Shown: piece by piece, positions 1 to 52,300 of the stretch
Position numbering within the stretch: position 1 is the stretch's first letter
How the letters are laid out: each line of letters opens with the position of its first letter
Origin: a virus
Reading direction: 5' to 3' (one strand)
DNA: 52,300 bases
IMG/VR virus record: IMGVR_UViG_3300023174_000229
Span: 1 to 52,300 of that record
The notes under the pieces: generated by a model
The model's input: only the letters and a program-made list of their open reading frames with translations
The model's database searches: none
Told to the model about the DNA's origin: nothing
Program-made: the position numbers and the translations under genes

Positions 1-2
1 TT

Positions 3-149
3 TATACAAAGCCTACATTGCGTAAGAAAATTGTAGCTGATGTAAAAGCTGCTGCCACTATGGGTACTGGTGCTGGTGAATGGTCAGCCCGTAAAAGTCA
101 ACTGGTAGCAAAGAAATATAAAGCCGCTGGGGGCCGTTATCGTGATTGA
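3..149 (+). CDS. Small basic phage protein, 5'-truncated by window edge
   Basis: This open frame enters from the left edge and stops at 147-149; 48 codons are visible. The product is lysine/arginine-rich and ends in a segment with W-S-A-R-K and Q-L-V-A-K followed by a GGRY tail, which I recognise as a recurring C-terminal motif of short proteins in many aquatic phages. No catalytic motif is visible. It overlaps the next gene by 8 nt in another frame, so the two are probably translationally coupled. The true start lies outside the window and the function is unknown. Confidence 0.6.
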   Translation, partial: YTKPTLRKKIVADVKAAATMGTGAGEWSARKSQLVAKKYKAAGGRYRD

Positions 150-600
150 GGACACAAAAACTTGTACAGACTGCGGGAAAACAAAACAGTTATCCGCGTT
201 TCGTAGTCGTGGTGGGCAAATGTCACACTTGTACAAAAGTCACTGCAACACATGTCTGTATAAAAGACATAGAGACTGGACGGAAAACAATCAGCACAGG
301 GTGGCGACGTATCGAGAAAAAGACCCGTGGACTTTAGCCAAGCGTTGTGCTAGACAAGGGATTACACCGGAACAGCTTGTAGATAGATACGAACGACAAG
401 AAGGTTGCTGTGCAATTTGCAAAGATGAAATTGAATTGACGGAAAGCGCAATTGACCACAACCATAAAACAGGCGAATTTCGCGGAGTGCTTTGTAAACA
501 ATGCAATCGCGCTCTTGGAATGTTTAAAGACAGCCCCACTGTTTTGCGTAGTGCGTTAGAATATCTTGACGCTTTTGGGAGTTATGGCGATGGCGCTTAG
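142..600 (+). CDS. HNH endonuclease, recombination endonuclease VII-like
   Basis: A 152-residue protein of the T4 endonuclease VII (gp49) type, a family that cleaves branched DNA such as Holliday junctions and resolves DNA before packaging. Visible features are a first CxxC pair (C8, C11), a second at C35/C38, a third at C90/C93, the core D105-H106-N107-H108, then C118-x-x-C121-N122, followed by an LGMFKD stretch typical of the family. The start is GTG at 142 inside the end of the preceding gene, with a G-rich stretch upstream. It could be a free-standing homing-type HNH nuclease instead; the arrangement around DHNH fits endonuclease VII better. Confidence 0.85.
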   Translation: MIEDTKTCTDCGKTKQLSAFRSRGGQMSHLYKSHCNTCLYKRHRDWTENNQHRVATYREKDPWTLAKRCARQGITPEQLVDRYERQEGCCAICKDEIELTESAIDHNHKTGEFRGVLCKQCNRALGMFKDSPTVLRSALEYLDAFGSYGDGA

Positions 601-829
601 ACCTTCACAGCAATCTCTTAAAGATTGGGGTAAACAACAATGGACAACAAAGTCTGGTAAGAAATCTTCAGAAACTGGTGAGCGGTATTTACCTAAAGCA
701 GCTATTGCTTCTTTAAGTGATAAGGAATATGCTGCTACTACTAAGGCAAAACGTGAAGGTAAGAAAGCAGGTAAACAATTTGTAGCTCAACCAAAAGCTA
801 TTGCTAAGAAAACTAGGAGTTTTAGATAA
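590..829 (+). CDS. Conserved small lysine-rich phage protein
   Basis: A 79-residue basic protein. I chose ATG 590 because a GGGAG Shine-Dalgarno sits 8 nt upstream; in-frame ATG 584 is too close to it and the first possible codon at 566 has no support. The N-terminal half contains S-L-K-D-W, W-T-T-K-S-G-K and E-T-G-E-R-Y-L-P, a pattern I recognise from short proteins common in cyanophage, pelagiphage and freshwater phage genomes. The C-terminus is a run of Lys/Arg. Its role is unknown; a nucleic-acid-binding or virion-packaged protein is plausible. It overlaps the start of the next gene at TAATG. Confidence 0.75.
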   Translation: MALRPSQQSLKDWGKQQWTTKSGKKSSETGERYLPKAAIASLSDKEYAATTKAKREGKKAGKQFVAQPKAIAKKTRSFR

Positions 830-1230
830 TGTTAGTTAAGAAGCCCATGAAAGACGGGACAGGTAAAGACATTGGTACACTTATTGGTATCCTGTTTCTT
901 AGCCGTGAAGTAGCGCATAGAGAACATCTTTCTACTAAAAGCTTTTCTGCTCATATGGCGTTGGGAACTTTCTATGACAACATTGTAGAAAGGGCTGATG
1001 CCATCACTGAAGCTTATCAGGGCAGAAATCAAGTGTTGATTAATATTCCTTTTGTTCCTTATACACATGGAGATGTAGACATCATCTCTTGTCTTAAAGA
1101 ATTTCTAGCAGAAATAGAAGACATTAGATATACGGCTGTTTCTAAAGATGACACTCCTATTCAGAATTTGATTGATGAAGCTGTTGCTACTTTCCTTAGT
1201 ACTATTTACAAGCTTACGTTTCTTAAATAA
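829..1230 (+). CDS. DUF5856-type, ferritin/Dps-like helical protein
   Basis: A 133-residue, mostly helical protein. It contains an A-H-R-E-H-L segment and then H-x-A-L-x-x-F-Y with a downstream D...E-A-Y-Q-G-R, which resembles the small phage family DUF5856 and the spacing of metal ligands in Dps/ferritin-like four-helix proteins. The family name is from memory and the ferritin-like idea is inference. Its start codon overlaps the previous stop (TAATG), suggesting coupling. It sits between a basic small protein and the holin; nothing in the context fixes its function. Confidence 0.6.
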   Translation: MLVKKPMKDGTGKDIGTLIGILFLSREVAHREHLSTKSFSAHMALGTFYDNIVERADAITEAYQGRNQVLINIPFVPYTHGDVDIISCLKEFLAEIEDIRYTAVSKDDTPIQNLIDEAVATFLSTIYKLTFLK

Positions 1231-1241
1231 AGGATTTTATT

Positions 1242-1730
1242 ATGTTAGAAATGCTTAGCGGTGGTTTGTTAGGTAGTCTTTTTGGTGGACTATTTCGTCT
1301 AGCTCCAGAAGTGCTAAAACACTTTGATAAGAAGAACGAAAGGGGTCATGAGCTTTCTATGTTTACTCTTCAAACTGATTTGGAGAAGATGCGTGGTGAG
1401 TTTAAAATGGAAGAGAAGTATGTTGATTATTCTTCTAATCAGCTAGACGCAATTAAAGAAGCCTTTAAAGAACAATCAACCACTGCTAAAGAAGCTGGTT
1501 GGTTTGTTTCTGCTGTGTCTGCTCTAGTCAGACCCGGAATTACATGGGCTTTGTTTTTTATGTACGCTGCTGTAAAAGCGGCTGCTATTTACATGGCCTT
1601 TAAAGTGAACGCTGATTGGGCAGCAGTAATGACTAGCTCTTGGGGTACTGATGATTTTGCTATGTTAAATATGTGTCTTACTTTCTGGTTTGTTGGACGA
1701 TCTATTGAGAAGTATAAAGACAGCAAATGA
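1242..1730 (+). CDS. Holin-like protein (3TM, GTA-holin type)
   Basis: A 162-residue protein with a glycine-rich hydrophobic N-terminus (residues 4-20), a charged middle region, and two hydrophobic spans near 92-118 and 138-155. This resembles the GTA/phage holins with three membrane segments. Such proteins permeabilise the inner membrane at the end of infection so that the endolysin reaches the cell wall. An AAAGGA site lies just upstream of ATG 1242. The gene overlaps the endolysin start by 4 nt (ATGA), a typical holin-lysin arrangement. Confidence 0.75.
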   Translation: MLEMLSGGLLGSLFGGLFRLAPEVLKHFDKKNERGHELSMFTLQTDLEKMRGEFKMEEKYVDYSSNQLDAIKEAFKEQSTTAKEAGWFVSAVSALVRPGITWALFFMYAAVKAAAIYMAFKVNADWAAVMTSSWGTDDFAMLNMCLTFWFVGRSIEKYKDSK

Positions 1731-2197
1731 CAACAGAAGCGATCACCATTGCGGCTAATGTTTTAGTAAAGCCTTTTGAAGGCTATGCTAAACGTCTGCC
1801 CAACGGTGATTGCAAAGCTTATCCAGATCCCGGCACTAAAGGTCATCCTTATACTATTGGATGGGGCTGTACCGGATCTGATATAACGCCTGAGACGGTC
1901 TGGACCGAAAAGAAAGCACAAGAAGAGTTGGATAAACACTTGCTTTATTTTGCAAGTCAGGTAGCTAAGCTTTCTCCTTCTTTGTTAAAGACAGCGCCAA
2001 GAAGATATGCAGCAATTATTAGTTTTGCTTATAATTGCGGAGTTGGTAATTATAGAGTTTCTACATTAAAAAAACGGGTTGATAGCGGCGACTGGGAAGG
2101 CGCACAAGAAGAAATAATGAAATGGAATAAAGCTGCTGGTAGGGTGTTAGCAGGGCTAACTAAGAGAAGACAAGCTGAAGCTTCTCTGCTTTCTTGA
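1727..2197 (+). CDS. Endolysin, GH24 (T4-type) lysozyme
   Basis: A 156-residue muramidase that would hydrolyse the glycan strands of peptidoglycan. The GH24 catalytic arrangement is visible: E18 in the KPFEGY segment, D34 in AYPDPG and T43 in YTIGWG. The C-terminal half has the family's N-C-G-V-G-N and W-N-K-A-A-G-R-V-L-x-G-L-x-x-R-R motifs. No signal peptide or SAR anchor is seen at the N-terminus, so export should depend on the holin encoded just upstream. The start overlaps the holin stop (ATGA). Length is normal for the family. Confidence 0.93.
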   Translation: MTTEAITIAANVLVKPFEGYAKRLPNGDCKAYPDPGTKGHPYTIGWGCTGSDITPETVWTEKKAQEELDKHLLYFASQVAKLSPSLLKTAPRRYAAIISFAYNCGVGNYRVSTLKKRVDSGDWEGAQEEIMKWNKAAGRVLAGLTKRRQAEASLLS

Positions 2198-2412
2198 TGG
2201 AAACTAACATGAGTGAAATTGATCCTTTTTCTTATGGACAATTAACAGCCAAAGTAGAAAGCCTTGAAAAGAAAGTGGATAAGCTTGAGGAAGGTGTTTC
2301 TCAGCTATTAGAGCTTGCCAACAAAAGCAAAGGTGGCTTTTGGGTAGGAATGGTTATTGCTTCTTTTTTGGGCGGCGTAATTACATTTATTATTGACAAG
2401 GTATTTAAATAA
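2197..2412 (+). CDS. Small coiled-coil protein with C-terminal membrane anchor
   Basis: About 71 residues: a polar N-terminus, a heptad-like coiled coil (V-E-S-L-E-K-K-V-D-K-L-E-E-G-V) and a C-terminal transmembrane segment (W-V-G-M-V-I-A-S-F-L-G-G-V) followed by D-K-V-F-K. Its position straight after the endolysin, with the stop/start overlap TGATG, makes it part of the lysis cassette. The layout resembles XhlA/hemolysin-like small holins or antiholins; it is not an obvious spanin because no signal peptide or lipobox is present. ATG 2212 is an alternative start giving a protein 5 residues shorter. Confidence 0.65.
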   Translation: METNMSEIDPFSYGQLTAKVESLEKKVDKLEEGVSQLLELANKSKGGFWVGMVIASFLGGVITFIIDKVFK

Positions 2413-2424
2413 GGCTTTACGTTA

Positions 2425-5400
2425 ATGGAACAAAACTTTACCGAAACTCAAAAAGAAATTGTAGCGCGTAAATTGGGATATGAAGGCCCAATGAATATGT
2501 TTGACAAGTTTCTTGAGTCGGATGCTGGTGCTGCACAAAAATATGGGAAAGTTGTTTCTGCTATTGGGCCAAAGATGCGTAAAGGCGGGGTGGTAAAGAA
2601 GTTTGTTGCTGGCGGTGCTGTTGTTAAAGATGAGTATGCCGAAACTATTGCATCGTTTGAGCGATTAGGTTTAGACCGGCAAGGAGCAATTGACGCCACA
2701 AATAGCAGTTATAGTAGACCTATATCAGAAGGTGGAAAACTACCCGACGAAGATATTGCAGGGTTTGAGCGATTAGGTTTTGACCGGCAAGGAGCAATTG
2801 ACGCTGTTAATAAACTTTATACTAAAACTAGATCAGAAGGTGGGTATCGACCAGACCAAACAACCACTGGCGGTACGACAGGGACAACCACTGGCGGTAC
2901 TGGGGCATTAATGTCAAGGCAAACACAAACACTAGCAACAGGTTCTGCCGGGACTATTAGTCCCGGTGTTGTAAATGCAGTTGATCCAAATACTGGCGCT
3001 CCTATTATGGGAGGACCAACTCTTATTAATGCTGCTCAAACTGATACAAAAGACATAGGAGCAACTGTACAAAAAGCTTCTGCTGCTATTACCACTGCTA
3101 ACATACCCACAGTAGCTGCTGCCACCACTGCTGCTGCTCCTGCTGCTATTACTAGTGACACTGTTTTGGCATCAGCCTCTTTAGGTGCTTTGCAATCAGC
3201 ACAGAATAAATTTGCTGCACAAACAGCCCAACTTTCTTCTAATGCTCAAGTAACAGCAGCACAGGGAACACTTTCTTCAGCCGCCATTGCTGCTTTAGTT
3301 TCAGCACCACCAGCGGCAGTGGTAGCAACGCAAGCTGCAAGGTCACTTGGCACTGCTGAAATAGCTGCTGCCGCCACTAGAAAAGATATTGATCAGCTTC
3401 GTTATGCAACAGCACAAGAGGGCGCTCTTACTTCAGCAGACATTGCTAAAGCTGCTCAATTTACTGGAGAGATTCCAGCAGCTACAGCAGCATCACAATA
3501 TTCATTAAATTCCGTTCAAATTGCTGCTCTTACGTCTTCTGCTTATAATGCACAAAAAGCTGCTTCGATGCTTGAATTAGAAAAAAATAAGTTAGCAGCA
3601 GCAGCACAAACAACACAAAAAACTTCTCTTGCTTCTGCTGAGACAAGAGCTATTACAACTGGTGAAATTATAAGCATTGAACAGCAAAATCTTAAAATTG
3701 CTGTTGATGAAGATGTTATTAAAGCAGCATCAAAAATGGTAGAGCTTGATAAAGCTGCAACGGCTGCTGCACAGTCAGGAAGTTTTAGCCAAGTTTTAGC
3801 CACTGCACAAACAGGCCAAATTGATGCTGTTAGCACTGTGCAAGGACAGCTTGCTAACCTCATGGTACAATTTAATAATGGCACTCCTGCATGGGCTGCT
3901 GGAGCCATTAGAGCAGCTAATGCTGCTATGTCTAAAAGGGGTCTTGGCAATAGTTCTATGGCTGGGGCTGCTATTATTCAAGCAGCTATGGAAAGTGCTA
4001 TACCAATTGCAGCTAAAGATGCTGAGATATACGCAACAATGGGTTTAGCCAATCTAAACAATCAACAACAAGTTGCTTTGGCTAACGCTGCTGCTGGTCA
4101 AAACATTGAATTAGCAAATCTAAGCAATAAACAACAAGTAGCTTTGCAAAATAGTGCCAATGCTTTTGCATTACAAAGCGCCAATCTTTCTAATGCTCAA
4201 GCTGTTGTTCTTGCTAACGCACAACTTAAAGCAAGCTTTCAAAATAAAAACTTAGACGTTGCTTCACAAATTGCTATTACTAACGCAGCTAAATATGCAG
4301 AAGTTAACAATCTTAATTTAACTAATAAACAACAAGCTGCGTTGCAAAAGTCTGCTGAATCCATGCAAATTGATTTAGCAAATCTTTCTAATAGTCAACA
4401 AACAGCCATTGCTAATTTACAAGTTAGAGCAGCTATTTCTGGTCAAGAGCTTACTAATGAACAGCAAATAGCTATGCTTAAAAGCACACAAACTTTTGAA
4501 GGTGCAAAGTTTGATGTCACTAATAAACAAGCAGCTTTCATGCAAGACGCTCAAGCTGATGCAGCTTTAAAAGGCAAGGTGTTAGATAATCAGCAACAGA
4601 CAGCTTTGTTTAATGCTTCTTCAAAACTTGAAGAAAGAAAAATCAATCTTACTAACGAACAACAAACTAGGTTGTTTAATAGTGCAAATAGTTTGCAAAT
4701 AAACATGGCAAACTTGTCTAATAAACAAGCGACAGCGTTGGCTAATGCTCAGATTGATGCTGCTATTTCGGGACAAGAACTTAGTAATAAACAACAAGTA
4801 AATATTACTAATGCTGCTAAAGTTTCTGAAATTGCTAATTTAAATTTTACAAAAGAGCAAGAAAGGGCTATTGCTAATGCTGGCTTTATCCAGCAAATGA
4901 ATTTGGCTGACTTGTCTAATAAACAAGCTGTTGTTCTTGCTAATGCTGCTGCTGCCGCAACAATGGATATGAAAAACTTAGACAATAAGCAGCAAGCTGC
5001 TGTTCTTAATGCCCAAGCGTTTCTTGCAATGGACATGAAAAACTTGGACAATAAGCAGCAGATGGAAGCTCTTAAAATGCAAGAGATTTCTCAAGCCATT
5101 CTTAGCGATACTGCTGCTCAGAATGCAGCAGCAATTACTAACGCTACTAATAAACTAGAAGCAGATAAGGTGAATGCTCAGATTACAGCAGCTACTAATC
5201 AGTTTAATGCTGCTGAACAAACTAAAGTGTCTATTGCTAATCAAGCTGTATCCGCTGATGTTAATAAATTTAATGCTCAACAAGCTAACGCAAGAGAAGA
5301 ATTTAATGCTAATATGTCTACGCAAGTAGAAATTGCTAATAGCAAAATATTAGCTGAAGTTTCTACAGCTAATACAGCGGCTACTAATGCAGCTAATGCT

Positions 5401-5697
5401 GTTAATGCTAAAAATGCTACAGACCTTACCTCTGCTGAATATGCTCAACAAAGTCAGACATATAGAGATAAGCTAACACTGGCATGGAAGAGCGGGGAAA
5501 CTGAATTAGATAGGACAACAGAACTTATTAAAACTACAATAACCGCCAATGCTGGTATTGCAGCAGCCACTATTAAAGCAGATGCAGAGGCTTCTGCTGC
5601 TATTGGGCAAGGGGCTATTGATTTGTTAAAAGACGCAACTGCTATTACTACCAACATTGATAAGTTTTCAACTTGGCTAGGAAGTAAAGCATCATGA
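2425..5697 (+). CDS. Giant Ala/Gln/Asn-rich repeat protein, probable virion/ejection protein
   Basis: A 1090-residue protein rich in Ala, Gln, Asn and Thr. Residues 50-67 hold KGGVVKKF and AGGAVVK motifs; residues about 76-130 carry two copies of a 36-residue FERLG...DRQGAIDA unit. A helical region follows, then sixteen gap-free 22-residue repeats (residues 542-893) of the form xNLxNxQQxAxxNA, and then a further helical coil. No enzyme motif is visible. Proteins with the same NL-S-N-K-Q-Q repeats occur in other aquatic phages and are usually called structural. The length, repeats and position before two more huge virion-type genes suggest an internal or ejected virion protein, or a tail component; the assignment is inference. 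Confidence 0.7.
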   Translation: MEQNFTETQKEIVARKLGYEGPMNMFDKFLESDAGAAQKYGKVVSAIGPKMRKGGVVKKFVAGGAVVKDEYAETIASFERLGLDRQGAIDATNSSYSRPISEGGKLPDEDIAGFERLGFDRQGAIDAVNKLYTKTRSEGGYRPDQTTTGGTTGTTTGGTGALMSRQTQTLATGSAGTISPGVVNAVDPNTGAPIMGGPTLINAAQTDTKDIGATVQKASAAITTANIPTVAAATTAAAPAAITSDTVLASASLGALQSAQNKFAAQTAQLSSNAQVTAAQGTLSSAAIAALVSAPPAAVVATQAARSLGTAEIAAAATRKDIDQLRYATAQEGALTSADIAKAAQFTGEIPAATAASQYSLNSVQIAALTSSAYNAQKAASMLELEKNKLAAAAQTTQKTSLASAETRAITTGEIISIEQQNLKIAVDEDVIKAASKMVELDKAATAAAQSGSFSQVLATAQTGQIDAVSTVQGQLANLMVQFNNGTPAWAAGAIRAANAAMSKRGLGNSSMAGAAIIQAAMESAIPIAAKDAEIYATMGLANLNNQQQVALANAAAGQNIELANLSNKQQVALQNSANAFALQSANLSNAQAVVLANAQLKASFQNKNLDVASQIAITNAAKYAEVNNLNLTNKQQAALQKSAESMQIDLANLSNSQQTAIANLQVRAAISGQELTNEQQIAMLKSTQTFEGAKFDVTNKQAAFMQDAQADAALKGKVLDNQQQTALFNASSKLEERKINLTNEQQTRLFNSANSLQINMANLSNKQATALANAQIDAAISGQELSNKQQVNITNAAKVSEIANLNFTKEQERAIANAGFIQQMNLADLSNKQAVVLANAAAAATMDMKNLDNKQQAAVLNAQAFLAMDMKNLDNKQQMEALKMQEISQAILSDTAAQNAAAITNATNKLEADKVNAQITAATNQFNAAEQTKVSIANQAVSADVNKFNAQQANAREEFNANMSTQVEIANSKILAEVSTANTAATNAANAVNAKNATDLTSAEYAQQSQTYRDKLTLAWKSGETELDRTTELIKTTITANAGIAAATIKADAEASAAIGQGAIDLLKDATAITTNIDKFSTWLGSKAS
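2656..2806 (+). repeat. Tandem 108-bp-spaced duplication inside the giant repeat gene
   Basis: Two near-identical segments of about 43 bp begin at 2656 and 2764 (TTTGAGCGATTAGGTTT then GACCGGCAAGGAGCAATTGA). They encode FERLGxDRQGAIDA twice, 36 residues apart. The high identity in DNA, including silent positions, points to a recent duplication. Confidence 0.85.
4048..5103 (+). repeat. Sixteen 66-bp units encoding 22-residue repeats
   Basis: The frame encodes sixteen consecutive units of exactly 22 residues with no insertion, residues 542-893 of the gene that starts at 2425. The consensus is x-N-L-x-N-K-Q-Q-x-A-L-x-N-A-x-x-x-x-x-x-x-L. Twenty-two residues equal two hendecads, which suggests a long continuous amphipathic helix. 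The DNA of the units has diverged, so this is an old protein repeat rather than a fresh DNA duplication. Confidence 0.9.
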
Positions 5698-5894
5698 AAA
5701 TTATTAAAACATATTTTACTAAAATTGATGACATCATCAATAAAAAACAATCTAGTAAAACTACACCAAAATCTAATGCCTTTCTTTCTCCTCTTCAGAA
5801 AGAAGAAAAGACTACTAATAAAGATTTAAAATTAATTGCTGAAATTGTGGAAGGTATTAGAGAAGCTAGAGCGGAGATGAAAAATGGAAGATGA
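5694..5894 (+). CDS. Small charged protein of unknown function
   Basis: A 66-residue, lysine-rich protein with a predicted helix at its C-terminus (K-L-I-A-E-I-V-E-G-I-R-E-A-R). I do not recognise the family. The start overlaps the preceding stop (ATGA) and the end overlaps the next gene by 11 nt, so it belongs to the same tightly packed structural operon. It may be a virion-assembly partner of the flanking genes, but nothing in the sequence proves that. Confidence 0.6.
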   Translation: MKIIKTYFTKIDDIINKKQSSKTTPKSNAFLSPLQKEEKTTNKDLKLIAEIVEGIREARAEMKNGR

Positions 5895-6381
5895 TATTGA
5901 AGAAAAATCAAAAGGCTTTGCTACTGACTTTAGAGGAACTGTTCCGGGTATTTCTTGGACAGTGGCTCCAAAGACTTACGCATGGCAGCGTCCTCCTAAA
6001 TATGTACAAACAGCAGATATAGCTAAAGTTTATATTGACGCTTTTTCTGACAAAGAAGTTGCTGATGCTATGGTAGACACCATTAAAAAGGGTGTACCAC
6101 TAGCCTCAATTGCCGAAATGTTAATGCTTAGTGGTGTTGGTAAAGGTACACACACTATTGATTCTGGTATTCTTGTTACTCCTATTATTATTGAATTATT
6201 AAAAACACTTGCTATTATTAATGATATAGAATTTCATATGTTTATGGAAGATAAAGTTAAGAAACAAACACCAGTGTCTTCTGATGTTATTGATGAAGCG
6301 ATTAAAAGAGCATTTTCTAGCTTTGAAGAAGAAAAAACAGCAACTCCTAAGTCTACAGGTCTTATGAGTAAAGGAGAATAA
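5884..6381 (+). CDS. Conserved phage virion-associated protein ('PG-S/W ... W-RPPKY' family)
   Basis: A 165-residue protein. Its N-terminus has P-G-I-S-W-T followed by a short linker and W-Q-R-P-P-K-Y; the middle has a conserved G-K-G-T-H-T-I-D-S-G-I-L-V-x-P-I-I-I-E segment. I recognise this arrangement from a family found in many marine and freshwater phages next to virion genes (typically PGxSLT...PPKF...GxHxxDxxILV). Its exact role is not established. A GGAG site 6 nt before ATG 5884 lies inside the previous gene. Conservation of the family supports a real structural or assembly function. Confidence 0.7.
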   Translation: MEDDIEEKSKGFATDFRGTVPGISWTVAPKTYAWQRPPKYVQTADIAKVYIDAFSDKEVADAMVDTIKKGVPLASIAEMLMLSGVGKGTHTIDSGILVTPIIIELLKTLAIINDIEFHMFMEDKVKKQTPVSSDVIDEAIKRAFSSFEEEKTATPKSTGLMSKGE

Positions 6382-6382
6382 A

Positions 6383-8209
6383 ATGGGTTTTAGGCTATCG
6401 TCCTTTATGGGTGGAGTTGCTGCGGGTTACTCTAAGCAAGTTGAAGAAGAGGAAAAGAACGGAAAACAATTTGGATTGTTAGCCGGTAAAAACCTATTGG
6501 AAATGCACCAGAAAGCTAAAGAAGATAATGAAACAGAGATTGAAAAGAGAGTGGATATTATTAAAAGTCTTCGTTCTTTTAATCCGTCATTCACTGAAAA
6601 AGAACTGAGAGATTTGGCTGCTAATAATGGTGTTGTTGATCTAATCAATAAACAAAAAGGATCAGTTAATTTTGATCCTTCTTCTATTGACTGGAAGTCT
6701 CTAATTAAGAAATCTGCTGGTGCTATTGCTGAAACAGACAAAGACACTAGGACTGCTGAAGAAAGAGTTAAACAAGAATATATGCAAGCGTTTTCTGCTG
6801 GTCAAGCCGGTGGTGAAGCTATTCCTGCTCCTGCTAATATTGGCAGCAGGGGACAAAGAGCAATGGAAAAAAGCATTGGTGAACTAGCCACTGTATATGG
6901 TATTACCAAAGAAGAACTTATGGCTTCTCGTAAGTATAAGAAAGCTCAACTTGCTGAAGGCGGTATTGAAGTGGATTTTGGTGTTCTTAGTCCACAAGAC
7001 ATTGATAAAGATATCAATAAAGAACAAGTTACTCTTAATAAAGCTATGCAAAGCGGTGATCTTGCAAAGATTGACGCTTCAAAAAATAGACTTTTTAATT
7101 TAATGGACATTAAAAATTCTGGCGATTCTAAGAATTTGTTAGATAATGCTTCTGCTCGTAAAGCTTATGCAAAAGCAAGAATGGTAGAAAATCCTTCTGA
7201 CGAAACTACACAACGGTATTCTGATGCTGTTAAGAAATACGACATTGCTTTTGAAGCTTCTGTGAATTCTGTTGTCGGTAAAACAACAACTTATGAAGAA
7301 GGTAATAATGCCCTTATCAATGCAATTGTAAAACTTAAACAAAAAGAGGGAAAGAAAACTGATGCGGAGCTTACTCAGATAGATGTTTTAGAAAGAGAGC
7401 TAAGACTACGACAAGAACTACATAAAGGACCAGCAACAGAAGAAACAGGATCTGTTAAAGCTGGTACGCTTATAACTGTAGCTAAAGGTGCTTATGATAA
7501 AAGTCTTGCCAACTATCTAGGAAAAGAAAATTATACAGTAGATCCTGCTAGTGGTAGTATTATCCCATCTGGAGATGCAAAAACATCAGCAAAGGGTATT
7601 ATTCATGCAATGGAGAACGTAATTTCTCAATATACATCAAGAAGTGGTGAGAATAAAGGAAAAGCTTTAAGTGAGGGGCATGCTTTAGGTATGCGAGCTG
7701 TTGGTATTTATGTTGATGAAAATGGTGTTCCTAGTATTCCAGCTTACTTAGGTGAAAGAGTAGCAGGAACTCCTGTTGGTACTTCTCCTACTGGATCGCC
7801 ATTAGCAGTAAAACCAGCACCTTCTTCAAATCTAAGAGTTTCTCCAGCAGAACAAAAAGCTAGAGATGTTGATCGAGTTAAAATTATTAAAGATGAATTA
7901 GAAAAGAGTCAAAGACAATTAGCAGAAACTAACAATCCAGATATTAAAGAACGTCTAAATAAGGATATTAATGGCTTAATAAATGAGCTAGGAAGGATGG
8001 GGGAAAAAGTTACACCCACTGCACAACCAGCCGCTGCCCCCGCTGCTCCTGCCTCCCCTGCTGTTCCCCCTGCAAGTGGAACGAAAATGACGCAACAAGA
8101 TGAGTTGGCTAAGAAATTTGTTTTAGATAATGCAAATAGCAAAGACCCCGACGTAGCAGCTATTAGAAACAAACTAAGAAGTAAATATGGCAACAACGCT
8201 GGCGTTTGA
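6383..8209 (+). CDS. Large helical protein, probable internal virion/ejection protein
   Basis: A 608-residue protein with a good Shine-Dalgarno (AGGAG before ATG 6383). The N-terminus begins G-F-R-L-S-S-F-M-G-G-V-A-A-G-Y and is followed by long charged helical stretches (residues 18-120 and 220-350). The C-terminus has a Pro/Ala-rich linker near residues 545-565 and a basic tail. No enzyme motif is visible. Its place between two other very large virion-type proteins, as in the ejection-protein clusters of podoviruses, suggests that it is delivered with the DNA. It overlaps the next gene by 23 nt. Confidence 0.6.
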   Translation: MGFRLSSFMGGVAAGYSKQVEEEEKNGKQFGLLAGKNLLEMHQKAKEDNETEIEKRVDIIKSLRSFNPSFTEKELRDLAANNGVVDLINKQKGSVNFDPSSIDWKSLIKKSAGAIAETDKDTRTAEERVKQEYMQAFSAGQAGGEAIPAPANIGSRGQRAMEKSIGELATVYGITKEELMASRKYKKAQLAEGGIEVDFGVLSPQDIDKDINKEQVTLNKAMQSGDLAKIDASKNRLFNLMDIKNSGDSKNLLDNASARKAYAKARMVENPSDETTQRYSDAVKKYDIAFEASVNSVVGKTTTYEEGNNALINAIVKLKQKEGKKTDAELTQIDVLERELRLRQELHKGPATEETGSVKAGTLITVAKGAYDKSLANYLGKENYTVDPASGSIIPSGDAKTSAKGIIHAMENVISQYTSRSGENKGKALSEGHALGMRAVGIYVDENGVPSIPAYLGERVAGTPVGTSPTGSPLAVKPAPSSNLRVSPAEQKARDVDRVKIIKDELEKSQRQLAETNNPDIKERLNKDINGLINELGRMGEKVTPTAQPAAAPAAPASPAVPPASGTKMTQQDELAKKFVLDNANSKDPDVAAIRNKLRSKYGNNAGV

Positions 8210-11200
8210 TCCTAAAGCTTATTTGGCTGAAGAGGAAAAACTTGAAAAAGCTTTTGACCCTAAAGCTTATTTAGCTGAAGAAGAAAAACCAAAACCCCCT
8301 CCTCTTGTTCCTGAGAAGGACAAGGGCTTTGGCACGTTCAATCCTATGGCTGCTAAAGCTGCTCAACAACAAAAGAAAAGGGAAGAGAACGTCAATCCTA
8401 ATGAAATTTCTTTTGATAGTTTATATAAAGATGACAAATACTTTAATACCATTTCACAGTTTTTAAAAGACAGGGGTGGAAATAAAGCAGTTGAAGGAAA
8501 GTCTAAAGAAGACATTGCTAAAGACTTTATGTCTTATATGCGTCTTTCTGGTGGAGCCAGCGAAAGAAAAATTGTAAGTGAGCTTTCTTTTTTAAACAGC
8601 GCTACACCAGAGCAAGCTGTAAGAACAGCAGAAGCTCGTCAAATTACAGATAATGTAGCAAGTTTTCTAAGTAAGAAAGGACAACCCGGATTTGCTCCTG
8701 TTGTAGATTATCTGTATGGGTCAATGGCCCCGTGGGAAAGCCCTACTAATTTAGCAACAATGGGCGCTGGTTATTGGGCGACAGCGGCTGTAAAGAAAGC
8801 GGCTGTTGATGTTGGTCTTAAAGTAGCTCTTAGACAAAATTTAGGGAAAGTGGCTTTATCACCAACTATTTCTGGTGTATCTAGTGGTTCTGATAATGTT
8901 TCTCTACAAAAGCAAGAACTACAAATTGGTATTGGCACTGCTGAAAAGAAAGTGGAAGATTTAAAGAACCAATGGGATCAACTTAGTAGAGAAGATCAGC
9001 TTAAGAACGAAAAGAAATTTGTCGATGCTTATGAACAAGCAGTGGCAGAGTTAGTGAATGCTAAAAAGAGAAACGTGAGTGCTGGTCAAGTAGCAGCCGC
9101 TGCTGGTGTTGGTGCTGCTGCTGACGTTGTGTTGGGCGGTGTACCGGCTCTAGCAGCCTCTGTAACAACGCCAAAGACCCTTAAGAGTATGCTACCCCCT
9201 CGCACTCCTTTAACGCCTCCTACAGGCCCATCTGGTACGGCTAAACCTTCGTCCACTACTGCTGGTATTGAGTTTATGTCTGGCAAAGAAATAAAAAAAC
9301 AATTACAAGCAGATAAAGACTTTGACTTATTTGAAGGTAGGGCAAAGCTTGATGTACAAGGCAGCCCCACTGATGTAGCTAAAATGCAGGTAAGGCAAAA
9401 TGTCAATAAGAAAGCAATTGACATTGCTGTCAACATTTGGCAACAAGCTCCAGAGTTTAAGCCATTAAAAGATGAACGAATTGGCGATGCTATTAGAAGA
9501 ACAATTAGAGATGTAGACATCATTGATGATCAAGCCTTTGAGCAATCGCTGAAAGATGCTGGTGTGTCTGCTGTTGACTTTGCAAGGATGATGGGTACTA
9601 CAGCAAGTGATGCAGGTAAGACATTGCAACAATTGTCTGTTGTTGCTCGTATGGAAAACAAACTAAAAGCAATTGATCCAGCAGCGGCTAAAGAAATTGA
9701 TGCGTTGTATGGAAAGAGTTCTATTGAAGGACCATTCTCTTTGTTATGGGACGGTGTTAAGAAGCTAGATAGAAACTTAAAAGCCATTATGACTTCTCAG
9801 CTTTCTACTACTATTGCCAACGCTTTCTCTACAGCTAATGTATACACATTCAAAGCTGCATCAGAGCTAATTGAATCAGCGTTGTATAGAACAGGTCAAA
9901 CACTGGAAGAAGTTGTTACTGGAAAGCCAGTGACAGGAACATTTAAGAGTGGGCTTGAGGGTGTTTGGAAAGACGCAACTAGAGGTATTTTCTATCTAAA
10001 GAATGCTGGTCTTTCTGCTGAAATTACAGATGAATTGTTAAAGAATAGTAAAAGTCTTAATAGCCTAATCACTAGAACTGTTGGTGAAAATGCTCCAGAT
10101 GAAATCATAAAGCCTATTAGATTTTTAAACACATTGAATTCAGCACAGGATGCTTTCTTTAGGAAAGCTATGTTTGCTGCTACTGTAGACAAGCAACTTA
10201 GTAGAGTTGGTTTGGACATGTATCAGCTTATTGCTGATGATAAAATCATACCAACTTCTGTTCTTAAGAATGCTACTAATGAAGCGTTAAGAGCAACAAT
10301 GAGCGGTATGCCAGAGAATACTCTTTTGAAGGGTGCTGTAAAAGCCATTGAAATGGCTGGCCCAATTGGTTCTGTGTTTGCTCCATTCCCTAAATTTATG
10401 GCTAATGCTCTTGAATGGCAAATGAAATATATGCCAACAAGTCTAGGCACTGGTGCGGTGGATATTACTAGGGGTATTAATCTTCTTAAAAACAATGAAG
10501 CAGAAGGAAGAAAACTTCTTATGTCTGGTTATGACAAGGTAGCTAGTGGTACTGTAGGTACTGCTATGCTCTACACTGCTATTAAAATCAGAGAAGAAAA
10601 TCAAGATAAGAAGTTTTATGAAGTTGGTGGAGGAGATGGTCCCCCTGTAGATGCTAGAGTGTTATTCCCGTGGGCTGGTTACTTAGCCATTGCTGATCTG
10701 TATGTTAAAGCTAAAGAACAAAAGATAGACCAATTTGATTGGCAAGGATTTAAAGACACTGTGGCAGGATTTAAAATACCACAAGGTGCTACAGCTTTTG
10801 GTATGGATAAACTTGTTGAGTATTTCACTGATGCTGGAACAGCAAGGGGAGATGCCAATGCAGAAGAAAGAACAACTGCCGCTATTGGAAGATTTGTTGG
10901 TGAATATTTAGGCAGGGGTTTGGTTCCTCTGCAACAATTTAGTACACTGGTTGGTGCTTTTGATAGAGGTGAAAACCTACCAAGAGACTTTAAGCAAGTA
11001 CCAGCAGGAGATGAAGGGTTTTGGTCTTCAATGGGTAAGACGCTACAAAGCAAAACCCCAATATTGAAGCAAGGGCTTCCAGAAAAAACAGAAGCCACTA
11101 AGAAAGAATCTGAATATGATGACAGTGGTTTGTTGAAAATGTTCACTGCTATTCGCGTTCAGAAAACTCCTAATGAATTGGAGAGAGAGCTTAATAGACT

Positions 11201-12008
11201 CAATATACCAAGTAATAAAGTGTTCTCATCCACTGGCGATCCTGTTATTGATGCTCAAGCTAAAAAGATATTGGCTCCTCAGTTGTTGGATAAGATGTAT
11301 CCAGCATTGAAAAACGACAGGCTATTCCAGCAAGGCGATGATGACGTTAAGCGCAGCATGCTTGAAGACTATCTATCAAGAGAACAAGCAGCCGCTAAGA
11401 AAGCTGCCATTGGTTTTGATGTAGATAAACAAAAAGAAGAAGGGAAACAGTCTAGAATCTTTGCTATTCAATATGGTAAACTATCTGCTCCTGATCAAAG
11501 AAGAACAGCAGAGATGTATAAAGACTTTACCGGAAAAGACTTATCAGAAACAAAAGACTATCAAGGTGCAATGTTAATCTACCAAGATATTAATAGAATG
11601 ACTAAACCTTCTTCTACCAAAAAGTTTAATAAGGGTGGTTTAGCTTCTAGGGAATTATCAGATGAAGAAATATCTAATAGATTAGAATGGCAAAATATGC
11701 AAAAAATAAAGAGAGAAGCTGGAGCACCGGGATATAAAGGGCTTGGTTATTTTGGAGAAATATCTTCTGTAGACAAAAAAGGTAGACCAGCACGTTCAAC
11801 TGAAATAGCAGGAGAAGCAGAAGGTATCCATTTTCCTTTATTGGTTCCGACACTAACAAAAAAAGAAATAGACCTTTTGGTGTCTGGTAAAAAACCAACT
11901 AATGAAATTTGGGATAAAGCATATGAACATGCTTTAATGCGTGGACGTAGCGGTAAAGATCCTTTTGCAACGCAATATGATAAGAGATATAAAGTACCAA
12001 ATAATTAG
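8187..12008 (+). CDS. Giant internal virion/ejection protein with C-terminal phage domain
   Basis: A 1273-residue protein. The N-terminus repeats AFDPKAYLAEEEK twice, 16 residues apart. Residues about 190-340 contain small hydrophobic or amphipathic segments and a Pro/Thr-rich linker; long helices follow. A KGGLAS motif near residue 1153 precedes a C-terminal domain with Y-K-G-L-G-Y-F-G-E, F-P-L-L-V-P-T-L-T, K-P-T-N-E and a final A-x-x-R-x-x-S-G-K-D-P-F-A segment. I recognise that last domain as recurrent at the ends of phage structural proteins. Size and position match podoviral ejection proteins (compare T7 gp16 or P22 gp16/20 by context), but no lysozyme motif was seen. Confidence 0.65.
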   Translation: MATTLAFDPKAYLAEEEKLEKAFDPKAYLAEEEKPKPPPLVPEKDKGFGTFNPMAAKAAQQQKKREENVNPNEISFDSLYKDDKYFNTISQFLKDRGGNKAVEGKSKEDIAKDFMSYMRLSGGASERKIVSELSFLNSATPEQAVRTAEARQITDNVASFLSKKGQPGFAPVVDYLYGSMAPWESPTNLATMGAGYWATAAVKKAAVDVGLKVALRQNLGKVALSPTISGVSSGSDNVSLQKQELQIGIGTAEKKVEDLKNQWDQLSREDQLKNEKKFVDAYEQAVAELVNAKKRNVSAGQVAAAAGVGAAADVVLGGVPALAASVTTPKTLKSMLPPRTPLTPPTGPSGTAKPSSTTAGIEFMSGKEIKKQLQADKDFDLFEGRAKLDVQGSPTDVAKMQVRQNVNKKAIDIAVNIWQQAPEFKPLKDERIGDAIRRTIRDVDIIDDQAFEQSLKDAGVSAVDFARMMGTTASDAGKTLQQLSVVARMENKLKAIDPAAAKEIDALYGKSSIEGPFSLLWDGVKKLDRNLKAIMTSQLSTTIANAFSTANVYTFKAASELIESALYRTGQTLEEVVTGKPVTGTFKSGLEGVWKDATRGIFYLKNAGLSAEITDELLKNSKSLNSLITRTVGENAPDEIIKPIRFLNTLNSAQDAFFRKAMFAATVDKQLSRVGLDMYQLIADDKIIPTSVLKNATNEALRATMSGMPENTLLKGAVKAIEMAGPIGSVFAPFPKFMANALEWQMKYMPTSLGTGAVDITRGINLLKNNEAEGRKLLMSGYDKVASGTVGTAMLYTAIKIREENQDKKFYEVGGGDGPPVDARVLFPWAGYLAIADLYVKAKEQKIDQFDWQGFKDTVAGFKIPQGATAFGMDKLVEYFTDAGTARGDANAEERTTAAIGRFVGEYLGRGLVPLQQFSTLVGAFDRGENLPRDFKQVPAGDEGFWSSMGKTLQSKTPILKQGLPEKTEATKKESEYDDSGLLKMFTAIRVQKTPNELERELNRLNIPSNKVFSSTGDPVIDAQAKKILAPQLLDKMYPALKNDRLFQQGDDDVKRSMLEDYLSREQAAAKKAAIGFDVDKQKEEGKQSRIFAIQYGKLSAPDQRRTAEMYKDFTGKDLSETKDYQGAMLIYQDINRMTKPSSTKKFNKGGLASRELSDEEISNRLEWQNMQKIKREAGAPGYKGLGYFGEISSVDKKGRPARSTEIAGEAEGIHFPLLVPTLTKKEIDLLVSGKKPTNEIWDKAYEHALMRGRSGKDPFATQYDKRYKVPNN

Positions 12009-12021
12009 GAGCAAAACGGTA

Positions 12022-12288
12022 ATGCCTAAATCAACACCAAGAAAGCTGGAATATCAAAAGGCTTACAACGCTAAACCATCAGAAGTGGAGAAGCGTGTTA
12101 AGAATAATGCAGCTAGAAGAGAAGCTATTAAAGCAGGGAAGGTTGCTGTTGGTGATGGTAAAGACGTTGCACATAAAAGATCTCTAAACAATGGTGGCGG
12201 TAACCACCCATCCAATCTAAAAGTAGAACCAAAGAGAACTAATAGAGGTTGGAGAAAAGGATCTGCCAGCTACAATCCAGATAAATAA
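12022..12288 (+). CDS. Small HNH-like protein
   Basis: An 88-residue basic protein, start chosen at ATG 12022, with AGGAG about 11 nt upstream. The C-terminal half carries D-V-A-H-K-R-S-L-N-N-G-G-G-N-H-P-S-N-L-K, which resembles the core of minimal HNH proteins (D-x-D-H-K-x-P-L-x-x-G-G-S-N-x-x-x-N-L). The first His of the usual DH pair is present, but the pair is A-H here rather than D-H, so nuclease activity is uncertain. It is the last rightward gene before the tRNA, and its stop codon abuts the 3' end of that tRNA on the other strand. Confidence 0.65.
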   Translation: MPKSTPRKLEYQKAYNAKPSEVEKRVKNNAARREAIKAGKVAVGDGKDVAHKRSLNNGGGNHPSNLKVEPKRTNRGWRKGSASYNPDK

Positions 12289-12364
12289 TGGCCCACCCGA
12301 TAGGAATCGAACCTATGACCCACAGCTTAGAAGGCTGTTGCTCTATCCACTGAGCTACGGGCAG
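12289..12364 (-). tRNA. tRNA-Arg (anticodon UCU)
   Basis: Read on the minus strand the 76 nt fold fully: acceptor CTGCCCG pairs with CGGGTGG (two G-U pairs), D arm GCTC/GAGC, anticodon arm ACAGC/GCTGT with loop CTTCTAA (anticodon TCT), variable loop GGGTC, T arm ATAGG/CCTAT with loop TTCGATT, discriminator G and an encoded CCA at 12291-12289. It would read AGA, a codon that looks frequent throughout the window. The gene is complete, so it is a phage tRNA rather than an att remnant. Its last base is adjacent to the stop codon of the convergent gene. Confidence 0.95.
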
Positions 12365-12370
12365 AAAAAA

Positions 12371-12434
12371 TACCGATCGGGAATATTTTGGCTATATCTT
12401 GTATAAATAACTAAAATAATTACCGAACGGGAAT
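12371..12434. repeat. Pair of 14-bp direct repeats between tRNA and first leftward gene end
   Basis: TACCGATCGGGAAT (12371-12384) and TACCGAACGGGAAT (12421-12434) differ by one base and lie 50 bp apart. The first contains the palindrome CCGATCGG. They lie in the short AT-rich gap just 5' of the tRNA and reach into the stop codon of the upstream minus-strand gene. They could be a tRNA promoter or processing element, or an operator; I see no other copies. Confidence 0.7.
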
Positions 12435-12637
12435 TAAGCCCCTAACTCACCATCCCATTCATCCCATTGTCTAATATAGAAGTGTTTACCAAACTCTTTA
12501 ATTAGACTTTTGGGATACCCTTCCTTAATAAGCCATTCATTGAAGTTAAAACCTTCCTTGTCTAGCTCTTCTTTTTCAATAAGTTTAGGAAACCCATAGT
12601 TCCAACCGGACGGTGGATCAATCCACATTTTGCTCAT
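12434..12637 (-). CDS. Small phage protein of unknown function
   Basis: A 67-residue protein starting at ATG 12637, chosen because AGAGG lies 6 nt upstream; the longer upstream frame has no ribosome site. It is rich in Trp and acidic residues (N-W/Y-G-F-P-K-L, F-N-E-W-L-I, R-Q-W-D-E-W-D-G). I do not recognise a domain. It overlaps the preceding minus-strand gene by 20 nt and ends the leftward operon just before the tRNA. Confidence 0.6.
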   Translation of the reverse strand: MSKMWIDPPSGWNYGFPKLIEKEELDKEGFNFNEWLIKEGYPKSLIKEFGKHFYIRQWDEWDGELGA

Positions 12638-12818
12638 GATTTGCCTCTTTCTGTTTAAGCTGGTACAAGTTGACATAGTAGCCCCTGTCGTATCCACGTT
12701 GCCATTCCTTTCCTTGAATTGTTTCAGGGTCATAATTGTTCACCATCCAGTTGTTAAAGAATGCTCGATAGCCTTGATCAAACTGAATACTCAATGGAGG
12801 CAAGCGTTCTGCTTTCAT
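12618..12818 (-). CDS. Small phage protein of unknown function
   Basis: A 66-residue protein with an AAGGA site upstream and an ATGA overlap with the stop of the nuclease-like gene before it, so translation is likely coupled. It contains a Y-R-A-F-F-N-N-W segment and G-Y-D-R-G-Y-Y, with charged ends. No known domain is evident. Its conserved-looking start signals support a real gene. Confidence 0.6.
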   Translation of the reverse strand: MKAERLPPLSIQFDQGYRAFFNNWMVNNYDPETIQGKEWQRGYDRGYYVNLYQLKQKEANHEQNVD

Positions 12819-13291
12819 ATCGTTTCCTTTAGTTGAGAAATTTTAAGGTTGTAACAACTAGATTTTACGACATACCCATTAGACGGGTCAATGGTTCCCT
12901 TCTCCATAAAGACAGCATCTTCAAAATATTGTTGCTTGTTGTATACACCTAAGTACCAACCAACAGACAAGTCTTTTTTAACGCGAACAAATGCATAGTA
13001 GTGGCATTTTTGATTTGGGTTAAAAGCAGCAATGGAGCAATCGTATGTAGGCAGTGGCGCTACACTAGTTGATTTTGTTTTTACATCAATCAACGTGCCG
13101 TTAGGCAATACCAAGTCATAGTCATAGGTGTTTTCTAATACACCACCCAATACTTCTTGTGCAATGGCTTCTCCAATAAAGCCCACAATGTTCCCTCCTC
13201 CACCAGTAATTGAGTTGTTCAGCTTACCCATTGCCACACTCTTTTCCCGTGCTTCCAAGAGCATACTATCGCTGATAATATGCTCTATCAT
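12815..13291 (-). CDS. PD-(D/E)XK nuclease-like protein
   Basis: A 158-residue protein starting at ATG 13291, which overlaps the nrdB stop (ATGA). It shows the restriction-fold nuclease pattern: E41 in G-F-I-G-E, D59 in Y-D-Y-D-L and D69-V-K71 in I-D-V-K-T-K. An N-terminal G-G-G-G-N loop and a C-terminal S-C-Y-N-L-K-I-S motif match a family I recognise in many phages and usually annotated only as hypothetical. It might act in host DNA breakdown, branch resolution or replication. Its place in the RNR operon fits DNA metabolism; the exact substrate is unknown. Confidence 0.7.
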   Translation of the reverse strand: MIEHIISDSMLLEAREKSVAMGKLNNSITGGGGNIVGFIGEAIAQEVLGGVLENTYDYDLVLPNGTLIDVKTKSTSVAPLPTYDCSIAAFNPNQKCHYYAFVRVKKDLSVGWYLGVYNKQQYFEDAVFMEKGTIDPSNGYVVKSSCYNLKISQLKETI

Positions 13292-14232
13292 GCTTGTCCC
13301 CATACATCATCCCAACTACCTGTTACAGCCCCTTTAGCATAGTCTGTAACGCGCTGTTCAAAGAAGTTTGTATGGGAAGTTCCTAACATACCATCAACCC
13401 ACGGCAAAGGATTCTTCTTAATCTTGAAGATTCCTCTCATACCCATAGCAATTAGTCGCCTGTCTGCGATGTATCTAATATATGATTTAACTTCTTCCTT
13501 GTTGAGTCCCTCGATATCTCCGCTGATACCAAAAGCCAAATCAACAAAGCCATCTTCAAGCGTAACCATTTCAGTTGCAATCTTTTTAATATCTTCTGGT
13601 GTTGTCTCATGCATATTCTCCTTAACGTATTCACGATAGAGCTTAATCATGCCTTCAGCATGTTGAGTCTCATCGACAATAGACCAAGAAATAATCTGCC
13701 CCAATCCCTTAAGCTTGCCATGTCTTGCAAAGTTTAAGAGCATAACAAAGCTGGAAAACAATTGCATACCTTCTCCGAATGCGGAGATGATGGCAATCTT
13801 TTCAGCCATTGGTGAACAAGAAAGCCTTTCAAAGTAGTCATGCTTATCCACCATTTCTTTGTATTCAAGAAACTCATTGTATGTAGATTCTGGTAGTCCC
13901 AATGTCTCAATGAGATGGGCATAAGCCGCTACATGTAACGCTTCTCTGGCGGCAAAACCACTAAGCATCATCTTGATTTCTGGATGGTTGAACATTGGAA
14001 TGTAATGCTCATGATAGCCAGAGCCAATGTCAATGTCTCCTTGAACAAAGAAGCGCAAAATCTTTGTGAGAAGTTGCTTTTCTTTTTCTGTTAGCTTTTC
14101 TTTGTAGTCTTTAACATCCTCAGACATAGGCACTTCTGTATGGAGCCAATGGCTTTGTTCATGTTGAAGCCAAGCGTCATACGCCCACGGGTATGAAAAA
14201 GGTTTGAATGTGAGTCTATAGTCAGTAAGCAT
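13288..14232 (-). CDS. nrdB: Ribonucleotide reductase class Ia, small (beta) subunit
   Basis: A 314-residue di-iron protein that forms the tyrosyl radical needed by NrdA to reduce ribonucleotides to deoxyribonucleotides. The ligands can be placed: D66, E97, H100, E154, E188 and H191, with the radical tyrosine Y104 seven residues after E97, the same spacing as in the E. coli enzyme. The start at ATG 14232 is chosen for its GGAGG 8 nt upstream; an in-frame ATG 15 nt earlier has none. nrdA is about 1.3 kb upstream in the same operon, separated by five small genes, an unusual interruption of the pair. Confidence 0.93.
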   Translation of the reverse strand: MLTDYRLTFKPFSYPWAYDAWLQHEQSHWLHTEVPMSEDVKDYKEKLTEKEKQLLTKILRFFVQGDIDIGSGYHEHYIPMFNHPEIKMMLSGFAAREALHVAAYAHLIETLGLPESTYNEFLEYKEMVDKHDYFERLSCSPMAEKIAIISAFGEGMQLFSSFVMLLNFARHGKLKGLGQIISWSIVDETQHAEGMIKLYREYVKENMHETTPEDIKKIATEMVTLEDGFVDLAFGISGDIEGLNKEEVKSYIRYIADRRLIAMGMRGIFKIKKNPLPWVDGMLGTSHTNFFEQRVTDYAKGAVTGSWDDVWGQA

Positions 14233-14318
14233 TACCAATGCCTCCATGTGTTTGCAATAATGTGGATGCAGGTAATCATTTCGACAACCCACATTATAAT
14301 CTGAACTTTTGTAGGCAA

Positions 14319-14543
14319 TTATTGCCCGTCACCAAGTAAATAAGCAACCATATCATAAGAACTATTCGCCATGCTATCCAGCAGTACAGCAAAAAATTCA
14401 TCACTTGGGAATCCATCATATTCGTTAAACATCCGACCATCTCCCGCACTTACCACATTGCCAGTTAATTCGGTCAGTGTAGTAATGACGTTTGATTTGA
14501 CCATTATGGAACCAATCGCACCACCATTTTGCAATCCAGTCAA
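14319..14543 (-). CDS. Small phage protein of unknown function
   Basis: About 74 residues if it starts with TTG at 14543, a codon that overlaps the previous stop (TTGA). An ATG at 14504 would give a shorter product, but neither start has a clear Shine-Dalgarno. The C-terminus is acidic (D-G-F-P-S-D-E-F-F and Y-L-L-G-D-G-Q). No family is recognised. After it comes an 86-bp gap with a TATAAT-like box before nrdB. Confidence 0.45.
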   Translation of the reverse strand: MTGLQNGGAIGSIMVKSNVITTLTELTGNVVSAGDGRMFNEYDGFPSDEFFAVLLDSMANSSYDMVAYLLGDGQ

Positions 14544-14824
14544 CCACCGTTTTTCTCCCGCAATTTGGCTTCAATGGCGCGTTCGTAATTTAAGAACTCA
14601 GATTGACCGTATTGGTTATGATGTTGATCATAAAGATTGTGAATTTCCTCATCAGTCAGCCCGACCCATTCCCGTTGTTCTTCAACACGGGAAGTATAGG
14701 GCAAAGCGTCGTTTCCATCAACAGCCCATACCACAGGCGCCCGATTATAAAGCTTTTCTTCTGGTATTTCCTGAGTAACCAATTTATCCCCGTCAAACCA
14801 TACTTTAATGGCGTGTATGCTCAT
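14540..14824 (-). CDS. Small phage protein with GLTDEE/LREKN tail domain
   Basis: A 94-residue protein whose start overlaps the previous stop (ATGA). Its C-terminal half carries R-E-W-V-G-L-T-D-E-E-I and ends in I-E-A-K-L-R-E-K-N, a module I recognise from short proteins of betaproteobacterial phages and prophages. The neighbouring upstream gene ends in a related module, so the two share a paralogous C-terminal domain. Function is unknown. Local GC content looks higher than in the flanking genes, suggesting recent acquisition. Confidence 0.65.
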   Translation of the reverse strand: MSIHAIKVWFDGDKLVTQEIPEEKLYNRAPVVWAVDGNDALPYTSRVEEQREWVGLTDEEIHNLYDQHHNQYGQSEFLNYERAIEAKLREKNGG

Positions 14825-15114
14825 GTGTTCTTCTCCTTTAACCTAGCCTCAACCGCCGAACACAAGCCTTCCCAACTGTGTTGCTCTGCCGCCAATTCTT
14901 GTCTGTTTTTATCCGTCAGCCCGACCCACTGGCGCTGTGGGCAGCAATGACCGCACCGGGGGCAGTCAATCATTAACTCCTGTTCTGGTTGCGCCAGCCT
15001 ATCGCGTAGGGCATTGATAGCGGCATGAATCAACTTGTCTTCAGCCTCCGTTGTTTCGGTATAGATGTATTCCAAAGCATCCAGCGCCTGTTGCATAAGT
15101 TCGCGGTCAGTCAT
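14821..15114 (-). CDS. Small phage protein with Cys cluster and GLTD/LKEKN tail domain
   Basis: A 97-residue protein. ATG 15114 is preferred because GGAG lies 8 nt upstream. The N-terminus M-T-D-R-E-L-M-Q-Q-A-L-D-A-L-E is a motif I associate with small proteins of Burkholderiales phages. A C-P-R-C-G-H-C-C cluster could bind zinc, and the C-terminus contains Q-W-V-G-L-T-D and A-R-L-K-E-K-N, related to the downstream gene. Function is unknown. Confidence 0.65.
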   Translation of the reverse strand: MTDRELMQQALDALEYIYTETTEAEDKLIHAAINALRDRLAQPEQELMIDCPRCGHCCPQRQWVGLTDKNRQELAAEQHSWEGLCSAVEARLKEKNT

Positions 15115-15124
15115 GTGTCTTCTC

Positions 15125-15325
15125 CTATGAAAGACCAAAATATCGTTTAATTAAATCACCGGCTTTATATGGCTCAGCAGTTTCAGCTAACGTCGCACAT
15201 TCATAAGCAATAAGACGAGCAAACTTTTCAATCTCTCTGGAGTTTTGAATAGCAACCCCGTCTTTATCAAATCCCGCTGTTGGAAATCCAGCTTCAAGAG
15301 CCAATTCTTTAATGATTGAATTCAT
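15125..15325 (-). CDS. Small phage protein of unknown function
   Basis: A 66-residue protein; ATG 15325 has GGGAG 6 nt upstream and overlaps the previous stop (ATGA). The middle segment E-K-F-A-R-L-I-A-Y-E-C-A and the end I-K-R-Y-F-G-L match a pattern common in short phage proteins (FA-L-I-ECA...I--HFG) of unknown role. It is part of the cluster between nrdA and nrdB. Confidence 0.6.
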   Translation of the reverse strand: MNSIIKELALEAGFPTAGFDKDGVAIQNSREIEKFARLIAYECATLAETAEPYKAGDLIKRYFGLS

Positions 15326-15525
15326 AGCCAACTCCCTTTAAGAACATATTTTTTCTTGCCTTTTTCCCATACATCAATCTGCCGTTCCTTAAGCTTTAAA
15401 CGCTTAGCATAATAACGGGCACGGCCTAAATGTTTAGTTGCAATAAAGTTTCTGCCGCCGCCTTTGGGGTAATCAATCCACCGGCAACATACATAATATA
15501 GTTTCTTGGACCAGCAGTGTTTCAT
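15322..15525 (-). CDS. Small basic protein of unknown function
   Basis: A 67-residue basic protein right after nrdA, with GAGGGG upstream of ATG 15525. It contains K-G-G-G-R-N-F-I-A-T-K and a helical stretch rich in Lys/Arg. It could bind nucleic acid, but no domain is recognised. Its end overlaps the next gene by 4 nt. Confidence 0.55.
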   Translation of the reverse strand: MKHCWSKKLYYVCCRWIDYPKGGGRNFIATKHLGRARYYAKRLKLKERQIDVWEKGKKKYVLKGSWL

Positions 15526-15527
15526 CT

Positions 15528-17294
15528 TTACCCCTCACAAGCCAAACATGTTTCTCCATCAACAATAGCCTTCAATGATACATCATCCTCAAGCTTTTGC
15601 CGTTTGATTTGCGCCCCTACTTTGTCTGCTTTACGCACCTTCTCACTCCGTAGATAATATAAACTCTTTAAGCCTCCCTTCCATGCCATGAAGTGGACAG
15701 CATGTAAATACTTTGTAGATACATTAGCAGGGAAGAACAAGTTAATGCTTTGTCCTTGATCAATATAGAACTGACGATCACAAGCAAGCTCAACAATCCA
15801 GCGTTGATCAATTTCCATAGCCGTCTTAAACACTTCTTTAATACGCTCTGGCACTCCCAAATGCTGAACAGACCCATCATTAGCGGCAATGGATGCCCAT
15901 GTCTCATCATCATTCATGCCAATCTTTTCTAGCGCAGCTTCAAGAAACTTATTCTTAGTTACAAAAGATCCACTAAGCGTGTCTTGCTTGTACATGTTAG
16001 CGCGATAGGGTTCTACAGATGGGCTTGTATTGCCCATAATAAGACTGCTAGAAGCGTTTGGAGCAATAGCCATATGATGACTAAAGCGACGGGTTACATC
16101 ATGGTATTCAGCGTCTGGACAGCTTCCCCTAGCCCATGCCAATACCCTATCCCCTTTAAGACACTTCTCTTGAATGTGCTTAAAGATTTCTTTGTTTATA
16201 ATTTTAGCTAACACACTGTCAAATGAAAGCCCTTTCTTTTGTAGGTAAGCATGAAAACCTAAAGCACCAATGCCAATGTCTCGCTCACGCATTGCCGAAT
16301 ACCTAGCCCTACTAATAGTGTCAGGTGCATTGTCAATAAAATATTGCAACACATTGTCCAGCATTTCCATTACATCTAGAATGAACAGATCATTATCTTT
16401 CCAATCTTCGTAGTATTCCAGATTGAGCGAAGAAAGGCAGCACACTGCTGTACGCTCTTCATTTGTAGGTAAAAAGATTTCAGTGCAGAGATTGCTACCA
16501 TTGATGGCAAGGTTTTCCATTTGCAACCAATAAGGCAATTTCTTATTTGCCGTATCAATGAAGATGAGATAGGGTTCTCCAGTTTGCATACGAAGTTCAA
16601 GGATTTTCTGCCATAGATATTTAGCAGAGACAACTTCCACTACCTTTCCAGTGGCTGGATTCTTTAGTTCCCAATCATCATTAGTGTTTTCATCTTTCAT
16701 GCATGCTTCAATAAGCTTCATGAAGTCATCAGAAAGATTAATTCCATGATGAAGATTTGGTGTACGAATGTTTTGATCACCAGTGGGTTTTCTCATTTCC
16801 AAAAAAGAAATGATGTCAGGGTGACTGATATCCAGATAAGCGGCATAAGATCCGCGACGGGTTCTTCCTTGACGATATGCCAATGAAGAAGCGTCATAGA
16901 TTTTTAAATGCGGCATCACTCCAGTGGATTTATCGTCACTATTACGAATACCAACATGGACACCAACGCCACCGCCAAACATACTAAGCCAATTGGTTTC
17001 AGATAGGTTGTCCACCAATCCTTCGGCACTATCGTCGATATAATTGAGAAAACATGAAATGGGAAGACCGCGCTTAGACCTACCAAAACTAAGGATAGGA
17101 GTAGAATAAGAGAGCCAGTGTTTGCTGCTATAGTCATAAAGCCTCTGTGCATGTTCGCTGGATGAAGAAAACATTTTAGAAACAAACGCAAACCTTTCTT
17201 GGGGACTTGTCTCGTCATCTCGCATGTAGCTTTCTTTAAGCCTCTGCATACCCAACTTATCAAACAAAGCATCGCGTGTGTAATCAATATTCAT
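15528..17294 (-). CDS. nrdA: Ribonucleotide reductase class Ia, large (alpha) subunit
   Basis: A 588-residue catalytic subunit that reduces ribonucleoside diphosphates with NrdB. The redox and radical cysteines are visible: C81 in G-L-P-I-S-C-F, C270 in N-L-C-T-E (with E272) and C285/C286 before L-S-S-L-N-L. The protein ends in C-L-A-C-E-G, the swinging C-terminal pair reduced by thioredoxin or glutaredoxin. It is shorter than typical bacterial NrdA (about 750 residues) and starts directly at the catalytic region, so the N-terminal ATP cone used for activity regulation is missing; this is common in phage enzymes. GGAG precedes ATG 17294. An intrinsic terminator lies just upstream. Confidence 0.95.
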   Translation of the reverse strand: MNIDYTRDALFDKLGMQRLKESYMRDDETSPQERFAFVSKMFSSSSEHAQRLYDYSSKHWLSYSTPILSFGRSKRGLPISCFLNYIDDSAEGLVDNLSETNWLSMFGGGVGVHVGIRNSDDKSTGVMPHLKIYDASSLAYRQGRTRRGSYAAYLDISHPDIISFLEMRKPTGDQNIRTPNLHHGINLSDDFMKLIEACMKDENTNDDWELKNPATGKVVEVVSAKYLWQKILELRMQTGEPYLIFIDTANKKLPYWLQMENLAINGSNLCTEIFLPTNEERTAVCCLSSLNLEYYEDWKDNDLFILDVMEMLDNVLQYFIDNAPDTISRARYSAMRERDIGIGALGFHAYLQKKGLSFDSVLAKIINKEIFKHIQEKCLKGDRVLAWARGSCPDAEYHDVTRRFSHHMAIAPNASSSLIMGNTSPSVEPYRANMYKQDTLSGSFVTKNKFLEAALEKIGMNDDETWASIAANDGSVQHLGVPERIKEVFKTAMEIDQRWIVELACDRQFYIDQGQSINLFFPANVSTKYLHAVHFMAWKGGLKSLYYLRSEKVRKADKVGAQIKRQKLEDDVSLKAIVDGETCLACEG

Positions 17295-17309
17295 GTATTC
17301 TCCAGAGAT

Positions 17310-17339
17310 AAAAAAAGAGGAAAGAAAAGTCTTTCCCCT
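17310..17339 (-). terminator. Intrinsic terminator between small gene and nrdA
   Basis: On the minus strand a 10-bp stem (AGGGGAAAGA with TCTTTCCTCT, one G-U pair) has a 4-nt loop and is followed at once by seven T. It lies in the 71-bp gap before nrdA. It would separate thyX-side transcription from the RNR genes or act as an attenuator with partial read-through. Confidence 0.85.
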
Positions 17340-17365
17340 TTGAGGTTGGTTGGTATATGCGTTTA

Positions 17366-17560
17366 TTATTTTTGTGTAAAGGGAGTGATCGGCTCCTGTT
17401 GCATCTTTCCAGAAATATCGTAACCATAAACTGTTGACAAGAAAAGAACAAATCGTTCAAGAACATCAGACCATCCAGCATCAAATGGTAAATTGATAGA
17501 CGCATTAAAAATATTACCTTCAGAATCTTCTGAACAGAATTTCCAGTTAGTAGTGTCCAC
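17366..17560 (-). CDS. Small phage protein of unknown function
   Basis: About 64 residues from GTG 17560, which has AAGGA upstream inside the last codons of thyX. Upstream in-frame codons lack a ribosome site. The product contains N-W-K-F-C-S-E-D and G-W-S-D-V-L-E-R-F; no family is recognised. It is the last gene before the terminator at 17310-17339. Confidence 0.55.
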   Translation of the reverse strand: MDTTNWKFCSEDSEGNIFNASINLPFDAGWSDVLERFVLFLSTVYGYDISGKMQQEPITPFTQK

Positions 17561-17564
17561 TATT

Positions 17565-18185
17565 TTATTCCTTAAACAAAGAAGGGAAGAGACTTTCAAT
17601 AACAACCTTGCATTTATCAGCTACATCCCTATGTTCTTTCTGCGTTGCTTTGTCGCATCTGACATCTAGGTAATGAAGCCAACTACGAAGTGTACCATTC
17701 ATATAAAGCCTAGACAACATTATACCCTCTGGCAACACCTTCCTAGCAACTTCTTTTGCAATGCCATTATCTAGTGCCTGATGATAAGCGTCTAGCGAAG
17801 TGGACAGCACCGTCTGTTGTAGGCTCCACCAATAACGATGGAGTTCCCTGTCTTCCACTTCAATAGAGTTTTGTCTATTCTTCCAATCTTGCAAGCGAGG
17901 TTGAGAAAACTCTGACTCGCTTGCAATTGCATAGCGTTGACTAAACTCTTGGAAGCTAAAACTCCTATGCCGCAACATCTGGCGAGCAATGTCACGGGTA
18001 GTTTCAATCTCCATACAAACATTGACCATCTCGAAAGGTGACCAATGTTTGTTATCAATTAAATACTTTAGGAGTTTAGGAGCAGTGTCTTTATTGTCTT
18101 GGTTTCCCGGATTAGAAACCCTTGCCATATAAGCAATAAGATTTTCAGCATCCGGGGTTGACCAAATCAATTTAACTTTAGACAT
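17565..18185 (-). CDS. thyX: FAD-dependent thymidylate synthase ThyX
   Basis: A 206-residue flavoenzyme that methylates dUMP to dTMP with methylene-tetrahydrofolate and NAD(P)H. The ThyX signature R72-H-R-x-x-S-x-x-x-x-S-Q-R84 is intact, and the C-terminal helix has the family's basic and acidic residues. Start at ATG 18185 with AGGA upstream; a much longer open frame extends upstream but overlaps the preceding gene completely. Length is normal. With the RNR genes it gives the phage its own dTTP supply. Confidence 0.95.
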   Translation of the reverse strand: MSKVKLIWSTPDAENLIAYMARVSNPGNQDNKDTAPKLLKYLIDNKHWSPFEMVNVCMEIETTRDIARQMLRHRSFSFQEFSQRYAIASESEFSQPRLQDWKNRQNSIEVEDRELHRYWWSLQQTVLSTSLDAYHQALDNGIAKEVARKVLPEGIMLSRLYMNGTLRSWLHYLDVRCDKATQKEHRDVADKCKVVIESLFPSLFKE

Positions 18186-18585
18186 TGTTTTCCTGTAGTT
18201 GATTCTCTTCTGGAAGCTCTTCTTCATCTTCTGCGAACAACTGAGTAAAGTATTGTTCAGCTTCTGAGTGAGGCATGAAGTAGTAAAGCAAAGTGTAGCA
18301 TGCTGACGCAACAGCGTCATCAATTTCTACATCTTCTGGATGTTTATAACCATCTACAACAGGGAGTTCAATACAACGCTCATACGTCTGCTGAAGAACA
18401 TTGACAACAATTTCATCAATTTCTTCGTCAGTTAGTCCTTTGTTAGGACAAGCACTTTTAAGTAAAGAAATAAGACCAACTTTGGTAAGGCCAGCGCGAG
18501 CTTCATCATTACAGGTGAATGAACAAGTGGCGCTACCGTCTTCATGTTCAATCAAAGTTACAAGTTCAATTTTTCCATCAACCAT
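18178..18585 (-). CDS. Acidic phage protein of unknown function
   Basis: A 135-residue acidic protein with AGGAG upstream of ATG 18585. The C-terminus is a run of Glu/Asp, like DNA-mimic or SSB-type tails. The middle has several cysteines and a D-E-E-I-D-E-I segment. No domain is recognised. It overlaps thyX by 8 nt and the HNH gene by 8 nt, so the three are probably coupled. Confidence 0.6.
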   Translation of the reverse strand: MVDGKIELVTLIEHEDGSATCSFTCNDEARAGLTKVGLISLLKSACPNKGLTDEEIDEIVVNVLQQTYERCIELPVVDGYKHPEDVEIDDAVASACYTLLYYFMPHSEAEQYFTQLFAEDEEELPEENQLQENNV

Positions 18586-18958
18586 TTTTCTTTCTCCTAA
18601 GTTTTTCCGTATCAGTTTTTAATTTATGACACGGCTTGCACAAAATCTGGAAGTTATTAGCTTCACAGAACATACGCTCTACATATTCGTCCCAACTAAC
18701 GAATCCCTCTTTACCTACAACAGGAATGATATGGTCTACTTGTACGTCCAATCCAACAAATGTTTTTGTACATTTAGCGCATTGATAATGTAGTGCAAGC
18801 TTTCCTGTTTTTGGATTAACTTTCCTTCCAACACTAGCCTTCTTCAATACATCAAACTTTACAGGCCAGCGTCTTGATGCCATTCGCAAGGCAGAGACAA
18901 TAAAACTTCTCCACCTTGCTTCAGTCCATTGACCACTATTTCTAGTCTTCTTCGTCAT
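18578..18958 (-). CDS. HNH endonuclease
   Basis: A 126-residue protein with zinc ligands C60/C63, the HNH core D75-H76 in V-D-H-I-I-P-V, N101/N102, and C107-x-x-C110-H111. It starts at ATG 18958 (GAAGG 5 nt upstream), inside the end of the preceding gene. Such small HNH genes are frequent in phages as homing-type nucleases or packaging accessories. Here it is far from the terminase, so a free-standing mobile nuclease or a DNA-metabolism role is more likely. Its basic N-terminus would bind DNA. Confidence 0.8.
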   Translation of the reverse strand: MTKKTRNSGQWTEARWRSFIVSALRMASRRWPVKFDVLKKASVGRKVNPKTGKLALHYQCAKCTKTFVGLDVQVDHIIPVVGKEGFVSWDEYVERMFCEANNFQILCKPCHKLKTDTEKLRRKKNG

Positions 18959-19139
18959 GCATACCTTCGATGTCAAGATATGTAATTACTACATCATCGT
19001 CGGTTGCGCCCAAACCAGCAAAAGCTTGTGACAAAGCCTCCACTATAGCTTCATGTAACACTTCTTCATCTGCAAGCAAGCCAGCAGGAATTTCAGACTT
19101 AGGAATAGCAATTTCCAATTCAGTAGTAATAGTAATCAT
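18942..19139 (-). CDS. Small acidic protein of unknown function
   Basis: A 65-residue acidic protein with AAGGA upstream of ATG 19139. It begins with a beta-strand-like run (I-T-I-T-T-E-L-E-I-A-I) and ends E-E-D. No family is recognised. It overlaps the HNH gene by 17 nt. Confidence 0.55.
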   Translation of the reverse strand: MITITTELEIAIPKSEIPAGLLADEEVLHEAIVEALSQAFAGLGATDDDVVITYLDIEGMHDEED

Positions 19140-19149
19140 TTAGTTTCCT

Positions 19150-19407
19150 TTAAAAAAGAATATCTTCAACAAGCTTCGCATAACCAGCTATGTCATGCCA
19201 ATGATCAATCTCTTGCGGCTGGCCTCCATTAACAATGCGAGCAATCTTGTGACAAATCATATCAACACTTTCTTTCATTGGCATAGACAACCTATCATAA
19301 TTCGCACCCATTCGCACAACGTCTTTTAATTGTTGTGCTGTAGTAGCAAGGGTTTCGTAATTACCATAAAGAAATCCCCTATCTTTTAGTGTCTCTTCAA
19401 TATTCAA
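19150..19407 (-). CDS. DUF6378-type phage protein
   Basis: An 85-residue protein with E-T-L-K-D-R-G-F-L-Y-G, then M-I-C-H-K-I-A-R-I-V-N-G and D-H-W-H-D-I-A-G-Y-A, the pattern of the DUF6378 family widespread in phages (named from memory). The HD-like WHDIAGYA segment is the most conserved part. Its role is unknown; a link to nucleotide metabolism has been assumed for this family because of its usual context. It overlaps the previous gene by 4 nt (ATGA). Confidence 0.7.
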   Translation of the reverse strand: MNIEETLKDRGFLYGNYETLATTAQQLKDVVRMGANYDRLSMPMKESVDMICHKIARIVNGGQPQEIDHWHDIAGYAKLVEDILF

Positions 19408-19730
19408 TGTTTACCCCCTACAGTTTTGGTGCGTTGGGTTAGTTTAGTTGGTTCATCATAACCAAATTCGACATTCTCGCTTTCTTCATAAAACTTATGA
19501 AAGAAGCGTTCAATAATCTTAGCGGCTCGCTCATCTGAATCCATTAAAGGAATAACAGATGCCATAAGCATGGCTGTATTTAGAAGACCATCTGCGTCTT
19601 CTTCAGACATTTTATTTTCTACTGTTCCAATGATCACCTCAAATTCCCCATCCCAATTATCACTATAATTAGTAGGACGTAACACAATACATACGTCATT
19701 GGGTTCTGTCTTCAAAGGGGTTTGGTCCAT
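19404..19730 (-). CDS. Phage protein of unknown function in replication block
   Basis: A 108-residue protein whose start lies 19 nt inside the exonuclease gene. The N-terminus has beta-strand-like segments (V-C-I-V-L-R and F-E-V-I-I-G), and the central part is helical with an E-E-D-A-D-G-L-L-N-T-A-M motif. No domain is recognised. It is read with the exonuclease and the DUF6378-like gene, so a replication-accessory role is possible. Confidence 0.6.
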   Translation of the reverse strand: MDQTPLKTEPNDVCIVLRPTNYSDNWDGEFEVIIGTVENKMSEEDADGLLNTAMLMASVIPLMDSDERAAKIIERFFHKFYEESENVEFGYDEPTKLTQRTKTVGGKH

Positions 19731-20395
19731 TTTTCATTTTCCTTTCTTAGTAGATAAAGTAGTTGTGCATTTTCATGTACACGATTTATGTCACCTTCAT
19801 ATGCATCAATACACGCCTGATACAATTCTTTTTCATTAGTACAATCTGCTAATAGCTTTGCGGCTTTAGCTGGACCAATACCTTTAATACCTATAATATT
19901 ATCTGCTATATCACCAGTTAATATTTGTTTATAGAAATTTAATACAGCGGTTGGTTTATCTATATAATATTTAGTCTTCTTTACAAAGTTGTAATGATGA
20001 CCAGATATTTGATCTAAATCTTTATCTAAAGAAACAATGACACAACCTTCTTCACCAATAGTGGTAGCAGCTATAGCTATGTCATCATCTGCTTCTTGTC
20101 CAATAGAAACTATTGCTCCCCAATGTTCAATTAAGAAAGATCTAATTGCTTCAAGGTGATGGGGTTTTTCAATATCTTTTCTATTGCCTTTGTATTCAGC
20201 GGTAACGGCAATCTCTTTTCGGAAATTGCCTTTACCTGTTAAGAACAACTTAAAATCTGTTACTTCTGGAATCCCTAATAAAAGAATATCTGCAATGTAT
20301 ACATCCAAAGTTGAAAGGGCTGTTACCAAATCATCATCTTTGCATGCAAAGGAAATTCGATATGCAATTATATCGGAGTCCAGAAGAGCGATCAT
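19712..20395 (-). CDS. 5'-3' exonuclease / flap endonuclease (PIN/FEN family)
   Basis: A 227-residue nuclease of the T7 gp6 / T4 RNase H type, which removes RNA primers and flaps and may degrade host DNA. Acidic metal-binding residues are in place: D6 and D8 (L-L-D-S-D), E101 with D103-D105 (E-A-D-D-D), D124/D126 (S-L-D-K-D) and D162/D165 (G-D-I-A-D-N). A helix-hairpin-helix (I-K-G-I-G-P-A-K-A) at residues 170-178 follows. The start overlaps the previous stop by one base. It is near the polymerase, as in T7-like phages. Confidence 0.88.
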   Translation of the reverse strand: MIALLDSDIIAYRISFACKDDDLVTALSTLDVYIADILLLGIPEVTDFKLFLTGKGNFRKEIAVTAEYKGNRKDIEKPHHLEAIRSFLIEHWGAIVSIGQEADDDIAIAATTIGEEGCVIVSLDKDLDQISGHHYNFVKKTKYYIDKPTAVLNFYKQILTGDIADNIIGIKGIGPAKAAKLLADCTNEKELYQACIDAYEGDINRVHENAQLLYLLRKENEKWTKPL

Positions 20396-20604
20396 TATTC
20401 AGTCATTCCTATTTTAGATTCCTCTTCATTAAACAACTCACCCATTGGTTTAAGTGCATTTTTACTTTGTTGCTTTTGAATTGCCGCACCGCGAATAGCG
20501 GAAAACAAATCAAAGGATTGCTCAAGAGGAAGTTTAGACAAACCAGCCAAAATCAATACAACTTGGGCTTCTGTCAATTCAAACTTAAACAATTCATCAT
20601 TCAT
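20395..20604 (-). CDS. Small phage protein of unknown function
   Basis: A 69-residue protein with F-x-L-T-E-A-Q-V-V-L-I-L-A-G-L near the N-terminus and an acidic end. It overlaps the SSB gene by 4 nt (ATGA) and abuts the exonuclease. A short protein with this LTEAQ...L-LPLEQSF-L pattern appears next to replication genes in other phages, but I know of no assigned function. Confidence 0.6.
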   Translation of the reverse strand: MNDELFKFELTEAQVVLILAGLSKLPLEQSFDLFSAIRGAAIQKQQSKNALKPMGELFNEEESKIGMTE

Positions 20605-21011
20605 AGTACAACCTCTTCATCTTCAACAGCTTCAACACCGTACTCAACCAATTCAGTTACGACAAGCTTAACAAGAGAGGGACTAACTCCTTTCTTGTTT
20701 TTATACTTCCACTCGTAACTAGAAACAACTGCACGACCTTTGCTATTGTTACCAATGTTACCAGTGATTTCAATACCATCAGCATCATAAGCGCGAATAG
20801 CATTCGCTGACTTGCAAGTGATGTAGCTACCCATCTCTGGCTTATCTTCGCGATTAGAAACACTAACCCCCATTCCTTCCAACGCGGCAATAGCGGCATC
20901 AGAAAGATTGCAAAGGTTAACTTGATACTTTCCTGACATTTCGTTAGGCTTGCTCAATTGTGCCCAAAAAATATCACAAGCAATCTTCACACGCTGTTTG
21001 TCGTTAGACAT
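20601..21011 (-). CDS. Single-stranded DNA-binding protein (phage type)
   Basis: A 136-residue protein starting at ATG 21011, with GGAG 6 nt upstream. The sequence W-A-Q-L-S-K-P-N-E-M-S-G-K-Y-Q-V and N-L-S-D-A-A-I-A-A-L-E belong to a phage family usually called ssDNA-binding protein. The C-terminus ends in an acidic tail (E-A-V-E-D-E-E-V-V-L), the feature by which T7 gp2.5 and bacterial SSB contact polymerase and helicase. It stands just upstream of the exonuclease and downstream of the polymerase, as expected for a replisome gene. Confidence 0.8.
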   Translation of the reverse strand: MSNDKQRVKIACDIFWAQLSKPNEMSGKYQVNLCNLSDAAIAALEGMGVSVSNREDKPEMGSYITCKSANAIRAYDADGIEITGNIGNNSKGRAVVSSYEWKYKNKKGVSPSLVKLVVTELVEYGVEAVEDEEVVL

Positions 21012-21053
21012 AATAAACTCCAAAAGTTTTTAAAAGAAAATTCACTAGTTACG

Positions 21054-22760
21054 TCAGTGACATTCACGCCAGTTGTTTCCAATCTTCCCTTCCGCTTCAA
21101 CTGGACAACGAAATTGTAAAGCATTCCCCGCTAGACTTGCCGCATGGATAATTGCTTGCATAGCCTCGTCAGCATCAGCTTCAGCAACTTCCCATTGCGT
21201 TTCATCATGTACGAAAGCCACAAGCTTAGCATCAATACCTTTAACCTTCAACAACAGTGTTGCTTTTATGAGCCATTGCTTGGCAATAATAGCTCCTGCT
21301 GATTGAAGCAAAGTATTCAACGCCGCATGCTGGCTTCTTATCCACAATTGCCTACCGTCAAGCCCCGGCAATGTACCGTTCTTTTCTATAGTGGATGCAA
21401 TCTTAGACTTAAGCTTGACCAATGCTGGTGTATTGGTAAGGAAGTTGTCGATTAATGTCTTAGCCTTGCCAGTGGTTACACCAATAGTAGATGCAATCTT
21501 TGCAGGGCCAGCGCCATATAGCATGGCATATGTCAAAGTCTTGGTGATGTTCCTAGCTTTCTTATGCTCGCTGTTATGCTCATCCTTGACAGTGCCTTTA
21601 GGAATAAGCCCAAAGCTTTGAGCATTACGCCAGTGAATGTCACCAGTTAAAAGCTCTAACTGCCAATCACGATCCTGCATATAATGAGAAAGACATCGAA
21701 GCTCAATACCAGACAAGTCAACACCAACAAGACTTTTTCTTTTGGGGACAATAAACATCTCACGACATTCTGCTCCATAAGGACTACCAACAGCAGGGAC
21801 CTGCGCTAGATTGGGACTATGGTGACTACAGCGTCCTGTAACAGCACCATTGGTAATAATGCGTCCATGAATGCGACCGTCTTTACCAACCAATTCAAGC
21901 CAGCTATTGATTTGAGCAACACGTTTCTGAAGCATAAGATATTCAGACACTAGCTTTGCTTCTGGCAAATCAATTGTCTCTAACACTGCTTCATCGACAA
22001 TGATGGAACCCTTCTCAGTATGCTTTGAAAACACTACTCCCAGCCCCTGTAAGCGATCCGCAATCTGTTGGCGACTACCGGGATTAAAGACAGTGGTTTT
22101 GTCCTTCAAGGGCTTGCCAGTCTTTTCTGAAATACGTTGCTCAACAATAGGAGGAAATACCTCTTGCATTTTGTTTTCAATGTCAGCCATGCGACCAGAC
22201 AATTGTGCTTGCAATGTCATGGCTTTCTGCTCATCAAAAGCAAACCCATTGTTTTGCATCCTATTGCAGATGACGGCAACGTCATGTTCCCAATTAATAC
22301 TTTGTTGGGAAAACTTCTTCATCTCAACTTGGAGATGATTGAATAGTTCGTAAGTGACGTTTACGTCCTGTACACAATAAGTGTACATCTCTTCGCTAAA
22401 GCCGTTATCGAAATCAGTGAAGTTTCCTTTAGCATGCCCAAGTCTAGCACCCCATCCTGCTAACGAATGTTTTTCCTGCTTACCATCCACCATGATAGGA
22501 TCAATATCAGGCTTATAAAGCCTAGCCATAACAAGGGTGTCCACCAATAGTTCATCCGGAATAACCACATTCCAAACTCTGTTAAGAACAGGGGCATCAA
22601 AGCCAATAATGTTATGCCCACATACCGTAACATCATTTAAGTATTCCTGTAATCCAGTAGGGGAAAGCCAACGCATTATCTTGTCAGTGCGTGTGTTATA
22701 AGTAACACAAAGCCAAATCTTATCGTGAGCAAGGTTTGTTTCAATATCTAAGAATATCAT
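21054..22760 (-). CDS. DNA polymerase, family A, with 3'-5' exonuclease domain
   Basis: A 568-residue replicative polymerase of the T7 gp5 type, somewhat shorter than T7's 704 residues. The proofreading domain has D5 and E7 (F-L-D-I-E-T), D55 and D132. The polymerase domain shows motif A with D348, the O helix R403-x3-K407-x3-Y411-x3-Y415-G, and motif C H518-D519-E520. Tyr at 411, as in T7 (Y526), predicts poor discrimination against dideoxynucleotides. The protein begins directly with the exonuclease motif. It lies between the primase-helicase and SSB genes. Confidence 0.95.
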   Translation of the reverse strand: MIFLDIETNLAHDKIWLCVTYNTRTDKIMRWLSPTGLQEYLNDVTVCGHNIIGFDAPVLNRVWNVVIPDELLVDTLVMARLYKPDIDPIMVDGKQEKHSLAGWGARLGHAKGNFTDFDNGFSEEMYTYCVQDVNVTYELFNHLQVEMKKFSQQSINWEHDVAVICNRMQNNGFAFDEQKAMTLQAQLSGRMADIENKMQEVFPPIVEQRISEKTGKPLKDKTTVFNPGSRQQIADRLQGLGVVFSKHTEKGSIIVDEAVLETIDLPEAKLVSEYLMLQKRVAQINSWLELVGKDGRIHGRIITNGAVTGRCSHHSPNLAQVPAVGSPYGAECREMFIVPKRKSLVGVDLSGIELRCLSHYMQDRDWQLELLTGDIHWRNAQSFGLIPKGTVKDEHNSEHKKARNITKTLTYAMLYGAGPAKIASTIGVTTGKAKTLIDNFLTNTPALVKLKSKIASTIEKNGTLPGLDGRQLWIRSQHAALNTLLQSAGAIIAKQWLIKATLLLKVKGIDAKLVAFVHDETQWEVAEADADEAMQAIIHAASLAGNALQFRCPVEAEGKIGNNWRECH

Positions 22761-22793
22761 CTACTGATCTCTATAGAAAAGTTTAAAGGCAAA

Positions 22794-24380
22794 TCAAAGA
22801 GCGGGTTCTTCCTCAATATATTCCAGCATTCTCCCTGTATGTTTATTGTAAAGCAATTGGCATGCGGGTCCAGTGGTTCCGCTATATCTGTTCTTCAATA
22901 CTCTGACATGCGTGAGATTGCGTGTTTGTTCATCAGGTGCTTGACCATTCCGTTCCAAACCAATAACCATATCAGATAGCTGAGCAATGGAACCGCTACC
23001 ACGCAATTGAGCCAATGACGTAACTGCACCTTCTTCATGCCCCTTGTCTGCTGGACGCTTTAAATGGGAAACAATAATCAAAGCAATGTTAGTTTCCTGT
23101 ACCAACATGCGAAGCTTTGTCATGATTTCATCAATTGCTTTACGCTCATCTCCATTCTCTTGAGCAGAGATGATGATTGAGATATGATCGACAAATACAT
23201 ATTTACAATCAAGGGCTTTTGCCATGTAACGAACACGGCTAATGATGTTATCAATTGATGTACTTCCAAAGTGATCAAACAAATAAATCCTATCCGTTCC
23301 TAATGTAACATCAAAAGCATTACGCTTTTCTTCATCATTGACAACAACATCTGGTAAATGCAATGGCATGTTAGCCGCCAGTGACATTAAAGACAAAGAT
23401 GTTTTCTTTACACTCTCTTCAAGAAACATCAAGCCAATCTTATCTTCTGTATGCTGAAGTAAATGCCAAACAATTTCTTTCAATGTTTGACTCTTACCCA
23501 ATCCAGAGCCAGCAGTAACACAAACCAATTCACCTTTGCGAATACCATATGTCAATGCATTTAAGCCAGTCCAAGGATATAGGCAATCTGCTGGAGCCAC
23601 CGGCTTAGCAATAGCATCCCATAAGCTACTGCCACACACGATACCATCAGGAACATATTGCTCACTACTCCACCAACGCTGAACGAACAAAGCTTCTTTG
23701 CTATCCTTGAGCCAATCGCATGCATCTTTGTACTCCGGTAAATGTTTAAATACTTTTGCTTTACTCCCAAATAATTCAGCAATTTCTCTTGACGCTTTAA
23801 CGCCAACATCATCACCATCAAAACAAACAACAATGGTTTCAAAGCTGTTAAGATATTCGTATTGTTTCTTGCAGTCTTTTAGTGCTGATGCCGCACCATT
23901 GCGAATTGACACACAAGGATATTTGCTTCCTGTCATTTGAAAGCATGCCAATGCATCCATCTCACCTTCTACAATGGTGATGTATTTTCCACCAGCGGGA
24001 AACAATTGTTGACCAAACAATAAACCATCTGCCCATTCACCATCAATAGTGAATTTCTTTTCTGCAATTTCCCGATACTTTACAGCGACAATGGCATTGC
24101 TGTTATTGTAATAAGGAAAAATGTATGCGTTGTTTTCTCTTACAACACCATAGCGTTCTGCTGATGCTTTAGTTATTCTGCGATCAGCAATTGAAACTGA
24201 AATACCTTTCTCATAACGTAATGCTGACATAGGTTTTTTCCTATTAGGTTGTTGAACAGTTTCTGAATTTCCAATAGTAAATACGTTGCAAACAAAACAT
24301 TTACTACTTCCATCAGTATTAATGGCTTTACCATCGCTAGAGCCGCAATGACTACAAGGTTGATGCGTTTGTATAAACAT
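22794..24380 (-). CDS. Bifunctional primase-helicase (T7 gp4-like)
   Basis: A 528-residue protein that would make RNA primers and unwind DNA at the fork. Domains in order: a zinc finger (C9, C12, C28, C31), a TOPRIM primase fold with E138 (V-E-G-E-M-D-A-L) and D188/D190 (F-D-G-D-D), then a DnaB/RecA-type helicase with Walker A G-S-G-L-G-K-S at 291-297, a Walker B-like V-F-V-D-H near 399 and a conserved S-H-L-K-R motif. Length is close to T7 gp4 (566). It is the first replisome gene of the leftward operon. Confidence 0.95.
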   Translation of the reverse strand: MFIQTHQPCSHCGSSDGKAINTDGSSKCFVCNVFTIGNSETVQQPNRKKPMSALRYEKGISVSIADRRITKASAERYGVVRENNAYIFPYYNNSNAIVAVKYREIAEKKFTIDGEWADGLLFGQQLFPAGGKYITIVEGEMDALACFQMTGSKYPCVSIRNGAASALKDCKKQYEYLNSFETIVVCFDGDDVGVKASREIAELFGSKAKVFKHLPEYKDACDWLKDSKEALFVQRWWSSEQYVPDGIVCGSSLWDAIAKPVAPADCLYPWTGLNALTYGIRKGELVCVTAGSGLGKSQTLKEIVWHLLQHTEDKIGLMFLEESVKKTSLSLMSLAANMPLHLPDVVVNDEEKRNAFDVTLGTDRIYLFDHFGSTSIDNIISRVRYMAKALDCKYVFVDHISIIISAQENGDERKAIDEIMTKLRMLVQETNIALIIVSHLKRPADKGHEEGAVTSLAQLRGSGSIAQLSDMVIGLERNGQAPDEQTRNLTHVRVLKNRYSGTTGPACQLLYNKHTGRMLEYIEEEPAL

Positions 24381-24385
24381 AAAAA

Positions 24386-25267
24386 TTATTCAATTAATTT
24401 TCTCATTCGCATTGCTTCTGATGACAATGCTAATGAATGTTTAATATAAGGATTTAATGCGTAAGGACTAGAATGTCCTGTTATTGACATGATATTGTGT
24501 AAGGGAACCCCGTACTCTAGCATCTCTGTCAAGGCTGTACGCTTTAAATCTGAAAGTTGTAGTTCAAAAGCAACACCAGCCGCCTCCTTTATTTTATTTG
24601 CTATTTTAGATACACCAGTTTCAGTGTAAGGCAATAACCCTCCTTTGCCATCTGGCTTTGATGAAGGAACAACATATTTCTGCCATCCGTAGTCTTCATA
24701 TTGTTTACTAAGCATCTCCTTTAATTCTTTGCTTGATGGAATAATTGTTTCTTCTTTTCTTTTTGTTTTCCCTATAGTTACATTGCCTGTTTGTAGACAA
24801 TAATTATCCCACTGCAAAACCCTCAAATCACCCACTCTCTGCCCCCACTCGTGAGCCATCTGCACTATAAGCCCGATAGAACGGCCCTCAAACCGGCTGT
24901 AGGCGACGTTCAGGAACCGGCTAATATCTTCCCTAGTCCAGCACACTGATCGACGTTTAGGGAGCCTGCTATCGACTTCCCTGACGGGGTTGTATTTTAT
25001 CCACCCTTCGCCCACTGCATGTTTGAAAAGTGCTCGCCACACTGCCAACGAATGATTGGCTGTTGATGGGGTTTCTGCATAAGTCTTGTCATATAAAGAT
25101 TGCCACATTGGAGTTGTTAGCGTTGATACGTCTTTAGCTAACAACTCCGGTGAATACCATTTAGATAAAAAGTATTGGTAGTCTTTTTGAGACTTTGCAG
25201 AAAGACTTTTAAAAGTATCAGATTGTAAATAGTTTTTGATAACTACCGACAATTTCTTAGTCTTCAT
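24386..25267 (-). CDS. Tyrosine recombinase / integrase with altered active site
   Basis: A 293-residue protein with an N-terminal SAM-like core-binding region (residues 1-90) and a C-terminal catalytic domain. R144 (G-Q-R-V-G-D-L), a candidate lysine at 167-171, H265 (T-G-H-S-S) and nucleophile Y274 are recognisable. Where the family has H-x-L-R, this protein has S239-D-L-K242-R243: His is replaced by Ser and the second catalytic Arg by Lys, which may lower activity. Its location next to primase-helicase recalls integrase-carrying T7-like phages. No repressor or excisionase is evident. It might integrate the phage, resolve multimers, or be degenerating. Confidence 0.85.
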   Translation of the reverse strand: MKTKKLSVVIKNYLQSDTFKSLSAKSQKDYQYFLSKWYSPELLAKDVSTLTTPMWQSLYDKTYAETPSTANHSLAVWRALFKHAVGEGWIKYNPVREVDSRLPKRRSVCWTREDISRFLNVAYSRFEGRSIGLIVQMAHEWGQRVGDLRVLQWDNYCLQTGNVTIGKTKRKEETIIPSSKELKEMLSKQYEDYGWQKYVVPSSKPDGKGGLLPYTETGVSKIANKIKEAAGVAFELQLSDLKRTALTEMLEYGVPLHNIMSITGHSSPYALNPYIKHSLALSSEAMRMRKLIE

Positions 25268-25452
25268 AAAAAGTCTTCCCTTCTTTTTATCTCCCCAACC
25301 AATACCGCGTTGTCTTTAATGTCTTCTATAACAAGCGCGGCATGCTCTTTGGATATTGCATAAAAAATACTAACAAACTTTGTATTTTCTGTTTCATATC
25401 CCATTAAATAGGGTTTCCACACTTTCCCTTCGTTGTCTTTTATCGGATCCAT
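25264..25452 (-). CDS. Small phage protein of unknown function
   Basis: A 62-residue protein with GGGAG 6 nt before ATG 25452. It contains K-V-W-K-P-Y-L-M-G-Y-E and S-K-E-H-A-A-L-V-I-E-D-I, and overlaps the integrase start by 4 nt, so it may be coupled to integrase translation. No domain is recognised. Confidence 0.6.
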   Translation of the reverse strand: MDPIKDNEGKVWKPYLMGYETENTKFVSIFYAISKEHAALVIEDIKDNAVLVGEIKRREDFL

Positions 25453-25576
25453 TATTGCTCCCTACGATATGGAATGGATGAGTATTTGGTTTTTGTAAAT
25501 ACTCAGAAAGCCACTTATCTATACGCTTTAATTGCTTGCGCCTTTGTGCCAAGTCTTGTGGATTATCACCTTTCAT
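25394..25576 (-). CDS. Small basic protein of unknown function, overlapping its neighbour
   Basis: A 60-residue, Lys/Arg/Gln-rich protein with AGAGG upstream of ATG 25576. Its last 59 nt overlap the next gene in another frame, which is unusual even here. The helical D-L-A-Q-R-R-K-Q-L-K-R-I-D-K-W-L segment looks like real coding sequence. The tail may be an overprinted extension. No family is recognised. Confidence 0.45.
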   Translation of the reverse strand: MKGDNPQDLAQRRKQLKRIDKWLSEYLQKPNTHPFHIVGSNNGSDKRQRRESVETLFNGI

Positions 25577-25721
25577 TTTCTTTAGCCTCTACGCTAACAA
25601 TATAGGGATGGCTATACAAGCCACAGCTATCAATAAAAAAATCCATTTCCCATTTGGATTCAAATGTTTTCCAATAAGCATTTCCGCTTTCAAATTTCCA
25701 ATGTAAAATGTATGGAGCCAT
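25566..25721 (-). CDS. Small phage protein of unknown function
   Basis: A 51-residue protein; ATG 25721 is chosen for its AAGGA site, rather than the longer frame that runs back into the terminator. It is aromatic-rich (Y-I-L-H-W-K-F, Y-W-K-T-F, W-E-M-D-F-F). No domain is recognised. It is the first gene after the terminator at 25736-25767. Confidence 0.5.
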   Translation of the reverse strand: MAPYILHWKFESGNAYWKTFESKWEMDFFIDSCGLYSHPYIVSVEAKENER

Positions 25722-25735
25722 TGTCTTTTCCTTTA

Positions 25736-25767
25736 AAAAGGAAAGCCGCAACAATGTCACGGCTTTC
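25736..25767 (-). terminator. Intrinsic terminator after the DUF932 gene
   Basis: On the minus strand an 8-bp perfect stem (GAAAGCCG with CGGCTTTC) around an 11-nt loop is followed by CTTTTT. It lies 9 nt after the stop of the DUF932 gene and separates it from the integrase-side genes. Confidence 0.8.
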
Positions 25768-25775
25768 TGGTTTAA

Positions 25776-26618
25776 TTAAGCGTGGATGAGTGCTGAGAAT
25801 GGACCGCGAATAACAGCTTCAATGTCTTGCTCAATGCGAAGACGTTTGCGACCGTCATCACTTTCACCGCGAGCCTTATCAACGTGAGTTGACATATGCG
25901 TTAGCGTGTTATAAACACGATATGCATTGTTGCCCATTTCGTAGCTATTGTGAATAGCCACAATGCGTTCAAGCATTTTCTCATTGATCTTTACAAGACC
26001 AGTATTGGTTTTGTATTTGGCAACATGTTCACGATAGAACTCTACAGCCAAATCCTTTCCAATTGGAATCGAAACCATCTCACGCATTAGGTCTGCGTCA
26101 GATTCCAATTTAGGCAACCAACCACTGGCAATTGTGCCAATCAATTCAGGATCATTCATTGTCGTATGCTTTTGAGCAAAGCCAATGTTTTCCCTAGCAC
26201 TAATCATGCCATTGAGACAAGCCAAACGCATAATCATTGCTTTTACTTGGCGTCGAACAGTTTGATCATGCGAATCAGAAATAACAATTTTCATTTGAGC
26301 GGCTTCACCCAAACGTTTTTCAAAGTTGTGATTGGGTAATACAATCTCTGCTCGCATTGCCGCACCATTGCCAATTGCATCAGCTTTGACAACTGCATTA
26401 GAAAGATCGAGGGTTGATTGTTTCAAACCATCCCAAAGACTTTCCCACATTGTGGTGTAATTGGTAACAGCATGCCGGGACTTACCATCACCAATGATTG
26501 CATCATTGAGTGGATTAATAACCCAGAACATATTAGGCACAACATTACCATTGCGAGTAACAGGCTCGCGAACAGGGGTAAAGTCAAGGGAAGCTGGAAG
26601 GGTAGGGGTAGTAAACAT
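25776..26618 (-). CDS. DUF932-type phage/plasmid protein
   Basis: A 280-residue protein starting at ATG 26618 with GGAG 5 nt upstream; the longer upstream frame is hydrophobic and lacks a ribosome site. It contains S-D-S-H-D-Q-T and R-L-A-C-L-N-G-M, the conserved core of DUF932 proteins, which occur widely in phages and plasmids. Their biochemical role is not settled. It is flanked by its own terminator and by a run of very small genes, so it heads or ends a separate early unit. Confidence 0.8.
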   Translation of the reverse strand: MFTTPTLPASLDFTPVREPVTRNGNVVPNMFWVINPLNDAIIGDGKSRHAVTNYTTMWESLWDGLKQSTLDLSNAVVKADAIGNGAAMRAEIVLPNHNFEKRLGEAAQMKIVISDSHDQTVRRQVKAMIMRLACLNGMISARENIGFAQKHTTMNDPELIGTIASGWLPKLESDADLMREMVSIPIGKDLAVEFYREHVAKYKTNTGLVKINEKMLERIVAIHNSYEMGNNAYRVYNTLTHMSTHVDKARGESDDGRKRLRIEQDIEAVIRGPFSALIHA

Positions 26619-26665
26619 AAAAACTCCGAATAAAAAAATATTAAAGAAAAACAAAGAACAACTTT

Positions 26666-26824
26666 TCAATCACCACTATCAACGCGATCTATCGCACCAC
26701 ACTTGGTGCATTTATATTGATTATAACATCGACCTAAGTTAACGTCAAATTTCCAAACATGTTCACAACTTTCATATTTCTTTTTGGCTTCTTCCAAAGC
26801 CTTGATGAAGTCATCATTCAGCAT
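26666..26824 (-). CDS. Short zinc-ribbon-like protein
   Basis: A 52-residue protein below usual length cut-offs. It has an ideal ribosome site (GGAGG, 6 nt spacer, ATG 26824) in the end of the preceding gene. The sequence has C20-E-H22-x-W and later Y-x-C39-T-K-C42-G, a CxH...CxxC zinc-knuckle layout that recurs in tiny phage proteins. It may be a small regulator or a protein-interaction factor of early infection. No function can be assigned. Confidence 0.75.
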   Translation of the reverse strand: MLNDDFIKALEEAKKKYESCEHVWKFDVNLGRCYNQYKCTKCGAIDRVDSGD

Positions 26825-26996
26825 TTAAATCCTCCACAAATGTTACGTTTGACATAGTGATGGCAGAGCCATCAGGAAAGATGTATGAAACCTTTCCAAA
26901 GCCTTCAACAACTTTAAGACCAGCGACAATACATTCCAATTCAATATGAATGTCTTTGTCGAAGTTTTCCTCAAAGAATATGGTAGCGAGGGACAT
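26814..26996 (-). CDS. Small phage protein of unknown function
   Basis: A 60-residue protein from ATG 26996, which has GGAG 6 nt upstream; the longer frame has no site. It is acidic with beta-strand-like segments (I-H-I-E-L-E-C-I-V and K-V-S-Y-I-F-P-D-G). It overlaps both neighbours by 11-26 nt. No domain is recognised. Confidence 0.55.
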   Translation of the reverse strand: MSLATIFFEENFDKDIHIELECIVAGLKVVEGFGKVSYIFPDGSAITMSNVTFVEDLNAE

Positions 26997-27219
26997 GCTT
27001 TGCTCCTGCAAAAGTATGGATAGTTTTAAAATATTCGCTTGGTTTTTTATGCTTGCGAGCATTGTTTAACCAAGCAACCACTACAACGCCGGTATTCTTT
27101 ACACCATAAAACCTACCGATATTGCTCTTATCACCAGCATAGACCCATTGTCCGGGCTGGATAAATTTATAAAAAGAACTTGGCATTGCCCAAATATCAA
27201 ATGCTTTTTGATACTGCAT
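26971..27219 (-). CDS. Small phage protein of unknown function
   Basis: An 82-residue protein. ATG 27219 is preferred because GAGG lies 9 nt upstream; ATG 27228 is too close to it. The central part W-V-Y-A-G-D-K-S-N-I-G-R-F-Y-G-V looks like a small SH3-like or beta-barrel fold, and the tail is basic. It overlaps the genes on both sides. Function unknown. Confidence 0.55.
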   Translation of the reverse strand: MQYQKAFDIWAMPSSFYKFIQPGQWVYAGDKSNIGRFYGVKNTGVVVVAWLNNARKHKKPSEYFKTIHTFAGAKHVPRYHIL

Positions 27220-27418
27220 TATCATCATCCTCTGTAGTCACAAACAATTTAATTCCAAAGTGTTTCTCAAACTCTTTGGCGCTTTTATTCCCATTGTAGA
27301 AAGCTTCTACCAATAACAAGCGAGCAAACATTACAGCGTCGAATGCTTCCTCCTCAGTTGGGTTTTTCTTGTTAAGAATCCCCGTCAAATATGCGTAGCG
27401 TTTAATTTTATCGCTCAT
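27197..27418 (-). CDS. Small phage protein of unknown function
   Basis: A 73-residue helical protein from ATG 27418, with GGGG 8 nt upstream; the longer upstream frame overlaps another gene. It contains E-E-E-A-F-D-A-V-M-F-A-R-L-L-L-V-E-A-F and an acidic end. No domain is recognised. Confidence 0.55.
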   Translation of the reverse strand: MSDKIKRYAYLTGILNKKNPTEEEAFDAVMFARLLLVEAFYNGNKSAKEFEKHFGIKLFVTTEDDDNAVSKSI

Positions 27419-27419
27419 T

Positions 27420-27617
27420 TTAATTACCCCATTTGATGTAATCAATCCAACGCAATACATCAGCAACAGCAATCCAATCTTTGCGGTCGCTGTTGTCATC
27501 GTTTTTAAACTTATCGGAATAAAGATGGGCTTTGAATTCGTCCATCCTTTCCCTGATACCGTCATTTTTCTCTGTCAATTCTTTAACAGAATATTCCAAT
27601 GCTGAAATGTATTTCAT
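27420..27617 (-). CDS. Small coiled-coil protein of unknown function
   Basis: A 65-residue, charged, helical protein that overlaps the preceding stop by 4 nt (ATGA). The N-terminal half has heptad-like spacing (I-S-A-L-E-Y-S-V-K-E-L) and the end is W-I-D-Y-I-K-W-G-N. Function unknown; it belongs to the early small-gene cluster. Confidence 0.55.
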   Translation of the reverse strand: MKYISALEYSVKELTEKNDGIRERMDEFKAHLYSDKFKNDDNSDRKDWIAVADVLRWIDYIKWGN

Positions 27618-27802
27618 TGTCCATATTCCTTTTCATTAAATGAATACCATAGGTCTTGTTGACGCAATGCGTTTTCAATGCTATCAATAATGCCGTTGTA
27701 TTCACGGCTCAATGTATAATGCTCATTGAACCAATTAATATCGCCATGTTCTTCAACATAAGCTTGGGCTTTAACTAACACTCTCATAAAGATTGAATGC
27801 AT
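27614..27802 (-). CDS. Small phage protein of unknown function
   Basis: A 62-residue protein from ATG 27802, with GGAT upstream inside the preceding tiny membrane-protein gene. It contains A-Q-A-Y-V-E-E-H-G-D and I-D-S-I-E-N-A-L. ATG 27787 is an alternative start without a ribosome site. Function unknown. Confidence 0.5.
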   Translation of the reverse strand: MHSIFMRVLVKAQAYVEEHGDINWFNEHYTLSREYNGIIDSIENALRQQDLWYSFNEKEYGQ

Positions 27803-27803
27803 T

Positions 27804-27911
27804 TTACTTATCCAATATCTGCATGATTAAAAATATGTTGACAATTGCCATTATCAACGTGAGAAAAAACATAATGCCCGTCAATACTTCTTCAAGTACA
27901 ATCTTTTTCAT
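27804..27911 (-). CDS. Tiny single-pass membrane protein
   Basis: A 35-residue open frame overlooked by length filters. ATG 27911 overlaps the previous stop (TTATGA), with GGAG some 11 nt upstream. The product has a basic N-terminus (M-K-K-I) and one hydrophobic helix (I-M-F-F-L-T-L-I-M-A-I-V-N-I-F-L-I-M) ending D-K. It may be an early phage peptide that targets a host membrane protein; that is inference from size and topology only. Confidence 0.6.
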   Translation of the reverse strand: MKKIVLEEVLTGIMFFLTLIMAIVNIFLIMQILDK

Positions 27912-28093
27912 AACTGCCATTGCTCCTGAACTACAACAATCTTATAACCCAATGCTTTGATAACATCCAATGACTGGAAAGTTATTGTCTCTGTTTTGGT
28001 CAAATTGCAAAACAGTTTAGCGTTTGTACACACTGGATAAATGCGTTCATTGCCATACACGTTTTTGATTTTAACTTCTATCTGCATCATCAT
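27908..28093 (-). CDS. Small phage protein of unknown function
   Basis: About 61 residues, from one of three consecutive ATG codons at 28093, 28090 and 28087; AAGGG lies 4-10 nt upstream of them. It is beta-rich (I-E-V-K-I-K-N-V-Y, I-T-F-Q-S-L-D-V, Y-K-I-V-V-V-Q) with two cysteines. No domain is recognised. It overlaps the basic small protein upstream by 23 nt. Confidence 0.55.
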   Translation of the reverse strand: MMMQIEVKIKNVYGNERIYPVCTNAKLFCNLTKTETITFQSLDVIKALGYKIVVVQEQWQL

Positions 28094-28220
28094 CTTTCCC
28101 TTTAAATTTAAAGACATCCTTTTTGCCAGTCTTTTTAGGCTTGAATGGCGAAGCCTTATGAAACAAAACCCAATGCGCTCTGGCATCGGGCTTTGTCAAT
28201 TTATGTTTTCTCTTTTTAAT
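28071..28220 (-). CDS. Short basic protein, possible ATT or TTG start
   Basis: A 49-codon open frame that has no ATG. A perfect GGAGG with a 6-nt spacer precedes ATT 28220; TTG 28199 with a weaker AAGAGA is the alternative. The product is strongly basic, with a helical start (K-K-R-K-H-K), a W-V-L-F-H-K segment, then P-K-K-T-G-K-K and an acidic D-D-D end. The gene sits exactly between the metallopeptidase stop and the next gene, filling an otherwise empty gap. ATT starts are rare but real in bacteria (infC). Confidence 0.5.
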   Translation of the reverse strand: MKKRKHKLTKPDARAHWVLFHKASPFKPKKTGKKDVFKFKGKDDDADRS

Positions 28221-28221
28221 T

Positions 28222-28728
28222 TTATGCCTCCAGTTTATAGCCTTGTTTAGTCAAACGATCATAAACAATTTCAGCCAATGCTTTTTGCCTTGTAAATGCT
28301 TCCTCTTCCCAAGGCAAATTGCGATAGGCGGCATATGTTGTGCCTTTATTGGTTATTACTTGTCCTTTCCATTTGTTTGCCCAACCTTTACCGCTAATCC
28401 AAACACCCTCTAATTTTTTCTGATGGTATTGCTCCGCATGCACAAGTTCATGCGCCAGCCATTCCATCATCTCTTTAATGTTGGAAACATATTCCAATTC
28501 CACCAGTTTATAACCGGCTTGGTATCTACCACTAACGCTTCTGCCTTTGATTTTGCATAAACGAATTGTCACTGCTTTATCAAAGTCTAGCAATGTGTGG
28601 AATTCCCTCAACATTGCGTTGAAAAGAATTCCGCGATATAAAACCCTTTCCTTGTTTACATTGCTTGAATATAGCACTTGCGGCGATACTTTAATGCGGT
28701 CATAAATAATGCGATCTGATGCGGCCAT
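28222..28728 (-). CDS. Zinc metallopeptidase-like protein (HExxH, SprT-like)
   Basis: A 168-residue protein, start chosen at ATG 28728 with GAGGG upstream. It carries H93-E94-L-V-H97 followed by A-E-Q-Y-H, and a downstream E143/E144 in L-P-W-E-E-E-A that could supply the third zinc ligand. The layout (HELxHxxQ then W/Y...E-x-EA) recalls SprT-like or gluzincin-type phage proteins of unknown substrate. It could cleave a host protein early in infection, or be a DNA-protein crosslink-type protease. No signal peptide is seen, so it should act in the cytoplasm. Confidence 0.75.
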   Translation of the reverse strand: MAASDRIIYDRIKVSPQVLYSSNVNKERVLYRGILFNAMLREFHTLLDFDKAVTIRLCKIKGRSVSGRYQAGYKLVELEYVSNIKEMMEWLAHELVHAEQYHQKKLEGVWISGKGWANKWKGQVITNKGTTYAAYRNLPWEEEAFTRQKALAEIVYDRLTKQGYKLEA

Positions 28729-28738
28729 TGTAAAACCC

Positions 28739-29098
28739 TCAATAAACTTTTCTTGAAACAATACCAAGTCCAACATCTTTTTCTTTTGCATACCTGATTG
28801 CATCAAGCATGGGATAAAGATATTTTACTTGCCCATTTTTAATATCGAACACACTACCAGCAACAACTAAATGTTCTTTATACTTATTCCGAAACTCTAA
28901 TTCATCAACCACAATTGGATTGCCAATTGTTGCTTCACCTATTGCTTTTGCTTTGCCCTTTCCAGTGCGAACAATTGCAACACGCTTCCCAATATAGGGC
29001 TTCAACGAATTGGTTTCCCTAGACTCTAGGGTTTTGATTCCATCAACTATTGCATCAGCGTATGCAATGTCGGTATTCTTTACATTGATTCCAATCAT
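28739..29098 (-). CDS. ASCH/PUA-like domain protein
   Basis: A 119-residue protein with D-A-I-V-D-G-I-K-T-L-E-S-R, then P-Y-I-G-K-R-V-A-I-V-R-T-G-K-G and A-I-G-E-A-T-I-G, the pattern of the ASCH fold, a beta-barrel related to PUA domains that binds RNA or nucleotides. In phages such proteins are small and stand alone, as here. It might bind host RNA or a modified base. The start ATG 29098 has an AAGGA site. Family assignment is by motif reading. Confidence 0.65.
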   Translation of the reverse strand: MIGINVKNTDIAYADAIVDGIKTLESRETNSLKPYIGKRVAIVRTGKGKAKAIGEATIGNPIVVDELEFRNKYKEHLVVAGSVFDIKNGQVKYLYPMLDAIRYAKEKDVGLGIVSRKVY

Positions 29099-29121
29099 TT
29101 TATTTCCTTAAAGCATCCACC

Positions 29122-29149
29122 AATGGGAAAGTGTTAAAGCTTTCCCATT
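29122..29149. other. Perfect 10-bp hairpin without a T-tract
   Basis: AATGGGAAAG and CTTTCCCATT form a perfect 10-bp stem with an 8-nt loop in the gap between the tiny membrane-protein gene and the ASCH gene. No run of T follows on either strand, so it looks like an RNA-processing or stabilising element, or an operator, rather than an intrinsic terminator. Confidence 0.7.
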
Positions 29150-29166
29150 CATTGAGACTTTAGATT

Positions 29167-29256
29167 TTATTCTCCCATTTTAGATATTGCGTAACACTTG
29201 CCGATAAACACCACAATGAAGATGAGTGCTGAAAGCACAATTTCAGTATCTGACAC
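29167..29256 (-). CDS. Tiny single-pass membrane protein
   Basis: A 29-residue product from GTG 29256, with a strong GGAGGG site 5-7 nt upstream in the end of the preceding gene. It has a short polar N-terminus (S-D-T-E), one hydrophobic helix (I-V-L-S-A-L-I-F-I-V-V-F-I) and a basic end (K-C-Y-A-I-S-K-M-G-E). The same frame extends upstream, but only as out-of-frame overlap with the neighbour. Function unknown. Confidence 0.6.
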   Translation of the reverse strand: MSDTEIVLSALIFIVVFIGKCYAISKMGE

Positions 29257-29257
29257 T

Positions 29258-29551
29258 TTATCCCTCCAATACATTAATAACGCGAGTCGGAAAATCAATC
29301 TTTCCATCATATTCCAATTGGTTTCGCTCGTAATCAGTGACAAAATCATCTTCGACAATTTCAAAAGCAATTACATACTCAGCCGATACATCGTTTTTAT
29401 ATTCGATTTTCGACTTGGCTAATTCAACCATTGCATAAGCCCTTGCTGGCGTTATGCTCTGGCCGCATGGAATGAAATATTCACTTCCCCATTTCATTTT
29501 CCAGCGATAGCCATAGTTTTCCATGTATTGGGTTTGAATATAGATTTTCAT
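29258..29551 (-). CDS. Phage protein of unknown function
   Basis: A 97-residue protein starting I-Y-I-Q-T-Q-Y-M-E-N-Y-G, a beginning I have seen in short phage proteins without assigned function. The middle is helical, and the end D-F-P-T-R-V-I-N-V-L is followed at once by the tiny membrane-protein gene. The start at 29551 is preceded by ATATATC, similar to its neighbours, but by no strong Shine-Dalgarno. Confidence 0.6.
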   Translation of the reverse strand: MKIYIQTQYMENYGYRWKMKWGSEYFIPCGQSITPARAYAMVELAKSKIEYKNDVSAEYVIAFEIVEDDFVTDYERNQLEYDGKIDFPTRVINVLEG

Positions 29552-29557
29552 GATATA

Positions 29558-29755
29558 TTAGTATCCGTTTTTAAGAGTGAACAATGCTGTATCTTTTGCG
29601 TCTTCGACGCAATTAGTGTGATAATCGCCCAATGTTTTATGCTTACCATCGACATAAAACTTAACTCGCCATTCATCCCACTCACTGTCCCTATAGATTT
29701 TAGCGACAAGGGATTCGTCATCGTTTTTAAATGTGTGCTTTAAACGTAATGCCAT
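29558..29755 (-). CDS. Small phage protein of unknown function
   Basis: A 65-residue protein with a W-D-E-W-R-V-K-F-Y-V-D-G core. It has a clear GGAGA site and shares an almost identical leader with the gp88-like gene. A terminator lies directly upstream, so it should be transcribed from its own promoter or by read-through. No domain is recognised. Confidence 0.6.
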   Translation of the reverse strand: MALRLKHTFKNDDESLVAKIYRDSEWDEWRVKFYVDGKHKTLGDYHTNCVEDAKDTALFTLKNGY

Positions 29756-29777
29756 GATATATTCTCCGATTGAACAA
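29752..29777 (-). promoter_or_regulatory. Conserved leader, copy 2
   Basis: On the minus strand the 5' leader reads TTGTTCAATCGGAGAATATA followed by TCATGGC. It matches the leader at 30600-30625 at all but two positions, including the GGAGA ribosome site and the ATGGC start, though the proteins are unrelated. It directly follows a terminator. It may be a shared translation-control element or the downstream part of a shared promoter. Confidence 0.65.
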
Positions 29778-29805
29778 AAAAGAAAAGCCGTTATTGCTAA
29801 CGGCT
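29775..29805 (-). terminator. Intrinsic terminator after the gp88-like gene
   Basis: On the minus strand AGCCGTT and AACGGCT form a 7-bp perfect stem with a 6-nt loop, followed by TTTCTTTTTT. It lies 10 nt after the stop of the gp88-like gene. Confidence 0.85.
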
Positions 29806-29814
29806 AGTTTGAAA

Positions 29815-30603
29815 TTAGGCGGCAACGATTTGAATTGTTTTTGCGGCATCAACCACAAAACCAGTCATATCCTTTTTTGCCTTGCCTTTAGCATACAATG
29901 CAACAACAACACCTTGTGGGTCAATGTGTCGGATATCTGAATCGTCACCGTCAATGCATTGCATGCCATTGAATGACGTTGGAATTGATGCCTTAGTGCG
30001 AAACACCACGGCAATCCGCATACCGGAAGCAATTGCCTTATTGACATAAGGCTGAAACTTAATGACGCCGCTATAAGAGAATGTCAAATCGTAATTGCTT
30101 GGGATATCTTTACGATTGGGGATTTTTGTATAATCGTAGAATTGAATTTCAGGAAACAATGTAAAGATGTTTTTGTAAACACCAACGGCTTTGCCAATTG
30201 TTGCTGACAATTTAGCGTCAACATCAACACCAATTAATTCCCACCGAATATCGGTTGTGCCATTAAGACGGCAAAGGAAATTAAAACCCTTTGCAATAAC
30301 CTTTGCATTGGTTTTGAAAATCTCTTTAGCCAAATGACGCATAAACCCCAATTGATCCTCAATAAAGTATCGCGCTTTATTGTAACGTCCCTTTGTTTTA
30401 GCGTCAGCGAATGCCGGATTACCGGCAGTGTTTAAGCATGCAATGTCGCATTGTGCAACTTCTGCCATTGCACATAAATTAATGCCCGACATTCTAGCTG
30501 GTGCCATATACAATACGGCAGTCATAAAACCGTATTGCTGTCCTTTTAATGTTTTTGGGTTAGTGTCGACAGAAAACAATGCGTTTGGAATGTAATGTGC
30601 CAT
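29815..30603 (-). CDS. Gp88-like phage protein
   Basis: A 262-residue protein from ATG 30603 (GGAGA 8 nt upstream). It has A-P-A-R-M-S-G-I-N-L-C44-A-M-A-E followed by C52-x-x-x-C56-L-N-T-A-G, and R-L-N-G-T-T-D-I-R-W-E at residues 112-122. I recognise these from the gene product 88 family (mycobacteriophage L5 gp88 type), whose function is not established. The three cysteines could hold a metal or an Fe-S cluster. It is bracketed by terminators on both sides, so it is its own transcription unit. Confidence 0.75.
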   Translation of the reverse strand: MAHYIPNALFSVDTNPKTLKGQQYGFMTAVLYMAPARMSGINLCAMAEVAQCDIACLNTAGNPAFADAKTKGRYNKARYFIEDQLGFMRHLAKEIFKTNAKVIAKGFNFLCRLNGTTDIRWELIGVDVDAKLSATIGKAVGVYKNIFTLFPEIQFYDYTKIPNRKDIPSNYDLTFSYSGVIKFQPYVNKAIASGMRIAVVFRTKASIPTSFNGMQCIDGDDSDIRHIDPQGVVVALYAKGKAKKDMTGFVVDAAKTIQIVAA

Positions 30604-30625
30604 GATATAATCTCCGATTAAACAA
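30600..30625 (-). promoter_or_regulatory. Conserved leader, copy 1
   Basis: On the minus strand the leader of the gp88-like gene reads TTGTTTAATCGGAGATTATA then TCATGGC, nearly identical to the leader at 29752-29777. It holds the GGAGA ribosome site 8 nt before ATG 30603 and begins just after the T-run of the upstream terminator. Confidence 0.65.
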
Positions 30626-30632
30626 TTGTTGC

Positions 30633-30674
30633 AAAAAAAACGTCCACGCATGCCAATTGTTGCAACTGGCATGC
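30633..30674 (-). terminator. Terminator-like hairpin after the first early gene
   Basis: On the minus strand GCATGCCA and TGGCATGC form an 8-bp perfect stem around an 11-nt loop. Eight T follow, but only after a 7-nt gap, which weakens it as an intrinsic terminator. It lies just after the stop of the gene at 30685-30942. Confidence 0.6.
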
Positions 30675-30684
30675 ATTGAAGCTT

Positions 30685-30942
30685 TCAATAAGCTTTCAAT
30701 TCATTGATCAATTCGCTATTGGATTCGTCCACATAATCGCACCGATCATAACAACCCAACACATAATGATGATCGAATATCGCATTAATGAATTGAATAT
30801 CCAAACAACCCAAAGTAATGCGACCGTTTATGTTGCGTGCTAAGTCTACAAAAACAACTTCACCATTTTCCAATAATCTGGCAATAATTGTTTGTCCATC
30901 CCGCGAATATCCGCGCCCGGTATTAAACTTAATCGTTTGCAT
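30685..30942 (-). CDS. First leftward early gene, unknown function
   Basis: An 85-residue protein, the promoter-proximal gene of the leftward side, with AAGGG 9 nt before ATG 30942. It has beta-strand-like segments (T-I-I-A-R-L-L-E-N-G-E-V-V-F-V-D-L) and a Y-D-R-C-D-Y end region. No family is recognised. Its position closest to the divergent regulatory region suggests it is among the first genes expressed and may target the host. Confidence 0.6.
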   Translation of the reverse strand: MQTIKFNTGRGYSRDGQTIIARLLENGEVVFVDLARNINGRITLGCLDIQFINAIFDHHYVLGCYDRCDYVDESNSELINELKAY

Positions 30943-30989
30943 TTAAAAAACCCTTTATTAAGATATTAACGGCATCCTAATTAACACCG

Positions 30990-31020
30990 CCAATGCATGC
31001 TAATTAATGACATGCATTGG
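30990..31020. repeat. Perfect 10-bp inverted repeat upstream of leftward operon
   Basis: CCAATGCATG and CATGCATTGG are separated by 11 nt, 48 bp upstream of the first early start codon. It could be an operator or a leader hairpin. Confidence 0.8.
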
Positions 31021-31074
31021 ATAAAGCAATAACCCGTGACAGTCAATTAGCCCAGTCATTATTGCATCGACAAT

Positions 31075-31094
31075 ATAAAAACAATTGTTTTTAT
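31075..31094. repeat. Perfect 20-bp palindrome
   Basis: ATAAAAACAATTGTTTTTAT reads identically on both strands. Such a gapless palindrome in a divergent promoter region is a good candidate operator for a dimeric regulator. Confidence 0.85.
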
Positions 31095-31202
31095 CTCTGA
31101 ATTAAACGCTAGCATTTAATTAATGCGGCTTTTTTAATCCTTTGATTCTCGCACTAGCATATAAGTAATCAGCCTATATGATCAAAGCGGTAGCCGTTTT
31201 TC

Positions 31203-31239
31203 GTAAGCTTTACAGTGTCACTGTCTGACACTGTCTTAC
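31203..31239. repeat. Long imperfect hairpin (14 bp stem with bulge)
   Basis: ACAGTGTCA and TGACACTGT form a perfect 9-bp stem with a 5-nt loop; flanking GTAAG and CTTAC extend it by 5 bp with a 4-nt bulge on one side. Confidence 0.8.
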
Positions 31240-31332
31240 CGGCATGCTCTATATAGCAGATACCATGCCAGCATCAAAAACCCGCTGTAACCCGCATTCT
31301 ACCGTGGAAGCTTCCAGAAAATAGAATTAAAG

Positions 31333-31372
31333 CGGCAAGCTTTGCCGGTAGAGTTTGCCGGTAGTACGGCAA
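31333..31372. repeat. Array of CGGCAA/TTGCCG dyads
   Basis: CGGCAA (31333), TTGCCG (31342), TTGCCG (31355) and CGGCAA (31367) lie within 40 bp. They form two adjacent hairpins, with direct repeats TTTGCCGGTAG at 31341 and 31354. This looks like a multi-site protein-binding or origin element. Confidence 0.8.
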
Positions 31373-31523
31373 TAATGTCGTTATGGGATTTTGTATGAGT
31401 GCTGGTGCGGATCGCGAGCGACTAATAAAGAAAAACGCGCACGCACGCGAGTAGCATAAAGCGTGCCAACGGCTCTATCATGCTATTTTTTGTTACTATT
31501 TTAAGGGTAAACCCTATGCCTCT

Positions 31524-31557
31524 AAAACGCTGTAAAACGGCCTCAGAGCGTTTTTTT
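31524..31557 (+). terminator. Terminator-like hairpin within the non-coding region
   Basis: AAAACGCT and AGCGTTTT form an 8-bp stem (extended by CTG/CAG with one mismatch), followed by a run of T ending at 31557. It would stop rightward transcription, although no gene lies to its left on the plus strand within this region. It may end a small RNA. Confidence 0.6.
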
Positions 31558-31636
31558 CGTTTTTTGGTACTAGGGTACTAACCCGACGACGATCGAATGC
31601 TGTAGAGCGTTTTAGACGATTTTCATGCTACGTTTT

Positions 31637-32060
31637 AGAATGAAAAAATCGTTGTTTTTCCTAGAATGAGTGCTGGCCTGCATGGATTGACTATGTTGTC
31701 AACTTAGGGTTTCCCCTATGTGCAACAATGCGAAAGTGTGCTAGGCATTTTTTCGTTATAGGCATTGGAACGAATGGGGTAGGGGTAATGCTAAAGTTTA
31801 GGATGAAATTGTCGACCGCTCATTCTAGATGCGAATCATTCTCATTATATCATCCGATAGAATATAAAGTTATATAATATAACTATAAACTTATCAGTAG
31901 CAGAATGATTATGATCCAAAGCATAGTTATGCTCAGCGGTACGATGTTGCGTTACAGCATAGTGAGTGCTTCTAGAATGATTATGGCGCATGGTATCATA
32001 CTTTATCGCATGATAGTTATCTTTTGCATAAGCAGTCGTAATTAATTTTGGTATCATTCT
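31637..32060. repeat. Cluster of seven AGAATGA iterons
   Basis: Exact AGAATGA or its complement TCATTCT occurs at 31637, 31663, 31820, 31836, 31902, 31974 and 32054, in both orientations. Two copies extend to TCTAGAATGA (31820 inverted and 31971) and two to AGAATGATTATG (31902 and 31974). About 0.05 copies of a 7-mer are expected by chance in 424 bp. This is typical of an iteron-type origin or a multi-operator regulatory region. Confidence 0.75.
31868..31884. repeat. AT-rich dyad
   Basis: AGTTATAT and ATATAACT flank a single A, giving a near-gapless 17-bp palindrome made almost only of A and T. It could be a DNA-unwinding element within the iteron cluster. Confidence 0.7.
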
Positions 32061-32076
32061 AATGTATACTACGACC

Positions 32077-32106
32077 GGGGGGCGCGTGGGCCACTGGGGG
32101 TATGGG
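32077..32106 (+). other. G-quadruplex motif
   Basis: Four G-runs (6, 3, 5 and 3 G) separated by loops of 5, 5 and 3 nt fit the canonical intramolecular G-quadruplex pattern. It is an isolated GC-rich island in AT-rich DNA, between the iterons and the parS-like site. Confidence 0.7.
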
Positions 32107-32112
32107 CGCTAT

Positions 32113-32134
32113 CTGTGTATAGCATCGTACACAG
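32113..32134. repeat. 7-bp inverted repeat CTGTGTA/TACACAG
   Basis: A perfect 7-bp stem with an 8-nt loop follows the G-rich island directly. It could be an operator or hairpin. Confidence 0.65.
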
Positions 32135-32204
32135 AAGGGTAAAATTGACTTGTTAACCACTTTGTATTTTTGTTAGTGTCTATAACATCGGCAACACAAC
32201 AAAA

Positions 32205-32220
32205 TGTTCCATGTGAAACA
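32205..32220. promoter_or_regulatory. parS-like site
   Basis: TGTTCCATGTGAAACA matches the chromosomal ParB/Spo0J binding site TGTTCCACGTGAAACA at 15 of 16 positions; the single change is in the centre (CACGTG to CATGTG). Bacterial parS sites load the ParB CTPase clamp. No ParA or ParB gene was seen in the window, so host ParB would have to act. The identification is by motif only. Confidence 0.5.
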
Positions 32221-32221
32221 A

Positions 32222-32248
32222 TCTAAATGAGAACCATTCTTATTTAGA
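32222..32248. repeat. 27-bp dyad next to the parS-like site
   Basis: TCTAAAT-G-AGAA, a 3-nt centre CCA, then TTCT-T-ATTTAGA: eleven Watson-Crick pairs and one G-T. It begins 2 bp after the parS-like site. The AGAA/TTCT core partly resembles Fur-box hexamers, but that is weak. Confidence 0.7.
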
Positions 32249-32408
32249 AAAGCTTCTGTATTTATTTTGTTGTATAAATGAGACAGACTGGAAAGTCTTT
32301 ACTACACAACCCATTCTTTTCCCTATAACATCTACATAGTTGATGTAGACAACATCAGCCTGTAAAAATGATTACTTATTTTATACATTTTTATATGCTG
32401 ATGTTACG

Positions 32409-32438
32409 CTGACAGCAACCTACATAGATCATTATAAT
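32409..32438 (+). promoter_or_regulatory. Candidate sigma70 promoter of the rightward operon
   Basis: CTGACA (32409-32414), an 18-bp spacer and TATAAT (32433-32438) match the -35 and -10 consensus at 5/6 and 6/6. The -10 box overlaps the ATG at 32437, so a transcript from here could not include that start codon. Confidence 0.55.
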
Positions 32439-32709
32439 GGAACAACAAAAAATATTTAGAACAAGAAAAGAAGTAGAACAAACAGGAGAAGCTTTTGTTT
32501 TTCCATATTCTGTTGTTTCAGAAGCATATAAACTATTGCATGAAGGAAAAGAAACAAAAATACATCTACCGCATAGTGATGTTTATTTTGTTAGGGCTGC
32601 ACTGGAAAGTAAGAGTGGCTATTTCTTTCCTTTAAATGTTATAGAAGAAGCCATGCGATTAGAAGGCTGGCGAGAACAAAGACATGTTTATTTAGGAAAA
32701 GATTTATAA
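32437..32709 (+). CDS. First rightward gene, unknown function
   Basis: A 90-residue protein with F-P-Y-S-V-V-S-E-A-Y-K-L-L, D-V-Y-F-V-R-A-A-L and F-F-P-L-N-V-I-E-E-A-M-R-L-E segments; the paired F-P-x-x-V-x-E-A-x-x-L pattern looks like an internal duplication. No ribosome site precedes ATG 32437, and a TATAAT box overlaps it, so either an upstream promoter is used, the message is leaderless, or the true start is elsewhere. Function unknown. Confidence 0.55.
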   Translation: MEQQKIFRTRKEVEQTGEAFVFPYSVVSEAYKLLHEGKETKIHLPHSDVYFVRAALESKSGYFFPLNVIEEAMRLEGWREQRHVYLGKDL

Positions 32710-32750
32710 AATATTTTTTTTCTTTTGTTATAAAAAAATAGGGGGCAAAA

Positions 32751-33056
32751 TTGTCAATTGACTACCACGGTAAGACGTTTCCGGGTTATAACAAACCAAT
32801 CAAATCCGACCGCGAAGGCAAAGTTGGAATGGTGTTAGCCAAAGAAGGGGAAAAAGTTAAACTTATCCACTTCGGCGATTCCTCAATGGGGCATAACTAC
32901 AGCCCAGAAGCTAGAGCAGCTTTTAAAAGTAGACATCAAAAAAATATAGACAAAGGTAAAATGTCAGCAGCATATTGGGCTGATAAACAACTTTGGAAAA
33001 AAGGTGGAGATGTTAAACAGCCTCCGGCTTCTCAGAAGAAGACATTTGGAAAATAA
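32751..33056 (+). CDS. Conserved phage protein ('RARH ... SAaYW' family)
   Basis: A 101-residue protein starting at TTG 32751, directly after AGGGGG (5 nt spacer). It contains V-K-L-I-H-F-G-D-S-S-M, then A-A-F-K-S-R-H-Q-K-N and S-A-A-Y-W-A-D-K-Q-L-W-K, a pattern I recognise from a protein conserved across many marine and freshwater phages and usually placed among virion genes. It ends with a K-K-G-G-D-V-K motif shared with other proteins in this window. Function is not established. Confidence 0.7.
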   Translation: MSIDYHGKTFPGYNKPIKSDREGKVGMVLAKEGEKVKLIHFGDSSMGHNYSPEARAAFKSRHQKNIDKGKMSAAYWADKQLWKKGGDVKQPPASQKKTFGK

Positions 33057-33075
33057 TTTTTAAGGAGTATTTAAA

Positions 33076-34071
33076 ATGGGTTTGATTACTGTTGGTGGAA
33101 AAGAGATTGTAAAGAAGGGTAGTAGAAAAGCCGCTAATGAAGAAGCTGCTAATCTTGTAAAGGGCGCTACTGGTAAAGTTGCTGGTAGCAAAACCTCTGC
33201 CGCTAACGAACTCAATCTAGAAGATTTCCAGCCTCGTCAAACTTATGGAAAGTTTTCTGGAAAGTATGAACAAGAAAGTGGAAAAGCAGCAAGAGAAGCT
33301 ATGGAAGGTGGTGGTTCTGGCGGCAGACTTGCCACTACTAGAGCCAGCGATGAAGCCAGTGGGTCTGGAAACGCTCTCACACGCCGCACAAGCCTCGCAG
33401 AAACTGCTGCTAATGCTAGGGGCAGGACAGAAAAAGATATGGGCATGGCAGACGTTGTAGAGGCTGCTAAGCTAAAAGATGAAACCCTAAGAGCAGATAA
33501 GAGAACGGCTGGTTCTTCTGGTAGTGGAAAAGCTGCTGGCATTGCTGCTGGTATTGCTGGTGCTGGTAGTCTTGGTGTTATTGCTCTCATGGATAGAAAT
33601 GAAAAAGAACCAAGCAAAGCTAACAAAGCTGGTGAGCCAACATCTGATTCTTCTAGCCAAGCTAACAAAGCCAATGAAGGTAAAAGCGATAGCGGTTCTT
33701 TGGCTGATAAAGTTAGAGACATGTCTGCTCCAAAAGCTAAAAAAACTATCAGCGATTTTGAAAAAGCTTTTGCTACTGCTAGAAAAGCCGGTGACAAAAC
33801 TTTCTCTTTTAAGGGATCAGAATTTACTACTCGTTTAAAAGAAGAATCTGTTAGTTCTTTTAATAAAAAATTTGAAAGCCAAGAAGATTTTCCTAGACGT
33901 TTGTACGACAGCATGGAAAATGCTGCTCGCTATGAATCAGGTGAAATGAATGTGCTTGCTAAAGGTGGTTTTGTTAAAGCAAAACCAAAAGCGCATAATG
34001 GCAATCGCACTTCCCATTCAATGCAATATAACTCCATTGATATGGGTAAGTTTATGAAAAAGCCAAAATGA
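33076..34071 (+). CDS. Low-complexity virion-associated protein with KGG tail
   Basis: A 331-residue protein with AAGGAG upstream. It is Gly/Ala/Ser/Lys-rich. A short hydrophobic Ala/Gly helix lies at residues about 153-175, a disordered Ser/Lys linker follows, then a conserved module A-F-A-T-A-R-K-A-G-D-K-T-F-S-F-K-G-S-E-F-T-T, which I recognise from other phage proteins. Near the end is A-K-G-G-F-V-K. The layout resembles virion proteins that are processed or packaged with the capsid; function unknown. Confidence 0.6.
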   Translation: MGLITVGGKEIVKKGSRKAANEEAANLVKGATGKVAGSKTSAANELNLEDFQPRQTYGKFSGKYEQESGKAAREAMEGGGSGGRLATTRASDEASGSGNALTRRTSLAETAANARGRTEKDMGMADVVEAAKLKDETLRADKRTAGSSGSGKAAGIAAGIAGAGSLGVIALMDRNEKEPSKANKAGEPTSDSSSQANKANEGKSDSGSLADKVRDMSAPKAKKTISDFEKAFATARKAGDKTFSFKGSEFTTRLKEESVSSFNKKFESQEDFPRRLYDSMENAARYESGEMNVLAKGGFVKAKPKAHNGNRTSHSMQYNSIDMGKFMKKPK

Positions 34072-34253
34072 AACTTACAAAACAATTAGCAAAGGAAATA
34101 AACAACGATCCTCCCATTATGGGAGCAGAAGTTCATAATACGTTTATTCCTCCAATTAATATGGTGGAGCCTCATTCAAGGCTTAATAAGGGTGGTGTTA
34201 TTTATGCTAATTGTGGGGCTTCTGTTAAGCCAGCGCAAAAGAGAAAAAAATAA
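34068..34253 (+). CDS. Small protein with KGG motif
   Basis: A 61-residue protein overlapping the previous stop (ATGA). It has a P-P-I-N-M-V-E-P segment and L-N-K-G-G-V-I-Y-A-N-C-G-A-S before a basic tail. The KGG motif links it to its neighbours. Function unknown. Confidence 0.6.
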   Translation: MKLTKQLAKEINNDPPIMGAEVHNTFIPPINMVEPHSRLNKGGVIYANCGASVKPAQKRKK

Positions 34254-34262
34254 GGAGTTTTT

Positions 34263-34808
34263 ATGAAAAAGTGGGAAAGGCTTAATGAGCTAGAAGCAGA
34301 ACAAGAAAAGCTTAAAGAAAAAGTTAAAAAAGAAAATCAACTTCCTATTAGTGGCTCCTCTACTAAAATGGGAAGTAGTGTATTTTCTTCAAGGAAAGAA
34401 AAGAAAGACATGGAAGGAGCATATAATAAACTTCAAAATATGCGTGAACAAGAAATTGAAAATAATTCTGTAAAGATTAAAGAACTTAGAAAAGAAGTTT
34501 ATGGGTCTAATGCTGAATCAGCAAAAGAATACAACAAAGGAGGCGTTGTGAAATCAAAATCAAAACCAGCCGTTGCCATTATGATTGGAATGGCTCCAAC
34601 TAAGAAAATGGCTAAAGGGGGAAAAGTGGGCGCTCCTATTAGCGAGTATGGCGGTAAAGAAAAATATGCTTCAAAAGCTGCTATGATGAAGCATGAAAAG
34701 AAAGAACCAACAAAAATAGAAAAGAAAGAAGAAAAAGGTGTTTTTATGGCTAAAGGTGGCGCTGTAAAAAAGAAGCCAATGAAAGGCATCATTAACAAGT
34801 TTGTTTAA
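34263..34808 (+). CDS. Coiled-coil protein with three KGG motifs
   Basis: A 181-residue lysine-rich protein with AAGGAG 5 nt upstream. The N-terminal half is a charged coiled coil (residues 1-80). The C-terminal half holds Y-N-K-G-G-V-V-K, M-A-K-G-G-K-V-G and M-A-K-G-G-A-V-K-K-K. It is likely a virion or assembly protein because of its place in the packaging/head operon; no enzymatic motif is seen. Confidence 0.6.
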   Translation: MKKWERLNELEAEQEKLKEKVKKENQLPISGSSTKMGSSVFSSRKEKKDMEGAYNKLQNMREQEIENNSVKIKELRKEVYGSNAESAKEYNKGGVVKSKSKPAVAIMIGMAPTKKMAKGGKVGAPISEYGGKEKYASKAAMMKHEKKEPTKIEKKEEKGVFMAKGGAVKKKPMKGIINKFV

Positions 34809-34811
34809 ATA

Positions 34812-34970
34812 ATGACTACTAAAAAACCATCCCCTAAAATTGCTAAAGTAATGGGTGAGTTTAAAGCTGGCAAGTTGCATAGCGGAAAATCTAAGCAAAT
34901 TGTCAAAAATCCAAAACAAGCCATTGCCATTGCTCTAAGCGAGGCTGCACAAGCTAAAAAGAAGAAATGA
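34812..34970 (+). CDS. DUF6496-type small protein
   Basis: A 52-residue basic protein under usual length limits. It contains K-V-M-G-E-F-K-A-G-K-L-H-S-G and K-Q-A-I-A-I-A-L-S-E-A, the core of the DUF6496 family found in many phages and some bacteria (named from memory). No ribosome site is evident, so it probably depends on coupling with the gene ending 3 nt before. Its stop overlaps the next start (ATGA). Function unknown. Confidence 0.75.
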   Translation: MTTKKPSPKIAKVMGEFKAGKLHSGKSKQIVKNPKQAIAIALSEAAQAKKKK

Positions 34971-36220
34971 TAACTGTATATCCTGAGTTAGGCAGTAGCA
35001 CTACCACTGCTGTAAATGTAAAGCTTCCTTCCACTAGCAGCGATGCTTTTGGAAGGCTTAGAATTTCAGAACCTTTCACTCTATTTGATTCATCTCATAG
35101 ATACGCAGACAACGGGCTGTGGGTTGAAAGTATTACAGGAACGGCTAGTTCTTCTTTTTCAGCAAATGAAGGAGTTGTAAATCTTTCTGTTGGTACAGTT
35201 AACGGTAATCAAATCATAAGAGAAACTGTTCGGGTATTTGCTTATCAGCCCGGAAAAAGTTTACTCAATATGAACACATTTGTCATGGGTGCTGCTAAAA
35301 CAAACTTAAGACAAAGAGTGGGATATTTTGGTAATGATAATGGTTTTTATTTAGAAAGAGAAGGCAGCAATGTTTATCTTGTAGAAAGAAGCGTTGTTAC
35401 TAGTTCTGTTGTAAATACCAGAGTAGCGCAAGCAGATTGGAATCAAGACAAACTTGACGGTACTGGTCCTTCTAAAATTACATTAGACCTATCCAAAGCT
35501 CAAATTTTATATTCGGACATGGAATGGCTAGGGCTTGGCACTGTTAGAATGGGATTTGTTATTGATGGAGTATTTGTTCCAGCGCATAATTTTCACCATG
35601 CCAATCTTGTAACTACAACATACATTACCACTGCTTCGTTGCCTTTGCGTTATGAAATGACCAATATTGGTACTACAGCAAGTAGCAGCACGTTAAAACA
35701 AGTTTGTTCCACTGTTATTTCTGAAGGTGGTTATGAACTTAGAGGACTTCAACAAGCTATTGGTACTCCTATAACAACTTCTAGAAGTACATTAGCTAGT
35801 GGTGCTTTTCTTCCTGTTGTAAGCTTACGTCTTAAATCAGCTAGGCTTGATGCTATTGTTATTCTTACAGCAATTAGTATTATGGGTGGGGGTAATAGTA
35901 ATAACTATAATTGGCAAGTACAAAGCAATCCAACTACTACTGGTGGTTCATGGGTTAGTGCTGGTTCTAACAGCAGTGTAGAATATAATATAACTGGTAC
36001 TGGACTTACTACTTCTGGTAGAGTATTGGCTAGTGGTTATTTTTCTAGTAGTAATCAATCAACATCATCTGTAAATATTTTAAAAGAATCTTTGTTTTCA
36101 TTTCAACTAGAAAGAAATTATTTTACTTCTACTCCATATGAACTTGCTTTGGTAGTGGCAGGAGGGGGTTCTGGTCAACCTGTTTATGGGTCAATGGATT
36201 GGGAAGAAATTAGTAGGTAA
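34967..36220 (+). CDS. Virion structural protein (beta-rich, 'AFGRLR-SEPFTLFDS' family)
   Basis: A 417-residue beta-rich protein. The N-terminal S-S-D-A-F-G-R-L-R-I-S-E-P-F-T-L-F-D-S is a motif I recognise from structural proteins of many aquatic phages. The rest is Ser/Thr/Gly-rich with repeated strands, and the end has a possible lectin-like region (residues 320-415). It may be a head fibre, neck or tail-spike-like component. It overlaps the DUF6496 gene by 4 nt. Confidence 0.7.
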   Translation: MITVYPELGSSTTTAVNVKLPSTSSDAFGRLRISEPFTLFDSSHRYADNGLWVESITGTASSSFSANEGVVNLSVGTVNGNQIIRETVRVFAYQPGKSLLNMNTFVMGAAKTNLRQRVGYFGNDNGFYLEREGSNVYLVERSVVTSSVVNTRVAQADWNQDKLDGTGPSKITLDLSKAQILYSDMEWLGLGTVRMGFVIDGVFVPAHNFHHANLVTTTYITTASLPLRYEMTNIGTTASSSTLKQVCSTVISEGGYELRGLQQAIGTPITTSRSTLASGAFLPVVSLRLKSARLDAIVILTAISIMGGGNSNNYNWQVQSNPTTTGGSWVSAGSNSSVEYNITGTGLTTSGRVLASGYFSSSNQSTSSVNILKESLFSFQLERNYFTSTPYELALVVAGGGSGQPVYGSMDWEEISR

Positions 36221-36222
36221 TT

Positions 36223-36558
36223 ATGTCATCATTACGCGACAGAACACTAGGAAAAGTATTGACTACATCTAGTCAAGACATCTATTCTATTCCTAATAGT
36301 TTTATTTCTCATATGGATAGCATTATTATTAGTAATGTTACTAGTAGTAGTGTTACATTCACTTTGCAGTGGTATTCAGCAACAGACGCTGTAACATATA
36401 GCATGTTTTACAATAGTGTATTACCAGCTAACACCACCATTCAAATTACAGATCCTCTTATTCTTCAAGCAGGAGATAAACTTATAGGATTGGCTAGTGC
36501 AAATAGTTCTGTTAACATATCTCTTCGCGTTCAAGAAGAATATTCTGTGGTTAATTAA
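36223..36558 (+). CDS. Small beta-rich structural protein
   Basis: A 111-residue, Ser/Thr-rich protein with predicted strands (V-T-F-T-L-Q-W-Y, T-I-Q-I-T-D-P-L-I-L) 2 nt after the preceding gene. It resembles small beta-sandwich virion proteins that partner the previous gene. No family is recognised. Confidence 0.6.
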   Translation: MSSLRDRTLGKVLTTSSQDIYSIPNSFISHMDSIIISNVTSSSVTFTLQWYSATDAVTYSMFYNSVLPANTTIQITDPLILQAGDKLIGLASANSSVNISLRVQEEYSVVN

Positions 36559-36567
36559 GGAAAGAAA

Positions 36568-36753
36568 ATGGCTACTAAAAAAAATTGGATTGAAGACGCT
36601 ATCGAAAAACCCGGTGCTTTGCGTAAAACTTTAAAAATGAAAAAAGATGAAACAATTCCTACAAAACTTCTCGAAAAAGCTGCAAAAGGCGGTGGAAAAA
36701 CTGCTAAACGCGCAAGGCTTGCTATCACGCTTAAAGGAATGAAAAATGGCTAG
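36568..36753 (+). CDS. Conserved small basic phage protein ('KPGALRK' family)
   Basis: A 61-residue basic protein with AAGGA upstream. It has W-I-E-D-A-I-E-K-P-G-A-L-R-K-T-L and K-R-A-R-L-A-I-T-L-K-G-M, the pattern of a very common phage protein of unknown role that is often encoded near the terminase. It overlaps the terminase-small-like gene by 8 nt. It may bind DNA or a virion protein. Confidence 0.7.
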   Translation: MATKKNWIEDAIEKPGALRKTLKMKKDETIPTKLLEKAAKGGGKTAKRARLAITLKGMKNG

Positions 36754-37114
36754 AGAACTTAATGAGAAACAAAAAAAGTTTCTCTCCGTATTGTTTGATG
36801 AAGCTGGCGGCAATCCTCTAATTGCTAAACAACTTGCTGGATATACTCAAGACTACAGCACCAGAGAAGTTGTTAGCGGTTTGAAAGATGAAATTGCTGA
36901 AGCTACACAACTATACATTGCTATGAATGCGCCTAGAGCAGCAGCAGCAATTGTTAGCGGTATTGTTTCTCCTACAGAATTGGGAATTAAAGAAAAACTT
37001 AACGCTGCTAAAGACATGCTAGATAGGGCTGGCTTTACTAAGACAGAAAAAGTGCAAGTTGAAAGCACCAATGGTGTTATGATATTGCCAACTAAGGATG
37101 TTTCAGAAGATTAA
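36746..37114 (+). CDS. Terminase small subunit-like protein
   Basis: A 122-residue protein with an N-terminal L-N-E-K-Q-K-K-F-L-S-V-L-F and a helix-turn-helix-like region, then M-N-A-P-R-A-A-A-A-I-V-S-G and A-A-K-D-M-L-D-R-A-G, typical of small terminase subunits of the 'E-K-Q-x-x-F' type that recognise the packaging site and feed DNA to TerL. AAGGA precedes ATG 36746. TerL lies two genes downstream. Confidence 0.75.
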   Translation: MARELNEKQKKFLSVLFDEAGGNPLIAKQLAGYTQDYSTREVVSGLKDEIAEATQLYIAMNAPRAAAAIVSGIVSPTELGIKEKLNAAKDMLDRAGFTKTEKVQVESTNGVMILPTKDVSED

Positions 37115-37122
37115 GGAGTGTT

Positions 37123-37569
37123 ATGGCTGAGCGAGGACTGGGGAAGTGGATATTGCCCCAACCTAAAAACAAAGAATACGTTAAAATACCAAGAATTAGC
37201 AGAACAATTCCGTTTGGATACAAAGTTGAACATAAAGATGATGAATGGTTGCTTCCAATTCCTTCAGAACTTGAGGCTTTGGAGCAAGCAAAGAAACATT
37301 TAAAGCAATATTCATTACGGGAAGTGGCTAATTGGTTAACAACATTAACTGGACGCCCTATTTCTCATGTTGGCTTATCAAAAAGAATAAAAAGTGAGCA
37401 ATCCCACAAAAGAAAGTCTGCAACGTACCGCAACATTGCCCGAAAATATCAAAAAGCCCTCCAGAAAGCGGAACAGTACGAAGAAAGAATTGGTACAAAA
37501 CCGCCAGAGTTCTTTGAATCAGACATCTGGAAAGCCATTAATAGTTTCGATCCAACCAGAGAGCATTAA
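37123..37569 (+). CDS. HTH protein upstream of TerL
   Basis: A 148-residue protein with AAGGAG upstream. It has a G-L-G-K-W start, P-F-G-Y-K-V-E followed by W-L-L-P-I-P-S-E-L, then Y-S-L-R-E-V-A-N-W-L-x-x-x-T-G-R-P-I-S-H-V-G-L, a helix-turn-helix with resolvase-like spacing. I recognise this arrangement just before large terminases in several phages. It might be a second DNA-recognition factor for packaging. Its last 176 nt overlap the proposed start of TerL. Confidence 0.7.
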   Translation: MAERGLGKWILPQPKNKEYVKIPRISRTIPFGYKVEHKDDEWLLPIPSELEALEQAKKHLKQYSLREVANWLTTLTGRPISHVGLSKRIKSEQSHKRKSATYRNIARKYQKALQKAEQYEERIGTKPPEFFESDIWKAINSFDPTREH

Positions 37570-38980
37570 AAAGCAAGAGCAAACACAAAATGTCATCTTT
37601 AAACCCAACGCAGGACCGCAAACATCATTTTTGGCAGCTAATGAAAGAGAAGTGTTATATGGTGGTGCAGCAGGGGGCGGTAAGTCATATGCAATGTTGG
37701 CTGACCCTTTACGTTACTTGGGCCACCCTCAATTTTCTGGCCTTCTCTTACGCCACACAACAGAGGAACTAAGAGAACTTATCTGGAAAAGCCAAGAAAT
37801 GTATCCACAAATATACCCCGGTATTAAGTGGAGCGAAAGAAAAATGCAATGGCAAGCCCCATCTGGTGCAAGGTTGTGGATGTCATATCTAGATAGAGAC
37901 GAGGATGTACTTCGATATCAAGGATTGGCGTTTAGTTGGATTGGTTTTGACGAATTAACGCAGTGGTCTACTCCGTTTGCATGGAATTACATGCGTTCTC
38001 GCTTGCGTACTCCCGCTAATGATTTGCCTATTTTTATGCGAGCAACAACTAACCCCGGTGGTCCCGGTCATGCGTGGGTTAAAAAAATGTTTATTGACCC
38101 AGCACCGGCTGGTAAAGGTTTTTGGGCAACAGATATTGAAAGCGGAGAACCATTAAAATATCCTGTTGGACATTCAAAAGAAGGATTGCCGCTGTTTAAG
38201 CGTCGGTTTATACCTGCAATGTTGGTTGATAATCCTTACTTGGCTGAGAGCGGTGATTATGAAACAATGTTGTTGTCTCTTCCAGAATATCAAAGAAAAC
38301 AATTACTAGAAGGTAATTGGGATGTTGCTGAAGGAGCGGCATTTCCTGAATTTAATAGGCAAATACATGTTGTATCCCCTTTCGACATACCTAAAAATTG
38401 GACAAAGTTTCGTTCGTGCGATTATGGTTACGGGAGTTTCAGTGCTGTTGTGTGGTTTGCCGTGTCCCCTTCTGAACAACTTGTGGTATATAGAGAGTTA
38501 TATGTCAGAAAAGTATTGGCAAAAGACCTTGCCCATATGGTATTAAGAGCAGAAGAAAATGACGGTACTATTAGATATGGTGTATTAGATAGCAGTTGTT
38601 GGCACAAAAGAGGCGACACTGGACCTTCTTTAGCAGAACAAATGATATTAGAGGGTTGTAGATGGCGACCGTCTGATAGAAGTGCTGGTAGTAGAGTTAG
38701 TGGTAAAAATGAATTGCATAGGCGTTTGCAGCTTGATCCGTTTACAGAAGAGCCGCGAATGGTTATAACAAGTAATTGCACAAATATTATTGCACAATTA
38801 CCAATACTTCCGTTAGATAAAAGAAATCCAGAAGATATTGATACGCATGCTGAAGATCATTTGTATGATGCATTACGTTATGGAATTATGAGTAGACCTA
38901 GAAGTAGTTTGTGGGACTATGATCCTTTAGCTTCTAGACATTCTGGAATGAAAATTGCAGATGCTACATTTGGATATTAG
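37394..38980 (+). CDS. Terminase large subunit (packaging ATPase/nuclease)
   Basis: A 528-residue motor that pumps DNA into the procapsid and cuts it. Walker A G-G-A-A-G-G-G-K-S lies at 90-98, Walker B with D186-E187, coupling motif A-T-T-N-P-G-G near 217-223, and the RNase H-like nuclease begins with D343 (C-D-Y-G-Y-G). The first 58 residues overlap the HTH gene and are low in complexity. GTG 37394 lacks a clear ribosome site, and no ATG occurs before the ATPase domain, so the start is uncertain; TTG or other codons after 37394 are possible. Confidence 0.93.
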   Translation: MSNPTKESLQRTATLPENIKKPSRKRNSTKKELVQNRQSSLNQTSGKPLIVSIQPESIKKQEQTQNVIFKPNAGPQTSFLAANEREVLYGGAAGGGKSYAMLADPLRYLGHPQFSGLLLRHTTEELRELIWKSQEMYPQIYPGIKWSERKMQWQAPSGARLWMSYLDRDEDVLRYQGLAFSWIGFDELTQWSTPFAWNYMRSRLRTPANDLPIFMRATTNPGGPGHAWVKKMFIDPAPAGKGFWATDIESGEPLKYPVGHSKEGLPLFKRRFIPAMLVDNPYLAESGDYETMLLSLPEYQRKQLLEGNWDVAEGAAFPEFNRQIHVVSPFDIPKNWTKFRSCDYGYGSFSAVVWFAVSPSEQLVVYRELYVRKVLAKDLAHMVLRAEENDGTIRYGVLDSSCWHKRGDTGPSLAEQMILEGCRWRPSDRSAGSRVSGKNELHRRLQLDPFTEEPRMVITSNCTNIIAQLPILPLDKRNPEDIDTHAEDHLYDALRYGIMSRPRSSLWDYDPLASRHSGMKIADATFGY

Positions 38981-38989
38981 GAATAAATA

Positions 38990-41110
38990 ATGGCAGATAT
39001 AATGAGCGACAAACAACTGGCTTTAGAAGACATTTCTGAAAAGTCTTTTGTTGCAGAAGCACAGAGTATTATTAGTTTTATTGAACAACGATATTCTAAG
39101 GCTGAAGAAAGCCGTCGCAAAGACGAAGACAGGTGGTTGCGAGCCTATCGCAATTATCGTGGTATTTATAGTTCTGATGTTCAATTTACTGAAACTGAAA
39201 AGTCCCGTGTATTCATCAAAGTTACCAAAACAAAAGTGTTGGCTGCTTACGGGCAAATTGTAGACGTTCTTTTTGCAAACAATAGATTTCCTCTTAGTGT
39301 TGATCCAACTGTTCTTCCAGAAGGCGTTGTTGAGGCTGTCCATTTTGATCCAAAAGAAGCCCCTGCCAATCAACCACCGGCTCCTACATCTCCAACTGAA
39401 ATCCCTTTTGGAGAAGAAGGAAGCGCCGGTATTGGCGCAGGGTTTGGTCTTGATCAATTGGAAACCCTTTTGGGATCGCTTAAAGAAGATTTGGGAGATA
39501 TTAAAAATCTCAAAGAAGGAGTTGGCTCTACACCAACATCAGCAACTTTCTATCCTGCAATGCTTGCTGCAAAGAAAATGGAAAAGAAAATTCATGACCA
39601 ACTAGATGAAAGCGGGGCAACTAAACATTTGAGAGCAGCGGCTTTTGAATGTGCTTTGTTTGGCACTGGCGTTATGAAAGGACCGTTTGCAACAAATAAA
39701 GAATATCCAAGATGGGGTGAGGATGGTAAATACAATCCTAGTATCAAGACAGTGCCAGAAGCTTCGCATGTCAGTATATGGAACTTCTATTGGGACCCGG
39801 ACACAAACAACACTGAAAACTGCCAATACGTCATTGAAAGACATAAGCTTAGTCGGACCCAACTTCGCGCTCTTAAACGTCGCCCCTTCTTCAGAGCCAA
39901 TGTCATCGACAACATTATCGAACAAGGCGAAGGCTATGTTAAGAAATATTGGGAGGACGATATCCGCGACTACCAGCCCAACTTCGGGGTTGATAGATTT
40001 GAAGTGCTAGAATACTGGGGCAACATTGATATTGACTTGCTGGAAGAAAACGACATTAATGTTCCAGATGAATACCAAGAGCTAGAAGAACTTCAAGCAA
40101 ATATTTGGTTTTGTAATGGAAAAATCATCAGATTTGTACTTAACCCGTTTAAGCCAGCAAAGATTCCTTATTACGCTGTTCCGTATGAACTTAATCCATA
40201 TTCACTTGCTGGTGTTGGCATTGCAGAGAATATGGAAGACACCCAAACCCTAATGAATGGGTTTATGCGTATGGCTGTAGATAATGCCGTTCTTTCTGGT
40301 AATTTGGTTTTTGAAGTGGATGAAACCAACTTGGTTCCGGGTCAAGACATGCAAGTGTTTCCCGGCAAAGTGTTTAGAAGACAAGGTGGCGCACCGGGAC
40401 AAGCTATTTTTGGAACAAAGTTTCCCAATGTTTCGCAAGAAAATTTGCAGCTTTTTGATAAAGCTAGGCAATTGGCTGATGAATCAACAGGTATGCCTTC
40501 CTTCGCACATGGACAGACAGGTGTAAGTGGTGTAGGTAGAACAGCATCTGGTATTAGTATGTTGATGAACGCCGCTGGCGGCAGCATAAAGACAGTTATT
40601 AAAAACTTTGATGACTATTTGCTTTCACCAATTGGAAAAGCTTTTTTTAGTTTTAATATGCAGTTTGACTTTGACCAAACCATCAAAGGCGATTTGGAAA
40701 TTAATGCTAGAGGTACAGAAAGCTTGATGGCAAACGAAGTGAGAAGTCAACGGCTTATGCAATTCTTACAAATTGCTAGTAGTCCTTCTCTTATGCCGTT
40801 TGCTAAGTTTCCGTATATAATTAGAGAAATTGCAAAAGCAATGGATTTGGACCCAGACAAAGTTACAAACAATATGGATGAGGCAATGCGACAGGCAGAA
40901 ATCTTGCGGCAGACACAGCCGCCAGCACCGCCTGCTGGAGTTGCGCCCCCACAAGGGGTAGGAGGCCCACCATCAGTCGCTGACATGTCTGGAGGGGGTG
41001 GTGGTAACATTGGTGTTGGAGCCGCTCCTGTGCCCGGAGAACAGGGATTCTCAGCCGCTCCGCAAGGCGCTCCTCCACCGGCAGCACCACCAGCACCACC
41101 ACAAGGCTAA
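38990..41110 (+). CDS. Portal protein
   Basis: A 706-residue portal that forms the dodecameric DNA gate at the capsid vertex. It has a charged N-terminal helix, a long alpha/beta core with P-A-K-I-P-Y-Y-A-V-P-Y and G-I-A-E-N-M-E-D-T-Q-T-L-M-N, then Q-T-G-V-S-G-V-G-R-T-A-S-G-I-S-M-L-M and a Pro/Gly-rich C-terminal tail (residues 640-706). Size and order after TerL fit P22-like podoviral portals. A GGA site precedes ATG 38990. Confidence 0.88.
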   Translation: MADIMSDKQLALEDISEKSFVAEAQSIISFIEQRYSKAEESRRKDEDRWLRAYRNYRGIYSSDVQFTETEKSRVFIKVTKTKVLAAYGQIVDVLFANNRFPLSVDPTVLPEGVVEAVHFDPKEAPANQPPAPTSPTEIPFGEEGSAGIGAGFGLDQLETLLGSLKEDLGDIKNLKEGVGSTPTSATFYPAMLAAKKMEKKIHDQLDESGATKHLRAAAFECALFGTGVMKGPFATNKEYPRWGEDGKYNPSIKTVPEASHVSIWNFYWDPDTNNTENCQYVIERHKLSRTQLRALKRRPFFRANVIDNIIEQGEGYVKKYWEDDIRDYQPNFGVDRFEVLEYWGNIDIDLLEENDINVPDEYQELEELQANIWFCNGKIIRFVLNPFKPAKIPYYAVPYELNPYSLAGVGIAENMEDTQTLMNGFMRMAVDNAVLSGNLVFEVDETNLVPGQDMQVFPGKVFRRQGGAPGQAIFGTKFPNVSQENLQLFDKARQLADESTGMPSFAHGQTGVSGVGRTASGISMLMNAAGGSIKTVIKNFDDYLLSPIGKAFFSFNMQFDFDQTIKGDLEINARGTESLMANEVRSQRLMQFLQIASSPSLMPFAKFPYIIREIAKAMDLDPDKVTNNMDEAMRQAEILRQTQPPAPPAGVAPPQGVGGPPSVADMSGGGGGNIGVGAAPVPGEQGFSAAPQGAPPPAAPPAPPQG

Positions 41111-41115
41111 TATAA

Positions 41116-41331
41116 ATGTTTAATGCAGAGCAGTACCAAAAACTTAAGCCGTTTGTTAATTCCATTCCTCAATGGGAAGTGTTTTCTGATCTTGTTGATT
41201 TCTACATTGAAAGACAACACAAAGTTATGGAACAAACAAATAATGTTGCAGAGCTACACAAAGCTCAAGGCGCATTAGCAACGCTTAGACAGTTTCAAAA
41301 TCTTAAGGATGTTGTAAATGGATGCAATTAA
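41116..41331 (+). CDS. Small helical protein after portal
   Basis: A 71-residue helical protein with Y-Q-K-L-K-P-F-V and L-H-K-A-Q-G-A-L-A-T-L-R-Q-F-Q. Similar short proteins often follow the portal in these phages, perhaps as assembly helpers; function unknown. No clear ribosome site, so it likely depends on coupling from the portal. It overlaps the next gene by 14 nt. Confidence 0.6.
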   Translation: MFNAEQYQKLKPFVNSIPQWEVFSDLVDFYIERQHKVMEQTNNVAELHKAQGALATLRQFQNLKDVVNGCN

Positions 41332-41701
41332 ACAAAGCAAAAATCTTTTTAAAGCTGGTGGTCTTAAACAAGATGGTGGCAGTATAGATAAAGAAAGTGG
41401 TAATGACGTTCCTCCCGGCGCTCTTCAAAAAGAAGTGAGAGATGATGTTGATGCAAAACTTAGCGAAGGGGAGTTTGTATTTCCTGCTGATGTTGTTCGT
41501 TACATTGGTTTAGAAAAACTAATGGAAATTCGTGACATGGCAAAGAGAGGCTTGCAGCGCATGAATGACATTGGTCAAATGGGTAATTCTGATGAAGTAG
41601 AAAATCCAGAAGCTTTGCATGGAGAAGAAGGAATGGATGATGAAACTTTTTCTTCTGAAGTAGACAAAGTTTTGCAAGATACTGGAGAAATTAATGGCTA
41701 A
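41318..41701 (+). CDS. Conserved head-module protein ('SEGEFVFPADVVRYIG' family)
   Basis: A 127-residue protein. It begins with L-F-K-A-G-G-L-K-Q-D-G-G-S, carries V-P-P-G-A-L-Q-K-E-V-R-D-D-V, and then L-S-E-G-E-F-V-F-P-A-D-V-V-R-Y-I-G-L, a motif I recognise from many phage genomes, usually near portal and capsid genes. Its C-terminus is acidic. It is probably a virion or prohead protein of unknown role. Confidence 0.75.
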   Translation: MDAIKQSKNLFKAGGLKQDGGSIDKESGNDVPPGALQKEVRDDVDAKLSEGEFVFPADVVRYIGLEKLMEIRDMAKRGLQRMNDIGQMGNSDEVENPEALHGEEGMDDETFSSEVDKVLQDTGEING

Positions 41702-42152
41702 AGATTATTATACTGATAGTAAAGTAAAACAACTTTCTACACTAGAAATTTTACAATCAGCAGCAGAACAATTAAAAGTTAAAGATTTTGAAGATTTTAA
41801 AAACAGATTTGCTATTATTGCAAATGCACCTACAGCATGGAAAATGAGAGAAGGTAATTCTATTTATGTAGTTCAGAAAACAAAAAATGGTGCTGGTTTG
41901 TTAACAACTTATAATGCTGATACCATAAAAAACTATATTAATAATAGTAAAGTATTTGGTAATGCTGCTTATAAATCTGGTTTTGACATAGTATTTATTA
42001 ACTTTAGTAACATTAGATATATTGATGTTTTAAAACTTATTTTTAAAAATAAACCAAATAAAAATTTTGGTTATGGTGTTAAAAAAAGAAAAGATGGTGG
42101 TTATATGGCTCAAGTAGTTCTTGGTCCTATTAGGAGTAATACCAATGGTTGA
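41694..42152 (+). CDS. Phage protein of unknown function
   Basis: A 152-residue protein, notably AT-rich even for this genome. The N-terminal helix (Y-T-D-S-K-V-K-Q-L) precedes a mixed alpha/beta domain with F-D-I-V-F-I-N-F-S-N-I-R-Y and a basic end. It overlaps both neighbours by 8 nt. No family is recognised; it may be a later insertion into the head module. Confidence 0.6.
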   Translation: MAKDYYTDSKVKQLSTLEILQSAAEQLKVKDFEDFKNRFAIIANAPTAWKMREGNSIYVVQKTKNGAGLLTTYNADTIKNYINNSKVFGNAAYKSGFDIVFINFSNIRYIDVLKLIFKNKPNKNFGYGVKKRKDGGYMAQVVLGPIRSNTNG

Positions 42153-43767
42153 TGAAGTAAAAAAAATAGGAAGTGCAATTGACGATACTGTTCACGATGC
42201 TGTAGATTTTGTAGGCGATGTAGGAACTACTGTAGGACGAAGTATTGAAGACGCAGCAAGTTGGGTAGGAGATAGGCTGGAAGATGTCGTAGAGTCTATT
42301 GAAAAAAATCCAATGATTTTATTGGCTGCTGTTGGTGGGTATTTTGCTATTCAAGGAATGATGGCAAGTATGGCTTCTGTTGGTTCTGTGTCTACATCAG
42401 CTATAATGGCAGAAGCTGGGGTAGATGCAATTATGCTTGAAATGCCTACGGCTTCTATTGCTACGGCTACCGGCGAAGCTACACTAGCAGCAACTGGTTC
42501 AGCAGTTGCTGAAGGAACTGCTGCTAATTTAGCGGCGGCTTCTTCTTTAGAAGCAGGGGCTACACTAACAGAAGCAACTTCTATTTCTAATGCTGTTGGT
42601 AGTGGAAGTGGATTAGTTGATTCTGTAACACAATATGCTAGTAGCATTGTGGATAAAATGAATCCATTTACAATTGCTGCTGATGCAACAACATCTACTT
42701 CAGCAGCTTCTCAAAGTGTTTTTTCTCAATTTAGTAATTTTACTAATAAGATATATACAAGCATTGGGGAAACACTTCTTCCAGATGCAAGTGCAGGTGT
42801 TCAAAAATTTGTAGGACAAGGGGCTTTTAACACAGCCATTAACGGAGGAGATATTGAAAGTAGTATAAAATCTACTGCTTTTACATTTGGTTTAGAAAAT
42901 TTAGGGAATATTGCAGAGACGACTTTTAAATCATTAAATGATGCTACTGATTATTTTACTGGTGTAACTAAAGATGCTTTTACATCAACTGTAGATAGTT
43001 TTAAAACAGCCGCTGGATCTTCTCCTACTGATTTTTCTAGTCAATTTGGTAATAGTTCGCTTGTGGCTCCACCAAGTTCTTTTAATGATTTTGGAAATTT
43101 AGCCAATAATGGAGAAACTCTATCTACTTTAGATACTGCTGGAAAACTTGGATCACCTATATCTAACTTAACTCCACCACCAGTAGAAGATAATCTATAT
43201 AGCTTAGCTTCAAAAACACCTGCTGCTACTTATAGTACAAATCCAAATTCTATGTACAATTTAAGTACAGGACTAGTTGATCAAAATCTTTCCCCCACTA
43301 ATACTGTTTCAAAAATGGGGTCTGGGCTTGGTTCACAACCGTCTCCAGCATCTAGTTCTATGTATAATATAAATTCTGGACCAATTAGTAATTACACACC
43401 AAAAGCAACTCCACCCGGATTTTTTAGTCCAGAAACTAAAGCAAATATTGAAGGACTTACTGCTGGTGCAAAACTTGCTACTGCCGGTTATGGTGTTGCT
43501 AGAATGACTGGATTAATTGAACCAGATACACCTGCTGGAAAAGCAAAACAAAAATATGACTATACAGGGCTTGGTGGGGCTGGTGCTGCTGTTGAAAATA
43601 CTACAGGTACTACAGGAACTACTCCAACTAGAGCATCTTATGGAAACTCACCTGTTCAGGGTTTTCATATGGTAAAAGTTAAAAATCAAAGTGGTAATGC
43701 TTTGTATGTTCCTTTTATTGGGGATAAAGCATTAAACCCTATCCCTGCTGGATACGCACCAATTTAA
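42145..43767 (+). CDS. Large Ser/Thr/Ala-rich structural protein with hydrophobic N-region
   Basis: A 540-residue protein from ATG 42145 (AGGAG 8 nt upstream). The first 55 residues are amphipathic with V-G-D-V-G and W-V-G-D-R segments, followed by a hydrophobic stretch (I-L-L-A-A-V-G-G-Y-F-A-I) near residues 59-75 and long Ser/Thr/Ala-rich, low-complexity regions. The end is Y-V-P-F-I-G-D-K-A-L-N-P-I-P-A-G. It may be a membrane-active ejection protein or a prohead core protein. No enzymatic motif. Confidence 0.55.
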   Translation: MVDEVKKIGSAIDDTVHDAVDFVGDVGTTVGRSIEDAASWVGDRLEDVVESIEKNPMILLAAVGGYFAIQGMMASMASVGSVSTSAIMAEAGVDAIMLEMPTASIATATGEATLAATGSAVAEGTAANLAAASSLEAGATLTEATSISNAVGSGSGLVDSVTQYASSIVDKMNPFTIAADATTSTSAASQSVFSQFSNFTNKIYTSIGETLLPDASAGVQKFVGQGAFNTAINGGDIESSIKSTAFTFGLENLGNIAETTFKSLNDATDYFTGVTKDAFTSTVDSFKTAAGSSPTDFSSQFGNSSLVAPPSSFNDFGNLANNGETLSTLDTAGKLGSPISNLTPPPVEDNLYSLASKTPAATYSTNPNSMYNLSTGLVDQNLSPTNTVSKMGSGLGSQPSPASSSMYNINSGPISNYTPKATPPGFFSPETKANIEGLTAGAKLATAGYGVARMTGLIEPDTPAGKAKQKYDYTGLGGAGAAVENTTGTTGTTPTRASYGNSPVQGFHMVKVKNQSGNALYVPFIGDKALNPIPAGYAPI

Positions 43768-43770
43768 CTG

Positions 43771-43799
43771 TTGACGAAGCCAGTTAAATAAGTAATAAT
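43771..43799 (+). promoter_or_regulatory. Candidate sigma70 promoter for scaffold and capsid genes
   Basis: TTGACG (43771-43776), a 17-bp spacer and AATAAT (43794-43799) match the consensus at 5/6 each. It lies in the 83-bp gap before the scaffold gene; the leader that follows holds the short hairpin CCGCAgaTGCGG. Confidence 0.6.
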
Positions 43800-43850
43800 A
43801 ATCTTCGTCATTTGCGACCCGCAGATGCGGCCCAACCTTAAGGACTTTTT

Positions 43851-44705
43851 ATGGAAATGGTAATTGAACAAGAACAGAAAACAGTTGCTGCACCTTTTGG
43901 AAAAAGGAATGCTAACAAAGAACGCATTGAACAAGAAGAGGCAGAAATTGCTGATTTGGAAAAAGAAAATGGGAATGTAACAGAACCACAAACATTTGAA
44001 GAAGAGCCTAACGATCCTGAAGAAAAGACATTTAAAAAGCGTTATGGCGATCTTCGTAGACACTCTCAAGAACAAGAAAACAAACTTAAGCGTCAGATTG
44101 ATGAACTAAATAAACAACTTCAGCAATCTACTGAACAACAAATTAAACTTCCTAAAAGCGAAGAAGAACTTGCTGCTTGGGCAGAAGCTTATCCAGATGT
44201 AGCTAAAATTGTAGAAACTATTGCAATTAAAAAAGCTAAAGAGCAGTCAGCAAACATTGAACAGAAACTTAAAGTTTTGGATGATAGAGAACGACAAACA
44301 AAACGGGATAAGGCAGAAGCAGAACTTCTAAGACTTCATCCTGATTTTGATGATATTCGTAGCTCAGATGATTTCCATACTTGGGTAGAAGACCAACCTC
44401 AATGGGTGCAGGATGCTTTGTATGCAAATGAAAATGATGCTAGGGCTGCTGCCAGAGCTATTGATTTGTATAAAGCAGACAAAAATATTGGCAAGAAAAA
44501 AACACCAGATTACAAAGAAGCGGCTAAAAGTATAGTTACTAGAGGAAATAGATCAACTCCAGATGAGAGCAGTCTTGAAGGAGTTATTTACGAATCTCAA
44601 GTGGCTAAAATGTCTTCTAAGCAATTTGAAGCTGCTATGGAAGATATTCAAAAAGCACAAGCTTCTGGTAAATTTGTATATGATTTGAGTGGAGCGGCTC
44701 GTTAA
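43851..44705 (+). CDS. Scaffolding protein
   Basis: A 284-residue, strongly charged, helical protein directly before the capsid gene, the usual place of podoviral scaffolds that organise procapsid assembly and leave before packaging. It has F-K-K-R-Y-G-D-L-R-R-H, a long coiled coil (residues 70-100 and 130-165) and Lys/Glu-rich composition. AAGGA precedes ATG 43851. Assignment rests on position, composition and the RYGDLRRH motif common in phage scaffolds. Confidence 0.8.
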   Translation: MEMVIEQEQKTVAAPFGKRNANKERIEQEEAEIADLEKENGNVTEPQTFEEEPNDPEEKTFKKRYGDLRRHSQEQENKLKRQIDELNKQLQQSTEQQIKLPKSEEELAAWAEAYPDVAKIVETIAIKKAKEQSANIEQKLKVLDDRERQTKRDKAEAELLRLHPDFDDIRSSDDFHTWVEDQPQWVQDALYANENDARAAARAIDLYKADKNIGKKKTPDYKEAAKSIVTRGNRSTPDESSLEGVIYESQVAKMSSKQFEAAMEDIQKAQASGKFVYDLSGAAR

Positions 44706-44708
44706 GTA

Positions 44709-44737
44709 TTGACATAACAACAAAATATTGTTATATC
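44709..44737 (+). promoter_or_regulatory. Candidate sigma70 promoter for the major capsid gene
   Basis: TTGACA (6/6, 44709-44714), a 17-bp spacer and TATATC (4/6, 44732-44737), just after the scaffold stop. It would give a separate, strong transcript for the capsid gene with a leader of about 180 nt. Confidence 0.6.
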
Positions 44738-44747
44738 TCTTTTCATC

Positions 44748-44786
44748 AACGTAACTGGAGCCGGTTTACCTACCTTCAGTTACGTT
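44748..44786 (+). other. 13-bp hairpin in the capsid leader
   Basis: AACGTAACTGGAG and CTTCAGTTACGTT form a 13-bp stem (one G-U) with a 13-nt loop, right after the proposed promoter. There is no T-tract, so it is more likely a 5' stabiliser or processing site than a terminator. Further downstream are TAATGC/GCATTA and TACAG/CTGTA hairpins. Confidence 0.7.
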
Positions 44787-44923
44787 ATTTGTACAACGCA
44801 CAAAACAAAATTCAGAGACACCTGTTCTTTTCTAGCCTAATGCTTTAGCATTACACCTAGATAATACAGCCCCTGTAGGAAGTTGAGCGTATTAATTTAT
44901 GCCTACACTATAGGAGAACTATC

Positions 44924-45994
44924 ATGGCATTTCCAAAGGCCACAGGATATAATAACCTACCTAATGGTAATTTTAGTCCTGTAATCTACAGTAAAAAAGT
45001 CCAGCTTGCGTTCCGCAAAGCTTCGACTGTTGAAGACATCACCAACAGTGATTATTTTGGCGAAATCGCTAACATGGGCGATAGCGTTAAAATCATCAAA
45101 GAACCAGAAGTTTCTGTCACGACGTATGCTCGTGGTACGCAAATTACTGCACAAGACTTGACTGACGAAGACTTTACGCTGGTTGTTGACCAAGCTAACT
45201 ACTACGCATTCAAGATTGACGATATTGAAGCAGCACATTCGCATGTTAATTTTATGCAAATGGCTTCTGATCGTGCAGCCTATCGTTTGCGTGACCAGTA
45301 TGACCAAGACGTTCTTGGCTATTTGTCGGGTTACTACCAGTCTGCTAAGCATGTCAATCCTGACACTGCTCGCACCACTTATCCCGGTACTAAAGCAATT
45401 ACCACTGCTGGCTCAGACGAATTGCTTTCAACAATGAAATTGAAGAAAAGCGACTTTGGTAACATTACCACTGCTTCTGCTGGCGACCATTCAATCCCAT
45501 TGTCACCACGTTTGCCCGGAGCTACTGCTGCTTCTACTTCAACCGCAACTCCATTGCAAGTTATTGCACGGATGAGCCGTCTGCTTGATCAACAGTTTGT
45601 TGACACGCAAGGGCGTTGGCTTGTTGTTGATCCAGTGTTTGTCGAGCTTCTTAAAGACGAAGACAGCCGTCTTTTGAATGGCTTGTTTGGTGGCGAAGGT
45701 CTACAAAATGGTTTGATTATTAATAACCTGCACGGTTTCCGTGTATATGTTTCTAATAATCTTCCTAAATTGGGAACGGGTCCAGCCACTACGGGTACTG
45801 CTAACCAAAACTCCAACTTTGGTGTAATGGTTGCTGGTCATGATTCTGCTATTGCAACTGCTCAGCAAATCACCAAGACTGAAACCTATCGTGATCCTGA
45901 CAGCTTTGCTGACATTGTGCGTGGTATGCATCTTTATGGTCGCAAGATTTTGCGTCCTGAAGGCATTGTCACTGCTAAGTATAACGCTGCTTAA
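44924..45994 (+). CDS. Major capsid protein
   Basis: A 356-residue shell protein of the HK97 fold type, placed after the scaffold. It has T-V-E-D-I-T-N-S-D-Y-F-G-E, D-E-D-F-T-L-V-V-D-Q-A-N-Y-Y-A-F-K-I-D-D-I-E, and R-W-L-V-V-D-P-V-F-V-E-L-L with the C-terminal G-F-R-V-Y-V-S-N segment, typical of capsid proteins of podoviruses. GGAG lies 8 nt before ATG 44924. Its codons (more C/G in third position than neighbours) suggest optimisation for high expression. Confidence 0.9.
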   Translation: MAFPKATGYNNLPNGNFSPVIYSKKVQLAFRKASTVEDITNSDYFGEIANMGDSVKIIKEPEVSVTTYARGTQITAQDLTDEDFTLVVDQANYYAFKIDDIEAAHSHVNFMQMASDRAAYRLRDQYDQDVLGYLSGYYQSAKHVNPDTARTTYPGTKAITTAGSDELLSTMKLKKSDFGNITTASAGDHSIPLSPRLPGATAASTSTATPLQVIARMSRLLDQQFVDTQGRWLVVDPVFVELLKDEDSRLLNGLFGGEGLQNGLIINNLHGFRVYVSNNLPKLGTGPATTGTANQNSNFGVMVAGHDSAIATAQQITKTETYRDPDSFADIVRGMHLYGRKILRPEGIVTAKYNAA

Positions 45995-46005
45995 GGAGAA
46001 CATAA

Positions 46006-46506
46006 ATGGCAACGATTTCCACTCTCTCAAATGCCGTTGGAGCAGGTACGCATCCTTCACGCGGTATTCGTCAAATGCCTTATGTTGTAGAAAACGTCAT
46101 TGATTTGGCTGCTGCTGTTACGGCAAAAGGCAGTGCTTTGGCTGCTGCTGATGTGATCGAAGCTCTTCAGATTCCTGCACAATCCGTTGTGCTGTCTGCT
46201 GGCTTTGAAATTCTTACTGCTGTAACGGGTAGCTGCACGGTGAGCTTGGGCGTTACTGGTGTAACGGCTGCTGCTTATGTGTCTGCTTTTGGTGTAACTA
46301 GCTCTCTTTCTGTGGGTGACTATGCCACTCCAGCTACTGCCGGTTATCCCATTGTGTCCAAATCTGCTGACACCTTGGACTTGCTGTTGGTTACTGAAAC
46401 CACCACGCTAAGTGCAGGTAAACTGCGAGTCTTCGCTGTTATTTGCGATGTTCAAGACCGTAGAGAAATCTTGGGTCTGTCAGTTGACCGCGATCAGCTT
46501 GCTTAA
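46006..46506 (+). CDS. Minor head or decoration-like protein
   Basis: A 166-residue beta-rich protein directly after the capsid gene, with AAGGAG upstream. It is Ala/Val/Thr-rich with alternating strands (T-V-S-L-G-V-T-G-V, L-L-L-V-T-E-T-T-T-L) and a final D-V-Q-D-R-R-E. Position and fold suggest a decoration or head-stabilising protein. A strong terminator follows, so its level would match that of the capsid protein. Confidence 0.65.
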   Translation: MATISTLSNAVGAGTHPSRGIRQMPYVVENVIDLAAAVTAKGSALAAADVIEALQIPAQSVVLSAGFEILTAVTGSCTVSLGVTGVTAAAYVSAFGVTSSLSVGDYATPATAGYPIVSKSADTLDLLLVTETTTLSAGKLRVFAVICDVQDRREILGLSVDRDQLA

Positions 46507-46520
46507 TGTAAGCTAGTAAC

Positions 46521-46559
46521 AGGGGCAGCATCAGAAATGGTGTTGCCCCTTTATTTTTG
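46521..46559 (+). terminator. Strong intrinsic terminator after capsid genes
   Basis: AGGGGCAGCATC and GGTGTTGCCCCT form a 12-bp stem (two G-U pairs) with a 6-nt loop, followed by TTATTTTTG. It lies 14 nt after the stop at 46506. Confidence 0.92.
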
Positions 46560-46568
46560 TAGGGTGTT

Positions 46569-47279
46569 ATGGCTACCTATCTTTCTCTAACTAATGAATT
46601 ACTTCGTAGACTTAACGAAGTGACAATGGATAGCACAGACTTTCCTAATGCTAAAAATATTCAAGCATTGGCTAAAGATGCTATTAATTCAGCCATTAGG
46701 GAAATTCTTCATTCTGCCCAAGAATGGCCGTTTACACTTGTAACATACACACAAACATTAACTGTTGGAACAGGTACTTATGCTTTTCCAACAGCAACTT
46801 CCAGTGTAGATTGGGATAGCTTCTATTTAAAGAAGTCTTCTACATATAACAATAGTCCCGGCAAGCTTAAACTTATTACATTTGATTATTACACAGAACA
46901 ACGTAGACCTATTGATGACAATGCTGGCACTGGCGGCTACGCTCCTCCAGTTTATGTCTATCAAACACAAGAAAGTAAATTTGGTGTAAGTCCTATTCCT
47001 TTAAATCCATATGAAGTGGAGTATAAATACTGGTCTTTTCCTGATGATTTAGTGCTTTATACAGATGTATGTGTAATTCCAGATAGATTTAAAAATGTTA
47101 TCATTGATGGTGCAATGGCATACATGATGTTGTTTAGATCTAATGAGCAAAGTGCTAACATTCATGCTGAAAAGTTTGATCAAGGTATTAGATCTATGAG
47201 AAGACTTCTTCTTGACGAACCGATTAGTGTGCAATCTACCGCTATTACAAGATCGTATGTCTCTCTTAGGGTGATGTAG
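46569..47279 (+). CDS. Head-tail adaptor / tail tubular protein A-like
   Basis: A 236-residue protein that begins with T-Y-L-S-L-T-N-E-L-L-R-R-L-N-E-V, typical of T7 gp11-like tail tube A and P22 gp4-like adaptors that sit under the portal. It has V-N-x-A-I-R-E-I-L-like helices (residues 35-50), Y-A-F-P-T-A-T-S-S-V-D-W and a final helix. Order after the capsid module and before a large beta-propeller-type gene supports the role. GGG upstream of ATG 46569. Confidence 0.7.
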   Translation: MATYLSLTNELLRRLNEVTMDSTDFPNAKNIQALAKDAINSAIREILHSAQEWPFTLVTYTQTLTVGTGTYAFPTATSSVDWDSFYLKKSSTYNNSPGKLKLITFDYYTEQRRPIDDNAGTGGYAPPVYVYQTQESKFGVSPIPLNPYEVEYKYWSFPDDLVLYTDVCVIPDRFKNVIIDGAMAYMMLFRSNEQSANIHAEKFDQGIRSMRRLLLDEPISVQSTAITRSYVSLRVM

Positions 47280-48847
47280 TGCCTGATAGAATTAGTGGAT
47301 TTAAAGTTAACTGTGTTGGTGGTCTAGACACTAACAGAGATTTGCTTGCTCAACCAGAAACTTCTCCCGGCAGTGCTACACAACTAATCAATTACGAACC
47401 ATCTACAACTGGTGGATATAGACGTATTAGTGGGTTTTCTAATAGCTACGGCACTGTAACAGGCACTGGTAAAGTATTGGGTGTTGCAGTTGTTGAAGGA
47501 TTAAATGACGCAATATTTGCTTGCCGCGCTCCTTCAGCAGGTACAAATTATTTTTATAAATGGGTAAATTCTAGTAGCACATGGTCTGCAATTACTACTC
47601 CCGGCACAGTGACAATGACGGGTGTAAAGAAAGTGAGGTTTATTAAATATAATTTTGTAGCTAAAAAAATATTACTGGTAGACGGTATTAATCCTGCTGC
47701 TATTTATGATGGGACAACGTATACACAAATTACAGACGCTAATGCTCCAAATTCTCCTAAGTATGCAGCAGCATTTAAAAACCACATGTTTTTAGGCGGT
47801 GATCCTTCAGACCCACAAAATCTTTATTTCTCTGCTCCTCTAGCTGAAACAGATTTCAGCCCTGCAAATGGTTCTGGTGTAATTAATGTTGGTTTTGATA
47901 TTGTACAACTTAAACAGTTTAGAGATGATTTGTTTATTTTTGGTAAAAATGCAATTAAAAGAATAACAGGAACCAGCATTACTGATTTTATGCTTGTTGA
48001 GGTTACATCTAATTTAGGTTGTGTAGTACCAGATAGTGTTATTGAACTTGCTGGTAGTCTTATATTTTTAGGTCCGGATGGATTTAGACCTGTCGCCCCT
48101 ACAGCAAATGCTACAATTGGCGATGCAGAAATTGAAACAATTTCAAAGAAAATTCAATTTACCATCGCATCAATACTACAAGAACTTATAGCAGGATCTA
48201 TTGATGTAGAAACTCTTTCTTCTGTTGTTGTCCGTAAAAAATCACAATTTAGATTTTTTATTCCAGATGAAGGAACATTTGGAGTATTAGGTGGTTTAAG
48301 ACAAACAGAGCAAGGAATTGGCTTTGAATATAGCTTACTTTTTGGTATACCAGCAACTTGTGCAGATAGTGGGTATGTTGGTGTAAGTGAACTTGTACTA
48401 CATGGCGATGCTAATGGTAAAGTGCATTTACAAGAAAGCGGAACTAGTTTTAATAGTGATGCTATATTAAGTGTTTATCAAACTCCATATTATTATTTTG
48501 AAGACCCAACTATAAGAAAGAATTTTTATAATATTTCTACTTTCTTAAGAAGTGAAGGTTCTGCAAATATTATATTTTCTGTTTCTTACGATTTTGATAC
48601 AACAGATCGTTACGACATTTGGAATCCTACTAACTTTACAATTACTACCAGCGGAGCAGCAGCATACTACAACGAAGCAGTTTATGATGCAGCAGCAATT
48701 TATGACGGGAACCCATCACCAGTTAGGAAAACAAATATGAATGGTAGTGGATTTTCAATATCAATGAAATATGTTACAAATGACACAAATGCAAGCCACA
48801 CTATTCAAGGGTTTGTCTTGAATTATTCAATGAACGATAGGCGATAA
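47279..48847 (+). CDS. Tail tube/nozzle protein (T7 gp12 / P22 gp10-like by context)
   Basis: A 522-residue beta-rich protein starting at GTG 47279, which shares one base with the preceding stop (TAGTG). It has N-C-V-G-G-L-D-T-N, R-R-I-S-G-F, and repeated W/Y-x-x-A-A-x-F-K and I-K-R-I-T-G-T segments of a beta-propeller or nozzle protein, with G-P-D-G-F-R-P near residue 265. It would form the lower tail through which DNA leaves. The identification is by order and fold pattern, not by a unique motif. Confidence 0.7.
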   Translation: MPDRISGFKVNCVGGLDTNRDLLAQPETSPGSATQLINYEPSTTGGYRRISGFSNSYGTVTGTGKVLGVAVVEGLNDAIFACRAPSAGTNYFYKWVNSSSTWSAITTPGTVTMTGVKKVRFIKYNFVAKKILLVDGINPAAIYDGTTYTQITDANAPNSPKYAAAFKNHMFLGGDPSDPQNLYFSAPLAETDFSPANGSGVINVGFDIVQLKQFRDDLFIFGKNAIKRITGTSITDFMLVEVTSNLGCVVPDSVIELAGSLIFLGPDGFRPVAPTANATIGDAEIETISKKIQFTIASILQELIAGSIDVETLSSVVVRKKSQFRFFIPDEGTFGVLGGLRQTEQGIGFEYSLLFGIPATCADSGYVGVSELVLHGDANGKVHLQESGTSFNSDAILSVYQTPYYYFEDPTIRKNFYNISTFLRSEGSANIIFSVSYDFDTTDRYDIWNPTNFTITTSGAAAYYNEAVYDAAAIYDGNPSPVRKTNMNGSGFSISMKYVTNDTNASHTIQGFVLNYSMNDRR

Positions 48848-48857
48848 GGAGAGTATT

Positions 48858-51101
48858 TTGGCTGGATATGTTAGACAATCATCAGCAGATATAGTACCTA
48901 CGGCTATCGTTCGTGCTGCCCCTATTAATAATGAGTATAATGCTCTTAGAGATGCTTTTGCTCAAGCAAGTGGACATAGGCATGACGGCACTGCTGCTGA
49001 AGGTGCTTATGTTTCTCTAATCTCTGATACTAATGCTAGAAATAAAGTTGTAGTGGATGGTACAAATAATAGGCTTGGTTTCTTTGTTAGTGTTTCTAGT
49101 GCTGCTGCTGAACAAGTTAGGCTTGCTCAAAATGTCTTAAATCCACTTACTGACAATGTATTTAGTTTAGGAACCAGTCCTCTTAAATTTAAAGACCTTT
49201 TTCTTGGTGGAACAGCAACAATAGCAAGCGTTGTTGCGACAGCAGCAACAATTAGTAGTGGCACAATTAACAACACCACTATTGGAGCAACAACTGCTGC
49301 TGATGGTACATTTGTTAATCTAACAGTAAGCACTGCTGCTACTATTGCTTCAGCAGCAATTAGTGCCGGTACAATTAATAACACTACTATTGGTGCTACT
49401 ACAGCATCAACTGTTAGAGGCACTACAATTACAGCCACTACTGGCTTTACTGGAGCTTTAACTGGTAATGTCACTGGAAACACTAGCGGAACACATACTG
49501 GCGCTGTTAGTGGTAATGTCACTGGTAATCTAACTGGAAACGTAACAGCCACTGTTGGCTCTTCTTCCTTTAATGATGTAGTCATTAACGGAACATTGGA
49601 TATGACTAGTGGCTCTGCCGGTACAATCACTGGTCTTTCTACTCCTTCCAATAATTCAGACGCTGCTACTAAATTGTATGTTGATACTTCAATTAGCAAT
49701 CTTGTAAATTCTGCTCCCGGCGCATTAGACACACTTGCTGAACTTGCTACTGCTTTGGGCAATGATGCAAGTTTTTCCACAACAGTTACCAACTCCATTG
49801 CAACTAAACTAGCACTTGCTGGTGGCACTATGTCTGGTGCAATTGCAATGGGCAGTAGCAAAATTACTAATCTGGGAACACCAACAGCAAATGCAGATGC
49901 TGCTACTAAATTGTATGTAGATACCGCTGATGCTCTTAAACTAAATCTTACTGGCGGTACAATGTCCGGTGCTATTGCAATGGGCACTAGCAAAATTACC
50001 GGAATGGGTGACCCAACAAACGCTCAAGATGCAACTACTAAAACGTATGTCGATGGTATTTTGGGAAGTGCTACTGCTGCGGCTACTTCGGCAGCGGCTG
50101 CGGCTACTTCTGCCAGCAACGCGGCTACATCGGCTTCCAATGCGTCTACATCGGCTACCAATGCATCAGCAAGCGCTACTGCTGCTGCTGCTTCTTATGA
50201 CAGCTTTGATGATCGCTATTTGGGGCCTAAAGCGTCTGATCCTACATTGGATAATGACAGTAATGCACTTCTTACAGGTGCTTTGTATTTTAATACAACA
50301 TCTAGTGAAATGCGTGTTTATTCGGGATCAGCATGGTTAGCTGCCTATCTCCCTGCAACTGGTTATTTGGCATTGTCTGGTGGGACAATGACTGGTGCTA
50401 TTGCTATGGGGACAAACAAGATTACCGGATTAGGAACACCAACAGGAAATGCAGATGCTGCTACTAAATTGTATGTAGATACCGCTGATGCTCTTAAACT
50501 AAATCTTTCCGGTGGCACACTCACTGGTAATTTGCTATTCACTGATAATACATATGACATTGGTGCTTCTGGCGCTACAAGACCTAGAAACATTTTCTTG
50601 TCTAACAATGCCACTATTGGTGGTGCAATCACTGTAACAAGCGATAGTACATTCTCTTCAACTGGTGCTTTGAAGATTAGTAGTGGTACTACTGGGCAGC
50701 AACCGGGATCTCCTGTTGTTGGTATGTTGAGATATAATACAACAACAAATCAGTTTGAAGGATATAGCGGTAGTTCACCAGCATGGAATTCTGTTGGTGG
50801 TGCAACAGTTAGTAATGACACTTCTACTTCTAGTAACGTATATCCAATCTTTGCTAATGCTACAAGTGGTAGTGCTACAACAATATATACAAGTAATGCT
50901 AAATTGTTGTATAAACCATCTGCTGGTGATTTACAATCTACAGTGGTTACAGCAAGTAATGGAATATTTATTAATAATTTGACAGTGGCTGCAAGCTATA
51001 CAATTGCTGCTGGTTACAGTGGAACTTCTGCTGGACCAATAACAATAGCTTCGGGGCAATCGGTAACAGTTAGTTCTGGATCAAGGTGGGTGGTACTATG
51101 A
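48858..51101 (+). CDS. Tail fibre protein
   Basis: A 747-residue Thr/Ala/Gly/Ser-rich fibre, starting at TTG 48858 after GGAG. The N-terminus (residues 1-50) likely attaches to the tail; repeats [11 protein letters not shown] with I-T[18 protein letters not shown] recur four times, and a coiled [10 protein letters not shown] stretch follows. Such repeats are typical of trimeric fibres for host binding. DNA repeats within it favour recombination and host-range change. It overlaps the next gene by 4 nt. Confidence 0.88.
49889..49949 (+). repeat. 61-bp exact repeat in fibre gene, copy 1
   Basis: Identical to 50447-50507 over 61 bp (starts AAATGCAGATGCTGCT), encoding [20 protein letters not shown]. 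The pair is 558 bp apart and in frame. Confidence 0.9.
50447..50507 (+). repeat. 61-bp exact repeat in fibre gene, copy 2
   Basis: Second copy of the repeat at 49889-49949. Recombination between the two would delete or duplicate 186 codons in frame. Confidence 0.9.
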
Positions 51102-52300
51102 GCGCAGTTGTAATTGCAGGTGATACTAGTGGAAGCGTTACGTTACAAGCCCCTGCTGTAGCAGGTTCTACTGTTGTAACTTTGCCTTCTACTAATGGAA
51201 CATTGGTTTCAGCGGTTGGTGGGCTTGTATCTCTTTCTTCTGGTGTTTCGGGTAATTTGCCTGTTGGCAATTTAAATAGTGGAACATCAGCTTCTAGCAG
51301 CACTTTTTGGAGAGGAGATGGTACTTGGGCTTCTGCTTCTCAGCCTACTCCACTTAGAAGTGATTTTTTAATTTACGATAATATGTTAACTGCTCCAAAT
51401 GACATGGGAACTGCTTACACTATTAATGTTTCTGTAGTTGCATTAACAGCTACAACTGAACTGTTGGTTTTTACGGGCGGTGGAGCAAGTGGAAGCACAG
51501 TTAATGCAGTAGTATGGGATAACTCTACAAAAACTTTTGGGTCAGTAGTATTAGTAAGGACTGGTGGAATTAGAAGTAGCGGATTAACAGCAGTCCCTTT
51601 AACTTCTACTACAGCTTTAATTTCTAGTATAGGTTATGATAATGTGTCTTTGCAAACTGTTGTTGTTTCAGTAAGTGGGACAACAATTACAGTTAATTCT
51701 GCTGTAAGTAATACTCTTACAAATTCTTGTTATTTCAATCCTAGATCAGAATCACCTTATGGAAGATTCATTACAGTTGGTAGTTCATATGTAATGAATT
51801 ACTTTGATACTGTAACTACTAAGCATTGTTATAGAGCCGTCACTGTTAGTGGAACTACCCCAACCGTTGGTTCAGAATTACAACTTTCTGTAGGAAATAC
51901 TTACCATGAAGGCTCTGGTCAAAATGTAGTGCTTTCTTCTTCTCAATTTCTACATGTCAGTGTTGGATATTCTTATCTTTATGCCATGCCTATTTCTGTT
52001 TCTGGGACCACTTTAACTGAAGGTACAGTTGGTAGTGCTGCCAATAACAATCCGTATTCTGCCGGACTTGCTAAACTTGACAACGGCAGAGTAGTGGTAC
52101 AACTTTATAACAGCGGTAATTATATGGCTCTTATAACAGTTACGGGTACTACGGCAAGTGTAAGTGTTAGCGGCACTAATTTAGGAGCACAGCCTCAAGT
52201 TTTAGCACAAGGAAATCAAGCATATCTTTTGTATAATGGTAAAGTAAATGTATTAACTGGAACTACATCAACTCCAGTTTTAGGGACTGCAATTACAATT
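51098..52300 (+). CDS. Second fibre-type protein, 3'-truncated by window edge
   Basis: At least 401 codons from ATG 51098 (overlapping ATGA) remain open to the right edge. The beginning [16 protein letters not shown] and [10 protein letters not shown] is common at the start of phage fibres and tail appendages. It is Ser/Thr/Gly/Val-rich, with F-W-R-G-D-G-T-W, a beta-repeat body and a W-D-N-S segment. It is likely a second fibre or receptor-binding protein that pairs with the gene before it. Confidence 0.75.

Follow-up and report, generated by a model that had tools for sequence, protein, structure and literature searches.

A cluster of seven AGAATGA heptamers within 424 bp of a phage genome raises the question of what this locus does, and whether the heptamer is its repeat unit. 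An earlier note on this DNA had proposed a candidate replication origin or multi-operator with AGAATGA as the iteron. The window, 52.3 kb of DNA, is an entire virus record (IMGVR_UViG_3300023174_000229) and its phage is an HMO-2011-like marine phage. The virion protein shares 66% identity with the counterpart in Puniceispirillum phage HMO-2011, and the two-arm gene layout is that of HMO-2011. Among cultured phages, the DNA polymerase has only distant relatives (best identity 44%). The left arm, on the minus strand, encodes an integrase, a primase-helicase, a family-A DNA polymerase, an exonuclease, ThyX and ribonucleotide reductase, and the right arm, on the plus strand, a virion protein, terminase and portal. 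Between them lies a non-coding divergent intergenic region of 1.5 kb (30943-32436; 1,494 bp), in which the sole open reading frame of at least 50 aa is an overlapping 70-aa frame on the minus strand (31845-32057). A conserved GP88-family gene (PF17338; 29815-30672, minus strand) forms the left flank, and ORF90 (32437-32709, plus strand), the first gene of the structural arm, encodes a small all-helical protein. The gap between GP88 and ORF90 occupies a homologous position in relatives and measures 1.3-2.0 kb there; both genes and the gap are retained even where the proteins are ~40% identical. A search of genome contigs with the structural protein for a prophage or host gave no match.

Cumulative GC skew, one of the checks that the earlier note had suggested, was computed over the whole record; its minimum at 31303 falls within the intergenic region, a position confounded by transcription direction, and its maximum at 12260. 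Since the genes follow the direction of their own arm, skew is unable to separate replication from transcription. The minimum in HMO-2011 falls in the equivalent region. A tRNA-Arg(TCT) gene (12289-12364) lies at the convergence of the gene arms, where cumulative GC skew peaks, and is possibly the attachment site of the integrase.

The seven exact heptamers were recovered at the positions and in the orientations first described, four on the plus strand (31637-31643, 31663-31669, 31902-31908 and 31974-31980) and three on the minus strand (31820-31826, 31836-31842 and 32054-32060), against an expectation of ~0.08 in 424 bp. Counting over the full genome gave 11 copies in the record versus 9.5 expected, with only four outside the cluster. 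Two extended forms were each present twice, TCTAGAATGA at 31820-31829 (minus) and 31971-31980 (plus) and AGAATGATTATG at 31902 and 31974, and the AT-rich dyad is real, its arms occupying 31865-31875 and 31877-31887. Dinucleotide shuffling of the 1,494-bp region (3,000 rounds) never gave a 7-mer with seven non-overlapping copies within 424 bp; the maximum for any 7-mer was six, reached once. Some tiles of real sequence elsewhere in the record also contain seven copies of other words, and because a few tiles do so the count is unusual, not unique.

Alignment with six related contigs that have the homologous region (L139, L091, L089, L092, L090 and L156) revealed a degenerate 18-bp tandem array on the plus strand (31890-32033). 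Its eight units start at 31890, 31908, 31926, 31944, 31962, 31980, 31998 and 32016 and share a core RTTAT with ATN before it; two additional sites follow at 32038 and 32060 in 22-bp steps. The top autocorrelation lag was 18 in all seven sequences (P<0.0005 in five, 0.002 in the window and 0.0075 in L091), with P values that are optimistic because the tested stretch was chosen after inspection, and the seven sequences do not make seven independent tests because close relatives share ancestry. When all lags were allowed for, P became borderline in the window (~0.05) and 0.13 in L091. The window and L091 have eight units and the other five sequences six, between matching end units, the difference in length being exactly 36 bp, or two 18-bp units. 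The core varies less than the spacer (10/98 versus 39/154 variable positions, P=0.003). A weight matrix derived from the array units, and hence trained on the array, matched nothing else in the window on either strand. Tandem Repeats Finder did not detect the 18-bp array. Lags in multiples of three had prompted a peptide-coding origin of the periodicity as a candidate, which was rejected. The frame is open through the array of the window and has an in-frame stop in L090; 8/9 codon changes between the window and L091 are non-synonymous, as are most in all pairs, so the array is not a conserved peptide. Tandem, phased and directly repeated units of the kind that iteron origins carry are thus present, weakly so in the window taken alone.

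The array adjoins easily unwound DNA, as it does in iteron origins. A nearest-neighbour scan of the 52.3-kb record placed its least stable 50-bp duplex at 31844-31893, a candidate unwinding element that is AT-rich, includes the dyad at 31865-31887 and touches the first array unit. A similar dip in stability lies immediately upstream of the array in L091, L139, L092 and L089. The dip overlaps the first array units in L090, and in L156 it lies ~120 bp upstream, not adjoining the array.

How the heptamers relate to this array bears on their status as iterons. Only the copies at 31902 and 31974 are in phase with it; both lie at unit boundaries (AGAATG/ATTATG, the slash marking the boundary) and they are 72 bp, or four units, apart. 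The two leftmost copies are out of array phase, the copy at 31836 lies within a Fur-box-like palindrome and that at 32054 adjoins the 22-bp-spaced tail of the array. L091 has five copies of the heptamer, L139 three, and L089, L092 and L090 one each; four of the seven positions are retained in L091, and that at 31663 in L139 as well. With such variation among relatives and most copies out of register with the 18-bp periodicity, AGAATGA was ruled out as a conserved iteron. It was also rejected as a Fur half-site throughout, only the fourth copy lying within a good palindrome. The heptamer itself is probably not the iteron as far as the sequences tell, and appears largely to be a by-product, two copies being array junctions, one part of the Fur-like palindrome and the others scattered. 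Hence, the proposal of an origin or multi-operator holds for the location, which is a control region and probable origin, and fails for AGAATGA as the repeat unit.

To the right of the array lies a non-coding element of ~85 bp (32080-32165, plus strand; GGGCCAC..GGGG ... ACACAG ... GTTAACCAC) that is deeply conserved among HMO-2011-type phages. HMO-2011, CRP-1 and at least 120 viral contigs share it; the loci with the element are L150, L281 and at least 120 pattern loci (L160-L279). ORF90 lies downstream on the same strand in 105/105 long-enough contigs among the element matches listed, and in the relatives examined a member of its family likewise borders the region on the right. Rfam returned no match in the region of the window or of five relatives, the deep-conserved element included. 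The element could act as a packaging site or a leader, or belong to the origin. A strong RNA fold was predicted over 32100-32436 (z -4.8), which may derive from DNA palindromes. A sigma-70-like promoter (CTGACA-18-TATAAT; 32409-32438, plus strand; 11/12) is conserved and overlaps the annotated start of ORF90. The structure model of ORF90, built with aligned rows from the window and locus sequences only, comprised four confident helices without a structural match, and a recognisable DNA-binding fold was therefore discarded; as an initiator, ORF90 is a candidate by position only. The absence of a recognised initiator was upheld: the proteins scanned yielded no Rep- or O-type initiator, many small ones being of unassigned function. 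Two further observations concern this flank. A short frame (32279-32330), running from ATGAGACA to a TAA stop and closely preceded by a TATAAA-like sequence, persists in relatives and possibly encodes a leader peptide. A 20-bp inverted repeat (32351-32405, 90% complementary) surrounds an AT-rich loop between an invariant palindrome and ORF90, and is largely conserved in relatives.

This invariant palindrome, CTACATAGTTGATGTAG (32332-32348), is identical in all seven relatives, and half of it is repeated at 32420-32432. A parS-like site, TGTTCCATGTGAAACA (32205-32220), matches 14/16 positions and is the sole site in the window with at most two mismatches to TGTTTCACGTGAAACA, the threshold used in PMC10197239 for chromosomal-type parS; the corresponding site scores 15/16 in L139, L089 and L092. 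By the same measure L208/L250, L376 and L285 have no mismatch, with a perfect parS within the region and surroundings that hardly align with one another. These amount to three mutually unalignable lineages; parS usually lies close to oriC, which favours an origin here. A 16/16 parS occurred in 2/122 related regions, and the best of 504 control pieces reached 14/16. Because at least 120 viral contigs overall carry a perfect parS, it is not peculiar to HMO-2011-type phages. Neither a ParA nor a ParB gene was recognised in the phage, and TGTTTCATGTGAAACA is a candidate ParB target predicted from its sequence.

Two Fur-box-like sites, the best of the whole window, scored 16/18 against a generalised consensus, the 19-bp palindromic consensus being that of PMC4506495. 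The site GATGCGAATCATTCTCATT (31828-31846) is found in the window only, and the palindrome AATGAGAACCATTCTTATT (32226-32244) is kept in L091, L139, L092, L089 and L090 (15-17/18). One of 100 shuffles of the window reached a Fur score of 16. As the classical E. coli Fur consensus is matched at 14/19 positions at most, we regard Fur binding as a lead. Good Fur-box-like matches were also seen in the intergenic regions of L137 and L240, the latter with two copies of TAATGATAATGAGAATTGTTATCA.

More divergent relatives carry other repeats at the same address. In the distant relative L030 the gap between GP88 and ORF90 holds an 11-bp unit repeated perfectly 5.5 times, and exact DnaA boxes (TTRTCCACA) occur there only, four in number. 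MW202701 has 17 copies of the 8-bp GCTGTAGT upstream of ORF90; the gaps of L070 and L083 contain a few 11-bp repeats. Tandem repeats with a score of at least 40 were present in 34/84 such regions versus 26/133 control pieces, counted without dereplication. HMO-2011 showed no significant or strong array in its own region, and the region of the window has no match to the consensus DnaA box TTWTNCACA of oriC-like origins. Differing repeats at one address are expected from diverging pairs of initiator and iteron, and pairs of regulator and operator could produce them too.

Taken as a whole, the region is very probably a protein-binding control region. We put at roughly 0.55 the probability that it is a composite cis-acting control region of this HMO-2011-like phage that contains the replication origin, the origin function itself being predicted from sequence. 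Support for an origin comes from the array with its phase, conservation and change in copy number by whole units, from the low-stability stretch, from synteny and from the lineage-specific arrays of relatives; the skew minimum and, at the equivalent position in relatives, DnaA boxes or parS add to it. We infer a mechanism in which an initiator supplied by phage or host would bind the degenerate 18-bp array (core ATN-RTTAT), melting would start there, with the bound initiator opening the adjoining stretch 31844-31893, and the opened DNA would let the primase-helicase and family-A polymerase of the phage load.

A counterpoint to the origin is that the array also lies beside the point where the right-arm operon begins, a place equally suited to an array of operators. 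According to the main rival reading, which is possible if rather unlikely, the array and the palindromes (Fur-like, parS-like and CTACATAGTTGATGTAG) are regulator sites for the divergent arms and have no role in starting replication. Divergent genes on both flanks, the conserved promoter by ORF90, whose spacer repeats half of the invariant palindrome, and a Fur-like palindrome conserved in five relatives would fit such a multi-operator. However, six to eight phased units that vary by whole units beside the part of the record that melts most easily are more typical of an origin, relatives have tandem arrays and DnaA boxes in the same region, and a repressor or activator gene was looked for and none recognised. 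Considerably less probable is a role in packaging (cos/pac) or partition, in which terminase would bind the array or the GC-rich element, or ParB would bind through the parS-like site, with the origin elsewhere. The GC-rich conserved element at 32080-32165 does precede the arm with the structural and terminase genes, and some relatives do carry a perfect parS; yet the terminase genes are more than 4 kb distant, the record has no boundary at the region, the phage lacks a recognised ParA or ParB gene and parS alone leaves the array unexplained. That the heptamers cluster by chance, through word enrichment in AT-rich non-coding DNA, and share no function is hardly credible. Poor conservation of AGAATGA in most relatives, a phase shared by only 2/7 copies and the tiles elsewhere with seven copies of other words speak for coincidence, but none of the 3,000 region shuffles reached seven, two copies fall exactly on unit junctions at a distance of four units and 4/7 positions persist in L091.

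The origin of phage lambda consists of iterons bound by the O protein with AT-rich DNA adjoining, its repeats being ~18 bp long and partly dyad-symmetric. The phased, partly dyad-symmetric ~18-bp repeats beside an easily melted AT-rich stretch in the window resemble this arrangement; unlike lambda ori, the array here is intergenic instead of lying in an O-like gene, its units are far more degenerate and no O or P homologue was recognised in the window. Origins of iteron plasmids and plasmid-prophages (P1 oriR, RepA-type) likewise have non-coding, directly repeated tandem units that vary in number and sequence among relatives, whereas the window has no RepA-like gene and its phage supplies an integrase together with a primase-helicase and polymerase of its own. 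Extrachromosomal mycobacterial prophages have their own origins, mostly without repA and some with parS repeats (PMC7157519); they carry parABS and, in those without RepA, rely on a region that expresses a noncoding RNA (PMC7157519), features beyond those recognised in the window. Bacterial oriC with parS nearby has been reviewed (PMC7022226). The region recalls it in combining DnaA boxes (L030), parS (a near-match in the window, perfect in L208/L250, L285 and L376) and AT-rich DNA, and differs in that the genome is viral and the features are spread over lineages, not all in one.

In the sea, HMO-2011-type phages rank with the dominant groups of viruses (PMC9038755). The modular genome described there is the same, and in HMO-2011 and CRP-1 the equivalent region is likewise bordered by ORF90 and the deep-conserved element; the available part of that paper contains no description of an origin or of the equivalent intergenic region. 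Nor did the literature searched hold an account of a replication origin for these phages. It is doubtful that HMO-2011-type phages have a chromosome-like origin, comprising lineage-specific iteron arrays or DnaA boxes beside an unwinding element, a parS that recruits host ParB, and iron-responsive Fur operators. In such an origin ParB would be brought to newly replicated phage DNA and parS would have been gained repeatedly in lineages that do not align, which we likewise consider a speculative and unlikely course of events.

The analysis provides a specific 0.2-kb origin candidate for HMO-2011-type phages, and a comparative rule for locating it across the group, namely the gap between GP88 and ORF90 upstream of the conserved 85-bp element. 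The recurrent perfect parS in this region would, if true, tie the replication of these phages to the segregation machinery of their hosts, a link that is testable in cultured members.
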